Positions 1 to 64,000 of a DNA stretch of 64,000 nt are shown piece after piece (the first letter of the stretch is position 1; each line of letters begins with the position of its first letter). This DNA comes from Venturia oleaginea (taxonomy: Eukaryota > Ascomycota > Dothideomycetes > Venturiales > Venturiaceae). Position numbers and translations under genes: made by a program. Below the pieces are notes generated by a model. That model had not been told where the DNA came from. It made no database searches and saw only the letters and a program-made list of their open reading frames with translations. The DNA lies in assembly GCA_013176395.1 (NCBI GenBank), contig JABMLP010000012.1:620001-684000 (forward strand), in the 5' to 3' direction.

Positions 1-383
1 ACCAAAGACTCGGACCCTTGCCCGCATATTTCTGAACGATATATTCCTGTATCAACCTAGCTCAAAATCAGCCTCCCATCCCGGCCCTCATTTCAGCTAG
101 GTTCTGAGCTTGCGGTTTGATAGACCAGCTGGTCCGGGGGCTTTGAGAAGGAACGAGGAACAAACCAAGACTCGTAAATCGCTGGCGTCCCATCGTCGAA
201 CATCAAAACGGGTAGTTTTTCAAGTGGATTGTATTTCGGTGTTTCTGTTGCCACGTGCCACGGGATCTCGGACTGCAGGGTGAAGGGGATGTTTTTCTCG
301 AGTAGGGCGATGCGGTTTTTGCGGGCATAGGGGGAGGGGGTTGCGGAGAGGAGGGTTAGGCTTGGCATGGTATCGATTGACAA
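1..383 (-). CDS. Glutathione S-transferase, N-terminal part (runs off the window)
   Basis: The first exon (383 to 166) encodes a thioredoxin-fold GST N-terminus: MPSLTLLSATPSPYARKNRI, then a cis-Pro region (LEKLPVLMFDDGTPAIYES). An intron (165 to 57) starts with GTTTGT and ends with CTAG. Splicing it out joins the frame to exon 2 (56 to 1), giving YESWLIQEYIVQKYAG, the usual glutathione gamma-Glu-binding ES motif followed by helix alpha-3. The rest of the protein lies left of the window. The Met at 383 gives MSIDTMPSL; a second Met five codons on (368) is an equally likely start. Members conjugate glutathione to electrophiles or act as peroxidases; the class cannot be fixed from the N-terminus. 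Family is seen; exact function is inferred. Confidence 0.85.
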
Positions 384-1892
384 TCTTGGCGGAATCGATG
401 GTACGAATTTGTTGATAAGACGCCAGTGGTGGTAATAGAGGCTTTAAATGAACTTTTGAAAGGTTCGCCGTCATAAGAGACTTCAATGTATGTGATCTTC
501 GTGTTTGTCTAAAAAGCAAGGATAAATTCTGCGTCGGATTTTCTTTTTCCAGTTAAAGTAAGTACAGATTGGTGTCGGTCGATCTGATTGGGGATCCCTG
601 AACCAATGGCCAGTGAATCGAGAGTCTATCCTTTTCCGCGGATGGTTGGGGTTCTATCATGCTTTCAGAGACAACGAGGACAACAACTTCTCAGAAGGAC
701 TTGTTTTCTTAGCGGCCAAGACGGCGGTAGATCAGGACCCGCAGGATTGACACAAGATCTTCATGCGATCTTACTAGGACTCCGATACTCGGTAAAATCT
801 AGAGAATCACAGAACAGGGAATTTAGAACAGGGAGATTACGGAGAAAAATCTTTAGATGGCCGTCAGGCGACGTGTTCAATTGACAGTACGAATTTGCTT
901 GGTTATCTTGGCCGCTCAGAAAACAGGTCAGTTCGACTTGCATCTATCCTCGTTGTTTCCAAAAGCACGATACTGAAGTTGGAGGGTGAGATAAGAGCCA
1001 TTGGGACGATCAAGTCCATGCAGTGTGATGAGAGAGCAGATCTCATTCTAAATAGGTAAGCAAGCAATGAGATGGACTACACACGTGATACACCAACTCC
1101 CAAAATATCATACCCTCGAGAACACGACAACTGTCGTTCCAGATATATAAGAGTTCATCGGTTTATTTTATTCGTCCGCCTGGATGTCATCGGCTCCAGA
1201 GAATCTGTTCAACGTGATCTGGACGCTAATTGAATCTGGGATAAAATCAGGGACGCGTCGCGAACAATTCTCTCCACCCCACCACAACATCGGATTTTCA
1301 TCGACCGCCATCTGATGAAACATACCGGCGGAATCTTCTATTTAGACAGCTGCGATAACACCTAAAACGACTACCAGAACCCTTCTCCAATGCAACAGCA
1401 CATACCGCAGCTATGTGATTACTATCTACGAATTGGACAGTATATCAGGCGTACGGCGATAGTTCTCTTCCCATTTCAAGCCAACGCCGATAGCCTTAAC
1501 GGTTATTATTTCCAGGATATTGACCGTCAGCTATTCCCAAGAGCATTATTGGCCTTCCCCGCCTTCCCCCTCCGGACCTTATCTGGGCGCCTGTCAAGGG
1601 GACGGGGATGATTGCTGTGACTTGAAGATTCTGGAATGTGATCCGATATAAATCTTCCTAATCTGTGGGAATATGGGGAACGGTATTTAAACGTTAGTTC
1701 CAGGGTATCCAACCGCTGGACAATCGCAGGCTAAGAACCTGCCCGCGGCGCACAGCTCAGCACAGTTTTATCTAGTCGCGGTAGAATTGTGATAACGCAC
1801 GAACGATAGCAGATGCTGTAGCGAGGAGCCTTCTGGTATGTCCCTCGCAGGTGCAACAAATCATTTCCATATTCGAGTTCGGATGTGAAGCA
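384..1892. other. Intergenic region with an imperfect inverted repeat
   Basis: No convincing gene was found between the divergently transcribed GST and the secreted-protein gene. Short frames here lack family signatures. The only structure noticed is the inverted repeat at 671-956, annotated separately. Confidence 0.5.
671..956. repeat. Imperfect inverted repeat, 51-nt arms
   Basis: Arm 671-721 pairs with arm 906-956 read in reverse complement. The ends match best: ACAACGAGGA at both outer tips, and a 24-nt inner block ending GCGGCCAAGA (698-721 versus 906-929) with two mismatches. The middle of the arms diverges. The 184-nt spacer has no ORF of note. It may be a decayed MITE-like element or a relic of a local inversion; no target-site duplication was identified. 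Confidence 0.55.
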
Positions 1893-4076
1893 ATGTACAG
1901 GCGCGTGGTTACATGGCTCTTTGTCCTTGGATATCTTTCGCTCCTCGCCCTCCATGCAAACGCGAAGATTATCGAGTTGATCCCTGCTCCACCGCGTTTG
2001 ACCAAGCGTCACAATTATCACAGTCATTTGGACCTTAGAGATCGCGAAGAGTTTACCTGGAGTAAGTGAATTGTCTCAGATCTTGCTGCGTTACGCTGAG
2101 AAAAAATTGCAGTGGAACCTCACAGCCGGACGACCGGCGCCTCTCTCACTGTCCGGATGCCTGGGACGAACGAAAATGTTTTGTCAATGGCCAGATTCAG
2201 GGGAATGATCAAAAAAATTCAATGCGACGACAAGAATAAGTTGATGAAGATTAACTTCTACGACAAGAGCACCTTTGAATACGCCTTAAAAGTATGGGAC
2301 TGGGTTAATGGGGCAGACAATCACACATTCATCATGGTCGCAGAACCCGGGGATTGTGGGAAACATGAGGACAGGAGTTTGTTCACAATTTCTACCATCA
2401 AATTTAAAAAGGGTTATTTGGCAGTGTTGAGAGCCGAAAAGACGGATTGGGCAACTGCTGCTCATACTTACGAGTTCCGTGCTGGACACGTCCCAGGATA
2501 TGAGCACCCTCCGCTTCACCCCAGTCAAATTAAACATGCGAAAAGGGTGTATCGCAGATTACGGAGAAGAGATATATGGGAGGATATTAAGGATTTGGGT
2601 AAAGAGGTGGTTGACACAGTCAAAGACGCGGGCAAAGCCGCCTATCACGGAGTCATTGAACCCTTCGTCCCAGAATCACTCCGAGAACCAATCCACGATG
2701 CGGCACACGAAGTCTGGGACACTGGGAAAGAAATAGTCAAAGAAGGCGTTCACGCAGTGGAAGCCGTCTACCACGAAATCAAGGACAGGCTTAAACCCGT
2801 CGTCGCGCCGGTCTTGCATCTCATCGGAAAGATCATCCCCGACATGGGACCCTACAAGTTTTCTTTGAATTTCAAAAGCGAACGGCAGCAAATCAAACTC
2901 GGCAAGGATGTATGGTGGATCCGACTCGTCATGTTAGGCTTCGAGTCGCACGGCAGCATCGACTGGGGCATACATGAAATCAAGGACGGGGGCAAGGACC
3001 ACAAAGAAGAAAGGAAAAAGGCTTACATCAAAGCAAACAAAATCGGCATGTCAGTACGCAACCCCAGGTTACAGATCGGCACCACGCTTGGCAAACCCGA
3101 GACTGGAAACTGGGAAATAAGCAAGGAATTGAAACTGATCACGCCAGCACAACTCGGTTTCGAAATCCCGGGATTGGCGTCGATAGGACCCAAGTTCGAT
3201 ATCGTCGCCAAATTCGCGGCGGGCTCGGTAGAGGTGACAGGCGAATTCTTCTTCCCATTCAAAATGTCCATCCCCGACGACGCCATGATCGCAGTCGACC
3301 TGTCCGGAAAACAAGACGATATCGTACACGTTGAGAGCTGGTTGCCGAAATTCGAAAAGACCGGCGATTGGGCTATCACGGGTAGACTGTCTACCGACAT
3401 CACCGCCAGAATCCAGGCCAGAGTAGATTTCACAAACGTTGAGATCCTCGGGTGGAAGGCTGCCAAGACCGAAATCGCAATTGGTCCCTACATCACCGAG
3501 CGCTTCCAAGCCGTCGTATCCACTCACGAGGGATGTGGCAAGGAAAAGACGCCGAATAAACTCTTTTCAGTCGACATGAAGACTATCGTCGGTATCGACG
3601 TTAGACCCGAGATGTCGTTTGGGGGATGGAAGATGTTCAGTGCGGTTTGGTCGGTGGGTACACCAACTTCTCTCTTCTGGTCTACTTACTAACCACACCA
3701 CCGCTTATAGCCAATAGAGAAACAGTTCCTCTATTATTGTTTCCAGTTTGGCCCCGATAATTGGGGTAAAGGCCACATCAAAGAAGACTCGAATACAATA
3801 TCAACGGAAAAACCTGCGAAAACCATGGAGAGCAAACCGAAGGATAGTACACCTACTGGTCAAAACCATGGCAATGGGACGGAACTTGTATCGGCGAAAA
3901 ACTTCAACGGTCCTCAACCGAAACCAGACTCTTGGGATGATTTCATTTGCAGTGAGAACCAGATTCCCAGAGGCAGTGGGCAGCGCAAATCAACCGGGTG
4001 TTTCCGCATGGCACCAAAAGAGGGACAGCAGCAAGAAGGGAAACCAATACGATTAGCCGATCAGAAGGAACTATAA
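1893..4076 (+). CDS. Secreted DUF7029/DUF7223-type protein
   Basis: Three exons: 1893-2061, 2113-3653 and 3711-4076 (introns 51 and 57 nt, GTAAGT...TTGCAG and GTGGGT...TTATAG). All junctions keep frame, giving about 691 residues. Residues 1-24 form a signal peptide (hydrophobic core WLFVLGYLSLLAL, HANA-K cleavage) followed by a Kex2-like KR at 38-39. The next ~120 residues contain a compact domain with paired Cys (IQCDD...PGDCGKHEDR), like the fungal DUF7029 family. A charged amphipathic stretch follows (WEDIKDLGKEVVDTVKDAGK), then a long beta-rich C-terminal domain resembling DUF7223. The tail is polar and low complexity. Such proteins are secreted and of unknown function. Domain names are from memory and not checked; signal peptide and exon structure are seen directly. 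Confidence 0.72.
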
Positions 4077-4258
4077 TTGTACCCTCAGCGTTGAAAGATA
4101 TCGTTGTCACTCTTCTAATCCACCTATTCTACCGCATTACTATCTAATATCAAGCTAGAAGACAAACCATTACGTTTCCCCAGTCTTTGAAAACGAAGGC
4201 GTGACATTCCTGGATAACGAACGTCGCCAGACTAAGACAGTCTAGCTATCGGACCTGC

Positions 4259-4427
4259 TTCGAGGCTAGAAGCTTACGAATGATAGACTCCTTCGTTTCC
4301 CGGTCATGGACACCATCCACTCCAGCCTCAACCACCTTCTTCCTCGAGGCTGGAAGTTTGAGAGTGATAGACTTCTTTCGCTCCTTGCTCATGCGCACCA
4401 TCCACCCCGGTCTCAGCCACCATCTTC
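4259..4427. repeat. Two-copy tandem repeat of ~84 bp
   Basis: Segments about 4259-4342 and 4343-4427 are imperfect direct copies. Both start TCGAGGCT(A/G)GAAG, contain AGTGATAGACT or AATGATAGACT, and end in CACC(T/A)TCTTCC. They lie at the 3' end of the minus-strand DUF6604 relic. Read on that strand, both copies encode a similar peptide (GVDGAHEQGAKE versus GVDGVHDRETKE), so the duplication probably arose inside a coding tail. Confidence 0.6.
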
Positions 4428-4445
4428 CTCTCTGCCCCCTTAACC

Positions 4446-7133
4446 TTAGTAATGACATTCCTCGGAATCTTCTCCAGCCTTCTTCCCATGGACACCCTCA
4501 AACTGCTCTCTCGCCTTTGGGGGTTTACTTCCATCCTCAAAGAATGACTTTGCTTTTTCCTTTCCTGATTCTGCACTGTCACATGCCTCCGAACCCTTCG
4601 GATCGTCGCTATTACGAGGCTTGTAAGGATTCATGACATCGAATAGACGATTGGCCTGTTGGTCGCCGACGGCTTGAATCGTAGTTGTGAACACCCTTCC
4701 AACCTCTTCCCATATGCCTGACGAAAAACCGTTCGGCTGCATTCTAGCCATGAACATGAGGTTGACGATGCCACACGGTATCGTGTCGCTGGAGTCGTGG
4801 ACCCAATAGAAGTGTGCGCAAAGGTCGGCTTCAAATTTGACTATGAGGACTCTCAGGACCTCCGTGCAGTTACGGTGGAAGAGCAGGTAGTCGAAGAAGA
4901 GCTCGGGAATCACGTCCTGGAGAACAGTCTGCAAATTTGACAGAAGTTCAACAGGAGTGTATGTGTGATGTTTCTCCCAGAGCTTTCGCAGTGTCTTGTC
5001 CAGCTTGGGCTGATCTTCGATGATGTGTTGTTTGGGAAACTCGGGCGTCAGTTTTGGATCAGACTTGCTGAGGCGTTTTGTGCTCGCCATCTGAGCCTTC
5101 TGGGCGATGTTTTCAACATCAGCCAACGCGAGACTAGTCTGTCGTCCGTCGTTGAAGATCCAACCATCGAGCATGGTGACTAGAGTCGAAGTACGCAAGT
5201 CCTTCATCTTACCGTTCGAAATACTGATTGGGATATTTCGACGATTCTTCGCAAAGTTTGACGCGGATACACCCTAAAGGAGACAGATTTGCCTCACGTA
5301 GGCTTTGATGTCTTTGGGTCGACCTCCGAAGAACACTACACTCTCCCCGTGATACTCGAGGACCATTTCCATATCTTTCCATTTTTTGAACGGTTCTTGA
5401 AGGAATCCTTCTTGTTGGGCGGCGTTGTAAAGGTGCGCGACATGGAGGATAGATTTACAATAATCTTCAATGGCGATCCCACGCTTATGCTGGATCAATT
5501 TGAAGCGAGCAGCGAACATCCCACACAGCATAGGATTGTGGTCCAACAACTTCCCCCTCTCGATGATCATTTTATCGTCAGCATCTTGCTCGGTCCGGCG
5601 GTTCTTTCCCTGCTTAATTGCCGGTCAGTTGAAATTTCTCGCAACCAGGATAAACGCATACTTCTTCTGGTGTGCCTGTATTCTTAAGCTGTCAGAATTA
5701 GCCGAGATCCTGCGCGATAAGGTTCTGGGGTGACTTACGTGTTTAACTCTCTCCAAAGCGTCATAAGCCGAAACCGTCCACTCGTTGACCTTCTGGTCAA
5801 GTATGTGCCTTATATTGTCGTAATGGATATCCTTGTCGCCGGATGGTAGGCCTTGGTAGAAATCCAGATGTGCTTGCAGAGTATTGCTAACACGACTTCC
5901 AATTGCGTAGAAATCCTCCAGGGCCATTCGATCAGACTGCAATTTTTTTTTGTACAGTCAGGTAGGCATCAGTATAAAATAGTAGAGAGATAGTCATATT
6001 GCCGTCAGCACTAAACTGTCGTGAGAGTTTCATGAAGTCATCCTCAGACTCAGACGATAGTTCTAGCAATTTGGACACGTTGAGGAAGTAATCCAATAGT
6101 AGTTCCTGGTCGTTGCGGAATAGTTCTCGGGGCGTCGTAGATGACGAAGCGTGTTTTGGGTGTACATGGTGAGATTCATCTTTCACTGCGCCTTGGCAGG
6201 CTAGAAGATTCTTCTCCACTGTCAGAAGCGAGCACTCGGCGGCTTCAATAGCGTCAAAGTTGAAGCTGTCACTTGAAAGTTGTTTGAAGAGCGGATCCTT
6301 CCCGGCACATTTACAGCAGCTCTCACAGTACATCCAGACGAGCTTATGACAATCGAGAGATATCATTTTCTGCATGTCGTCCTCCATAGATCGCACGAGA
6401 TTCACAGCGACGTTGGTGGTAATCGTGGCCGGGATCAAGTGGAGTTTTCTCTCATGGTAGTCGGTCCAAGTTTTGAAAACGAAACCACGGAGGTTCTCAA
6501 GCTCTTGGAAGAAGCACCACACCTTAAAGTTGGTCTCTAAAAGCCTATCGGTCTCTGAGAAGTCGACTTCAACATGAGTCTCAGATGTGCTGTGACTGGT
6601 TGTAGAGTAGTGCGGCGTCGCTGAAGAATAATTTTTCGAAACAAGATTGTCCTCTGAAGTATCGTCTAATCTAAGCGGTTCGAATCGTGAATGTAAGGAG
6701 GCGGTGCTCATGTCTTGGTTTGATGATATAGCAAGAGTGCGGTTCGTAAGAGCTCGCGAGGATTTCTTGTCCAGCAAGGGCTGTAAGATGCTTTTCAATT
6801 TCTCCAAGACTGTTACAAAATACATGTGTTGATCGCATTCCTTCGCAAGACCAGCATACCATTTTCCGTGGTCTTTTCGTACCAAGATTGCTCGTTCAAG
6901 TGTATCTAAATCTTTTGGTGGGACCGGGAACGGTGGTTCAACTGAGGCAATGTACTCTGCCAGCTTGACGAAGTCTTGAACAGAGATGATGTATGTCTGT
7001 CATGAAAATTGTTAGCGAGGAAATCTTCGGAGCACCCGAGTTTCTGCGCAGTGCATGCTAACCATTTCGCGAACGTGGTACTGTCCTCTTTGTATCGAGA
7101 GTATCTGCTGCTTAAGAATTGGAAAGATATCGT
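4446..7133 (-). pseudogene. DUF6604-family gene, broken (paralogue 1)
   Basis: On the minus strand the N-terminal DUF6604 signature YSRYKEDSTTFAKWLACTAQ is readable from 7103 down. There follow ISVQDFVKLAEYIAS (~6985), a central region (VWCFFQELENLRGFVFKTW, ~6510), GKxLDHNPMLCGMF-like sequence (~5540), WKDMEMVLEYHG and a C-terminal region (TYTPVELLSNLQ). A normal intron (GTAAGT...ATACAG) lies near 5739-5680. Breaks: no in-frame ATG precedes the N-terminal signature (ATA where Met is expected); a run of nine A (5943-5951) shifts frame; TGA at 5627-5625 and TAG near 5276 are in frame. The TAG falls where the paralogue at 17.5 kb conserves the flanking residues, so it is not explained by a short intron. 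DUF6604 proteins are fungal and of unknown function. Confidence 0.75.
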
Positions 7134-7582
7134 GGATGCTTATTGAATAAAGAATGATCGAGGTTTATATGATTGTGATTGTTACATGGAGAAGAGCGAA
7201 GGTTTTGGCGCTGAAGTTGGCATCAAGAGTGATGCTCGGACTGTATCAACAACATGATGGAAGGAACATTGGAGACTACTGAGATAACCATGTTGTGGAA
7301 GGAACATTGAGGATCACGACGCCAACCGTGTTGTACGACCAGATCATTCTTGGAACAGAGACGGTTGGTAGCAGGTGCTACCTGTTAACGCGCGTATGCA
7401 AAGAGCTTGGCGTAGGTCTTCTTTTGAGCCACTACAACTTGTCAATGGAACTTTCAAAGGTCAATGAGTGAATAAGACACCAGTTGAGTATGTGGAAGGC
7501 AACCTGTCCATGTTTCCAAGCATAAACAATCACTGGAGACAACCTCCAACCAATCTTCGTCGACCTCCCCAACTCGGTCCTC

Positions 7583-8277
7583 ATGCATCACCGAAAGCAT
7601 GCTCCAGGTTTCCACGCTATCTCATTCAAGGTGGAAATGCCCACAGAGGGCCAAGCCAAGAATCTCGTGGATCGCCTCCTCCAAAAAGAATATATCGAGG
7701 CCGACATCGACTTCGCTATGGACCATGCTGCTTTCGCTGGCAACGACCTAGAAGCCCAAGACACATGTAGTCCTCTTGGCTTTGATCTGGCTGGCATGAA
7801 GTTAGATGAAGAGTCCATGGAGAAGTTGAGAAGGCCTTCGCATACCTGGGTTGGCTGAAGATGCTGAAAATTGCCAAAGAATCTCAGCAGATTGCTCTTG
7901 GCTGGGAGAAGCACATCAAACGATTGGTGGATCGAGTGATGGATTTCCCTGAGCGTTTGAAGGAGTGGGAGCAAGTTTACACATACCTGCTCACCAAGAA
8001 GCTCGACTCGACAAACAAGTTGGCATTGGTTCTTGTATATGAGATTCGCCTTGGTGTTCAGTTTGAGTTGGCAGAGGATCCGAACTTTGCATTGAACTGG
8101 CAGCATGTTGAGAACAAGGACGTATGCTACGTGTTCCCTAGACAGTGCTTCGATCTCTGCGAGCCAGCACCAGGATGTTTTAAGTTCGTCAGAAATGGGA
8201 AGGAGAACGAGTTGGAGCCATGGCATGTCAGAAAACTCGTGCCTAATGATTGGAGCATATCAGATTTGGCGATCTGA
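7583..8277 (+). pseudogene. Unrecognised broken gene
   Basis: Two overlapping frames look coding in amino-acid makeup but need a frameshift near 7830-7850 to join. The first (from 7583) reads MHHRKHAPGFHAISFKVEMP...DIDFAMDHAAFAGND. The second continues EKAFAYLGWLKMLKIAKESQ and ends NELEPWHVRKLVPNDWSISD. A stop also sits in frame upstream of 7583. I do not recognise the family. It lies next to a decayed DUF6604 gene and may be part of the same degenerate block. Confidence 0.35.
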
Positions 8278-9278
8278 TTCGGGCCTGAATTCCTGTACTG
8301 AACAGCATTGGCAGAGATTGGCGAGAGGTCTGACTAGAGATCCGTCATAGCAATCAGTAATAACACACCAGCCAATCCCGCTCGATTTCATCGTTGATGC
8401 TGACGGCGATTTAAGCCAATGTTCTGCCAAGTGATATAACCCATCTGTTCAGGAGTGAAAGATGTTCTTAACCTTTGCTGCAACTGATCAAAGCCATCAA
8501 ATATCGCAAGCAGGTGCATCAGATCTGGACACGTTTGCTCGTTTCGACCGAGGTTATCAACCAAGGCTTTCTTAAAGCAGGAACGACAAACCAACGACAA
8601 AGAAGATGCGGCTACATATCGGTGACAAAGTATTGAACAATCTTCACAGCTCAAGTTGGATGCTCCTACACCACGCCAGCTCGGTTACGATATTGACATT
8701 CGACGATGCGGCCTTCCCATGTCAAATCTTAGAAAGATGCCAGCAGACAGCAGCAATCGACGCACATCGGACTCGCAATCCAATAGTTCATATCTGGCAT
8801 CAGTGCTGAAAGCGGTGATAGCCTGGATGATGCCTCATAAGGCATACAGGGTTCGAGGGTAGGAGGAATTATTCTTGTGGTAGTGCCCCCTGAGATCTGG
8901 AATCGAACGTCGGTGCTCAACCACTCTTTACCACATGCACTAGCAAGGTATTTGCGCCTGTGAAAAGCTTGACCAGAGACAAGCTTTGCTCAAAAGCTTG
9001 GCTAGAGACCTACGTCAGAGCCCGCCATCTCTCAGCATACGACATCCTATGCGAGGCAGTTGAGACGGGCTAAAAGATGCTCCATCATCGGGTCGGCCTG
9101 CTGCGGCGACCCATGCTCAAGACGAGCTACTGCTTCTACTAGGTCCTGGGCCATCTTGGACTGCCCTTCTAAAACAACATGACATCCATATTCTCTACCG
9201 TTGCGAACTTGACTGTTACAGCTTCAACATACACCGCACATTCAGCTTGTTCGTACGCACGATATTCCACGTCTACCA
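8278..9278. other. Intergenic region, nothing recognised
   Basis: Several short frames on both strands, none with a recognisable domain, intron pattern or repeat. Confidence 0.4.
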
Positions 9279-11903
9279 ATGCCGATAACCATTTCTGACA
9301 AGGTGTACGCGTGGTGCACGTCCAAGGATTCCGTCAGTAATGAGTTAGCCAAGGATCCGAGTCTTTCTCCTGGAGATGCTGTTAAGAAATTCTATGGCGA
9401 AGGCGGTGGAATCAGTTTGAGCGAGAAGAAGGCGTCGCCTCATAGAGAGCCAGCAACTCAGGAAGAATTAGAACGCGCATTTCAATGTGGTGATTTTGGT
9501 CCAACAAGACCGAGCGAGCTGTTCTTGAGAATATTTCACGATTCACTTCTTCCGTTGGAGCACGATCCCATGATGGGATGCGTGTCGCCTTCTTTGATGG
9601 GGAGTTATGGTGCCATCCCATTAACGATCATTGCGCCGCTTCCAGATATCTGCAGGCACATGTCAAATCTAATTGCTCGGGCCGAGAAAGAAGTCTTCCT
9701 TGCAACGAATTACTGGGTGGATTCAGATGCGTCAAGATTGATCACGGATGCTCTCAAGGAGTTATCAAAAAGAGCTGGAGCACGAGGCGAAAAGACTGTG
9801 GTCAAGATCTTGTATGATCGAGGAAATGCGAAGCAGGTTCGCTATACCTCCCTTACAAATAATTGACTGCCGTTGACGTTTATTAGGTCATCAAGAACCA
9901 TCAGAAGGTCAGCGTGGAGGAATACACCGGAAAGGACATCATGATGCCTTCTCCAGAAGAGGCCCCTCATCTCGACATCCAAGTCGAAAATTACCACAGA
10001 CCAACATTCGGCACCTTCCATTCCAAGTTCATGACAGTCGACCGCAAATATGCTGTCATCTCAAGCAACAATATCCAAGTAATCATCAATATCCTTCTCT
10101 TTCTTGATCGATGCTGACCTCAACAGGACAACGACAACATGGAGATGATGACGCATCTCGAAGGCCCAATCGTAGACAGTCTCTACGATGTATGTCTAGT
10201 ATCATGGCACGAAGCACCAGAACCACCAATGCCGAGCTACAACACTCCAGCAGCGATGGGCGGTCTGCCAACATTCGACGACCCATCCTTCCACAGCATG
10301 TTCGACCAATCCGGACACCTTCTCGTGCCAGAACGAGGAGATTCCAGAGATTTGAAAGAAGTGGTAGCAAACGGAAACTCAGTCCGTCTACCACTCCACG
10401 CTCCAGCAGACCCACATTACGATCCATCGATCGCGGCGGAGATTACTAGGATGCAATCTGTGTTATCGCCCAACTCGGGGACGAAAACGAGGATGGAGCT
10501 TGTTACTGAGCATCTCAACCGAGCAACGCATCTGAAACGTGAAGGTACTGCTCCTGCTTGTCGTCCAGAGGAGGAAATGACGCCGTATATACCTCATCCC
10601 GTTCACGAACCTTTTCCAATCGCGCTTGTGAACCGGAAACCGTGGGGCGCACCAAACCATTCTTGTGTCAACACTCCACAGAATGAAGCCTGGCTTTCTG
10701 CGCTGCGAAACGCGAAATCGAATGTTTTCATCCAAACCCCAGATTTGAATGCTGCACCGCTCATTCCGGCGATATTGGAGGCGGTACGGAGGGGTATTCA
10801 AGTAACTTACTACGTCTGTCTCGGCTACAACGACGCAGGCGAACTCCTTCCTTTCCAAGGCGGAACCAACGAAATGATTGCTCATAAATTGTACACCGAG
10901 CTTGACGCAAAAGATCGAGTCCGGTTACACGTCGGTTATTACGTCGGCAAAGACCAAATCATGCCCATCCATAATAAATTCAAATCGAGGAGTTGTCACA
11001 GTAAGTTTTGTGATCCTTCGTGTTTGGAAAATCAGAATTACAAGGAAGAAAATAAACTAATCACGTGCACAATAGTCAAACTAATGATTGTGGATGATCA
11101 CATTGGAATACAGGGTAACGGGAATCAAGATACGCAATCTTGGTTTCATTCACAGGAAACAAACATCATGATTGATTCATCCATGGTATGTTTGGCGTGG
11201 AAAGAGGGGATTCGGAGAAATCAAAGTGAGTTTCTTCTCTTTCGCGTATCGATAGCCTTGCAGCAATCGATAGCCTTGTCTACCCACAACTCTGCACACG
11301 CCTCGCATATCACTCGACATATACAAACTTCACGATCATTCACCCTCATCATCAGTACCAAGCTCAATGGCGCAGCGGAAGCGCGCCGGGCTCATAACCC
11401 GGAGGACGACGGATCGAAACCGTCTTGAGCTATCTCCCATTCCTTTTTGCCCTCTCCTAGTAGGACATTCAATCCCGCATCCATCACCTCCCCCCAATCC
11501 CGCGCATTTCTTTTTGCTCCTCTCACTACCTTTCCTTTCTTTCACCTTTCCTTTCTTTCACCTTTCCTTTCTTTCACCTTTCCTTTCTTTCACCTTTCCT
11601 TTCTTTCACCTTTCCTTTCTTTCACCTTTCCTTTCTTTCACCTTTCCTTTCTTTCACCTTTCCTTTCTTTCACCTTGCCCAAGTCTCCAGATCGTGTTCC
11701 TGGCAAAGATGGTTTGGTTAGAACCTAACATTTCCTCTTCAGATACACATCTCTACGGCATAGCGTCGCAAGACGACGGTATCTGGCGCGACAAAGACGG
11801 GAATGAAGCACCGGGCGCCATTGGAAAAGATCCAGGGAGATTTTCATGGGCAAAGGGGGTTATGGGTGCTATACAACGTGTCAGAGGTGCCGGTGGATTT
11901 TAA
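9279..11903 (+). CDS. Phospholipase D-like protein with two HKD motifs
   Basis: Five exons: 9279-9836, 9887-10078, 10127-11000, 11076-11225 and 11743-11903. All junctions are GT-AG and keep frame, giving 644 residues. HKD motif 1 is HSKFMTVDRKYAVISSNN (from residue 231); motif 2, HIKLMIVDDHIGIQGNGNQD (from residue 541), is assembled only across intron 3, which splits the codon after its His. The two HxKxxxxD motifs form one active site in this superfamily (phospholipase D, cardiolipin synthase and relatives), which hydrolyses or transfers phosphodiesters. The C-terminus (RNQNTHLYGIASQDDGIWRD...GAIGKDPGRFSW) continues on exon 5 after an unusually long 517-nt intron. No signal peptide or membrane span is evident. 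Exact substrate unknown. Confidence 0.88.
11361..11432 (+). tRNA. Initiator tRNA-Met (CAT), inside an intron
   Basis: A full cloverleaf of 72 nt without an intron. Acceptor stem AGCTCAA/TTGAGCT has the A1:U72 pair; the D arm is GCGCAGCGGAAGCGC; the anticodon stem-loop is CCGGG-CTCATAA-CCCGG with anticodon CAT; the T arm is GACGG-ATCGAAA-CCGTC. The ATCGAAA T-loop (A in place of T54), A1:U72 and three G:C pairs in the anticodon stem are hallmarks of eukaryotic initiator tRNA, not elongator tRNA-Met. It lies in sense orientation within intron 4 (11226-11742) of the phospholipase D-like gene. Confidence 0.95.
11528..11671. repeat. 16-bp polypyrimidine minisatellite, nine units
   Basis: Nine exact tandem copies of ACCTTTCCTTTCTTTC run from 11528 to 11671, with a partial tenth unit. 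The tract is pure pyrimidine apart from the A of each unit. It sits in intron 4 of the phospholipase D-like gene, downstream of the tRNA and about 70 nt upstream of the 3' splice site (branch-like CTAAC at 11725, AG at 11742). Confidence 0.95.
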
Positions 11904-11988
11904 GATATCTCAATGTTCATACGCAACGTCAGCGTTGATGCATTTGATACTGATACATACTGTACAAAACTTTTCCAGAATGCATGAT

Positions 11989-13287
11989 TTAATCTACCAT
12001 TGTCTCGACGCTGCCTAAGGGTCTGCTAACGACATCGATGATTCCATCGACCACGTGTTGTCTTGCAGACTCACTGCTCACATTTTTTCCTCCGAGATAT
12101 ACCAGCCAGAGTAATCTTGCGATTCTCTCGTCATTCAGTATGCCAAAGTTTTCTACCTTGCCCTTTTTATCTTGGTACATTACCCCCAAGCTGCCATCTC
12201 CGCCTCGTGTCAAGAGTAGCACGGAGCCAGTCGGCGCAGAACCCTTCCCTTGCATCAATGACTTGAAATCCTTCATCGCCGTACCGAATGATTCGTCCTC
12301 AAACGGTGAATTTCCCTTTGCCTTGGCAACTTGCGTCCGTGCCGTGATGCCTCTTACGAATCCGTCTCTTAGATGTCCAAAGTCTGTATTCCTCGTCGGT
12401 ACAACTCTGAATGCTGTTTTCAAGTTCAAATCTTTATCTGAGAGTATCTCGTCCCATAATTCATAGCTCGAATCGCCATCGAGGAGTAGTGAGCGTAGTT
12501 GCTGTTTCTCGGTTGAGACGAGGGAGGATGCGAGGGGGTTTACGCGTTTTATGAGTTTCGATTGGAGGGTGGAGAGGGAGGAGGTTTGGATGTAGAAGCC
12601 TACTACATAGACCTGTATGCCGAGGAAGGAGACAGTTCTTATGCCGAGACCGAGGAGTGTGTATTCTGTGTCGTCTTTGTTATTGGATGTTGAGGGTAGA
12701 TTTATTGTTTTTGGAAAGTGAGGGATTGTTGATGTGCCTGTTTCTACCAATTCGATATCTTCGCCTGTCTTCCCGTCATGGGCGAGGAGTTTTTGACCGC
12801 CTGGTGCTATAACCACTTCTTTGCCTTGGAATTTCTCGATTTGACCATCAGGTGAGTCATTCTTTGTCTTTGAGAACCATTCGCTTCCTTCTTTCTCGGC
12901 TGGAGCGTCCTTGACTATCTCACAACCATCGGCCAGCAACTCCTCTTCTTCTTGCCTCTTTTTCAAAGCCTCAGCCTCATTGATCTTGATGTTCATGAAA
13001 TAGACAATGATCAATTGCGCCATCACGGTCAGCGCCAGCCCCACGCTGGCCCATTTGATGCGCTTGACGCGGTAGGCGTTTTGGGCGAGGTAATGGCGTT
13101 CGAGTGCTATTTCGTCTGCAGGATTCAGAATGGGCTGTTTGAGGATCTCCTCGATTTCGTCGGGGCGGGGGTTGCGCTTTGTCGATATATGGCGGGTGGG
13201 CATCCATTGTCGTGCTGAGCGAGGTATTCGGAGGTATTGATTTGGGAGGCGCCGGAGGGCTATACGGGAGGCTATTGAGGAAGACAT
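11989..13287 (-). CDS. AIM18: AIM18-like mitochondrial chalcone-isomerase-fold protein
   Basis: A single uninterrupted frame of 432 residues. The N-terminus is Arg/Ser-rich (MSSSIASRIALRRLPNQYLR), like a mitochondrial presequence. One membrane span follows (ASVGLALTVMAQLIIVYFMN, ~85-105). The C-terminal ~230 residues match the chalcone-isomerase-like domain of yeast Aim18/Aim46: LGLGIRTVSFLGIQVYVVGFYI, the FRVVPTRNTDFGHLRDGFVRGI block, and a Gly-rich stretch near RGGDGSLGVMYQDKKG. These proteins sit in the mitochondrial inner membrane, and catalytic chalcone isomerisation is not expected. Family assignment is confident; role is known only by analogy. Confidence 0.88.
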   Translation of the reverse strand: MSSSIASRIALRRLPNQYLRIPRSARQWMPTRHISTKRNPRPDEIEEILKQPILNPADEIALERHYLAQNAYRVKRIKWASVGLALTVMAQLIIVYFMNIKINEAEALKKRQEEEELLADGCEIVKDAPAEKEGSEWFSKTKNDSPDGQIEKFQGKEVVIAPGGQKLLAHDGKTGEDIELVETGTSTIPHFPKTINLPSTSNNKDDTEYTLLGLGIRTVSFLGIQVYVVGFYIQTSSLSTLQSKLIKRVNPLASSLVSTEKQQLRSLLLDGDSSYELWDEILSDKDLNLKTAFRVVPTRNTDFGHLRDGFVRGITARTQVAKAKGNSPFEDESFGTAMKDFKSLMQGKGSAPTGSVLLLTRGGDGSLGVMYQDKKGKVENFGILNDERIARLLWLVYLGGKNVSSESARQHVVDGIIDVVSRPLGSVETMVD

Positions 13288-13757
13288 TGAGATTATTGAT
13301 TGTGGAGATCCAGGAGTATGAGGAAGCGAATGATAGTGATGCGCGGGAGGCTCGTGCTGACTAAACTCATACCACGAATGAACCTTGAACCTTCAACCTT
13401 AAGTCCATCCATCCATCCCAAGCCACTGCTTTCTCATCGATGTTTGGTTCCCCTTGACTAAGTAATATAACGGTCTTGAGAGACTTCTCCCGGCGTTCAA
13501 TGATTTTTCAAGGCTCGATTATGCTCATGTATAGCTTCGAAAGTGCAAAACAGCTGTATTAAAGAATACGGGCAACGAGGACAAAGAGAATGAGCTGGCC
13601 AATTGTTTTGCGTAGGAGAGGGCTGCAGCTCGAGAAACCATCGCGGGCTACAAAGCTGATCTCCTAGATATTATCATGGTTCCTGTTTGGCATTTCTGGT
13701 TTTCACAACTTGCTCAGATATCAGGGTTCACCATAGACGTATCAACACCGCAGTCCT
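13288..13757. other. Intergenic region, nothing recognised
   Basis: Upstream region of the AIM18-like gene. No gene, repeat or RNA seen. Confidence 0.4.
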
Positions 13758-14678
13758 TTGCTTCCTCTTCTTCTTCATCGCCCTTATTCTCAATCGTCCT
13801 TTCAGTGGAGGACGGTAATTTGTCAGAATCCCTCTCACGAACCCCATAAATCTACCAACATTCCCGCCGACGAGTTGATAGTATCCAAACCGTTCAATGG
13901 CCATTGCACAGTATCTCAAATCAAGTCCGGCAATAGTCTACGCCATCGCGTCGACGCACCGGTAAAATCCGAACAGTTTATCAAGGCCATCGAAAACGGA
14001 AACTCACTCCTTTGCATGATGAAGATGATAAAAGAAGCCGCTGCAGCATGGGCCTCGGCCTCACCGAAATGGGGTCCCAGAACCCAGTCACGAGCCGTTT
14101 CAACAATCCCAGCGGTCTACAGCTTTGGGGCTGGGTTGCTGTTAGCAGTCTTGATGGTCACCCGTTCGAAAACGATAGTATCACACTCGAATTTAACGAT
14201 TTCATGAAGACCCTGGAATTAGAGCTACAACTGTTGGAACGATTGGTGCAGCAATACCAATCCCATGAAGAGGATTTCAAGGTTGATGTAGAAGGGACGG
14301 TGGTGGAAGGGGTGGTAGGTCCTAATCTGATCGACCACAATCTGTTTATTCAACATAGTCGAGCTAAATACTAACGGCTCATTTCATTAGGGTATATGGG
14401 AAGCAACCTACGCGGGGTACCTTAACAAAAACAAGGACAATAGCCATGGTGGTCAGACTCAGCATCATGTATTCGCCAACATGGTTCATCGCCGAATACA
14501 GTTACCCCAGCCCTGCCCCACTTCTAACCAGACCTTCCGACGTGTGATTCTTACAATACTATCGCCACGGCCAAAATTCTACGGCTTTTCACCTTCAGAG
14601 GATATAGCCCCCATCTCGGCACCACGACACATTTTCATCCAAAACGTCATTAATGCAGACGTCATGGAACTTCTGGGG

Positions 14679-16081
14679 CACGGGTTGGCCGGAATTGACG
14701 GCGCACAGACCCCTGACCTTCATCCGATCTCTAAAACAACACGTAGATTCCATGTAAACCACCACATTATGGCTCCCACAACGCCGAAAAAGAAGCTACC
14801 AAAGACTGATCGTCGAGAATATGATACCGTGAAGCGAAATCGATTTTTTCAAGCCCTTGACTCCGCTAGTCCCTCCTCTAGCTTTAGATATATTTGCCAC
14901 CTTCCTGGAATCAACATCCCAACTCCCACCGGCCGTAGATGGCGGAAAAACCGAGAAGATTGGGGCAATAAAGCGCTTAGAACAACAAGAAAGAGGAGTT
15001 CTATCTTAGGAAGAAAAACCCTGGTATCTGCCTCTGATTTAGAGAAGATAATTGACCAAGATGACCCAACACACGAGATGGGCTACCGAGATCAAGTCGA
15101 AGAACTCAATTTGGAAGCCGCACCACGAACTTTACGTCGCCACGCCAATCAGATAGAAGCCAAACGATTCAAAAAGAAGTTTCAAAAGAGAATTAGCAAA
15201 AAGAATCAAGCCCTCCGCCGTCAGTACGGCCAAGAACACCTCACCGCCACGATTTCAGGCTTTTGGTCTCGCATTTGGTTCACAGACGAGGCTCACTTCC
15301 AGTCAAAGCAGCTGATGGAAGAGCCCGAGTACGAGCTACGTAAACCCGGGCAAGAAAGGTCTATAAATGAGTCAAAAGGCACAGGTTTAGACATCACAAT
15401 CCACGTCGCCGGCGGAGTCAACTACAACCACAAAGGTAGCCTCATATTCTACAAAGATCCTGTTGAGCCCTCAGAGAAGCAGCGGGCTCCTACCAAGCCT
15501 AAGCAACTCAAGTACGAGCTGGATACTGCCTTTGCAGAGCGCTGCAAGGTCTACGATGACTGGAAGGCAAAACAGGATGCTACACCAAAAGGAAACTGCA
15601 TGTCGCATGTCTTTTACGCTGAAAAGATACTGCCACAACATATTAAGGCTATACAGGACTTGGAGGCAAAGCACAAGTGCAGATACTGGCTACAGGAGGA
15701 TGGCGATCCATCGCACGGAATCAACTCACTAAACTCACCTCCAGCCGTCCTTAAACGCGAAGCAGATCTCTTATTACTCACCCACCCTCCAGAGTCACTA
15801 GATTTGAACCCTATAGAAGCTTGTTGGAACATCATGAAGGGTAGATTGGTTGGTAGAAAGTGGACAACGGTGGCCCAATTCAAGGCAGATATTCAGGCAG
15901 AATGGGACCGTATTACACTTAAACAAATTCGTGACCGCATGAGGGAGATGCCCCAGCGCTGTAGATCAATTATTGAGCAGCCTCAAGTGCGAATTCAAAG
16001 CGCTTTGTGGTGATATCTGTACATTACTCTAAAATCACATATTGAGGCGGTCTGTGCGCCGTCAATTCTGGCCAACCCGTG
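14679..16081 (+). mobile_element. Tc1/mariner-type transposon, 33-bp terminal inverted repeats
   Basis: Terminal inverted repeats at 14679-14711 (CACGGGTTGGCCGGAATTGA...) and 16049-16081 (reverse complement CACGGGTTGGCCAGAATTGA...) flank one transposase gene. The element is 1403 bp. Unlike typical Tc1/mariner elements, no TA duplication is seen at the ends: GGG occurs on both sides. The edges could therefore be off by a few bases. Confidence 0.85.
14769..16013 (+). CDS. Transposase, Tc1/mariner DDE_3 type
   Basis: Open frame of 414 residues starting MAPTTPKKKLPK. The frame is open upstream, but the Met at 14769 is the first one well inside the left terminal repeat. Catalytic signatures: WFTDEAHF (first Asp), YWLQEDGDPSHG (second Asp) and ESLDLNPIEACWN (Glu). 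The N-terminal part is basic, as expected for DNA binding, with the FKKKFQKRISKKNQALRRQY stretch just before the catalytic core. No stop or frameshift was seen, so it may still be functional. Cuts and pastes the flanking element. Confidence 0.88.
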   Translation: MAPTTPKKKLPKTDRREYDTVKRNRFFQALDSASPSSSFRYICHLPGINIPTPTGRRWRKNREDWGNKALRTTRKRSSILGRKTLVSASDLEKIIDQDDPTHEMGYRDQVEELNLEAAPRTLRRHANQIEAKRFKKKFQKRISKKNQALRRQYGQEHLTATISGFWSRIWFTDEAHFQSKQLMEEPEYELRKPGQERSINESKGTGLDITIHVAGGVNYNHKGSLIFYKDPVEPSEKQRAPTKPKQLKYELDTAFAERCKVYDDWKAKQDATPKGNCMSHVFYAEKILPQHIKAIQDLEAKHKCRYWLQEDGDPSHGINSLNSPPAVLKREADLLLLTHPPESLDLNPIEACWNIMKGRLVGRKWTTVAQFKADIQAEWDRITLKQIRDRMREMPQRCRSIIEQPQVRIQSALW

Positions 16082-16209
16082 GGGCAATTGTACAATGGTA
16101 GGGAGGTTCAATGGCCCAAGGGTGAATTGTTCGAAGCTGAGAGTGAGGGAGGAATGATGTTGATTGGGTTGAAGCATGGGAGTGCAGTGTCCATGTTTCT
16201 CTTCTAGCA

Positions 16210-17499
16210 TAAAGATTATTTTGGCGATGTTGTTATTCAAAGTCAGGTTGTGGCGTTCGCATCCGCAATATGGGTCGCCTCGCTGGGACTGGTGTTTTGA
16301 GATTGGGAAAGTGAATGAGTAGAGGGACGTTGGAGGTATGGGTAATAGTAGGCGGTGGGAGAAGCTTTTGCCTGAGAAACTTTGAACAATTCTGCCTTAT
16401 AAATCGGGGTCTGATTCGACGAGAGCTTCCGATTTCCATTTGGCCTTGTATGTATCTACGTGTAAAGCCAGTGCACTCATTTGCCAGCGCTACGTTCTCC
16501 ATTCGTTTTATATGGAAGTCATGGTCGATCTTGATAGCATCGCTAAAGGATCCTGTCTGAACTAGCAAGCTTACACCAAGCAGGTCAAAACCATGGTGCT
16601 ACGTCCTAAAGGAGTAGATACCCGAGAAGTAAAAGGCTGATCACGTTATCTCAAGTCTAACAATGGACTTCTATTTGAGCATCATTCACCCAATAATCAG
16701 GCGTCACCTTTGATGCAGAATCTGTCGGAAGAATGGCTCTATAAAGAGACAATATTTGAATAGACGCGTGATTTTCTTGGCGCCTTGGTAGTCGCGTTCT
16801 GCAACTCCAGATCTCAACCTGTGGCTATCATTCCATCTCATTCCGATGTCTTTGCATCTCTGACTACATACTCTTTGATACATCGTCCATGAACCGCTGT
16901 GTAACCTGTCGAGCTCCTTCGCGATGGACGTGATTTTGGATTTTGAAAGATTCTTACCCAGAAGCGCGACGGGTTCTTGATCCTGTAATACTGGACAAGA
17001 AACTCATTTCGTTCATCCTCTACACTATTCTATCCATGGGTCATCATTTTATCTCGATAGGCGGTTCGTTTTGTGGTCAGCTTCTGATGCCGAAGCTCGC
17101 TAGTTGCCAAATCTAACTCTGCACGCTATGGTCTGAGGTTTAACCACAATTTTGTTTCGTTTTTCATTCTCATGGCAAATCTGTTGCGATAGATAGTCTC
17201 AAATCATTATTAAATTTGCTCAGCAGTTAGATCCGGAATGCTTGAAGGACGAATCTCTTTCGACGAGTTCTTCCACCAAGGCCTTCCTCGACTCTTGGTC
17301 AGCCATCGACATTCAACATGTACTTTGTTTATCGGCGAACGATCACCGTACTTTTTTAAGTCTCGTGATTAGGTCGTCACGTTCATCCCCTTTCTCAACA
17401 CCCTTCTGCTCAAGATGGCACCGTTTATTTGTGGAAGACTCCCCTTGACTTCCGCTTTCTCTTCAACCTTAAAGCTGGAATACCACAAGCACATTCAAG
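16210..17499. other. Intergenic region, nothing recognised
   Basis: No gene or repeat could be supported. Short frames on both strands lack family signatures. Confidence 0.4.
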
Positions 17500-20358
17500 A
17501 TGTTTGATCAGGACCTGCACGATACGTATCATCATTACAAATCTAATACCACCGATGCCGCCATTTGGCTCAGAGACACCGCAGCCGAAATCGAGCAAGC
17601 TCAGAAGACAGCTTTAAACCAGGAAAATAGGTCGAATATGCCGAGAAGGAGACTTCAAAGGGAATCGAGGGAAACGGGTAGTCCTGGGATCAAAAACCAC
17701 TGGCCAAGGATCTCAGGGATCTTCTCCGACAACCGAGGCAAGTAGCACTCACCTGTGTGCCAGGATCCGTTTCTAATGTTGAGTTCCAAGAATACCGCTA
17801 CAGTAAAGCAGGACTACGAGTTGGAGAGGGAGGAGTGGGTTCCAAATGCCAGGAGAGTCGCCAGTTATTCACCACTCCTTGTCATACCCGACCACATCTT
17901 GGTTGCATTAGACCGGTCCATCAACTACCGTCAAGAGCATCGTGAAAATGTCATCAAGCGAAAGGCGCTTGGGGTGGCTCGTGGCATTGTGAATGGCGTA
18001 ACAAACATGTTCTGGAAATATGATGAAACCCATATCCACTTCATCCAGATTCTCGAGGAAGTTCGCCAGCTTTTGAGGACTATCAAACCGATCGTGGAAC
18101 CCTGGCGATCCAAGACGAGAAGTTCAAACGCTATCGAAGGAAGCTCGCCGCCCAATCTAAGCCTCAACCCACAAAATCGAATGCAGAGAACAGATATTCC
18201 CAACTCCAGACCGACGACACCGAAGATGATTTCGATGGAAAACTCTTTGTGTCGGGTGGTGATAGTGAGTTTGTTCACAACAGTATTGAACTCTCCAAAG
18301 TCCAGTACGCAACGAATGCAACGAATGAAATTCCCAAGGTGGAGGCCTACTTCGCTTTCTGGTGTTTCTCAGGGATGTGGATGGTCTCCTGGCCTTTGTT
18401 GCTCAAACATGGTCGGATTACTGCGCCGGAAAGCTAGAGCTCGCAGCCGCTGCTATCACTGTCAACACATCGACTGCTCTTGCGCGATCGATGGAGGAAA
18501 GATTCCACAGATGCTTCCCCGATCACTACAAGGATATCGTACGTGTATACCTCGAGGGTGCCCATTCCAAGTCTGAACTTGATTTGAAGTGCAAGGAACA
18601 TCCAGAAGGTACTACTCAGGGTTTGACTTATGGGGGCGTGGAGGATTCATTCCTCAATATCTACAGTGTTCTTACTACATCTCGGAAGGATTTTCACGGT
18701 GAACCCATGATGGCAGGCATATCTGATGACGGCACAACAGTCAATCAGTACTCTGCGGACAGGGCCGCGCTTTCCTGCTTTCTTTCGTCTCTGCAAGGAA
18801 TGGCCACGATGACAGATAAGATCCCCGCGGAAGACGAGTTCACCAAAGCTTCTCGCCAATTCATCTCTGACCACAAGATACCAGTCTGGTATTTGTTCGC
18901 CGCTAACGCATACCTCGTATGCCGCCGCTTAGACGCGAGCATTGAATTTGGCCGTGAGACTCTTCAAGTTGTCGCGGGAATCGCTGCCGCGACTGTCCAC
19001 GAAGAAGCAACATTTCGCGGTCATGCAGATCCCATGGGTAGAACGCAAGAATCCGATGAGTTTCTGAACTTGATCACCTGCGATCTTCGTGACTGGGTCC
19101 TTGAGGATCCGAGCTCGGAGTATGAGGACAATCTACCTGATGACAAGACAGTGTCAGAGAGGGCGGCTTTTCTTAGCATCAACCCCATCCTCTGCGGCTT
19201 GCTCCTTCTACACCTTCTAATTTTACTACACGACGAAGGTGTTAGTGTCGCGAATGAACGGGGTACAATCCAGCATGCAGGTTATCTCTACACTGCCATA
19301 CAACAAGAAGTGTTGGGAAGCTACAAACGCACGAACTACACGAATACGAGCTTCAAAAGATAATGAATTGCATGCCTTAAAAAGCTAGGAATCTACAGCA
19401 AATTTAAGTCATTTGAGTACCCTCAATTCATGCATTGATGCATGAACTTTGATGCATCAAGTACACATCAGAAACGCGGTCTTGAAACGATCTTGAAACC
19501 CAACAAGAAGAGCTTCTGGGCAAAGCTCGTATGCCCAAGGGATCCGCAACGATTGACCGCAACTGGAAAGACATGGAATATGTGATCAAGCTCTACGGCG
19601 ATACGCGATTCTTCTATGGAGCACGCCCCCGAAACCTTGAGGATTATTTCAAATAATTCTCCCTGACACTGGGATACTCCGCTACCAACTTCGCGAGCCA
19701 TCGACGCAACTCTCAGCCTCAAAATTCCAGGCAACCCAAAACGCTTGACAGGCTTGCACCCGTGTCTCTTATGTTCAGAGAGAGTGTTGTGGGTACAAAC
19801 GCTCGTACAAACTTTGATCTGGCCGACATACAGAAAATTCTGGCAAAAGTGAGATCATGCAGTAAACCGGACGAAAAACATGCCTCAATAGAGTCAGCAA
19901 CTGGCGATTTTACGAACAACGAAGGCAACGTCCAAGTGCGTTCTCATGAGCAAGCAGACAAAGAGCATGATTACACACCTGTACAATTCCTAACCGAACT
20001 TCGCGCGTCTCTCCACTCCGAATGCATGGAACTGGCTTTCGACTTCCTGCGGTTCCATCGCTTCTATCGGACCTTGTTACTCAACATCACTCGCGAGCTC
20101 AAACCCGAAGTGGAAGAAGCGGGTGCGAGGGACATGTATGGGCAATGCGAATTGCATCTTCCGATCACGGTCGGATACATCTTTATGACAGCAACTGATG
20201 TTGGACATCTGCCAAGTTTAGCTAGGGCAAAGACATGGCCTAAGAAGTCGCTCATGGCGATGCGTAAGGCGGCGAGGGTCATCAAAGAGGAGATTACAAA
20301 GGCTGGAGATTTGGAGGTCAAGGCTTTGCGGGAGTGGGGTTGGGAGGTTGATGTCTAG
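17500..20358 (+). pseudogene. DUF6604-family gene, broken (paralogue 2)
   Basis: Starts at 17500 with the DUF6604 signature TYHHYKSNTTDAAIWLRDTA. In-frame TAG at 17743. Two frameshifts follow: one near 18090-18110 (between RTIKPIVEP and DEKFKRYRRKLAAQ) and one near 18365 (between YFAFWCF and RDVDGLLAFVAQTWSDYC). A long stretch is then intact (to 19363). About 195 bp of extra sequence sits between two similar blocks (AIQQEVLG at ~19305 and ETQQEELLG at ~19497). The frame resumes with NWKDMEYVIKLYGD, has an in-frame TAA near 19655 (DYFK-stop-FSLTLGYSATNF), and ends REWGWEVDV at 20356. Co-linear with the copy at 4.4-7.1 kb on the other strand. TAG/TAA replacing Gln codons is what C-to-T mutation (RIP) produces. 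Confidence 0.75.
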
Positions 20359-20728
20359 AATCACAAAATTGTCGGAGGAAAGAATCAGCCGGGCTTTGAA
20401 AGCAAGCCGGAGCGCTATGGTCAAGGTTTTGCCAACTTTCTCTTTTTCTACCCCTAGTGGAGCATTTCGAGCTCACAATGCTGACATTGACAACGAGTTG
20501 TCGGAATGGTCGCCACTCTGCTACTGAAGTGATAGGGTACTCTCAAGTGTTAATGCTGGTGTGTCTGATGACTAGACGACTAAACAACGGGATTCAACAG
20601 CACAACACAAGATTGAGCTGCACAATCAACACAGATTACGCTGTCCCCGTGGCTTCAATGTTTAAGCTCTCGTTTCCAATCACTCTAGTATCTCAGATGA
20701 GGCCTCATGCAGTCATCAATTTACCTCG

Positions 20729-21333
20729 TTGTGCACACATTCAACATTATTTAACTTCGATGCGTTCGGTGCAGCGAAGGGCTCATTGTTTTCTACGTAC
20801 GCTATTATGTCAGATTGCCTGGCGCAAGTCGATGCGATGCGTCCAAGACCTAATCGTGAGGATATTCCTTCGGATGATGCGAAGATGACAGACGAAGACC
20901 CATTTCATCAGGCTATCTGGCTACTCGAAGATGGCGAATTTGACCGCGACCGCTCGACGACGACATGTAGAGAGCGGTTCGAATATGATAAGCTCCTTCT
21001 TTTGAGACATTACTATTGCTGACATGTGGCATCAACGGCATGGCGGGCTGGGTGGAATGCCCAGATGAATTCACACGCGGTTCGCAGCTCTTTACAGTGG
21101 ATGGTAAGATCTCAATATGGCTACTTTTCGCATCCAAATGCTACTTGACAGGACCTTACAGGTACGGCGAACGAACCAACCGCCGTGCAATCATGTTCAA
21201 TAATGTTGGCTATATCATCGGAAGCTATGTTCGGGCCTGTCTAGGGAACGCCCAAAACGGCTGGAGTTTCCACTTATCGATTGATTTAATACAGGCCATG
21301 CACGTACATATCCTTCACCTGGAAGGGAGTTAG
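20729..21333 (+). pseudogene. DUF6604-family fragment (paralogue 3)
   Basis: A third, shorter relic immediately downstream of paralogue 2. One frame (from 20729) includes GAAKGSLFSTYAIMSDCLAQ. After a frameshift near 21015 a second frame gives DEFTRGSQLFTVDGKISIWL and FASKCYLTGPYRYGE, which lines up with DEFTKASRQFISDHKIPVWY and FAANAYLVCRRLDASIEFG of paralogue 2. The N- and C-terminal parts are missing. Confidence 0.6.
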
Positions 21334-22451
21334 CGATAGGGCACTGGAGAATATGAGGCGGGGATGGAATATCATGTAGATATGGATTGGTTTGGGCATG
21401 GCGAACTTCTCGATGATGAGGATACAGATGAGGATGGAGAATTTGAAATCATACAGGACTTTAGCTGGTTGACCAGTTCCCTACAAGGTCCGATATCTAA
21501 TACATGAAGAAACCTAGATGAAAGAAAACTTCTAATCGTTCTTAGGAGATTTGCACTTGATTGTAGACAGTGGCGAGGTCTGTTGGATGTAGTCTTTTGA
21601 AATAGAGATGATGAAGTAATCTTATATTAGTGTTACAACAAGGCTGAACATACAACAAAATGCTAACCTAACCTTCGAAATATTTAGATAGTTACATATT
21701 TCATCTTTCAATAATTGAATTGTTGGCTAGAGATTTTCCGTTTTACTGATTTGAAAATCTATGTCTTTTGCAACAAGAATGACAACCAATCACGTGAATG
21801 AATTATTACCAGTAGTTCTTCCGTCGGGCTTTGTGTGACACGGCCTCGACGTGTTCTCTCGTCTGTACCACCCATTCCTTCATCTTTTATCTTCGATTTA
21901 TCATCATCTTCATCAAAGTTTGGACTCGAGAAGATGTTCAGCTGCTATTGACACCCCTTTAATAGACCTAAAGAAGAGATTCTCCGAAATAGGTGAAGAG
22001 CTGGGAGATCGCACATACAGGAGGCCGTTATCACGAGGCTTTTTCACCTCTTGTAGAGAATCTGTACTTAATTTGGATGCAGACACAGAGAGAACGGATG
22101 CAATTCAAGACTACACTCTCGCCCTGGTGCTTCCTTTCGCAATTCGCCGACAGCACCAAATTGGGGCATTAGTTTTCAGAAAGAACGGTCGTTAACACGA
22201 AAAGGCCTGAAATCTTACTTTGGTGCTCTCGGGAACATCTCCCCGAGCTTTTAGTACTCAGAGCAGTTATTCGTGGATCTTGGCATTTAGGATGAGTGTT
22301 ATCTAAGCGGCTCCACAGTCGTATAGCCGCCGTATAGTTCATTTACTATGCATGTAGACTGCAAAGTCGCAAGCTACTTGAAAATCATGAGAACTTTCCA
22401 AACTTATTAACAACTTCCAATCAATCATTCTACCTCCACCCCTCATTCACA
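21334..22451. other. Upstream flank of the RiPP-like cluster
   Basis: Contains one open frame of 114 codons (21851-22195, MFSRLYHPFLHLLSSI...) without recognised domain; I do not call it a gene. No repeat or RNA seen. Confidence 0.4.
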
Positions 22452-23338
22452 ATGAGCGATTCCGACGACAATCTCGACTCTACCACTCTACTCCTCGATG
22501 AATACGTCGAGAAATCGGAAAGAATCTCATTTCGTGAGAAGAGCTGGAGCTTGGTAGCAAAAATCTACGTTCTTCTAACGACATTTGCCACGGTTCTTTC
22601 TATCTCGGTCATCATCTTGTCCATGAAGGACAAACTCGTTTTTGGGGGAGAGGCCAACAGCATCACGCCTGCTTGTAAGAATCTCCAAATTCCCATAGAG
22701 CGAATCATTTGCAATTGCTGATGATTTTTTACAGTCTCCATGGAGCTACACAGTTTCTCGCCTGCATTGGACTATTACACCCTCAATTACACCTCTGCAG
22801 AACAATCCAAAATTGTCAGACAACGCTGGCAGGATCTTCTACCCAGTCAGTTTTAAATCCCATAACTCCTTTGTTAAGAATAACGCCTAAATTGGTTTGC
22901 TATAATCCTACAGAAGGTGGAGGCAATGTTCACATTCCGAATTACAAAAGCTATCCAAAACTCAGCGTGCCATTCATCAACGCCAAAGGCCTGGAGTTAT
23001 GGAAATTGTCATGGGCCCATCAGATCCATTGTCTCTACTACATTATGAATGCATACGACGAGGTTGTCCGACTCGGTCCAACGGGCAGAGAAGGCATCGT
23101 CGAGGAGGGCCATCACTCCGTCCATACTAGCCACTGCTTTGACTACCTTCGCCAAACCATCATGTGTAATGGCGATATGACTTTGGAAGGTCGGACGGTG
23201 TTTGACAATACGAAGGGTACGGATGGGTTTGGTCATACGCATGTCTGTAGGAACCATGACCAGGTTGTACGATGGGCGGAGAAATATGCGGGACCAGATG
23301 AGGAGGCTATGATTACGATGCCTAAGGCCAGTGGGTGA
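22452..23338 (+). CDS. UstYa-family (DUF3328) oxidase-like membrane protein
   Basis: Three exons: 22452-22674, 22735-22845 and 22914-23338 (introns 60 and 68 nt); the joined frame gives 252 residues. Cytosolic N-terminus, one membrane span (VAKIYVLLTTFATVLSISVI, ~38-57), then SPALDYYTLNYT and GGGNVHIPNYKSYPKLSVPF. The two family motifs are present: HQIHCLYYI and HTSHCFDYLRQTIMCNGDMT, followed by GHTHVCRNHDQVVRW. UstYa/UstYb-type proteins are needed for oxidative cyclisation of ustiloxin-, asperipin-, phomopsin- and victorin-type peptides, and HxxHC is thought to bind the metal. Its place ~4 kb from a Kex2-type repeat precursor supports the same role here. Family seen; function inferred. Confidence 0.9.
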
Positions 23339-23963
23339 CGGAAGTCTTGGACTGATCTATTTTGAGCATTCGTGACATTGCTCTGAATTGACTTGTCAGG
23401 AAGGGAAGATCGTCTTGAAAACCGTGGATGCAGCCTCGCTCATCATTTGCTATGGTATGGATTGTCATTCTTTTCTTTGCAAGGAACCAATGAAGAAGGA
23501 CATTCAAATGTGCTTTTTTTCCACGCGTTCTGGATCCCCCACAACTTAGTGGGGGCTAGGCATGAGTCCAAGCGCGTCGCTTATTGGGTTTTTCAGCCTT
23601 GTCTATGTTAGCAATTATCGATCAAATAGATTGGCGGACAGCACCACCTTCGTGCTACACCAAAATCGTAACGGAAAGTAGAAAAGACGCAATAGGCAGC
23701 TCTCCTTGGAATGTTTGAAACATGCTCCCATATCAGGTCACACCGATACTTCTGCAGATTCGGCCTTTCGCCGGGGAAGAGCTCGACATTTTCAACTTCC
23801 CGAGACGCCGCCGAGATTCTTCGATGAGGTCGTTGAGGCTGATGTTGCATTGGCCTACAGGGGTGAGACTTCATCTGGACCGAATCACGAGCAAAAGCAA
23901 GATGGTGATCTGGAATCGTCGCCCACCGGTCTACTGTTCTCAATTCTTCTGATTTGGACTACA

Positions 23964-24704
23964 ATGGACGCTCTTATCAGATCTCTATTCGACCGCCGAA
24001 CCCATCACAGATATACGAAGACCAGCGGATATGACCACGAAGAGGGAGATGATGAAACCACTAAAGAACAAAAGGATGATAGCAGCCGTGCCATGAGGTC
24101 CATTCCAAAACCATCGGGCCTCACAACCATTCTCTTCAGCATTCTCCTCGCCGTTGGAATCATAGTCTTCGCCGCAAGTACCTGGACAATCCTCCACCAA
24201 TTGAGACACATCGAAACATCATGTGCGCCTTCCACACTCCGAAAACCATCCCCATTCACCAAAAACTGCGGCACCACGCCCTCAGAAGCACGCTCCCTCA
24301 ACTGCCGCTTCGAAATGCACAACTTCGCCTGGGTCCCACCAGAATGCTACGACGACGATCTAGGCAACGAATGGGACTCCAACCCCCATTGGGGTTTCTC
24401 CCGAAGCGCAAACGACAGCACCGACTCCGACGCCACGTTCATCGCTGAATGTCGGGCCGGGAATGTGAGTGCGGCGTGGGTGCCATGGCGTCAACATATG
24501 GCTCATTGTGCGTTGATACTGAAGAAGTATTTGAGGAGTGTGGGGAATGATAGGCCGATGGATAATTTCACTGCGAATTGGGCGCATGCGAAGCATTGTA
24601 CTGATATGATGTTGAAGAGGGATGTTGATATGGATATGTACAATAGTTTGTTGCATATTAAATTTCCGGATTGCGATTATGCGTGGCGAGGGGAGCGAGG
24701 GTGA
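23964..24704 (+). CDS. Divergent double-HxxHC membrane protein B (UstY-like)
   Basis: Single exon of 246 residues. The Met at 23964 is chosen because homologous neighbours have ~50-residue polar N-termini; the frame is also open further upstream. One membrane span (LTTILFSILLAVGIIVFAAS, ~54-73). The outer part has a Cys motif, CGTTPSEARSLNC then WVPPEC, followed by two HxxHC motifs, HMAHC and HAKHC. This is the same layout as the proteins at 25.3 and 28.6 kb, but unlike canonical UstYa it lacks the DYLRQ..MC block. Likely one of several oxidases of the RiPP-like cluster; proteins with this Cys motif have been associated with phomopsin-type clusters (from memory, unchecked). Confidence 0.75.
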   Translation: MDALIRSLFDRRTHHRYTKTSGYDHEEGDDETTKEQKDDSSRAMRSIPKPSGLTTILFSILLAVGIIVFAASTWTILHQLRHIETSCAPSTLRKPSPFTKNCGTTPSEARSLNCRFEMHNFAWVPPECYDDDLGNEWDSNPHWGFSRSANDSTDSDATFIAECRAGNVSAAWVPWRQHMAHCALILKKYLRSVGNDRPMDNFTANWAHAKHCTDMMLKRDVDMDMYNSLLHIKFPDCDYAWRGERG

Positions 24705-25331
24705 ATGGAGAGGTTTGGGAACTGGGAGGTGGTTTTGCTACGTTCTTGCGTTTTCTGTACCTATCTGCGACTTTGTTGTATTTGATGTGCCTCTTGTTTC
24801 ATGTGGCTTTCGCTGATGCGAAGTAGGTAAGATCTGGGACATCTGCATCCTAGGCAAGCTCAGCCCAAATCTACTAGTAGGAGACTGGACGATGGGTTTT
24901 TGATGTATTCATGGATTTCCTCATGGGGCTAATCAGACAATAGAAGTCCCTTGAAATAGGCGTGACGGAGCTAATGAGACAATAGAAGTTTCTTGAAATG
25001 ATAGGAGTAGCGTAAACAAACAGCACGAGTAACTAGCTCGTAGAATTGTGAATAAACTTTCGCTGCCACAAATTCCTCAGGAATTGCGTGCTGTAGTACC
25101 ATATGCGTCATATATTTCTGGGTTTCCTCTAATGAGTCAACCATCAAATTTTCGACCATTTACTCAAAGCTGCGACGGCCCATCTAGAAAATTCTCGCAT
25201 AATTCATGCTCCTCAGAAGCCCGCCTTGCCTCCTCACAACTCCAGATCCTTTACCCCAAAAATGAAAGAAACACAAGTGACCCAGATCCCGTTCCCCCAC
25301 CAACAGAAGACAGCAATAACCCTCCTCACGC
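24705..25331. other. Convergent intergenic region, nothing recognised
   Basis: Lies between the 3' ends of two convergent UstY-like genes. A near-duplicate pair occurs at ~24930-25010 (GACAATAGAAGT(C/T)(C/T)CTTGAAAT, twice). No gene seen. Confidence 0.45.
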
Positions 25332-26159
25332 TCATCGCGGCGGCAGAGCAAGCATATAGCATTTCCTCTTGACATCAAACTTCGCCTTCGTCCTCGTCAC
25401 CTCCCTCGATCTCGGCGTATCAGGATTAGTGATAAACTCCAAACAATGCCCCATATGATGCGGATCTAAATGCACATCCAAAGCAGTCGGCGGCTTCCTC
25501 TCCCGAAACGCAATAGACGTATTATGAATATACCGACAATGCTGCCAATGCTCCTCGTTGGAAACAAAGGATTCAGGTACGAGTTCGTAGTTCCCCTTCA
25601 TCAGCTCCTTTTGTGGGATTGGTCTTGTTCCGTTGCGGTCGTGGTAGAAACCCCAGTCTGTGTTGTTGGCGACGGTGAGGTACATTCTTTCGTTGAAGCA
25701 AGGGGCGGGGAGCCATCCGTAGATCATTACGTCGTAGTGGCATTTTGGGTCTTTGCGGGCGGCGTGGGAGGAGGATGTTGGGCATTGGATGTAGTGACCT
25801 TTTGGATCGATTTGGATTTCGAAGCCGTCTAGAAATTTGGGAGTCGTTTCTGTGTATGTGTATGGCTCTGTCCCTCCTGACTGCCACAGACGGATATTGA
25901 GTGTTACGACGAGGAGGAAGAGGCAGATGATGGTCCAAAGGTGGAGTCGAGAATGATCAATGCCAGTACGAGTACGTCTGTCTAAGCGCTCGGTTTGTGC
26001 GTCATCAAATGTCTCTTTTTTCGCTGTAAGATGCAAGAGCGTGCCGGAAATGGTGGTACTGTTGGATCTGGACAATTGGAATTTGTGACTATCCCCATAT
26101 TGAAGACCTATTCTCTTGAGTATTATGTTTCTGAGAAAAAGAGTCAAGCGTGCAAACAT
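25332..26159 (-). CDS. Divergent double-HxxHC membrane protein C (UstY-like)
   Basis: Single exon of 275 residues on the minus strand. The N-terminal ~85 residues are polar and basic, then one membrane span (LHLWTIICLFLLVVTLNIRL, ~89-108). The lumenal part has CPTSSSHAARKDPKCHYD then GWLPAPC, matching the Cys motif of its neighbours, and two HxxHC motifs: HWQHC and HMGHC. Two Asn-glycosylation sequons (NNT, NGT) fit a secretory-pathway location. It is convergent with protein B. Function is inferred from motif and context only. Confidence 0.72.
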   Translation of the reverse strand: MFARLTLFLRNIILKRIGLQYGDSHKFQLSRSNSTTISGTLLHLTAKKETFDDAQTERLDRRTRTGIDHSRLHLWTIICLFLLVVTLNIRLWQSGGTEPYTYTETTPKFLDGFEIQIDPKGHYIQCPTSSSHAARKDPKCHYDVMIYGWLPAPCFNERMYLTVANNTDWGFYHDRNGTRPIPQKELMKGNYELVPESFVSNEEHWQHCRYIHNTSIAFRERKPPTALDVHLDPHHMGHCLEFITNPDTPRSREVTRTKAKFDVKRKCYMLALPPR

Positions 26160-27264
26160 CTTTGACGTTCATGTGAGTTGGACTGTTTAATCCTTTCTCC
26201 CACAGGATTGATGTTGCGATTTGGCGTATCGTGCATAAATTTCGTGCCACAGATTGTATTCAGCCTTGGCACGGACGGTTTGCATGGATGTCTGAATTTC
26301 TCAGATAATAATGAGATCTCTCGGACTTTGGCGCACGATGCACGGGCAGTCTTTCATTCCGTGGATGTCGGCTGATATATTATAGCCGTCAAGTCGTGGA
26401 GTCATCTCCATCTCCGGAATCATTGGGAAGGTGAAAACTACATCCTCAGCTACCATTTAATTAGACAGGAGCAATGTCCCACATGGACGGAGAACAAGGA
26501 GTGGATCAATCTTAGCCTCGCTTATCTAATATGTGCAGCACATAGGAAATGTATTTTTATCTTTCCTCAGGATTGACGTAATTCAGTTCGTATTCTGAAT
26601 ATAGAAGTTAACGAGTTAGGAGCCTTATAGAGATTAGGGTCTGCACCCTGCCAATTTTTTATGAGTTTTGTCTCGGGCCGATAATCGGATAATCGGGAAG
26701 GTACTATGGTGCCCACTACCTATGGTTCTAGTGAGTGTCAAGCAGCCCTAACCTTGTCAGCCTTGCCTCGCATCCGCTTTACAGCAAAAATCCCCCGCAA
26801 ATCCTTGCAACAATTTTGAGAGTAGATTTCATTACTTAATCTTCGTGTTTTAGCTAGGTTCTGCTGTGGGGTAGAGCTCTTGGAATCACTCAGTCGGTTA
26901 GTCAAACACTTGAGATTGTCCATCCACGTTGATAGATAAACCACAATAAAAGCAAGTCCCAACGATACCTATAGGAAGGTCGCAGACTCGTGTGCTACGG
27001 ATAAATTAGGGAGATGTTCGAGGTTGCTGAGAATACCGAACGTGCCCCGAAGTAATGTGTGCTGGCTGCCAACTCGTATTTCCTCTCTGGCTCATCCCGA
27101 CTGAAAGTCAGTGTGCATGGTATTATTCCAGCTAGGACTATCGCAGCAGAAGCTCATAGTTGTGGGTGTGAATGTTTATAAGGTCTCGAGACCGAAGGCA
27201 GTCATTCCTCACCCGATTTCAATACACTTTGCTTAACTATTTCAACCATCCAAATTTAACCAAG
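26160..27264. other. Intergenic region upstream of the precursor gene
   Basis: No gene supported. It must contain the promoters of protein C (minus) and of the precursor peptide gene (plus). A TATA-like TATAAG lies at 27177-27182, about 85 nt before the precursor ATG. Confidence 0.4.
27177..27182 (+). promoter_or_regulatory. TATA-like element of the precursor peptide gene
   Basis: TATAAG sits 83 nt upstream of the ATG at 27265, a plausible spacing for a highly expressed secreted peptide gene with a short 5' leader. Not proven. Confidence 0.3.
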
Positions 27265-27599
27265 ATGCGTTATTCAACTGTCATACTCGCGGTCGTTCCC
27301 GCAGCCTTCACGGCTGTGAATGGAGCAGCCGTTCCTTCTGGTACACTCAGCTCCAGAATCTTAGATTCGACGTTAGATGGCTAACGTGATTTCGGTAAGC
27401 AGATAACAGCGTTGCGTCTAGCGCCAACGCCGCCAATGTGGCTCCTCTAAACGTCGACGACACCAAATATGCTTGGTACAACTTCAAGCGCGACGGGGCC
27501 GCGCTCAAGGCTGCAGCGCCGCCAGATGTCGATGACACCAAATATGCGTGGTACAACTTCAAGCGCGATGAGGCTGCGGCAAATGCTGCTCAGGAATAG
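27265..27599 (+). CDS. RiPP (Kex2-processed repeat) precursor peptide
   Basis: Two exons, 27265-27340 and 27403-27599, flank a 62-nt intron (GTACAC...GCTAAC...AAGCAG) and encode 90 residues. Residues 1-20 form a signal peptide (MRYSTVILAVVPAAFTAVNG). After an Ala/Asn-rich leader, VDDTKYAWYNFKRD occurs twice, at 43-56 and 68-81, identical at protein level with a 25-residue period; the second copy is followed by an acidic/Ala tail. Each repeat ends in Lys-Arg, a Kex2 site, so processing would release two copies of the same aromatic core (YAWYNF or slightly longer). Secretion signal, repeated short core, acidic spacers and dibasic sites are the defining features of ustiloxin/asperipin/victorin-type precursors. 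Neighbouring UstYa-type genes support this. The product structure is unknown. Confidence 0.87.
27453..27569 (+). repeat. Two core-peptide coding repeats, 75-bp period
   Basis: 42-bp units at 27453-27494 and 27528-27569 encode the identical 14 residues VDDTKYAWYNFKRD. They differ only at synonymous third positions (GAC/GAT, GCT/GCG and the final GAC/GAT), which suggests selection on the peptide rather than a very recent duplication. Confidence 0.9.
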
Positions 27600-28571
27600 A
27601 TTGTTGATGGTAATCTTGCTGTTGAGATGTTCGGGGATGACATCTTTCGGATGGATGTCAACATAGCACGTGTGGTTGCTATATAAATTGAAATTCCATA
27701 ATATTTGACAACGATGACTTTTTTGCCGGTCTAGAGTCCATTAGCCTTGATATTATGAGCTCCTAACCTCTTCCTTGAACGCAAATTATTAATAACATTA
27801 CACGCAAGGGTGCGACACCCCTGATTGGTATACTTTTGCCCATGTGCGAGCAGAAAAAGAAATCAGATCCTTCCCGCGTGCGGATGCAAGCCTTAAACGC
27901 ACTACCTTTAAAGCATACTGTCGTATCCGGGAAAAATAACGTGCAAAGTAGATTCGGCGACCTTGTTGAAAGTTGCGACCCTATTTATCACATAAATGTG
28001 CGGAGGTGCGTTACGAGAAATTTTCCCGGAAAAGTTGAAAAAATGCTGGCATGTTCCTAAGCTTGGGTCAAGAATGACTAAAGATTGTGGGTCGTTCAAT
28101 CAATACTTGTACTGTTGCACATTCCTGACCAATACTACGCGAGCATGATCTGCGGACAAAACTGCGTGTATGAACAGTTGTTGGACATTGGGGCGAGTTA
28201 TTGTTATAAGTATGCCAAGCAGCGGTGGCTTAGATCTACTACGTCTGGAGAGTGTAAAATGTTTTAGGACCTGGCAAGCGATCCGTGCCTAACATTTAAA
28301 GGCCTTGAGACCGTAGTATGTAACCTCCAGCTAAGCATTCCGCGATCATAATATAGGTAGGTTAGCAAGTTCGGACAGAGCGAAATGAGATAACCTAAGT
28401 ACTCATCATGTAAGGGCACCCTTCGTTTCCCATTTTCATGTAGGTAACCCTTCTGCTGACATATTTCGGTTGACCAAACAGTTCTTGACGGTCCGTAGCG
28501 CCCATGCTCCTTTTGGTCCCAAAAAAGCCTAGTCGCAACGCCAGCATCCCCTATACGTCTTACTCGTCAAC
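27600..28571. other. Intergenic region, nothing recognised
   Basis: Between the precursor gene and protein D. Several short frames, none convincing. No tailoring-enzyme gene fits here. Confidence 0.45.
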
Positions 28572-29303
28572 ATGTATAGATCCCTCTTACAAGCAAAGCA
28601 AGAGGAGGAACTCATAGACGAGCCAGCACCTGAGGGACACGAAATTGGTTTTGGGAGGACGCAAAAGCCCGGATTTACAAAATTCAATCCATTCGGAGAT
28701 GGGACAGGGTCTTTCCTGAACATCCTGTGGAAGGTTTTCGTCTTCGGTCTCGCCATTTGGGGGTTCCTCGACTTGTCTCGACGCGTGGTGCAGACATGGC
28801 GGTTCGAGACGACAATAAGCGCAAGCGATGCAATATCTCACTGCAAACATTATTGCGGCAACAGTCCTGCAGAAGCTTTCGAAAAGGGATGCATATTCGA
28901 CCCCTTGGAAACAAGATTGACAAGACCGGAGTGCGTCAATGCGGACTTGAACAGAGAATTCGTGCAACTTGGTCGAGGACCAAACGGAACGCACCTTTAC
29001 GGATTGGAGGAGGAAGACGGGATTCGCAAAGTCGGAGGTCCGGAATTGCTTGAAGCGATCAAACCTGGACTAGTTGTATGGGAGTCAACATGGTGGCATC
29101 TGACGCATTGCATCTTCATGTATAGGAAAGCGGTCTTGAGTCGTTTTGACGGCGTGCTGCTTAGTATGACTCGGGAAGAGCAAGAGAAGCATGATCATCA
29201 CTGCGGAAGGATGCTCATAAACCACCTTTCCAAGGGGCCAGAGGTTGACGAGTATAGTGGGCACATGCATTTTGGAAACAAGACCGAAGCGCGGACAAAG
29301 TGA
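28572..29303 (+). CDS. Divergent double-HxxHC membrane protein D (UstY-like)
   Basis: Single exon of 243 residues. Polar N-terminus of ~50 residues, one membrane span (ILWKVFVFGLAIWGFLDLS, ~51-69). Then the Cys motif CGNSPAEAFEKGCIFD...RPEC, and the two HxxHC motifs HLTHC and HDHHC. Closely parallels protein B in layout: C-G-x-[ST]-P-x-E-A-x(3-4)-C. It is the last recognisable gene of the RiPP-like cluster; a pogo element starts ~170 bp downstream. Putative oxidase of precursor maturation (inference). Confidence 0.75.
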   Translation: MYRSLLQAKQEEELIDEPAPEGHEIGFGRTQKPGFTKFNPFGDGTGSFLNILWKVFVFGLAIWGFLDLSRRVVQTWRFETTISASDAISHCKHYCGNSPAEAFEKGCIFDPLETRLTRPECVNADLNREFVQLGRGPNGTHLYGLEEEDGIRKVGGPELLEAIKPGLVVWESTWWHLTHCIFMYRKAVLSRFDGVLLSMTREEQEKHDHHCGRMLINHLSKGPEVDEYSGHMHFGNKTEARTK

Positions 29304-29478
29304 GAGTGCGCGGCGGAGTGTGCTGGAAATTGGGTGTTGAGTTCTCATTGGGAGTCGTAGATGAGACAAGCGAGTTGTGATATGAGAATGATGAAGGAAG
29401 GAAGTCCGATAGGGTGTTTGATGATGTCGAGGTTGAGCACAGAGTTGATCAACTTGTTATACTAATATGAATGTAGTA

Positions 29479-30585
29479 ACGTTACTCACAAGCGAGTGAC
29501 GCATAGAATCTTACATCTCATCTTTCCAAGGCTCTACACTACAACATCATGACTTCTAAAGCCCAACAAGAAGGGCGATTACTTCTCGCTCTTCAAGCCT
29601 TCCGGAAAGGTCAATTTTCAAGCATTCGTCGAGCTGCATTATCATATAATGTACCTCCAAGCAATCTCGAACACCGCCTCAAGGGACGCGTTGCACGCGT
29701 AGATTCGCATGCAAATAATCATAAGCTTACTCCCACAGAAGAAGAAGCCCTTCTATAGTGGATTATTTCAATGGACGAACGTGGTTATCCTCCTACAATC
29801 TCTGCATTACGTGATGCAGCTAGATTATTGCTTCAGCAACGCGTCGGTTCTGAAGACTCAATCGGTGTCAACTAGCCTCGCAACTTTGTCAAGCGTCAAC
29901 CGACCTTACAAGCCAAGTATACACGTAAATACGACTACCAAAGAGCTCAATGCGAAGATCCGGACGTTGTTCAAAACTGGTTTCGACTCGTATGCAATAC
30001 AATTCAGAAATACGGCATCGTAGATGAGGACATCTATAACTTCGACGAAACTGGCTTTGCAATAGGAGTTGCAGGTACTTCGCGTGTTATTACCTCGTCA
30101 GATCGACGTGGTAAACCTCCACAATTACAACCTGGCAATCGCGAGTGGATTGCAGCTATTGAAGCGATCAATACGCGTAGCTATGCACAGCGCTGTTCTT
30201 CTTGCAAGTGAGAACGAGACGTCACGGACGATGAACGAGAAGAGGAAGAAAAAAGGACAGGTACGAAGAGCTCAGATCTCTGAAACCCCCTCTCTTACAA
30301 TTACTGAGGCGCAGAAATTTGTATTTCGGCCTACAGCTAATAAAATACAAGTGGAGGCAGAGGTATCGAGGGCTGGATCTCGAGAGGAAAGGTACGGGTT
30401 ACCGAGCTGTTTTATCTGTAAAGGCTTCGATCATGCAGCTGCTGAATGCCCTAAATATCAATAATTTATTGTATATTAGCTCATTTAAATATGTTACTCA
30501 GAGATTGATTTATGGTGTTGCAAAGATGAGATGTAAGATTCTATACGTCACTCGCTTGTATGCGTCACTCGCTTGTGAGTAACGT
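29479..30585 (+). mobile_element. Pogo-type element with internal deletion (subfamily 1)
   Basis: Terminal inverted repeats beginning ACGTTACTCACAAGCGAGTG at both ends, flanked by TA (29477-29478, 30586-30587). The right end carries the GCGTCACTCGCTTG motif in two direct copies. At 1107 bp it is ~740 bp shorter than the full-size pogo copies at 36.6 and 55.6 kb. The missing part is the catalytic core of the transposase. Confidence 0.88.
29549..30464 (+). pseudogene. Pogo-type transposase remnant (HTH plus zinc knuckle)
   Basis: N-terminal psq-type helix-turn-helix (MTSKAQQEGRLLLALQAFRK...RRAALSYNVP) is open to a TAG at ~29756. Further pieces in shifted or interrupted frames follow: QRAQCEDP-like sequence and IYNFDETGFAIGVA (first catalytic Asp). 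After PPQLQPGNREWIAAIEA the second and third catalytic regions are missing, and the sequence jumps to a basic coiled-coil tail ending in a CCHC knuckle, CFICKGFDHAAAEC. Non-functional. Confidence 0.8.
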
Positions 30586-30817
30586 TAGTGAGATACTGTC
30601 AGCAGGACCACGTGATATTAGCCGCTTCATACAGCCCCCTCATCGATTTTCTCATGGGAAAACATCTTTCTTTTTTGAAAATGAATGTGATTATTATCTA
30701 CTCCGTCAGTGTGTCTTGAATCTCGTTCCAGAGTCACGTGCGTAATTTTAGCCTTGTGGCCTAAGGCTTAATAATTGACCGTGTTCCTCCCTACGGAGTT
30801 GTGTAGGGTAAGTCTCT

Positions 30818-31423
30818 TCAACTCTCTGGCTTTGAATGATCCTTGCCAAAATAACCAAACGCACGCTTAAACGTCGTCCGCTTACCTCGAACTCCAAGAT
30901 CGCCAGTAACATCCTTCTCCTCATCAGAAGAAGACGAAGAAGAATAACCAGAGTCCTCCCACCTTGATCCCGGTCCCTCGATCTCCCCCGAGCGCTCCTT
31001 CTCATATCCACCATCGCTAAAAATAGTCAAATCAACAGTCTTCTCCTTCTCGACCGCTCTCGGTGTCGGCAGTGGTGGCTCTTCAATCACGTCCAGTCCA
31101 TTGAGTGGGGAGCGTTGATGACTAGACAGTGAGCGTTTACACTGAGGTCGGGAAGCTGGTCGGGAAACTAGTCTAACTTCATTTGAGGCAGACACAGGGG
31201 CTACGGCGGTTCTGTCGAAGGTTTTGTAGTACTTGCTTCGTCTACCAGCGTTGCGAGTTCCAGGCTGGCTTCTACCGTCGTAGAAGTAGTTTCCGCGCGT
31301 TATATCGCCTTCCTCTGCGAAGTGTTTGCGGCCAGAGTCGACAAGGTGTATGACCTCCTCCAAGACTTTGTCGGCATCTTGGGTAATTTTTTCTTCATTG
31401 GTAGGGATTGGTTTAGAGGCCAT
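30818..31423 (-). CDS. Hypothetical acidic Ser-rich protein
   Basis: Single frame of 201 residues, start at 31423 in good context (A at -3, G at +4). Hydrophilic, no signal peptide or span. Contains DADKVLEEVIHLVDSGRKHF (probable helix) and a Ser/Asp/Glu-rich patch (SGYSSSSSSDEEKD). I do not recognise a family; likely disordered. Called on length, composition and start context only. Confidence 0.5.
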   Translation of the reverse strand: MASKPIPTNEEKITQDADKVLEEVIHLVDSGRKHFAEEGDITRGNYFYDGRSQPGTRNAGRRSKYYKTFDRTAVAPVSASNEVRLVSRPASRPQCKRSLSSHQRSPLNGLDVIEEPPLPTPRAVEKEKTVDLTIFSDGGYEKERSGEIEGPGSRWEDSGYSSSSSSDEEKDVTGDLGVRGKRTTFKRAFGYFGKDHSKPES

Positions 31424-32913
31424 GATGTCCAGATTTGTTGTTTGGTAAAAATTTGGTAAGTGCTAAGCAGATCGTGTATTCCAAATCGAGTTGATGATGG
31501 CTATACAAGCATGTACCTGCCCTTTTATAGCATGAGACAAGACATGAAAGAGATATACTAGTAGATTCAGCAGTCTTCTTCATGGACAGAACTTCTTCTG
31601 GGAACACTTTTTTACTTTGTTCTGGCAGAGACAGTGTCTATGTTGAAGGATCAAAAAGACTTGTCAAAAGGACCTCTTTGCTGTTCAATACTGAAGGAGA
31701 TACTATCGCTTACGGGGAAGTCAGATGTAGGGCGGCTAGGCGGGACTTGACAAGCTATCGTATCTTGCCCGAATCTGGATGTAAGAGGCCTGTCTATTTC
31801 TTTGCATGTACAACTACACACAAACTATGCCATACAGCCCGTCTTTGATACTGCAGTATGTCCAGCTTAGCGAAGGCACACCGGGACGCTTCTAAATGTC
31901 CATTCCGTTGCCTCTCACCATGGCAAAGCAGTCTTCCATTCCTCTGAAAGCTTCTCTTGTTGTGAATATCGATGAGTCTGGCGAGAGTGGACTATGATGT
32001 TGATATTGCGAAGCACCAAGAAAAATTATATCTCAAATATGGAAGAGAGTGAAAGTCATCGTTGTCGTCCTTGCCATCGAGCGGCTTTCATAACATTCTC
32101 GGCTACCTCCCTTGTCCCAAGATCGCGGAAGGCCCTGACAATTCACACAACCAGTTTTACTTTCCCACAGCAAATAACGATCAGCATGATGGACACGGGA
32201 CCAACCACGCCAGTACCCCGAATCGGTCAGAAACTTGTGTCGCTGGAAACGAGACGCAGATCCAGCAGGCTCTCAAGTGGCCCTTGGGCTTCAGAAAAGA
32301 AAACAATCCTTACAGTCTCGTCAAGCCAGATCGAGAAACCTAACGAAATGTCGGACAGAGGTTTAAGTCCAGCGGTCATCCGCTTGGCAGTCTGGAGGTG
32401 TAATCGGAAAAGCAAGTACTCTCACAACATTCCGACTCTCGGGCGATTCATCTGAAGCTACAGTACACCTACTGTGTTTTAGGACTCAGCAGTCATCATT
32501 ACCCAGAGTACCCTTGGTGGGCACTACCGTCGCATCCGCATCGCTCTGCACCTCCAGTTAAGTCATTATCCATCTCCCATTCCTTCCCACTGAAATGCAC
32601 ATCAACAAACAAAACCCTCGCCCAGTGCGGAGTATCTGCACAGGTCGCGCCTCTCTTAAACTCACTCTCTCGAAAATCACTGCATCGCTCAATGTCGTCT
32701 ATTCATCGGCCGACTTGCGCTCTTCATCTCCACAATAACACATCATCCAAGTAATCAAATGGCGTCAACCTTACTTCATAATCATCATCATCACCGGTCT
32801 GAGGGAAACAGGAACACACGCATCAAGAGAGACCTCAATATTCATGTCCGGCGATAGTGATACCAAAAATCACGATCCTCGTCGCTCCACTGTAAACAAA
32901 TACATTCGTACCC
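31424..32913. other. Intergenic region, nothing recognised
   Basis: No supported gene, RNA or repeat. Confidence 0.4.
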
Positions 32914-33488
32914 ATGGTTATTGGAAGAATAGTGCTCGCTTATTTGCCCAATAATCGCCTCGTTGATGTTAAAGCTTGGTGGCTTGGAACAGTTTTCGGT
33001 TTGTTGGGTATGGCGTAAGTTTCTCTTCTCACAATTTCATTTTCATCAACCCAAGTCTGAAAATCGTCTATTGTCTTCGCAGCCCAGCCCTTCGGAGCTT
33101 CTGGCAACAAGATATCAACAGCCACCATAACAGCCGGTCTCTACATCTGCATAATCTGAGTTTAAATCCAACAAGCCTTCATCGTCCTCTTCTCCGCTGC
33201 GTTGCAACGTCTTCTAAACGAAATACCAGAAGTAGAAGTCACCCGCGTCATTCCCCTATTATACATCATGTACACCACCCCCACTCTCCTCACCATCCCC
33301 ATCATCTTCCGTCTAGTCGAATACTCCTCAAGTCTCAACTCCGAAATACACATCACGAGGCTTACACGTTCATTCTCAAATCATTAACAATACCCAGTAC
33401 TATCCCTCTCTCCAACATCGTTATCCCAGTGCTGCAATACCAGAGAAAGAAAACAACATCCCTAACCGCAAGGAGAAGAAAAATCTAA
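32914..33488 (+). pseudogene. RTA1-like lipid-translocating protein remnant
   Basis: Reads MVIGRIVLAYLPNNRL...WWLGTVFGLLGMA, then after an apparent intron (GTAAGT at ~33015 to CGCAG at ~33080) QPFGASGNKISTATITAGLY. In-frame TGA and TAA follow, then IQQAFIVLFSAALQRLL, LYIMYTTPTLLTIPIIFRLV and EYSSS. A frame change follows, then HEAYTFILKSLTIPSTIPLS. The order GRI - Q..G - GL - FRLvEy - HE.y matches the seven-span RTA1 family (resistance to aminocholesterol). The N-terminal spans are missing and stops and frameshifts break the rest. Confidence 0.6.
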
Positions 33489-34713
33489 AAGCGCATGCGG
33501 CGAAGGGATTTAGTGGAAATATAACTTATAAAAGTGTAAGCGTCGAGATTGTGGAAGAAATAGGTTGGGAGCTTCAAGGAAAGAGTGGCTGTAAACCAAT
33601 ATCGCGTATGAGCATTCTGGGTATACAGGTGGCCAGCAGGATCAGGTCGAGATAGCCTTTTAGCACCGCAGGAGTAGAGACATTGATGGGACTTGGGATT
33701 GCTGAAAAATATCATGTAATCGGGATCGAGTGCTTGACTGGACTAGACTAAAGATTTTGATGGAGTCAGAGTTGAATTGGTTTTCGGAATATCTTGGAGC
33801 AATGCTTTACGAGGCACACGCTGTTTTCGAATTGGGTCTGGGTTTTAGACAGCTACAAAGGCCCGAACATTCTCTGGTTGTGAATTAGCTTAGATGTAAC
33901 AATGTGATGGGATCACTGACAAGTAAAATGGACATTGGTGCACAACAGCTATATTCCTTTCCCGAGCACATATACAGGTCTAAATGGCTTATACCCGGAT
34001 TGCAAGAAGGTTGAGCGAGCTGGGTACCGTTTCCAGCCTCAGCGGTTAATCCTGATTGTTGCATGCATTTGGTTGCTCATGTGTTTTCCAGCATAGAGAA
34101 CGTAGCCCGCAATTGTATCAACTATGTCGTGCTTTTGCTGGATCTCGCAGTTGCTGGATATCGCAGTTGCTCAAATGAAGCCGGCGAGTTTATGCGTCAC
34201 GATAACTAGCGTCCTGCGCTTTGGAGTTGCATTGCGAAGTGAGAATTGATTTGGACGAAGCCCGAAGATACCGCAATTGTTATCTAGCTCGTGAGTTTCC
34301 ATCAGTTGTACTAGAAGTCAAATAAGGTTGCTATATATGCCCTGCAATCCCGCCTGAAGAAAATCAACTTAACATCTGTTGTCGATGACATCTTGAATTG
34401 TGAAAACTCTGGGTCGTGAAGCACGGGCAGAAATGTTGTTCGACTTCTCATCCTTGAAAGAAATCACAAGATTGCAACTCGGCGCCCTTCCGGATTTCTC
34501 TTCATGAAGGCAGGCATATATGTGTATAGACCAGCTCAGGCGCATTGCTGTAAGATCCAGTCTTCGAGGCAGCGGTAAAACTGGCTGATTGAAGCAGTGA
34601 GGTAGTGTAGGCACAGTGCTCCAGGCTGTACCACGGCGCCCAGCTCTTTAAAATCGACGCATACAAGATCCAAGACATTGCTTAATCTACTGATGCAGCG
34701 GCAATGCGCAGGC
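33489..34713. other. Intergenic region, nothing recognised
   Basis: No supported gene or repeat. Confidence 0.4.
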
Positions 34714-35595
34714 TCAGATTGTCGTCCTTTGATCCAAGACTGCTCCTCGCATCTCAACCTCATCCACTCTAAGCTCTTTCAAAAACGCCCTTGTTGTATC
34801 CACATACAGCGAATCCGTCCCATAACACCTTATGCCCACTTCCAATTCCTTGACTGTATATCTCAATGCCAAATCCAGCCTCCCATGATTGACATAACCC
34901 ACAGCAACATCATGATATGCCAACGCCAAAGCCTCGCCCATGAGTCCCTCTTCCTTCACAAGCCTCAGCAGCTCCAATGCCGCTTTAGGGGTATCCGCTT
35001 TCCACTTCTGTCTTCGTCCGACTCTGATTCGACCGTCGAGAATGGCCATGCGCGTTCTTCTGACTTCGCTTGCTTTGGCGTCGGATCCGCAGGCTGGACA
35101 TGAGCAGATGAAGCCATAGGAGGCCAGTTTGGCGCGCCGTTCTTGAAGATTCTGGTATGGCTTCTCGTAGCTGAGGTATATCTGTGTTTTCGGGGGTATA
35201 TCGACAACCGCGTGTATTGTTGCGCTGGAAAGGCGCGAGTTCCACGCAAAACTTGCGTTGGGGATGCAAGAGTGATTGAAGCGTGCGCAGCTGGGGAGGA
35301 TGGAGGTTCGCCCTTCTGTCTGCCAGGCGTTAGAGTTGAAGATGTCTACCACTTTTGCGTCTCCCTGGTTCCTCTCGTCTTGCGCATATAATCCGAGGTA
35401 TTGCTCTCGTTGTGCGCTTGGAAGTTGGGAGAATGCCTCCGTCACGGCTGAGTTGCTACGTGGTTCGCGAACAGCGAAAATGGGTTTCTCGACGAGTACT
35501 CGAGTTCCGGCGAGTATGAGAGTGGTGGAGAAGCAGCCTAGTCCTTCGCCCGGAGCTGGCAGGACAGCGTAGAGAGACATGTGTGTATATGACAC
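34714..35595 (-). CDS. SET-domain protein (SET5/SMYD-like)
   Basis: Single frame of 293 residues. SET-domain signatures: the N-terminal GEGLGCFSTTLILAGTRVLV; the cofactor-binding RFNHSCIPNASFAWN (NHSC core, ~105-119); IYLSYEKPYQNLQERRAKLA; and the post-SET FICSCPACG cysteines. A TPR-like helical C-terminus follows (ALALAYHDVAVGYVNHGRLD). Fungal members of this group are lysine methyltransferases or inactive relatives; substrate unknown. Either Met1 or Met6 (MSLYAV) could be the start. It is short for the family and may be a compact member. Confidence 0.82.
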   Translation of the reverse strand: MSYTHMSLYAVLPAPGEGLGCFSTTLILAGTRVLVEKPIFAVREPRSNSAVTEAFSQLPSAQREQYLGLYAQDERNQGDAKVVDIFNSNAWQTEGRTSILPSCARFNHSCIPNASFAWNSRLSSATIHAVVDIPPKTQIYLSYEKPYQNLQERRAKLASYGFICSCPACGSDAKASEVRRTRMAILDGRIRVGRRQKWKADTPKAALELLRLVKEEGLMGEALALAYHDVAVGYVNHGRLDLALRYTVKELEVGIRCYGTDSLYVDTTRAFLKELRVDEVEMRGAVLDQRTTI

Positions 35596-36604
35596 GTATG
35601 ATGGTTGTAACTATTCATTCGTGGTAGGCTATGCGCTCCTCATCCAAGATTGAAGGTTACACAGATCTCTAGATAGTGTATGCCTAATTGGTAATGCGAA
35701 AAGTCGAGACGGATGGCGAAATTGTTGTGCATTGTGGGTACGTGGTATGTTCTGACTGCTGGAAAAGTGCCTATATGTGTTGAGAAGAGAGATATCATAG
35801 CAATGGTCGGCTATGCTTTTCATGTTAGTCCAACGGGTTGCGTGGTTGTTGCATAATTATTACAGGCCGGGGCTCGCTCTCGACTCAGGTCTCAACAGGG
35901 CTCTCCATATTGTTGGATAGGTAGTATCTTAATCGTCCATTCTATCTGCTACACCTTCTTCTTCCTCGAACAGACAACACAAACTTCGAGCTTCATCAGT
36001 CTCTTCTTGGCCTCCAGGAATTGTAGTACTTTCCTTGAACTTCAACTCTACTAACATCCGATCGATATTGGTGTACTTCTATCAGCTTATCCTAATATCT
36101 CCATCCACCGTACTCCTTCCAATTAGCCGCGAAGCTTCTCAAGTCCAATCTATTTCATTTCCCTCCAAACGTCCACCCTCTTGGCTTCTCGAAATATGTT
36201 CGCCGTGATATTCCAAGCTTTTCTATTCATTCCTCCCTCATATATATATACGTCTATAATAAGTACGATTATCACCTCTACTATCTAGTATCGGATCGGT
36301 GATATTCATCGTATGCTATAATACTTCCAAAGCCTAATTACCAACCAAGATCGATAAAATCGTTTGAAATCAAAATGTATATCGCCAAACTCCCAGACAA
36401 GTCAAAAAAAACAAGTTGCCAGCAATTCTTTGACAACGATTTTAACTTGGAATGCTGTCTTTCAAAAGTATCCTTCCCTGTTATATCAGCTATAAAGGAA
36501 TGGATTGGTGAATCGTTTTGAGTTGGTCGATAATACCTCATTCCATCACCCGAAGATCTGAATAAACTCAATCTAACCCCCATAAAAAGCGCAGGTTAGA
36601 TATA
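35596..36604. other. Intergenic region, nothing recognised
   Basis: AT-rich in parts (TATATATATACG near 36244). No supported gene. Confidence 0.4.
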
Positions 36605-38454
36605 ACGTATTCCACCATCGAGTGGGTCAACCCATCGAGCGGGTCAGTTTATGCCAAGACCAGCTGCTCCCTTATCAACACAACATGTCTCAACAACAAA
36701 ACGCGCAATCATCTAACAGAGAAGGCAGAATCCAGCTTGCCCTTTCTGCCTACAATACCCACCAATTCCGAAGCCTCCGGCGCGCTGCTGAGGCGTTTGA
36801 TATACCTCCTTCAACATTAACTAGGCGATATAACGGAATTACGTATCGCCTAGATACTCGCAACGCCCGACACAAGCTCACTACGACTGAAGAGCAGACA
36901 ATTTTCCAATACATCCTCGACCTCGATTCGCGAGGATTCGCGCCCCGGCTGTGTGAGGTAGCAGATATGGCGGATAAACTACTGGGTGTACGCGGTGGAG
37001 AGCCAGTAGGGAAAAACTGGGCTGAGAGGTTCATAACGCGCTCAGATGAGCTCAAGATGGCCTTCAATAGAGCTAAGGATAGGCAGAGGATACTACAGGA
37101 AGATCCAGAGATTATTGGCGCGTGGTTCAAGCTCGTTACAGACACCAAGGCAAAGTACGGTATCCACGACGAGGATACGCACAACTTTGACGAGATTGGC
37201 TTCCAGATGGGTGTTATTGGGTCAATGAAGGTCGTCACAGCTTCTGAAAGACGTACACGGCCTAATTTAATCCAGCCAGGCGATCGCGAGTGGGTTACAG
37301 TTATCCAGAGCATCTGCGCCGCTGGGTATGCGACCCCGCCCTTCATTATCTACAAAGGACGCGTTCATATCTCTGCGTGGTATGAGGAGGCAGATATACC
37401 ACGGAATTGGAAGCTCTCGGTCTCTGAGAACGGCTGGACAAATAACGCGCTTGGTCTTGAGTGGTTGAAGCACTTTAACGCGTATACAAAGGCGCGGCAG
37501 GTGGGGGTATACAGGCTGCTTATTTTGGACGGCCATGAGAGCCATCTCAACCAGGATTTTAAGGACTACTGCCTCGAAAACAAGATTATAACCCTCTGCA
37601 TGCCATCGCACTCGTCGCATATACTCCAGCCCCTTGACGTGGTCTGCTTCTCGCCGTCGAAGCGCAAGTACTCCCAACGCGTCCGGGACTTGGCACGCCG
37701 ACGCGTGTACCATATCAACAAGGAAGGCTTTCTCCCTGCCTTCAAAGACGCGATTTTCGACGTGTTTACGAAAGAGAACTGTCAAAAGGCTTTTGAGGCA
37801 GTAGGGCTAGTCCCTATCGACGCGCAGGTGGTGTTGGATCGCCTTGAAGTACGGCTACGAACCCCGCCAGAAACCCATCTCCCAGAAACGCCGTGGCAGT
37901 CCAAGACTCCAAGTAATACTTATGAATTTGGATCCCAATCCAAGCTCGTAAGCGAGTCTTTTACTCGGTCACCAGTTACTGCGCAGGCAGGCTTTTCCCA
38001 GCTTGTTTAAGGGCGCTGAATTGATGCTACACCAAAACGCTCTGGTTGTTGCGCGTAACCGCGAGCTTGAAGAGCAATTAGCAGTAACAACGAACCGAAA
38101 ATCGCGCAAAAGGAAGTGGATCCAGCAAGGTGGTACTATGGAGTATGGGACTGCAGCAGCGCAGGTAGCTGCAGAGGCGTCTATAGCGCCTCAAGGATCA
38201 AAGAAGGCTCGTGGTAGTGGTGGTCAAGAAACAACCCGACCAACTCAACGGCGCTGTAGGAACTGCGGCGCAGCTGGGCATAATGCGCGAACTTGTAAAA
38301 AAGATGTCAAGATATCTTCTGAATCAGATAGCAGCACGACGGACTTAGAATCTATTGTTGATAGCGATTAAATTGAAGAGTCGTAACATAAGTTGGTCGT
38401 GCCAAGCCTGGTTGACCCGCTCGATGGGTTGACCCGCTCGATGGTGGAATACGT
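36605..38454 (+). mobile_element. Pogo-type element, full length (subfamily 2)
   Basis: 1850 bp between TA duplications (36603-36604, 38455-38456). Terminal inverted repeats start ACGTATTCCACCATCGAG, and the motif with core CGAG(C/T)GGGTCAA is repeated at both ends. Carries one transposase gene. Body nearly the same as the element at 55.6 kb, but the ends and the DNA-binding region differ. Confidence 0.92.
36685..38371 (+). pseudogene. Pogo-type transposase, one frameshift (copy 1)
   Basis: Start MSQQQNAQSS at 36685 (an in-frame Met upstream lies within the terminal repeat). Psq-type HTH (SLRRAAEAFDIPPSTLTRRY), CENP-B-type second DNA-binding part (GGEPVGKNWAERFITRSDEL), DDE core: HNFDEIGFQMG, LLILDGHESHL, SHILQPLDVVCF. 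The frame breaks near 38008: CTTGTTTAAGG here versus CTTGTTAAGG in the 55.6-kb copy, a one-base insertion. The shifted frame continues with a coiled-coil tail (ARNRELEEQLAV) and a CCHC zinc knuckle, CRNCGAAGHNARTC, ending at 38371. All catalytic residues are present before the shift. Confidence 0.88.
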
Positions 38455-38456
38455 TA

Positions 38457-38491
38457 CCCAATACCCAATACCCAATACCCAATACCCAATA
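38457..38491. repeat. Five-copy CCCAATA microsatellite
   Basis: Five exact 7-bp units start two bases beyond the right end of the pogo element. Not the fungal telomere unit (CCCTAA). Confidence 0.9.
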
Positions 38492-39588
38492 AATCCCTCG
38501 CAATCCCTAAAAACAATTTCATTCTCATCCCAGAACCCAGACCCCAAATCCCAAATCCCAAACGCGCCCATAAAAACACAATCGCAATAGATCGACCGTC
38601 TCGTAAGAAGACTTCAAAGTCCAATTTAAGATACTATGTAACGTTACATCGAGATATAAACACATTAGAGTCAAGACCAAGATCTAAAACACATACATCT
38701 CCACCCACTCCCTTTCGTAGGAGGAAAGAAAAAAAAAGAAAAAGAAAAGGAAAAAAAAGAAAAGGAAAAAGAAAGGAAAAAGAAAGAGAAAGAAAAAGAA
38801 AGAGAAAGAAAAACACCAATCGCGCAAAGCCGCATCACATATCCAAGTTGGGAATTGTATACACGCTGAAAATATCAATTTCCACCTTACTCAGCAAACC
38901 TCCCAATCCAGCCCTCCCCCCCCCCTAAAATCAGTATTTCCCTTATTCTCATTCTCACCATGATTCCTAATTCCCATCGCACCGCACCGCATCGAGGCAA
39001 GGGTCAAACAAAACCAAACCACATCCAAACCACGAAGACCGAGGCAGGCGAATCCCGGACGCTAAGGCAGGGCGGGAACGGGGGGGCACCATTTTAAAAT
39101 TAGTCAATGATCCTGCCAGGGCACGCTAGTACCACACGATTGACATTGCATAAACCCTGATACTTACCTATCCAAGAAAGCGCTAGATCGACTGTGTCAT
39201 TTTATTTGACGTGGGGCGAATGGAGTTGCTTTATTCGGGCGTTTGTTGGAATGTTGGAGTCTTGGAGGGTGAAGAATTGAGAACTTGGATCTACTCTTCT
39301 GTACAATTTCTTCGCTATGAAATAATAGGTGAGGAAATAAGAAGGAGGTAGGCGGGAGTAGTTCGCATCTGAAAGGGGGTATTTGAGTTTCACATAGATT
39401 GCACAAGACAATTGTTCAACCACTTTTCCATTTCACCAAACCACCACCTCGACTACCACACATTACTAATTACAGTAGAACCCTCCGGACAAAATCAAAC
39501 GATCCCGGGTATATTTCTGCAACGCCATAACCTGAAAACGAGATCATGAAGTGATCAGGCTTTGGACCAGGAACTTGACGATAGGCAT
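38492..39588. other. Intergenic region with purine-rich tract
   Basis: An A/G-only tract of about 90 nt runs from ~38720 to ~38814, and a C9 run lies at ~38917. No gene supported. Confidence 0.5.
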
Positions 39589-40340
39589 TTATAAGAAGAA
39601 AGCGGCGATGGCGCCAGCGGCGGCGAAACCACCGGCAGCGACCTGGGGTGCAGCACCATAGAACTGCTGAGGCGTGGATGGAGCACTGTAATGATTGTTA
39701 GGCACGTCAAGAAGATCGGGGGTGGAATATAAACTTACCCAGTTCCGGATGGGGCAGCGTACACGGGCTTAACTGGCGTGCTGGAGACCTTGGCGGCGGA
39801 CCCCGTGCCAACTGGGACACCATAGGAAGCAGATGAAGTTGGCTTCACGGGCGCCACGGGGGTCGACGAAGCTTTAGATTGTGTCAGAGTGACAGTCACG
39901 GTGACTGCGGAAGAGCAGTATGGGGTGGTGGCGGAGGACGAACTCTTGGAGGTAACAACTGGCTTCACTGGGGTGGAGGAAGCCTTTGCGCTGGAACTAG
40001 TGCCTGGAAGGTCATAGTAGGGAGCAGAGGAGCTGGAGGACTTTGCGGTGGAAGAGGAGACCTTGCTGGAGGAGACTGGGTAGTCGTAGGGAGCGGAGGA
40101 GGAAGCGGAGCTCTTGACGGAGGAGGTGGAGGAGCTCTTGACAGCGTAGGCAGTGGAACTCTTGACGGCGGAGCTGCTCACTGGCACTGGGTAGTCATAG
40201 TAATCAGCGCTGGTGGTGGAAGGCTTGACCGGGCTGGCTGGGGAGGAAACAGCTGGAGCTGCAGGTGGAGCTGGGTACTCGTAGTACTCGGCAGCGGAAA
40301 CGACGGCAGCGGCAGCAGCGAAGAGGATAGTGTAACGCAT
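39589..40340 (-). CDS. GPI-anchored Ser/Ala-rich cell-wall protein
   Basis: Two exons, 40340-39739 and 39685-39589, with a 53-nt intron (GTAAGT...ATTACAG); 232 residues. Signal peptide MRYTILFAAAAAVVSA. The middle is Ser/Thr/Pro/Val-rich with degenerate repeats built on (Y)YDYPV/YDLPG and SSTPVKPV units, expected to be O-mannosylated. Exon 2 supplies the tail APQVAAGGFAAAGAIAAFFL, a hydrophobic C-terminus directly after small residues (QQFYGAAP), as required for GPI attachment. A structural or adhesive wall protein by type; no catalytic domain. Confidence 0.85.
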
Positions 40341-42166
40341 GTTGGTTGATTTGAGAGGGTGGGTATTAAGTTAGGTAATTAGAAAAAGAAAGTGATTGAG
40401 TGTGGGTTGAAAACGAATGGACGACCGAAGTCAAGATTGGATCAGATGCTTCAAGATTGGAAGATTGAGTTGATGATTCGAGTTGGAAGCAGACGAGAAG
40501 TTCGCGTCTTCTTATCCACAGGTCGGGAGATTACCATGGTCGCATAGGCGTGAATGCTGACTGCTCAGGGGCACGGCTCGACGCAGCTAGCTCAGGAACA
40601 GAAGTCGGGCTTTTCGAGGGCGGCCAGTAGGAGACACCTAAGCTGTTCCAATTCAGCGAGACGGGTCCAGGTGGCTGAGCGCCCTCGGTATCCCTGAAAT
40701 GAGCTTTTGGCGTCGCACAGCGTGGAATGGAAGGATTGGATGTTGGCAGCGCTGAGCGGAGATGCGCATCCATCAGCGGATGGATCGGTCGCGGATGGTC
40801 TTCCATCCATCTATGGATATCCATCTACTATGTAGTATGGACGGTCTTCCATGCCATCATTTGGCTGGTGTTCATTATGCTTGGTCGACCGTTAAGGGTG
40901 TGGCCTCCAAACAACAGAGTGGTTCCAATGTCTGCGGGCCAAGTCTCGCCAGTCTGCAAGGGGTTTAGCTCAAGGGAACTCTATTGCTGCCATCTCCTGT
41001 GTGAATACGTTGCCAGCCACGCCAGCTTCAAACTCTTCTCTGCAGCCGACTCCAGTCACTCGACCAGTACAGACGGCCCACACTGTGTCCTTCGCCCTAC
41101 CAGTGGAGCTGTTCCTCTCCGCCCCACGGTCATCGCTACTTCTTCGTGGCAGCCGCCCTTTCATTTCCTTTCCCTGTGGCGTGGTCCAAAGAGGAATAAC
41201 TCATATCCACGAAAGTCCTAACCTTACATCAAAATCTTCAAGAATAGCAGGTACTGTCGGGCCAGTCCGTCCAATCGTCGCGTCTGGATTCACGATAAAC
41301 AATAAGCTTCTAGATATTTGTGCCGGCCAATGAGCTGATGCCGACGCGCTGGCGGAGATGAGACTTTGAGGGCCACCGCCGTGCTGATCCTTACAGCAGC
41401 CAAGTCTAACAGCGCTCCATATGGCACCACTTCCATTAACGGACGGTCAAAGATTTGCTATACATCTCTCATACTTTCAACCATGTTCATCGATTGGTCA
41501 TCCGCTGCGCTTCTACTTCGCCGTTGGTTCACAGTACATCAGAAAACTTTTGCATGAAGTTTGGAAGCTAGTCACTATGACCTTCTAATGAATTCAACCT
41601 TTTCTCGCCACCCCTATAACCAGTTTACCACAAAATCCAGCCAACGGATTACCCACCACAATATCTCTCCAAAATTCTCTCACCCGCCACGATGTGCAGT
41701 GGGTGAGGAGGATGTCGAATCTGTTGGTGGTGTTTTCTGATTAACGACGTGCTTTGAAGTGATTGCTTGCATTGGTTTTTCTTGCCATGTCTTTCGTGGA
41801 TTTGTGGGCTGACCTCCGTTCCAGAAAAACTTCCTGCTTATATATCGCCCATTCGGCAATTGCGAGGAAGATGCCTAGAGGCAAGGTACAAAAGTCTGTT
41901 CTTCGAAATCTCCCAAAGCTAACGTCATAGCTTGCTAACGTGCCAGCGACCACAATGTCACCCTTCCAGACACTTCTACCAGGAAATGATTGTCACTCAC
42001 ATCTCAAACATCTCCTCATCTACACATCTCTTCACGTCTTCATACCCAAGTTCAGATTGACACTCTATACATCCAACATTCAAAATCCCCTTATCTTTAA
42101 TCTGCTCCCTCAGCCAGATTCGCAAGCACGCACGAGATACGTTACTTCCATGCTTACAACCCGCCG
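40341..42166. other. Intergenic region, nothing recognised
   Basis: Promoter side of the GPI-protein gene, then about 1.5 kb without a supportable gene. Some simple TGGAT/ATCCAT-rich stretches near 40790-40830. Confidence 0.4.
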
Positions 42167-42607
42167 TCACTTTTCAGGAAATTGACTCCCATTTTTGGCA
42201 TCGGAACAATCAAGACAGGTACGTCGCGGAACAATCAGCGCCTCCAGATCAAAAATGAGGCTATACATTTCCGCTTCGAGCCTTTTGAATTCGTCGAGTT
42301 GGGATTTGCTACTGTCAATCTGTGCCGACGCGTGTTTGTGGATTTGGAAGAGATTGTGCGCAAGATCCATTTCGGCGGATAGGTGCGATGCCGGAATCGT
42401 CCCGTTGTGCCTGGGGTATTTCGCGATTGAATGTCGAAGATCTTGAATCGTGGTGTTCAGTAGGGATATACATTCGCCTGGTCCACATTCAGGGGAATAT
42501 GCCTCAACCTCCTCGTTTGTAGGCTCGTCGGTACCACTCGCTTGTCTCCGTAGGTGAGATAACATAGCCCTTGCAGAATCACTCTGTTCCTTATCCTCTT
42601 TACCCAC
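42167..42607 (-). CDS. Hypothetical protein, 5' end unresolved
   Basis: Open frame on the minus strand ending at 42167. The first in-frame ATG is ~42563 (MLSHLRRQASGTDEPTNEEV), but coding-like sequence extends upstream to ~42607, so an upstream exon is likely. Contains CGPGECISLLNTTIQDLRHS, a helical AEMDLAHNLFQIHKHASAQI, and a C-terminal CLDCSD. No family recognised; hydrophilic, no span. Confidence 0.45.
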   Translation of the reverse strand: MGKEDKEQSDSARAMLSHLRRQASGTDEPTNEEVEAYSPECGPGECISLLNTTIQDLRHSIAKYPRHNGTIPASHLSAEMDLAHNLFQIHKHASAQIDSSKSQLDEFKRLEAEMYSLIFDLEALIVPRRTCLDCSDAKNGSQFPEK

Positions 42608-42759
42608 TCGTCGTCTGCTTGTTGCTCACCTCCATTGACCAATCCTTCTACTACCAACTGGGAAGAATCGTCTCTTTGCTCCTGTGGATTTCGTAATACG
42701 AGTGGTTCGTTCTGTCAGCCGCCATGATGGGTTTGTGGGGATGTTGTCTGGTTTGTCTG

Positions 42760-44093
42760 ATTTACTTCTTTGGAGGGGGAGGGATGGTGTTGCCGTCCAG
42801 GTCCCGGTCCTGGTCCTGTTCGTAAGATCAAGCGGGGAGTCTCGGACATTTTGATATTCTGGTTCTAGCTCATGGCTTTTGGACTGAGTTAATTCACGGT
42901 TGCGATACCTGGGTTAGTTGCGGATGGTTAGTTATGGTATAGATAATCAGCTGGTGATTGCGCTGCTTACACTTTCGATGAAGACGACTGTGGCTTGTCT
43001 CAAGCCTTTCAAAGCTACTCCTCGAACAATCGTGAAATGGTAAGATGTCCTCGGTTCTTTTCGAAATAGTAGCTTTCGGGTGGGTGTTAAGGCATTTTAA
43101 CACGGTTGGTTCACTTGAGTCAATTCGGGACTTGACCCAAGGCTCTCCCGACGGATATCGAATGCCGCATATCGATAGGATATATCTTGAACTATCCTTT
43201 ATATCTGGTATTTTAAAAATGGTGAATTGGTAGACCCGTCCAGTTAAGTTACTACTTAGACCTTGATGTAATGAAGAGTGAACTGTATGATGGAAAGATT
43301 AGTTGCGCACGGTGCTTTTTTCAGCCTTGGTGGCGATTTGGTTGGTACGTATGTCCTGAAAGTAACGTCTTTGTGCGGGTGGTTGAGTGTGACTGGGTAA
43401 TGCGTATTTCTTGGCTCTTGATTCGCCGGGATTGAGTTTTTTGGGGCTTTATAATCTGGGTGGTTGTATGATACATGTTTTTGTGTTGACTGGCATATAT
43501 TCTAACGGATGTAGATAAAGAGATCTCGAAGTTAAGAAGAGAGGTAGAGAGGCCTGCGACTAGGAAGAACTAAGCATTCGTGAAGAATGATCTATCTACA
43601 CTGTTATAGACTCACTAGGCTTGGGAGACGTTGTTCGACTGCTTTTTCAACTCATGAATGTTGCTTTAGGATATTATCTTGAGTCGGTGAGTAGAACTCT
43701 TGTTTTTTAATTCTATATGAATAGAAAATAACGAGATATGATACTGCACAAAAGGATTGACCAGATCCTTGTGACAAGTCAAGTCAAGATTGACGATTTG
43801 TTCGAGATTTTGGAAGATGAAGTTGGAGGAGAACTTTATAGATCAATTCTGAGGAGTATTGAGCGAAGCGAGGCTCCAGTTTCAAACCCTTTGTGGGCAG
43901 TATAGAAGCGAGTGAACGATGCAAATAGGCTGTTCACAAATGATAATTGAGAAGCTTTCGATCTAAGTTGCCAAATGAGGGGTCTAGATCACGTGCTTTA
44001 CGCTCGGGCCATTCCCACCATGGAATCTCGAATTTGAACTATCGCGAGAACCCGATTGCCCTCCGTCTTTCCTCAACCATATCGCCAGCCACC
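42760..44093. other. Intergenic region, nothing recognised
   Basis: Promoter region of the ribosomal protein gene. No other gene seen. Confidence 0.4.
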
Positions 44094-44965
44094 ATGTCGT
44101 CCGCCGCATTGAACAAGATCGCGCCAAACAGCCCATCGCGGCAATCCCCCTCGGAGATCGAGACCAGCATCGCCAATGCTCTCTACGACCTCGAGAGCAA
44201 CATCCCAGACATGAAGGCCGCTCTCCGCCCTCTCCAATTCGTGTCCGCACGCGAGGTAAGATGAATCACCATGCCACAGATACCAGCGACTCGGATCCTC
44301 TATATACCACCCATGGCTGTATTCCTGCGCGGTGGTCTTGGGGGTCATATGTATATTCGTGAAGTTGGCTGTACAATACAATACAAATACAATCTTGAGG
44401 AGGCGTTGGGCACTGGCAGTTTTTCTGACACCAGGATTCCTACAGATTGAGGTTGGTCACGGCAGGAAGGCGATTGTCATCTTTGTCCCCGTCCCATTAC
44501 TTCCTGGATGGCACAAGTCTCAGCAGCGGTAAGTTTCTTCCTTTATCTTATACACCTCCTACTTTCTCGCGCCGCATTCTCATTTCAAAATTGTGCAGCC
44601 TCACCCGTGAGCTTGAGAAGAAGTTCTCCGACCGCCACGTCCTCATCATCGCTTCTCGCCGTATCCTCCCCCGCCCAAAGCGGTCCAACCGCAGCCGTAC
44701 CTCCCAGAAGCAGAAGCGACCTATCTCCCGTACACTCACCGCCGTCCACGACAGCATCCTCCACGACCTCGTCTACCCAGTCGAGATCGTCGGAAAGCGT
44801 ATCCGAACCAAGGAGGACGGAACCAAGATCCTCAAGATCGTGTTAGACGAGAAGGAGCGTGGTGGTGTTGACTACAGACTCGACACGTACTCCGAGGTCT
44901 ACAAGAGACTGACGGGTAAGGGTGTCAACTTTGAGTTCCCACAGAGCGGTGCTTCTGAGGCTTAG
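44094..44965 (+). CDS. RPS7: 40S ribosomal protein eS7
   Basis: Three exons: 44094-44255, 44446-44528 and 44599-44965 (introns 190 and 70 nt); 203 residues, the normal length. Diagnostic stretches: [20 protein letters not shown] (across intron 1), [20 protein letters not shown] (across intron 2), [20 protein letters not shown], and [20 protein letters not shown]. Component of the small ribosomal subunit. The pyrimidine-rich leader before the ATG (CCTCCGTCTTTCCTC) fits a highly expressed ribosomal-protein gene. Long first introns are common in such genes and can host snoRNAs; none was recognised. Confidence 0.97.
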
Positions 44966-45316
44966 ATGCTGAGGGAGATTTCTGGCTCTGTGTGATGAGT
45001 GGGCTGGTAGGCGTCATTGCATTGTTCATGTCGAATTAGACAGGGCGCTTGGGTTTGGCCAACGGGCAGGGCCAGGACATAGTTCAAAAGCGAATATCAA
45101 GACTTTGCCTTCACCTACACAAGGCTATGTCATTTGGTGCAGTTCACTCTGAGATTCTTGCAGTGGCCTAATTACTCTCTCGCACCCGCATTTTTTACTC
45201 TCGCAAGGTCCGAATGTATCTATTTCGCTACGTCTAGGTAGGGAATTGACAACATGATACTCTCCTTCGTCGCCTTTACACACTTCCTTTCTTCAAGTTG
45301 CTAATCGCAGCCATGA

Positions 45317-46235
45317 TTACCTCCGACCCAATATCCCCAAACCAATCTTACTAACCTTCAACACATCCCTATACGTCAAACTAATCCTCGTACTCCTCTC
45401 ACTCACCCCTCCAGCCTCTTGAATCCCCGCCTTCGTATCATCTCCCAGCAATTCCCAATTCACCACCGTCTCAGCCCCCAACCCCTCATCCCGCTCAACA
45501 GCTTCAATACCATGAAGCAGCGCAGCATAAGCCTCACCAGTCGTAACCAATAAACTCCTCGGTTCCTGAAATATCCTCCACCTCTTCTTCATCTCCTCGT
45601 CGCCCTTTTCTCCTCCTTCCGATTGCTTCCCATCTCCCATCTTCCCCTTCGAAGGATGCACCATCAACTCCAAACACAACGCTCCACCCAGACTAACCGT
45701 CGCTACAACGGGTGAATATGCATCTCCATCTTCGTGCGGCATAATGCCTTCACGGGGTTTATACTCATTTATTAATACGTGATTTGGTGCGCCATGTTTC
45801 GTTCCTTGGAACACTTTCAGTTCTTCGAATCGTTTTAGGATTGGGGGGGAGGTTGTGAGGTAAGGTGGGAGTGGTGCGGCGATGAGGGTGTTTGTTTTTG
45901 TGAGGGTTGAGGGGTGAGCTTGGAGACGGCGGTTTGTTAGGTGGGTCCATCTTTGGGATGGGATCTGAGGATGGGAGGTTAGTGTTTCCATGGTGTGGTG
46001 TGGAGACGGGGGTAGAGAGGTAGTTGGAGAGAGAGTGAGAGGGTGAGAGAGATAATCTGTGAGAGAGAGCGGGTCTGCTCACTCACCTGGGCTGGGATAC
46101 CTTTTGGAGGATTTGTGCTTCTTCGTGTTCTGTGAGGAAGTTTGGGATGTAGTAGAAGGATGGGGCCAGGTCTGGGATGCGGTAGGGAGAGAGATCTTTT
46201 GGGATGGTGGGTATTGTGGGTTCGGGGTCTGCCAT
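45317..46235 (-). CDS. AlkB-type 2-oxoglutarate/Fe(II) dioxygenase (ALKBH6-like)
   Basis: Two exons, 46235-46101 and 45964-45317 (intron 136 nt, donor GTATCC, acceptor CCTCAG); 260 residues. N-terminus PSFYYIPNFLTEHEEAQILQ, then RWTHLTNRRLQAHPS, NHVLINEYKPREGIMPHEDG (iron-binding HxD within HEDGDAY), a second iron His in AALLHGIEA, and the 2OG-binding Arg in STRISLTYRDV. The RRLQ and HEDGDAY features match the ALKBH6 branch, whose substrate is not settled (RNA/DNA repair suspected). An acidic/Lys-rich insert (KGKMGDGKQSEGGEKGDEEM) is specific to this protein. The alternative donor GTGAGT 14 nt downstream breaks frame. Confidence 0.85.
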
Positions 46236-46417
46236 TGCGAAGCTGTCAAGTAGTTTGAGAGAGGATGTGCTGTTGTGAGGACATCTGGCTGGAGAGGTGC
46301 ATTTATTGTTCGTAGATAACCTGGAAGCTCGAAGACACCCCACATTAAACACCTCCCTACGATCAACTCTCGACCTCTCTTCCTGCTCCTCAACCACAAT
46401 CCTTTCCTCAACTCATA

Positions 46418-46892
46418 ATGGGTCCCAAGAAAAGTGGCGCTAAAGATGCCAAAACCTCGGGATCCAAATCGAAAGAACAAAAGGAGAGTAAAGACGACAA
46501 GAAGAAGCTAAAACCAGCAACCTCGATCAACGTCCGGCACATCCTATGCGAAAAACATTCCAAGAAAGAGGAGGCCCTTGCGAAATTGAATGACGGCGCG
46601 AAGTTTGATGAGGTTGCGCGCGAGTTCTCGGAGGATAAGGCCAGGCAGGGTAAGTTTTTAGAATGATGGCAGTTCTGGGCGGAGCCTCTCTTTCTCAGAC
46701 CCAGGCATACTCGACGGTTGGCTAATTTATTGCACAGGAGGCTCATTGGGATGGAAGGTTAGGGGGAGTTTAATCAAGGAGTTTGAGGATTTGGCGTATG
46801 AGTTGGATCCTAGTACGACGGGAAACCCGAAGTGGGCGGAGGTGAAGACGAGGGAGGGGTATCACATTTTGATGGTTGAGGGCAGAAAGTGA
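46418..46892 (+). CDS. PIN4: Parvulin-type peptidyl-prolyl isomerase PIN4
   Basis: Two exons, 46418-46649 and 46738-46892 (intron 88 nt); 128 residues, the normal size. Lys-rich N-terminus ([20 protein letters not shown]) followed by the rotamase domain: [37 protein letters not shown] and the C-terminal [16 protein letters not shown]. Catalyses cis-trans isomerisation of peptidyl-prolyl bonds; human PIN4 (parvulin 14) acts in ribosome biogenesis and chromatin. Divergent from the ALKBH6-like gene, with the start codons only 182 bp apart. Confidence 0.93.
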
Positions 46893-47398
46893 GGAAGGGG
46901 AAGAGCTGGGGCGGCATAAATCAGTAGTTGAGAAGCACTTTCAGGATAGGACGGCATTTACCATTGGAGTTCTGGCGCGTGGAGTGGTGCAAAGATCTAC
47001 CTGGAGAGAGGAGTTATCATGAAGATATGGGAGAATGATTCCAAAAAGGAAAGGTCCGGATATGGAGATGATGATGATGATGTACTGGAATCCACTGTCA
47101 TCTGCTAGAGCTCCTCGTCTTCCACGTCTACGAGTGCACGCAACAAGCTGGTCTGTAGCTTGATATTGGGAGAATTGGCAAGGAATAAGTAGTCTTGACC
47201 AAAAGATACGAGTGCTCTCAACCCAAGGCTCTTCGACAGATCCCTAACAAAAGCTGGTAAGACTCAATTCAAGATCTATCTCACAAAATCCCTGGCCAAT
47301 CAAATAGTTGAAAGTTCTTCGGGATTGAAAATCGCGTAACGCACATCCTTGACGGTTCTTGAATCGCTTGATTTTACTTTTAATCTGTATTTAGGGTA
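46893..47398. other. Intergenic region, nothing recognised
   Basis: Contains a short GATGATGATGAT run near 47068. No gene seen. Confidence 0.4.
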
Positions 47399-48525
47399 AC
47401 GTAATTCACTAGCGAGCGGGCCACACCACCGAGCGGGCCACCGAATCGATCATCTCATCTTTGCAAGCTTACACCACCACAACGCCTTTATTAATCAAGA
47501 CTATCTATTATACAAAAGATTATCGATATTTAGGGCAATCGCTCGCAGCATGGTCAAAGCCCTTACATACAAAACAACTAGGTAAATCAAAGCAATTCCC
47601 TTGACTTGCACTACTTGATGACGAGGCTGTTGCAACAACTGTTTGCTGTATAGGAGCAACACTTGCCTGTATAGGCTGCTGTACAGTATTCTCCATCAGG
47701 CCTTGTGCCTCTGCAACTGTAAGTGTTATTTTCTTTGAGATCTGCTTTTTTTTGACTGCTCTCTTCCTCTTTTGCCTCTCATTCGCTGCTCTCAATTTCT
47801 CATTCTCATCTGCCAACAGTCGCTTCAATTGCTGTAACCCACTCCCGATCGCCTGGCTGTAATTGAGGTGGCTTGCCCCGTCGATCTGAGGTAGTAAAGA
47901 CGCGTGAGGTGCTTGCAATACCCATTGCAAAGCCAGTCTCATCGAAGTTATAGATATCCTCCTCTTGAATGCCGTATTTCTGAATTGTATTACTCACAAG
48001 CCGAAACCAGGCTCCGATAAGCTCTGGATCTTCGCATTGAGCACGCTGATAATCGTACTTGCGATTGAATCTCGATTGCAGGGCAGGCTGTCGCTTGATG
48101 AACCTGGCAGACCAGTTGATACCGATTGAGGCTGAGGGACCGACGCGTTGTTGAAGCAGTAATTTCGCCGCATTCTGTACTGCACAGACTCGAGCAGGAT
48201 AGCCTCGATTATCCATTGAGATAATCCATTGAGTTAAGACTTCTTCCTCTGTGGGAGTAAGTTTGTGGCTGTTTGCGCGCGTTTCGACGCGTGCAACGCG
48301 TCCAGAGAGGCGATATTTGAGGGTATTGTATGGTACATTATAAGCTAATGCAGCTTGGCAAATAGTTGTGATTTGGCCTTTTTGATAGGCTTGATGAGCA
48401 AGAAGTAATCGGCCTTCTTGCTGGGCTTTAGAAGGCATGAGGTGGTGGTGTAGAGGCTTGCAAAGATGAAATGATCGATTCGGTAGCCCGCTCGGTGGTG
48501 TGGCCCGCTCGCTAGTGAATTACGT
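47399..48525 (-). mobile_element. Pogo-type element with internal deletion (subfamily 3)
   Basis: TA duplications at 47397-47398 and 48526-48527. Terminal inverted repeats start ACGTAATTCACTAGCGAGCG and stay similar for ~75 bp. The motif GAGCGGGCCAC occurs twice in each end. 1127 bp; the transposase lies on the minus strand and lacks its catalytic core. Confidence 0.9.
47520..48438 (-). pseudogene. Pogo-type transposase, core-deleted
   Basis: The N-terminal frame (48438 to 47806) has psq HTH (ICQAALAYNVPYNTLKYRLS), the second DNA-binding part (NWSARFIKRQPALQSRF) and IYNFDETGFAMGIA (first catalytic Asp), then stops shortly after PPQLQPGDREWVTAIEA. The overlapping frame (to 47520) supplies the tail: a basic coiled coil (LLADENEKLRAANERQKRKR) and the CCHC knuckle CFVCKGFDHAASDC. 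The second and third catalytic blocks are absent. Related to the 29.5-kb remnant and deleted at the same point. Confidence 0.83.
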
Positions 48526-48532
48526 TAATGTA

Positions 48533-49875
48533 CAGTACTAGGGCAAAAGTTTCCGTACAATTAAGCGAAAACGCGAAATCTACACCTCTCATTTTTTAAC
48601 ACATTATCTTTGCACTACCATTATGCCACCTCAACGAAAGCCATTGACTCCTATAAACCCGCAGAGGCTTCCTAATCATCGTCTTACTCCATATCAACGC
48701 GGCAAAATTGATGCGCAGCGTGAAGCCGGGCTCAGTTTAGGCGCAATTGCGGCGCTACAAAAACCACCGCGTTCCACCATCCAATACAGCCTTGAAAAGG
48801 CCCCATTACGCCAGAACGGCGAATCCCTACCTTCCAGCGGCCGGCCACGCTCGTATACAGACCGAGATGAACGATCTCTGTTACGCATTATACGTACGCA
48901 GCCTAAGTTAACGTACGAGGAGGTCAAAAGACAGGCTTGCATCGATTTTTCGAAGGATACCATCAGGAGGATATTGAAAGAGTACGGAATCGCAAATTGG
49001 AGGTCTGCAAGGCGCCCTTTCCTCACACAGGTACATGCTGACGCCAGGAAGCTCTGGGCAGAGCAGCACATGTCGTGGAAAGCTGAAGATTGGGCGAAGA
49101 TTATATGGTCTGACGAGTGCTCAGTTGAGCGAGGGACCGGCAAGGCAAGAACATGGTGTTTTCGCACACCAGGACAAAAATGGGAGACCTCAATGATTGA
49201 TACCTATAAGAAGGGTAAAGGAGTGTCTATCATGATTTGGGCATGCTTCTCTGGCCAAGTAGGGCGCTCTGAATTGTACATTCTTAAGCGTGACCTAGAG
49301 AGCAAGCGTCAAGGCTACTCTACGAACTCGTATATCAAGTTACTCGACGAAATGCTACCTACAGTATACGAACCGGGCCTTAAATTTATGCAGGATAACG
49401 CGCCTATCCACAAAGCCAAAAAGACTATAGTCTGGTTTAAGGAAAACCTCATTCCACTACAAGATGCGCCGCTCTACAGTCCTGATATGAACCCGATTGA
49501 AAACCTCTGGCGGAGGCTCAAGGAATTGGTCTACGAAGTGGAACCTATGATTGAATACGTTACTGGCGGTGTAGACAATATACGAGAGGTTCTAGGAGAA
49601 GCACTTATTAAGGCCTGGCGGCTTATTGAACAACATTATTTTGATGCTGTACTTGAGTCAATGCCAAGGAGGGTTGAGGCATTACTGGCGGCAGATGGTT
49701 GGCACACAAAATACTAAATAGCTCACTGAATGGCTCATTTTGTAGCCCTGGTATTACTGTACATTATACGAGAATATGAGCGAAAATGATCACGTTGAAA
49801 GCGCGATAATGTAATTACAAGAATCACCATTTTTTGAGCGATCTCGGCTGTACGGAAACTTGTGCGACCCTACTG
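48533..49875 (+). mobile_element. Tc1-type transposon, apparently intact
   Basis: 1343 bp between TA dinucleotides (48531-48532, 49876-49877). 27-bp imperfect terminal inverted repeats at both ends begin CAGTA and share AAGTTTCCGTACA. It abuts the pogo element on its left. Confidence 0.93.
48623..49717 (+). CDS. Tc1-type transposase (DD34E)
   Basis: Intact frame of 364 residues. N-terminal HTH (RLTPYQRGKIDAQREAGLSL), second HTH region (RSLLRIIRTQPKLTYEEVKR), then the DDE_3 core: IIWSDECSVERG (Asp 1), FMQDNAPIHKAKK (Asp 2) and YSPDMNPIENLWRRLK (Glu). Asp 2 and Glu are separated by 34 residues, the Tc1 spacing. No stop or frameshift, full-length ends and TA target, so it may be active or recently active. 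Confidence 0.95.
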   Translation: MPPQRKPLTPINPQRLPNHRLTPYQRGKIDAQREAGLSLGAIAALQKPPRSTIQYSLEKAPLRQNGESLPSSGRPRSYTDRDERSLLRIIRTQPKLTYEEVKRQACIDFSKDTIRRILKEYGIANWRSARRPFLTQVHADARKLWAEQHMSWKAEDWAKIIWSDECSVERGTGKARTWCFRTPGQKWETSMIDTYKKGKGVSIMIWACFSGQVGRSELYILKRDLESKRQGYSTNSYIKLLDEMLPTVYEPGLKFMQDNAPIHKAKKTIVWFKENLIPLQDAPLYSPDMNPIENLWRRLKELVYEVEPMIEYVTGGVDNIREVLGEALIKAWRLIEQHYFDAVLESMPRRVEALLAADGWHTKY

Positions 49876-49885
49876 TACTTCACAA

Positions 49886-49970
49886 GCGAGTGGGCCACCC
49901 AAGCGAGTGGGCCACCCAAGCGAGTGGGCCACCCAAGCGAGTGGGCCACCCAAGCGAGTGGGCCACCTCA
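49886..49970. repeat. 17-bp tandem array of a pogo terminal motif, five units
   Basis: Five head-to-tail copies of AAGCGAGTGGGCCACCC (last unit imperfect). The same unit is present once at the opposite end of the element. Confidence 0.92.
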
Positions 49971-50049
49971 CAAACGTAAACCGCCTTCGTAAAAATACTA
50001 CGCAACCCTACAACAATTTATAGTATTAAATAGAATAGAATAATATTAT

Positions 50050-50965
50050 TTAGAAACTTCGCTATCATCTTTATTCTCTATTTCTACCTCACAAGTACGG
50101 GAGTTATGCCCAGTCTCGCCGCAACGGCCGCAGTGCCTCTCTCCACGTACCCTCTTCGCAGGCTTCTCACCATCGTTACGATTACCACCTCCCTTATAGT
50201 AACTTAGTCAGTTGCTTCACCAGCTGTCAAGGTCTGCTCAGTCCGTATATATCTCCTTTTGCGACTCTTACGCTTTGTAACTGCCTCAATTGCGTCTCGA
50301 AGGCGCGCTGTTTCTTCGCGCATCAACACCATTTCATGTGCTATCTGCTGCGCGCCTTTACTCAACTGCCTGACCTGTTCATCAATAGAACTTGCAGAGG
50401 ATCCTGGGCCTGTAACGACTAGCTGAGACGATATCTTGCCTATTAAGAAGCCAGATCCATCAAAATTGTAGGTATCCTCGTCTATGATACCGTACTCTGC
50501 CTTTATCCTCTGAACAAGTGTGAACCAGAGTATAATAACCACCGGGTCTTCACAGGCAGCTCGCTGGCGATCGTATGGACGGCTCCATCGGGTGGTAAGC
50601 TCTGGCGTACGCTTTACCAAGTTGTTAACCCAGTTCTTGCCAACAGGCTTCCCACCCCGCTCTCTTAGTAGTTTATTAGCCATATCTTGTACGTAGGCCT
50701 TCGACGGCGGTAGGCCGCGTAAGCTTTCGTTAAGAATACGCTTTATAACCACCTCCTCTTCTAGCTTTGTCAATCGCTTCGAGTTCGGCTCGCATTCGCG
50801 TCGAGGGCGCTGTCCGGCGCGTCGGCGTTGTACTGTTGTTCGAGGTACGCTATATATTACTGCAGCGCGTCTTTCGCTTTGGATTTGCTTTGAATTGATA
50901 TCTGAGATAGCAAGGAATATATCTCCTTCTTTATAGATCTTCTGCTTTTCGTGTTGTTGAGGCAT
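50050..50965 (-). pseudogene. Pogo-type transposase derivative lacking the catalytic core
   Basis: One continuous frame of 253 residues (50965 to 50204) joins the N-terminal HTH (SERRAAVIYSVPRTTVQRRR), the second DNA-binding part (PVGKNWVNNLVKRTPELTTR) and YNFDGSGFLIGKI directly to a C-terminal coiled coil (SIDEQVRQLSKGAQQIAHEM, LRDAIEAVTKRKSRKRRY). The DDE region between is deleted. After its stop a CCHC knuckle, CGRCGETGHNSRTC, remains in another frame near 50140. The first block also has FDGSGF for the usual FDE(T/I)GF. It cannot be catalytic; it could in principle make a DNA-binding protein. Confidence 0.78.
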
Positions 50966-51020
50966 TACGCGACGTTGTTACGAAGGCGGTTTACGTTTGT
51001 GAGGTGGCCCACTCGCTTGG

Positions 51021-51472
51021 GTGGCGATAAAGCGGGATACCCAGTTCTTCCCGACTGGTTGTGGTGGAGGTTCTGTACCACGTTTTTCGAGTAAAACATT
51101 TGCCATTTGTCGTGCGTCAATAATCTGAGGGGGAAATCCGCGTCGATCAAGGTCCAGGATCCACTGAACTAGAGTCTGCTCTTCATGTAGTTGTAACTTT
51201 CGTTTTTTGTGGTTGGATTCGCTCTGTGGTTTGATGCCTTTGAGACGACGCTGAAGTGTAGCTCGAGATATATCGTACAACGCTGAGATTTGGCGTTGAC
51301 TTGAATTTTGATTCTTTTGAAAGCTTTGCTTCGCAAGAAGTAATCTAGCCTCTTTGTGTGCTTATTCAGGCGTTGTTGGTGTTGACATTATCGCAATTAT
51401 TGTACGAAGAGAATGGACTTTTTGATGGGGTGGCCCACAGACTGGGGTGGCCCACTGAGTGGTGAAACACGT
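51021..51472 (-). mobile_element. Pogo-type element fragment (5' part only)
   Basis: Right end is intact: TA at 51473-51474, then inward (minus strand) ACGTGTTTCACCACTCAGTG with GGGCCACCCC repeated twice. It encodes the start of a transposase (LYDISRATLQRRLKGIKPQS, LVQWILDLDRRGFPP, PVGKNWVSRFI), which is cut off at ~51020 by the neighbouring element. No second half was found on the other side of the insertion. Confidence 0.75.
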
Positions 51473-51594
51473 TAGCTGCTTATTAATAGACGATAGCGAC
51501 CGATTAAGTTACGAGCCTCGTATTGAAACAAAGCACTAGCGAATACTACAACTACGGTAACACGAAGTCCTTCGGCAAATGAAGATTTATGATA

Positions 51595-52711
51595 CAAGTG
51601 CTGTGCATGAACGGGCTGACCCCCCCCCCCTGTCAATTTTGTCTCAGTCATGAAGCTAGCAAAATAAAGCAGACTCTACCTTTACTATCACCTCATATTC
51701 TTCATTATACAGCTTCAAATGCCTGGCAAGCATAAGAATCGTCAATCATTTCGTGATCCTGAGCGGCCGAAAGGCCAACGTCTCTCTGAGCGCGAGCGTA
51801 CTCAGATCCTCACCTTATACCACCTTGTAGAATGGAACAAGACCCAAATCGCTCGAAAGCTTCGCCTTGCTCGATCTACGGTTATTCTTTGTATTCAAGA
51901 AGGCTATTATACTCCTCGTAAGCCACCTGGCAGGCCATTTATGCTTACAATCCACCGCCGCCACCGTCTAATCAACCGAGCTACCCAGGATGCTCTACAC
52001 CGACGAATGCCGCTTGAGCAGATTGCCTCGATTGAGGGTATTCAAGCCTGCCGGAGAACCCTTTTTCAAGCCTTTAAATGCGAGAGATTCTTCCGCTGTA
52101 TCGCCGTCGAGAAGCCTCTTCTTACGGAGGCGCACCGAGCGGCAAGACTACAATGGGCAATACGTCACCAACATTGGGACTTTGAGCAGTGGAAACGTGT
52201 CCTCTGGACAGACGAGGCATCTTTTACAACAGGAGGCTTTCGCGTCATATACGTAACAAGGAGGCCTGAGGAGAAGTATGAACCTTCTTGCTTATTACCA
52301 AAGTGCTACTTTCGAGCAATCTTGATGGAAGATAACGCCTCCGTACATACGGCTAGGCTTACTCAGGCAGTACACTCTCAGTACAACCTTAATAGGATGA
52401 CTTAGCCAGCTAACTCACCAGATCTCAACCCAATTGAGAATGTCTGGCGGCTGTTAAAATATAGAACTGGGAGGCGCTTTCTGTACTCGAAAGCAGATGT
52501 ACGACAGTATCTTGAGGAAGAATGGGCTAAACTTGAGCTAGATGACATTATTAAGTATATAGAAGAGATGCCTGAGCGCGTACAAGCCGTTATCGCAGCT
52601 AATGGCGGCCACACTAAGTGGTAATGTGGACAAAGTCTGCTTCATTTTACTAGCTTCATGACTGAGACAAAATTGACAGGGGGGTGTCAGCCCGTTCATG
52701 CACAGCACTTG
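51595..52711 (+). mobile_element. Mariner-type element with ~85-bp terminal inverted repeats
   Basis: TA at 51593-51594 and 52712-52713. The ends begin CAAGTGCTGTGCATGAACGG in both orientations and stay alike for ~85 bp. They contain a poly-C run of different length (about 13 versus 8) and TCAATTTTGTCTCAGTCATG. 1117 bp. Confidence 0.92.
51719..52624 (+). pseudogene. Mariner-type transposase, deleted and stopped
   Basis: Frame from 51719 (MPGKHKNRQSFRDPERPKGQ) with two HTH regions (KTQIARKLRLARSTVILCIQ). Catalytic pieces: VLWTDEASFTTGG (Asp 1), AILMEDNASVHTARL (Asp 2). An in-frame TAG at ~52403 precedes PANSPDLNPIENVWRLLKYR (Glu); the position is usually Trp, so a G-to-A change is likely. The stretch between Asp 1 and Asp 2 is far shorter than normal, implying an internal deletion after EEKYEPSCLLPK. 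Non-functional. Confidence 0.85.
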
Positions 52712-52946
52712 TACTATGCCATAGAAAGTGAAACTTCTCCATGATGATCTAAAAATGCATTGCCTTAATAAGCGCCGCATTTCATGCACGATCTAAGGTA
52801 ATAGCTTATTGTACAACACCAACAATGCAAGCTGCGCCTCTAACCTCTAGCAAGTTATATAGTAGAGCGATGGGCGAAATGGCGTTCCTACTTCGCCTCC
52901 CACATCTCGGTCCTGCAACTGCTGGATCGACCTCAACACTGTCGAT

Positions 52947-54743
52947 ATGTTCGCGCCAGCTTCCTCAGCTCAGTACTCAAAAGTCAAAGATGTTACGCAG
53001 GCGCATACAACTTCTATCGAAGCCCCTAGTCATCAGCCATCGAGCACTTTGGGACGATACCTAAGCCTGCTATGGATGGTTTTAGCCTGGATGTGTGCTC
53101 TTGCTTTTGCTCTCGGTCATCACTTTTTCTATGCTCGTTTCGACCGAAAACGAGTTGATGAGACGGAACTCAGCCAAGGCTGGATCATTAGGATCGGAAC
53201 TGGAATGGCCTTCGCTGTGCAGGTGCTCTTCGTAGTCTCGGCCACTGTTGCTTGCACACAGCTTCAATGGCTGACAACGAGGTCCCGGCAGTTCAGCGTA
53301 CGTCAAATCGATACGATCTTCAGCGTTCCGGGAAATCCATTAGCTTTCCTTCAGAGTCGGATTTGGTTGCGGTGTCCAGCACTCTCTTTGTTGGCTGCTA
53401 TTGCATGGTAAGTTCTTTGCATGTGCGATCGCAGTTAGCTAACCACATAATATAGTTTGCTACCAATAGTTGCAGTCGTCACACCTGCAACGATTAATGT
53501 AGTTTCGAATCAGGATGTCACCTCTTCAAGTGGCACTCCTCGGCAGTTGTATTTCGATCCCAGGCTGTACGGTAATCTGCAAACTCTTGTGCGATCAGAA
53601 TATCTCGGACCATCCTTAGACACCACCAAGACTGCCTACGGTAGTGCTTTGACAGGCCAAATTCTTCCTATTCCAGCATCTCAGCCCAATCTCACCTACA
53701 TCTTGAACTTCACAGGCCCTGCCGTCCGCTGTGAGCCGGCCTCCGCACGCTTGATCAATGACACACGTACAGCGTATCGAAGTCAAATATCTGGGGGAGT
53801 CGAAAACGCCTATCACTATATATCGTGGGTGCCAACAGGTGGCACAAGATTCAATCTTACTGGTGCCACAGAAATCGCTCTGGATTTGGTGTCGACAGAT
53901 GCAGCGCATATCTACATTATCCCCAACACCTCAGTCTCAGGGCCCATCTATGCCGGAGGCATGGAGCTCACCTCATCAATTGATCACTTTGGTTATCAGG
54001 ATCTGCTCGATTGCTCGTTGTATAACGCTTCGTATTTGGCGTTCTTCAACTTCTCATATCCACTGCAGAAGATTGACATTCGTTCTCGTACTTTCTTAAA
54101 TCCAGTCAACGTCTCCTTGGATGTCTCGCAATGGAAATTTTCGTCGAAGAGCTCGCCTTACGTGACCAAGCAGCAAGCACAACGTATATCGTACCAGTCC
54201 ATCATGGAGGTGTTTGGGAAGCTGCTCGTCGGTTACAACTGGGTCAGAGACGGCTACAACGTCAATATGGCGACAAGTTGGAACATGCTTTCTATTGACT
54301 GGACTTTACGCAATGCAACTCAAAAGGGCCTAGAAGAGCTGTTTCAAAATATCACCTTGAGTATGCTGAGTACTTCATCGCTCACGTAAGCTTATCTCAC
54401 AACTGTCACTTTAAATGCTAATAGCACCCTCTCCAGTATGAACAACACTATCGCCGAAGCCAACAAAGTCGACATCAATATCTACCGCACCTTCAACATC
54501 TACGACTATCAGCCACGCGACCTTTGGCTCGCCTATGGCATCGCAGCAGCGGCGGCTTTCCTCTGCATGTGTGCTGGGATATATGCCATGTGGCGTAACG
54601 GAGGTTGCTATCAGACAAGCTTCTCGACATTCATGAGAGTGACCAAAGACGAAGATTTCATCAAGCAGATCTCCCCAAACGACAACGGCACCGCACCATT
54701 ACCCTATACTCTCGCTGAAGTGAAACTCGTTCTCGGACGCTGA
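52947..54743 (+). CDS. Multi-span membrane protein with large extracellular domain
   Basis: Three exons: 52947-53407, 53456-54385 and 54437-54743 (introns 48 and 51 nt); 565 residues. Predicted spans: LSLLWMVLAWMCALAFALGH (~38-57), GTGMAFAVQVLFVVSATVAC (~88-107), ALSLLAAIACLLPIVAVVTP (across intron 1, ~145-164) and LAYGIAAAAAFLCMCAGIYA near the C-terminus. A ~300-residue loop between spans 3 and 4 has many N-glycosylation sequons (NLT, NFT, NAS, NVS, NAT, NIT), so it faces outside. The layout matches a fungal family often labelled 'formylmethionine deformylase-like', a name with no proven activity. No catalytic motif seen. Confidence 0.75.
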
Positions 54744-55591
54744 GGAAGCAATTATGGGATGGATAAGTTCAATCGATATTCGGTTGCTCTAGACGTTTAT
54801 CAACCATTTTCTCACTCATCTGAAGCCCGCAGATCGTCTTGAAGCATGTCTTTCAACGACGCCGCCCATGACCACAATGGGCTTTTCACCAGGAACTTCG
54901 ACGCCGGAAGGCCTTGCATCTAAGCCTCCTTTGATCTTTACGACCGCATTCGATATAAAAAGGACGAGACGGTTCTATAGCAGCCAACTGAATCAGCGAG
55001 TATTCGGTTGGAATCATTTCAAGAAGCCAAATAACCAGAAATCTTTCGCAATCTTTGTTCGATCGAAGGGCACTTATCAACGCCGATTTATCACCGCCGA
55101 GAAACCGAAAATAAACCAAAGAGGTTGGGAACAAACGAGACGTGACTCTAGCACTGCTACAATATTGTCCATAGACAGACAGACAACAGATACATAATCA
55201 ATATCTCACCCAATTTCTCACCCAATTGCATCATACATACACAACTCCCCGTCAAAATCACCTTCATCCCATCCCATCCCATCCCCCACAACCATCCAAA
55301 CCACCTAAAGCCCTATCAACCAAGCGACCGCGCAAAACATCGTCCCCCCCCATCTTCAAACTCCCATCACCCATTATCCCCTCCTCAAACCCAACCCTCT
55401 CAAACTATCCAACCCGAATCAAAAAAAACCACCATCTAATTCAATGTCATATAACATGCATCCCCCCTCTCCAATTCACATTCCACAAATCCATGCATAT
55501 CAAAAAAAGGGCAGGCAGGTTCCACCAAATCCTCAAAAGTGCAATAGTACGAGTTCCCATCGACAAAGGAAAAGACTCATCATTAGGTATA
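54744..55591. other. Intergenic region, C/A-rich near the transposon
   Basis: No gene supported. 55250-55440 is rich in CCCATC/AACCC simple sequence. Confidence 0.4.
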
Positions 55592-57422
55592 ACGTGTTCC
55601 ACCACCCAACCGCTCAAAATCTGCCAAGACTTCTACCATTCCTCTTATGTGATTGTGTCTGAACAACGAAACGCATTATTACTCCAACACGAAGGGAGAA
55701 TCCAGCTCGCACTCCAAGCCCTACAAGCCGGCCAATTCCGAAGCCAACGGGCCGCCGCTCGTGCCTTCGACGTTAAACAGCGAATCCTCTCTGAGCGCGT
55801 TAAAGGAGTCTCATTTATCCTCGAAACACCACCAAATGGTCGGAAACTTACCCTTACCGAAGAGCAAACGCTTGTCCGATACATTCTTTACCTCAATTCG
55901 CGAGGATCTGCGCCGCGGCTTTGTGAGGTAGCAGATATGGCCGATAAACTGCTAGCTATACGCGGTGGAGAGCCAGTGGGCAAAAACTGGGCTGAGAGGT
56001 TCGTTACGCGCTCAGATGAGCTCAAGATGGCCTTCAACCGAGCCAAGCATAGGCAGAGGATACTACAGGAAGATCCAGAGATTATTGGGGCGTGGTTCAA
56101 GCTCGTTGCAGATACCAAAGCCAAGTACGGCGTCCACGACGAGGATACACACAACTTTGACGAGATTGGCTTCCAGATGGGTGTTATTGGGTCAATGAAG
56201 ATCGTTACAGCCTCCGAGAGACGTACAAGGCCGGAACTCATTCAGCCGGGCGATCGCGAATGGGTTACGGTTATCCAGAGTATCTGCGCCGCTGGGTATG
56301 CAACCCCACCCTTCATTATCTACAGAGGACGCGTTCACATCTCTGCGTGGTACGAGGAGGCAGATATACCGCGCAATTGGAAGCTTTCAGTCTCTGAGAA
56401 CGGCTGGACAAATAACGCGCTTGGTCTTGAGTGGTTGAAGCATTTTGACGCGCATACAAAGGCGCGGCAGGTGGGGGGTACAGGCTACTCATTTTGGACG
56501 GCCATGAGAGCAATCTCAACCAGAATTTTAAGGACTACTGCCTCAAAAATAAGATTCTGACCCTCATCATGCCGTCGCACTCGTCGCATATACTCCAGCC
56601 CCTTGACGTGGTCTGCTTCTCGCCGTTGAAGCGCAAGTACTCCCAACGCATCCGGGACTTGGCGCGCCGACGCGTGTACCATATCAACAAGGAAGGCTTT
56701 CTCCCTGCCTTCAAAGACGCGTTTTTCGACGTGTTTACAAAAGAGAACTGTCAAAAGGCCTTTGAGGCAGTAGGGCTAGTCCCTATCGACGCGCAGGTGG
56801 TGTTGGATCGCCTTGAAGTACGGCTACGAACCCCGCCAGAAACCCATCTCCCAGAAACGCCGTGGCAGTCCAAGACTCCAAGTAATACTTATGAATTTGG
56901 ATCCCAATCCAAGCTCGTAAGCGAGTCTTTTACTCGGTCACCAGTTACTGCGCAGGCAGGCTTTTTCCGGCTTGTTAAGGGCGCTGAATTGATGCTTCAC
57001 CAAAACGCTCTACTCGTTGCGCGCAACCACGAGCTTGAAGAGCAATTGGCAGTAATGACGAAGCGAAAATCGCGCAAAAGGAAGCGGATCCAGCAAGGTG
57101 GTACTATGGAGTATGGGACTGCAGCAGCGCAGGTAGCTGCTGAGGCGTCTGTAGCGCCTCAGGGATCGAAGAAGGCTCGTGGTATCGGTGATCAAGAAAC
57201 AACCCGACCAACTCAACGGCGCTGTGGGAACTGCGGCGTAACTGGGCATAATGCGCGAACTTGTTGAAAAGATATCGAGATATCTTCTGAATCAGATAGT
57301 AGCACGACGGACTTAGAATCTATTGTTGATAGCGAAAAAATTAAAGAGTGGTAACATGAGATGGTCGTGCCAAGAAATTTTGAGCGGCTGGGTGGTTTGA
57401 GCGGTTGGGTGGTGGAGTACGT
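55592..57422 (+). mobile_element. Pogo-type element, full length, mosaic with the 36.6-kb copy
   Basis: 1831 bp; TA at 55590-55591 and 57423-57424. Terminal inverted repeats begin ACGT(G/A)(T/C)TCCACCACCC, with CCACCCA(A/G)CCGCTCAAA as the motif, present twice at the right end. The body from ~55905 to ~57370 is nearly identical to 36925-38405, while the ends and the first ~90 codons are clearly different. Confidence 0.92.
55650..57267 (+). pseudogene. Pogo-type transposase, two-frame (copy 2)
   Basis: Aligned to copy 1, the start codon position reads GTG (VSEQRNALLL versus MSQQQNAQSS), so the original ATG seems lost. HTH part QRAAARAFDVKQRILSERVK differs from copy 1. The catalytic core then follows (HNFDEIGFQMG). 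The frame breaks near 56475 in a G run (CAGGTGGGGGGTACAGG), one base short relative to copy 1. The other frame continues with HESNLNQ, SHILQPLDVVCFSPLKRKYS, coiled coil and zinc knuckle CGNCGVTGHNARTC, where a TGA ends it. Copies 1 and 2 are broken at different points. Confidence 0.87.
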
Positions 57423-57424
57423 TA

Positions 57425-58175
57425 CACAAAAAGAAGGAAAGAAAAACAAAAAAATCCTCTCCCATATCCAGAAAATAAGGAACAGGAATTCTTCATATCG
57501 TAGGTTTACATATAAAGGATACACGCCGTCACAAAGGAGCAGATTGGTACCCCGAAGGGAAAGTGGGAAAACGAGGAGATGCAATAAAAGAACCTCTCCT
57601 CCCTCACGCCTCATCGGTGCCAAGTTCCAAAAACAACCTCACAGACAAGAACAACTGATAAAATGCAATTCAATCGATTTGATATCCCAGATAGACGCGC
57701 GCTAAACGTGCTGCAAATATCCTTCGCAAAGCCTCCCTTTCCTCCCCCATGTAGCAGCTAGAAAACTGCCATTCCCCATTACAAATGAAATCAACGACAA
57801 ACGGAAAGAAGAAATGGTGTAGCTCCAGTGATCCGCTCGCGTCCCGTACAAAAAGACTAAGTAGGTAGGTGATCGGGCGTAAGAATACGCTCCAACCTCA
57901 TAGTACTCGGTTCGATCCGCCCGCGGAAACCTCCTTTATTTGTCAAAACGAATAAGACGTGCGTCGTTGCCTCATCGTCCCGGTCCCTCACTAAAATTTG
58001 GCTAAGCTTCGTTCGGACCCAGATATGTACCCAAGACCATAAAGCCTTGCTTTCCAATCGCACGTACGGAGTAGCCATGTCGGGGAACCAATCGCTCGCT
58101 CAAAGTTGGTTATCGTAAAACTGATGATGTGTGCTCAAATATCGCTCAGATGAGTTCCAAAACTGTGATGTTGCT
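57425..58175. other. Intergenic region, nothing recognised
   Basis: 3' flank of the PAL1 gene. No gene or RNA seen. Confidence 0.4.
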
Positions 58176-60211
58176 TCAAGATGGTCTACGGACGCGTCGC
58201 CCACCCTTTAGCGACTTTACACGGCTCAAAAATCCAGTAGGTCTATTCTCCGGGTCGCCATCAGCGCTGTCGGTGGTGATGCGACGCTCCATTGGTCGCA
58301 TTGGCGAGCTAGGTGCTCGGGCGCGGCCACCACGCTCCCTTTCGGCGATCGAGATAGACGCGCCCTTCTTGTCGTATGCTTCATCATACATACTGTCGAA
58401 TGGGTTGCTCTCGCCTTGATGGAGTCGGGAGGGCCCTCCCGCGCTTTGAACCTCCCTGGCTTCCCTGCTTGGAATTGGTGGTGCGCGTGTAGGTTGAGGT
58501 GGACTATCTGGCATGGCCGTGTCGTTGATGCCATTGTTGTAGCGTGGCAATTCTGGGGATCGTGCAGGTCGATCACCACGGATTCCACCACGGAAACGCT
58601 GCGCGAGGGACTTCTTGCGTCCAAGGCCTCCACCCGGAGCAATTCCTTGTTCGGGCATCTGTGTCTCCGATTCACGGCGTTGCATGACAGCTTTCTTCGA
58701 AGCTGGAGCACCTTCCAAGAAGGTCGACGTGCCTAGTCCCATGGTTTCCTCCGCGTGTATTGGCTCCACACGAGCAACGGGATCAAAGTGTGTTGCAGTA
58801 ACTGCACGACCGGGTCCATCAGGGCGCCTAGGGAAATCGTTTCCTGCCTTGCCGTAATCTTGGAAGCCCTCTACTCCTACACCGTGGAAGCGTTCCAAGT
58901 CAATGCCCTTGTTCAGTGGGCCGGAGCCGCCGAGCATCATGTTGGCAGAGGTCGCGGGGAATGCGCGCATGGGTGCACGATTGTCCTTCTTGCGATTTCG
59001 GTGGGGATTGGCTGCGTCGAAAGGTCCGTCGTGGTGGAAGACTGAGATAGTAAGCGATATTTTGATGATAGACGACAATGCAACTTACAGCCACCACCGT
59101 AAATGCCAGTTTGATCGAGTTGATCAATCAAATCCATGCCACGAGGCTTCTTGGCGACGCGAGTGGAAGAGGACTTGGTTGCTTTGCCATCGCGACTAGC
59201 CCTGCTTGAATCTCTGGCTTTGCTGGGTGATCGTCCTTTCTCGCGCGAACGAGCATCTCGTTCTCGGTGTCGCCTCTCCCTTCTCTTCCGTTCTTCTTCG
59301 GTGAGAGAGGACTTCTCGAGAACAGAGGATTCGGAGTTGCGGCGGTTGCGAGTCGAGGTCGAATTCTTTCTATCAGGACTGGCGAAAATGTCAAGCTCTT
59401 CGGAGGGACCAGGACGACGCACTTGAGTGCCTCTTCGAGGAGCCGCACGTCGTTCTTGATCAAGGTCAGATCGAGAAGGGCGGTGACTGGGGTTTGGGTG
59501 AGTCGCGCCCCTTGATGGTGGTGGTAGTTGCTGCTGCTGCTTGGCTCCTGAGGGCGTGGCTGAGTCGCCAATGTCGACAAGAGTGAGTCGGTGCTGCAAA
59601 GAAGGATAGTTAGTAAACATGCCAACGAAGATGCGAAATTTGGACGCCATTGATGCTTCAGGAGGAAACAGCAAGGGAACGGGCGAGACCAAATATCAAT
59701 GCGTGGTCGCACAACTGTATTCATCCGACGGCTACCACAGGCAAGGACGGGTAAGCACATACAAATAGCTGAGCAGCGTCGCTGTCAATGGCTCCAGAGG
59801 GCGCCATGGTCGTTGGGCTCGTGGATATGATTTTAGGCGGGGGATTACTGAGCTTCGGCGCGTCTGATTGCTCGAAGGAAGCGAGGAAAGGGTTCGTGTT
59901 GGCAGGTTTGGATGTCGGGTTCACAGGAGTGCCATTTGCTGAGCGAGCAAGGTGCGGTTCAGGAAGTGCGGGTGAAGGGAGGGCGGAGTTTGTTCTCGGG
60001 TTTCTGAAGGGATTGTTGGAGTTGAGACTGAGGGACAATTCAGGAGAGGCGTGCTGCTCTGTACATGACTTGTCAGAACGGTTTGCTTATCAGTTGGGCG
60101 GCGGTGATGGGCACACGGCTCATTCCATGAGAAGTGGGAAGTGAAACAGGCACACAGGGTGACGGAAAGGAACGAACCTGGCTGCTGACCGGGCTCCAAC
60201 AGAGAAGCCAT
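58176..60211 (-). CDS. PAL1: Pal1-family cell morphology protein
   Basis: Four exons on the minus strand: 60211-60190 (22 nt), 60058-59763, 59593-59089 and 59041-58176. All junctions keep frame (first exon MASLLEP, joined to EQHASPELSLSLNSNNPFRN); 562 residues. Diagnostic Pal1 blocks: SEELDIFASP, RRNSESSVLEKSSLTEEERK, MDLIDQLDQTGIYGGGFFHH (across intron 3), HDGPFDAANPHRNRKKDNRA and the C-terminal FLSRVKSLKGGRR. Long Pro/Ser/Arg-rich disordered stretches; early NPFRNP and NPFLASF resemble NPF endocytic (EH-binding) motifs. Pal1/Pal2 act at sites of polarised growth and endocytosis. The tiny first exon is supported by frame and by the NPF-rich N-terminus. Confidence 0.92.
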
Positions 60212-61609
60212 CGAGTCTTTTTGGAGGCGATCGAATTGGAGGCGATCGCTGGGGGCTGTAACGCTAGGTTCGAAGATAAGGCAAGAAGTGCGACAGTACT
60301 GGCGTTGCAGCGGCCGGCGTCTCGGTACAAGCTATGCTATGTTTGTTTGGTATATTTGTGTCGGCGGGAGGATGGCTGAAGACGGGTGGAATGGTGGAAA
60401 GGTGTTGGCCTTGTTTTGATGGGCGCTGCAGTGCAGGAATATCGGAGTCGATACAGTGCTGTAATATGGCCAGCGCGTTTCATACGTGGTCTATAGTGGA
60501 CGTGGGCAGGGGGTCGAGGGCGAGTGTGAAGAGGGCTGCAATGGAATGGATGCTAGAATCTAACCGAACTTATTGTATGGAGAGATCATGGACTGAAGAC
60601 TGCAGGTGGACGAGAGGGAGCTCTGGTTACTGATGTTTTGCGAGAGAGGAGCGACGTCTGGTTGGAGTGCGCGTAGGCTTTGTTTTTGCGTGCAGCAGAA
60701 GAAAGGGCTCTTCTGTACACAGTAGTTCTGCCTCCGTAGCTGCTCAGCTGGCTGCGATCAAAGCTGGGCAGCTGGATATTCTAAATAGCAGCTTGGCATC
60801 TACTTCGCACTCGGCCTTTGCATGACATACTAGAGTACCATAGTATGATATGATAGAAGCATACTATTATTATCACACGTCGCTCTACGGCCTCAGTGCT
60901 TCCAATAGCAGCAATGCAACATCATAGCTCGCTAAATAACTAATGAATAATCCTCCCTCAGCAAACACACTGATCTTCCCAAAGCCCCTCCTCCGTCTGG
61001 GGACTGGGGCCCCATGATGGCAATCAGGGAACGCCACAGCCTAGCTCGCAAGGGCTGAACTGAACGGAGTGATGAACGACAGGAGTCGCGAGAAATGCCG
61101 TCTCTGCCAGTCTACCTGCATCCTGGGCAGTAGTCCAACCTGCATCCTGGGTAGCAGTGGTTCTTCCGAAACAAACTCTGCCAATGAGGCTCCGCTTTTG
61201 TGAAACTTATATGGTTGCATTGGGCCAATTGTGTGCATGTCAAGACGGGTAGATCTGTACTTCACAGCTATGGGATAGGGGCAAGCAAGTGGCTCGCGCT
61301 TTGCTTCATCAATTGACATGAAATCTTCTTCGAAACGAACGACGTAGCTGAAAGATGGAAGTATATCGTGTGCCGTTCGTGTGCCGTTCGTGGAAGTTTG
61401 CGGCGTTGAGACGTGGGAAGGCCACAAGAGATAGATATCAACATCTACGTCGATTGGATCACCTCTGTTCTGCCCCGTCCAAGTAGTCATCCAAGTCTGC
61501 ACGTCACGTTCCGTTTCAAGGGAAGCCGACGCGTTCAACAGTCAGCTCGAACAAACAACAATCAACTCAGAATTCGCCGCTGTCTCAAATACATCAACTG
61601 CCATCCACA
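60212..61609. other. Divergent promoter region of PAL1 and MED31
   Basis: No gene confidently seen. A frame on the minus strand (61041-61538) is open but lacks a recognisable domain. An 18-bp near-repeat, C(T)ACCTGCATCCTGGG(C/T)AG, occurs twice at 61110-61155. Confidence 0.45.
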
Positions 61610-62085
61610 ATGACGGAAGAGGCACCACGGTCCGCAGAAGACCCCAAGCAGGTCCCTGATGAACCGCGATACGGAGGCTTCTCCCGCTTTGAGCTAGAGC
61701 TGGAGGTTGGTGTCTTTGTCACCACAAAACCCGACGTGCAACTGACTTTCACTCCTCAGTTTGTTCAATGTCTCTCCAACCCTTGGTATATACATGAACT
61801 GTGGAGACGCAAGCTCTTTGAAGAGAAAGAGTTTGTTGCCTATCTCGACTACCTCCAATACTTCAAAGACCCAAAGTATGCGAGGTTCTTGTCGTGAGTT
61901 AGCAGTCACTTAGCCTATCAAGACCTTTTCACTAAAAATGACATTCCAGCTACCCGGGGACAACCTTGCAAAATCTTGAGTTGTTGCAACAAGATTCGTT
62001 TCGCAAAGAATGCGGCAACATTGGCCTCATCCACAAGCTCTGCGAAGAGGGCATAAGGAGCGCGGAGGACAGGCCTACTAGTTGA
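61610..62085 (+). CDS. MED31: Mediator complex subunit 31 (Soh1)
   Basis: Three exons: 61610-61705, 61760-61893 and 61950-62085 (introns 54 and 56 nt); 121 residues. The Med31 core is unmistakable: RFELELEFVQCLSNPWYIHE (across intron 1), FVAYLDYLQYFKDPKYARFL, SYPGTTLQNLELLQQDSFRK. Part of the middle module of Mediator, which links activators to RNA polymerase II. Acidic N-terminus, no extra domain. ATG context is good (ACAATGACG). Confidence 0.95.
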
Positions 62086-62938
62086 GTACACCGAACTATC
62101 CAGCCACCACTCCAGACGCCTAGTCATCCACACATGTCTTCTACGTCAAGCTTCGACACGAGCATGCGAAATCATTTCAAGAAGCAATATTCACTACTCC
62201 GAAGCGCTAGCCCTCGTTAGTTTCGATACAGTATTGCACGTGTTTGCGCGCCGACCACCATCCATGGGGAGAACGAACAGAGCTTGCCCGTCTTTGAGCT
62301 GTCAAATTGTGTACAGAACGTGACAACCCCTCTCATAGAGCCATTTCCTTCCACGTGAAAACTTTACGCCAAGAGGTGGCCACGGATCATACCTAGTGAA
62401 CTAACTACACCAAGAGCCTCTCTGTGGACATTAAATCAATTCGCAGGAAACGACTCGATTGGAGCTCATCGCACACCAAGACCAGGCAGCTCAAGGCCGT
62501 TTGCGGGTCTGGCGTTATCGCCCTTCCTCAGTGGATTTTTCCAATCAATTTCTGTAGCTTACTGGCCATTTGGATGGCGAAACTGCCAGAATAGTTTCGT
62601 TATTGCAATCAAGTTATGGCCTGTTTGTGGGGTGTAGGCCGCACTTTCCGTATGAGTGAGTTGGGAGACCTTCACTTCTCAACTATCCACTCCGTCACAC
62701 AGCAACCTTAATATATCACTTGACCCAGACTGTTCTTGACATTGGATATACCGTTTGAGGAGTGCTATAGATTGAGTATGCTATCCGCAAGGTACAACAG
62801 TCACAACCCTCGATTCCAGAGCTCAAGTCATGATCTAACACCACCTAGCCATAAAACTCACCCGCCGCTTCACCCGCCACCTGCGCTGAAACACCCACAA
62901 ACTCTGATCCATCCGGCCCGCTAAAGATACACAACCTC
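62086..62938. other. Intergenic region, nothing recognised
   Basis: No supported gene or repeat. Confidence 0.4.
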
Positions 62939-63424
62939 ATGGAACAGCCGCTTCAGCAACCTCAAGTCGTCTTTGTACCTGTCCCATATCCCGTCTTCAT
63001 ACAGGTTCCGCCACCGCCGCCTCCACCACTAGCACTGCCTATCAATCCACCCGCACCAGATCCAGGACAGCCAACCAATTTCAGAAGACCGCTCTTCTTT
63101 CCAAGGAGACGCTGGGTGGACGGCAAAAGAGCAGGACAAACCCACCGAAAAGCAATAGGCCCGACCCGCGAAACTTTCAGGCTAGACAATTGGAGATGTC
63201 CGGACGAAATACCAGATGTTCCGAGGTGGTCTGCGACATGGTGGGAGTTTAAAGCCGTGAATTGGCGGAATAGAACTTGTAATGGTATCAAGTGGTTTGT
63301 GAATAGGGCGAATGGGAATAAGTTGACGGTATTCTTTGGCGTTGAGTTGTCCAGGTCGGTTTTCCTGTTTGCTAAAGGTGGGTGGAATTGGATTGTGGGG
63401 TTTTTTGGACTGGGGACGGGATGA
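62939..63424 (+). CDS. Hypothetical proline-rich protein
   Basis: Single frame of 161 residues. The N-terminus is Pro/Val-rich (VVFVPVPYPVFIQVPPPPPP), the middle basic (RRPLFFPRRRWVDGKRAGQT), and the C-terminal half rich in Trp/Arg/Asn (RWSATWWEFKAVNWRNRTCN), ending in a hydrophobic GWNWIVGFFGLGTG. I do not recognise a family. Called on length and uniform composition; could be a chance frame. Confidence 0.45.
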   Translation: MEQPLQQPQVVFVPVPYPVFIQVPPPPPPPLALPINPPAPDPGQPTNFRRPLFFPRRRWVDGKRAGQTHRKAIGPTRETFRLDNWRCPDEIPDVPRWSATWWEFKAVNWRNRTCNGIKWFVNRANGNKLTVFFGVELSRSVFLFAKGGWNWIVGFFGLGTG

Positions 63425-63760
63425 TTCTTTTGTCTGGAGTTCAAGGGTTTTGGTATTGTGGGGGAGGGCATTGTGTATGTATTCCTACCATTTTTCAGCT
63501 TGAGATCGATATTGATGAAATTCTGGTAATTTGAACGTATTTTTGAGCTTGTTTCTAGATTTTTTGTTTAGAATTGACGGACGTGAGCTCTTCGTATTTG
63601 GCGACATATTGTCGGGATGGAAATTCGTAGGTTCGCTCAGCCTCGGGACGTTCACTTAAAATATAAACATGCAGATGTTCAATCCATACGATCCATCTTT
63701 TAGCTTCACATCCATCATTGATAGCAACACATCACATCCACACTCACCCACATACCTAAC
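63425..63760. other. Convergent 3' region, nothing recognised
   Basis: Lies between two convergent genes; no further feature seen. Confidence 0.4.
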
Positions 63761-64000
63761 CTAAACATTGCCAAAAGCAAAAGTAGGCTGACCCGGTTCC
63801 GCCGAAGCAGCCTGAGGAGGCAATTCCATGCCCCCAGCCTCCTCAACAACAACAATCTCCACCTCCTTCAACTTCGGCACCGTAACCTTCAACCCCGGAA
63901 CCATCTCCTGAAGAACATCGACCTCATCAAAAGGCAACTTCCTATCAAAGACATTGCCCGCCGACTCCCCAGCATCAAGTCTCTTCTTCAACAACTGCAC
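63761..64000 (-). CDS. Probable cytosolic leucyl-tRNA synthetase, C-terminal end
   Basis: The last 79 codons of a gene that continues right of the window. The sequence VFDRKLPFDEVDVLQEMVPG, LKVTVPKLKEVEIVVVEEAG and the terminal GQPTFAFGNV resemble the C-terminal domain of eukaryotic cytosolic LeuRS (FxRxLPF...EM(V/I)PxLK...PTFxFxN(I/V)). The catalytic domains are outside, so the call rests on the tail alone, from memory. Confidence 0.55.
   Translation of the reverse strand: MQLLKKRLDAGESAGNVFDRKLPFDEVDVLQEMVPGLKVTVPKLKEVEIVVVEEAGGMELPPQAASAEPGQPTFAFGNV

What the first reader, a model, noticed from the sequence alone, without database searches (positions are those of the whole stretch)
22452..29303. 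A compact, apparently undescribed RiPP (dikaritin-type) gene cluster
Seen: a 90-residue secreted precursor with two exact VDDTKYAWYNFKRD repeats ending in Kex2 Lys-Arg, within 7 kb of four membrane proteins that each have two HxxHC motifs, one of them a textbook UstYa/DUF3328 protein. Established: ustiloxin, phomopsin, asperipin and victorin loci pair exactly these two gene types. I do not recall a described product with a YAWYNF core, which has three aromatic side chains suited to oxidative cross-linking.
Basis: partly seen in the sequence, partly recalled or inferred. Interest (0 to 1): 0.92.

Follow-up and report, generated by a model that had tools for sequence, protein, structure and literature searches.

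The report
Fungal oxidised-peptide (dikaritin-type) gene cluster
A small fungal gene cluster appears to make a secreted six-residue peptide rich in ring-shaped amino acids and to cross-link it with copper enzymes; it belongs to a known kind of pathway, but three of its four enzymes come from a branch that the standard family model misses.

Summary
Two exact VDDTKYAWYNFKRD copies lie in a predicted secreted precursor (about 90 aa, one intron), among four membrane-type proteins with two HxxHC motifs each, within 6.9 kb. Only gene A is a Pfam UstYa/DUF3328 protein (87.6 bits). B, C and D score below or miss that model. They form a second family ("type II", my name), with both motifs invariant in 21 aligned members; 20 of 20 database relatives carry no Pfam label. 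In the same genome, two of three other intact type-II loci also adjoin UstYa and Kex2-repeat genes. Best explanation: a compact dikaritin-like RiPP cluster in which Kex2 releases peptides ending in YAWYNF and lumenal copper oxidases cross-link its aromatic side chains. The product is inferred, not shown. Such clusters are common: 7 of 13 UstYa loci read here have a Kex2-repeat gene. The precursor has no detected relative and its core is in none of the searched papers. Corrections: the core has four aromatics, not three; B-D do not pass as DUF3328. Verdict: new variant of a known kind.

The parts
22452..23338 (+). Gene A: UstYa/DUF3328 protein, 252 aa; exons 22452-22674, 22735-22845, 22914-23338 (my model)
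   Evidence: PF11807 E 1.4e-24, 87.6 bits; HQIHC and HTSHC; of 11 database relatives 10 are 49-83% and one 34% identical over the aligned parts
23964..24704 (+). Gene B: type-II double-HxxHC membrane-type protein, 246 aa, one exon
   Evidence: HMAHC and HAKHC; relatives 38-67% identical over the aligned parts, several from named Ascomycota; AlphaFold2 mean pLDDT 80.3, long N-terminal helix then HxxHC helices; PF11807 only 17.9 bits
25332..26159 (-). Gene C: type-II double-HxxHC membrane-type protein, 275 aa, one exon
   Evidence: HWQHC and HMGHC; two relatives at 63-64% identity; no Pfam match
27265..27599 (+). Precursor gene, 90 aa (91 or 94 by other splice choices); exons 27265-27340 and 27403-27599, intron 27341-27402 in the preferred model
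   Evidence: signal-like N-terminus, two Kex2 repeats; no homologue found
27453..27494 (+). First VDDTKYAWYNFKRD repeat (putative core YAWYNF before Kex2 site KR)
   Evidence: exact match, 0 expected
27528..27569 (+). Second VDDTKYAWYNFKRD repeat, 75 nt downstream
   Evidence: exact peptide match; 3 of 3 DNA differences synonymous
28572..29303 (+). Gene D: type-II double-HxxHC membrane-type protein, 243 aa, one exon
   Evidence: HLTHC and HDHHC; PF11807 15.8 bits, below cut-off; only distant relatives, 20-31% identical

Best explanation
This is a five-gene, dikaritin-like RiPP cluster. The precursor enters the ER by its signal peptide. The Golgi protease Kex2 cuts after Lys-Arg and releases peptides that end in YAWYNF; a host carboxypeptidase presumably trims the Lys-Arg. 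Four membrane proteins (A to D), anchored by an N-terminal helix with their C-terminal domains in the lumen, each bind two coppers through a paired HxxHC motif. Using O2, they oxidatively cross-link or hydroxylate the Tyr, Trp and Phe side chains to give a cyclic, perhaps bicyclic, peptide, as AprY does on FYYTGY to make asperipin-2a. No tyrosinase is needed. Shown here: the precursor architecture, the motifs, the membership of A in UstYa, the repeated co-location of both enzyme families with Kex2-repeat genes, and the predicted HxxHC helices of B. Inferred: copper binding, topology, which residues are joined, the division of labour among A to D, release and biological role.
For: Repeats far above chance, with only synonymous differences. 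A is UstYa. The same genome has PF11807 matches at 15 loci. Of 13 read, 7 (this one included) carry KR-repeat frames with a signal-like start in or just upstream of the frame, against 0 KR-repeat ORFs in 40 Markov sequences of 64 kb. Intact type-II genes sit at four loci. Of the three others, C5 and C9 adjoin UstYa and a Kex2-repeat gene (binomial 1.3e-4). The AF2 model of B puts each HxxHC in one of two consecutive helices after a long N-terminal helix, as described for CctR, whose motif binds two coppers (PMC12435403, whole main text read). That paper also states that AprY is copper- and O2-dependent.
Against: No expression or product data. The precursor has only two repeats and no detectable homologue, so conservation of the core is untested. 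B, C and D are only weakly tied to UstYa by sequence. A further type-II relative at C5 720.8 kb has both motifs changed (FVVHC, HTELC), so the metal site is not kept in every relative. The A-orthologue model was poor (pLDDT 44.7). No transporter, peptidase or other tailoring gene was seen beside the cluster, but only selected ORFs were scanned. 6 of 13 UstYa loci read showed no repeat gene by my scan. The unit of 23 aa plus KR is longer than the 13, 14 and 8 aa given for the ustiloxin, phomopsin and asperipin-2a precursors (PMC7329392).
Confidence: 0.8

Rival explanations
1. The precursor gives a linear secreted signalling peptide (a pheromone- or effector-like Kex2-repeat protein) and the neighbouring oxidases serve another substrate.
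For: Most Kex2-repeat proteins (6120 of 7878) have no DUF3328 gene among the 15 nearest genes (PMC7329392). The precursor is small and has only two repeats.
Against: Kex2-repeat genes annotated as mating factors or pheromones lack DUF3328 neighbours in all but 3 cases in that survey. Here the precursor sits between C and D, and YAWYNF is rich in cross-linkable aromatics. The type-II/UstYa/Kex2-repeat association recurs at C5 and C9.
Confidence: 0.13
2. B, C and D are not oxidases but accessory membrane proteins (substrate receptors, dimer partners or electron/copper donors) that work with A alone as the enzyme.
For: Sequence link to UstYa is weak: hhalign probability 0.9% with small profiles and 37% over 43 columns with wider ones. 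Asperipin-2a needs a single UstYa protein (PMC6514808). One type-II relative, C5 720.8 kb, has lost both intact motifs.
Against: All four histidines and both cysteines of the two motifs are invariant in 21 of 21 aligned type-II members, which suggests a working metal site in B, C and D.
Confidence: 0.3
3. The co-location is chance and the two repeats are an unexpressed or decaying frame.
For: Transposase ORFs lie elsewhere in the window; no RNA data.
Against: Repeat differences are 3 of 3 synonymous. B, C and D are uninterrupted frames and A reads through with two predicted introns. The same gene types co-occur at C5 and C9.
Confidence: 0.04

Closest known systems
Asperipin-2a cluster (aprA, aprY, aprT, aprR) of Aspergillus flavus
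   Same: Compact cluster, Kex2-repeat precursor, aromatic-rich hexapeptide core (FYYTGY against YAWYNF), UstYa-type oxidase, no tyrosinase among its four genes (PMC6514808, passages read)
   Different: Here one UstYa plus three type-II proteins; a Trp in the core; no transporter or reductase seen; two repeats only
Phomopsin cluster
   Same: Several oxidase genes around a KR-repeat precursor (five DUF3328 genes, PMC7329392 passages)
   Different: YVIP core; uses a tyrosinase and a methyltransferase (PMC6514808 passages), neither seen here. Whether any of its five proteins is of type II could not be checked
Ustiloxin B cluster
   Same: Signal peptide, Kex2 repeats, UstYa
   Different: 15 co-regulated genes, tyrosinase, YAIG core, 13-aa repeats (PMC7329392 and PMC6514808 passages)
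CctR (cyclochlorotine hydroxylase), DUF3328
   Same: TM helix, lumenal domain and HxxHC(x)nHxxHC helices, as in the model of B (PMC12435403, whole main text)
   Different: Acts on a non-ribosomal peptide and hydroxylates; B-D lie below the DUF3328 model's cut-off
Victorin
   Same: Multi-core precursor, likely Kex2-processed, with a Phe cross-link (PMC9233826, passages read)
   Different: Phe joined to Leu, and chlorinated; cluster genes not compared here

Membership tests
Kex2-processed repeat proteins (KEPs) | N-terminal signal peptide | tested here: met
   Hydrophobic N-terminus, 10-residue hydropathy mean up to 2.26 in the window starting at residue 7; no dedicated predictor was run
Kex2-processed repeat proteins (KEPs) | Repeated units bounded by Lys-Arg | tested here: met
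   Two exact VDDTKYAWYNFKRD copies
Dikaritins / ust-RiPS | DUF3328 (UstYa) gene close to the precursor | tested here: met
   Gene A, PF11807 87.6 bits, about 4 kb away
Dikaritins / ust-RiPS | Tyrosinase gene (original Ding et al. definition, as given in PMC12048977) | tested here: not met
   25 PF00264 matches listed in the genome, none on contig C4. Later definitions drop this; the asperipin-2a cluster has none either
Dikaritins / ust-RiPS | Methyltransferase, transporter or peptidase gene | tested here: inconclusive
   None among the 25 proteins outside the cluster given to Pfam, but not every ORF of the window was scanned
Dikaritins / ust-RiPS | Oxidatively cyclised core peptide | not testable with these tools
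   Needs LC-MS
UstYa/DUF3328 (PF11807), genes B, C, D | Score above the curated cut-off (25 bits) | tested here: not met
   B 16.5-17.9, D 15.8, C none; PF11807 at E<=1 in 3 of 21 type-II members, best E 1.7e-4
UstYa/DUF3328 (PF11807), genes B, C, D | HxxHC(x)nHxxHC after a TM segment | tested here: met
   Both motifs in each and a strong hydrophobic segment before them; motifs invariant in 21 of 21 aligned; consecutive helices in B
UstYa/DUF3328, genes A-D | Binuclear copper and O2 dependence | not testable with these tools
   Shown for CctR in PMC12435403, not for these proteins

The most novel reading that the evidence does not exclude
B, C and D represent a distinct, widespread family of double-HxxHC copper oxidases that the UstYa model misses and that works beside UstYa on Kex2-released peptides. 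Together the four enzymes cross-link Tyr, Trp and Phe in YAWYNF, giving a multiply cross-linked fungal peptide with a Trp linkage.
Probability: 0.4. Interest if true: 0.72.

Novelty: new variant of a known kind. Interest (0 to 1): 0.5.

Why it matters
Surveys that rely on the PF11807 cut-off would see one cyclase gene here, not four, and would miss any cluster that holds type-II proteins only. Type-II relatives are in several Ascomycota and lie beside Kex2-repeat genes at three loci of this genome, so the family can be used to find more such clusters. The YAWYNF core is a short, testable substrate for asking whether these enzymes can join Trp as well as Tyr.

Tried and rejected
Precursor homologues: none, in the own genome beyond itself or among 7 candidates of the protein database. 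A shared upstream motif: the GGTCTCGAGACC palindrome beside the precursor's TATA-like box (my reading) has no second exact copy in the window and is not enriched, and 8-10-mers shared by three or more of the five upstream regions were no more frequent than in random sets. Solved relatives: none by sequence for A, only an unrelated E 0.5 match for the type-II profile, no Foldseek hit for the B model. The A-orthologue model was too poor to use beyond noting the helices around each HxxHC. The geometry of the motif residues in B was not measured. NCBIfam gave nothing relevant for B, C, D, P0021, P0008. Direct homology of type II to UstYa was tested three ways and is suggestive only. Naming the organism was not possible; the named hits are mostly Dothideomycetes and Sordariomycetes (class names recalled).

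Rows left out of counts: P0019 and P0020 were left out of alignment A2 and. P0019 has Tyr in place of the first conserved Cys and ends just after the first HxxHC; P0020 lacks both motifs. P0029 was left out of A3; P0023, P0029 and P0030 out of the UstYa profile. Two PF11807 loci on contig C2 were not read. C34 was read on one side only; C17, C18 and C59 to about 4-5 kb each side. At C5 a KR-repeat frame also exists on the other strand; I took the strand with a signal-like start. The count of intact type-II loci leaves out two equal-scoring, stop-bearing matches on C15 and the C5 720.8-kb gene with changed motifs.
Full report
What is there. The window is part of contig C4 (620001-684000) of an unnamed 46.1-Mb, 61-contig genome, fungal by its gene content (my reading). 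In 22452-29303 there are five genes: A (UstYa), B, C (minus strand), a precursor, and D. The two repeats VDDTKYAWYNFKRD are exact at peptide level, are not expected by chance, and differ at three nucleotides that are all synonymous. The precursor needs an intron; three GT-AG choices give 90, 91 or 94 residues and none disturbs the signal-like start or the repeats. I prefer 27341-27402, which ends in CAG and has a CTAAC branch-like site.

The enzymes. A passes the curated UstYa model easily (87.6 bits against 25). B, C and D each keep two HxxHC motifs after a strong hydrophobic segment, but score below the model (B 16.5-17.9, D 15.8) or not at all (C). With database relatives they align as one family. 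Its invariant columns in 21 of 21 aligned sequences include three cysteines (C102, C114, C128 of B) and the six histidines and cysteines of the two motifs; three paralogues from the own genome keep them too. Two of the 20 database hits, both left out of that alignment as truncated or odd models, do not fit: P0019 lacks the first Cys and ends after the first motif, and P0020 lacks both motifs. None of the 20 database hits carries a precomputed Pfam label, whereas 11 of 11 hits of A carry PF11807. I call this family type II; the name is mine. Its relation to UstYa is suggestive only: hhalign gave probability 0.9% with small profiles and 37%, E 3.6e-4, with wider ones, the latter aligning both HxxHC motifs in order over 43 columns. 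The AlphaFold2 model of B (mean pLDDT 80.3, pTM 0.61) has a long helix at 53-86 over the hydrophobic segment and the two motifs (178-182, 208-212) in consecutive helices 175-194 and 206-216. This agrees with the arrangement reported for CctR, where the motif binds two coppers and the enzyme uses O2 (PMC12435403, whole main text); I did not measure the motif geometry.

Distribution. A has hits in Macrophomina, Lasiodiplodia, Pyrenophora, Bipolaris, Exserohilum, Pseudocercospora, Colletotrichum and, more distantly, Xylaria, and an 83%-identical partial hit of unnamed source. B has hits in Macrophomina, Lasiodiplodia, Colletotrichum, Pyricularia and Periconia. C has two 63-64% relatives, and D none of comparable closeness. 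B and C homologues P0001 and P0002 share a contig length of 2,795. A shared contig is inferred from these lengths; the contigs themselves could not be read.

The same genome as a control. PF11807 matches fall at 15 loci. I read 13, some only in part. Seven have a KR-repeat frame with a signal-like start in or just upstream of it, judged by eye; splicing was modelled only for the window. They are this one; C9 (YEDIIRDVSDRETGGVIANKKR type, six copies in one frame); C5 (PLFAKxDKREAEA type); C7 (ADAGMSYYKR, over ten copies); C12 (a long unit with TAYDDEI, ending in LGKR); C34 (EPYAYV..VEKR); C17 (AEAYQGFNNKVSKEKR). C1, C20, C45, C22, C59 and C18 showed none. Forty Markov sequences of 64 kb gave no KR-repeat ORF. 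The rest of the real window gave one, in a short repeat frame near 49.9 kb with no signal start that I could see, so the Markov control is somewhat too clean. Type-II genes with both motifs intact occur at C4 (three), C5, C9 and C60 (one each); C5 has a second relative with both motifs changed, and C15 two stop-bearing matches. C5 and C9 also hold UstYa and a Kex2-repeat gene; C60 showed no UstYa match and no KR-repeat ORF in the 20 kb read. Two of three other loci within 10 kb of a UstYa locus has a binomial chance of 1.3e-4; it would be somewhat higher if the C15 matches were counted. Thus the association seen in the window is general, and the cluster itself is not rare in kind.

Surroundings. 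Thirty proteins of the window, 25 of them outside the five cluster genes, went to Pfam. Outside the cluster the matches over a curated cut-off were DUF6604, DUF7029/DUF7223, PLD-like, chalcone-isomerase-like, SET, ribosomal S7e, a 2OG-Fe(II) oxygenase, Pal1 and two transposases. Nothing there looks like a partner of the cluster, and no listed tyrosinase match lies on C4. Not every ORF was scanned, so an undetected partner is possible.

How it probably works. From the papers: Kex2 is taken to release the repeats in the secretory route, UstYa-type proteins are needed to cyclise the core, and AprY makes bicyclic asperipin-2a from FYYTGY in a four-gene cluster without a tyrosinase (PMC6514808 and PMC7329392, passages read). 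AprY and CctR need copper and O2 (PMC12435403). By analogy YAWYNF, with aromatic residues at four of six positions, would be joined through aryl ether or carbon links by A with B, C and D. That step, and what the product does, are inference.

Novelty. The core and its extensions appear in no paper of the searched library (three sequence terms matched anywhere in the text). In a survey of 1461 strains, 2560 of 7878 Kex2-repeat proteins had no homolog (PMC7329392, abstract and section 6 part 1 read), so an orphan core is ordinary. The less ordinary part is the type-II family. Fifteen papers contain 'HXXHC', several of them unrelated (listing only). I read passages of PMC12048977 and the whole main text of PMC12435403 and saw no second family there. 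Subscription papers were mostly not available; the original phomopsin paper is not held and the victorin paper was not looked up, so earlier description elsewhere is possible.

Noticed in passing
G000:C9 about 679.1-684.9 kb (loci L022, L023): Another cluster: precursor frame with repeats KR-YEDIIRDVSDRETGGVIANK, two UstYa genes and one type-II gene. YEDI loosely resembles the Y.I. cores of ustiloxin and phomopsin.
   Followed up: partly
G000:C5 about 720.3-729.7 kb (loci L024, L025): Cluster with a KREAEA-type precursor (PLFAK repeats, no Tyr in the unit), one UstYa and two type-II genes. The type-II gene at 720.8 kb has both motifs changed (FVVHC, HTELC): perhaps a non-catalytic partner.
   Followed up: partly
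G000:C7 about 75.1-78.6 kb (loci L029, L030): Over ten ADAGMSYYKR repeats beside a UstYa gene.
   Followed up: partly
G000:C12 842.6-849.8 kb; C34 1310.0-1310.5 kb; C17 574.9-575.4 kb: Three more KR-repeat genes with signal-like starts beside UstYa genes (TAYDDEI, EPYAYV and AEAYQGFNN units).
   Followed up: partly
G000:C60 922.7-923.4 kb (loci L027, L028): A type-II gene with no UstYa match and no KR-repeat ORF found in the 20 kb read; its partner is unknown.
   Followed up: partly
G000:C15 25961-26479 (-) and 146355-146873 (+): Two matches to a type-II protein with equal scores, opposite strands and the same tally of in-frame stops: probably an inverted duplication of a decayed or intron-split gene.
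   Followed up: no
G000:C19 36152-36721 and C41 36963-37532: Tyrosinase matches with identical scores at similar distances from the contig starts; perhaps duplicated contig ends or an assembly duplicate.
   Followed up: no
window 14.4-16.0, 36.6-38.0, 47.5-52.4 and 55.2-57.3 kb: Several transposase-like ORFs, DDE_3 by Pfam for those at 14.4-16.0 and 48.5-49.7 kb; the rest by eye.
   Followed up: partly
window 5932-6999 (-) and 17746-19363 (+): Two DUF6604 genes, each with an ORF just beyond it that looks alike by eye (4446-5273 - and 19657-20358 +): a repeated gene pair.
   Followed up: no
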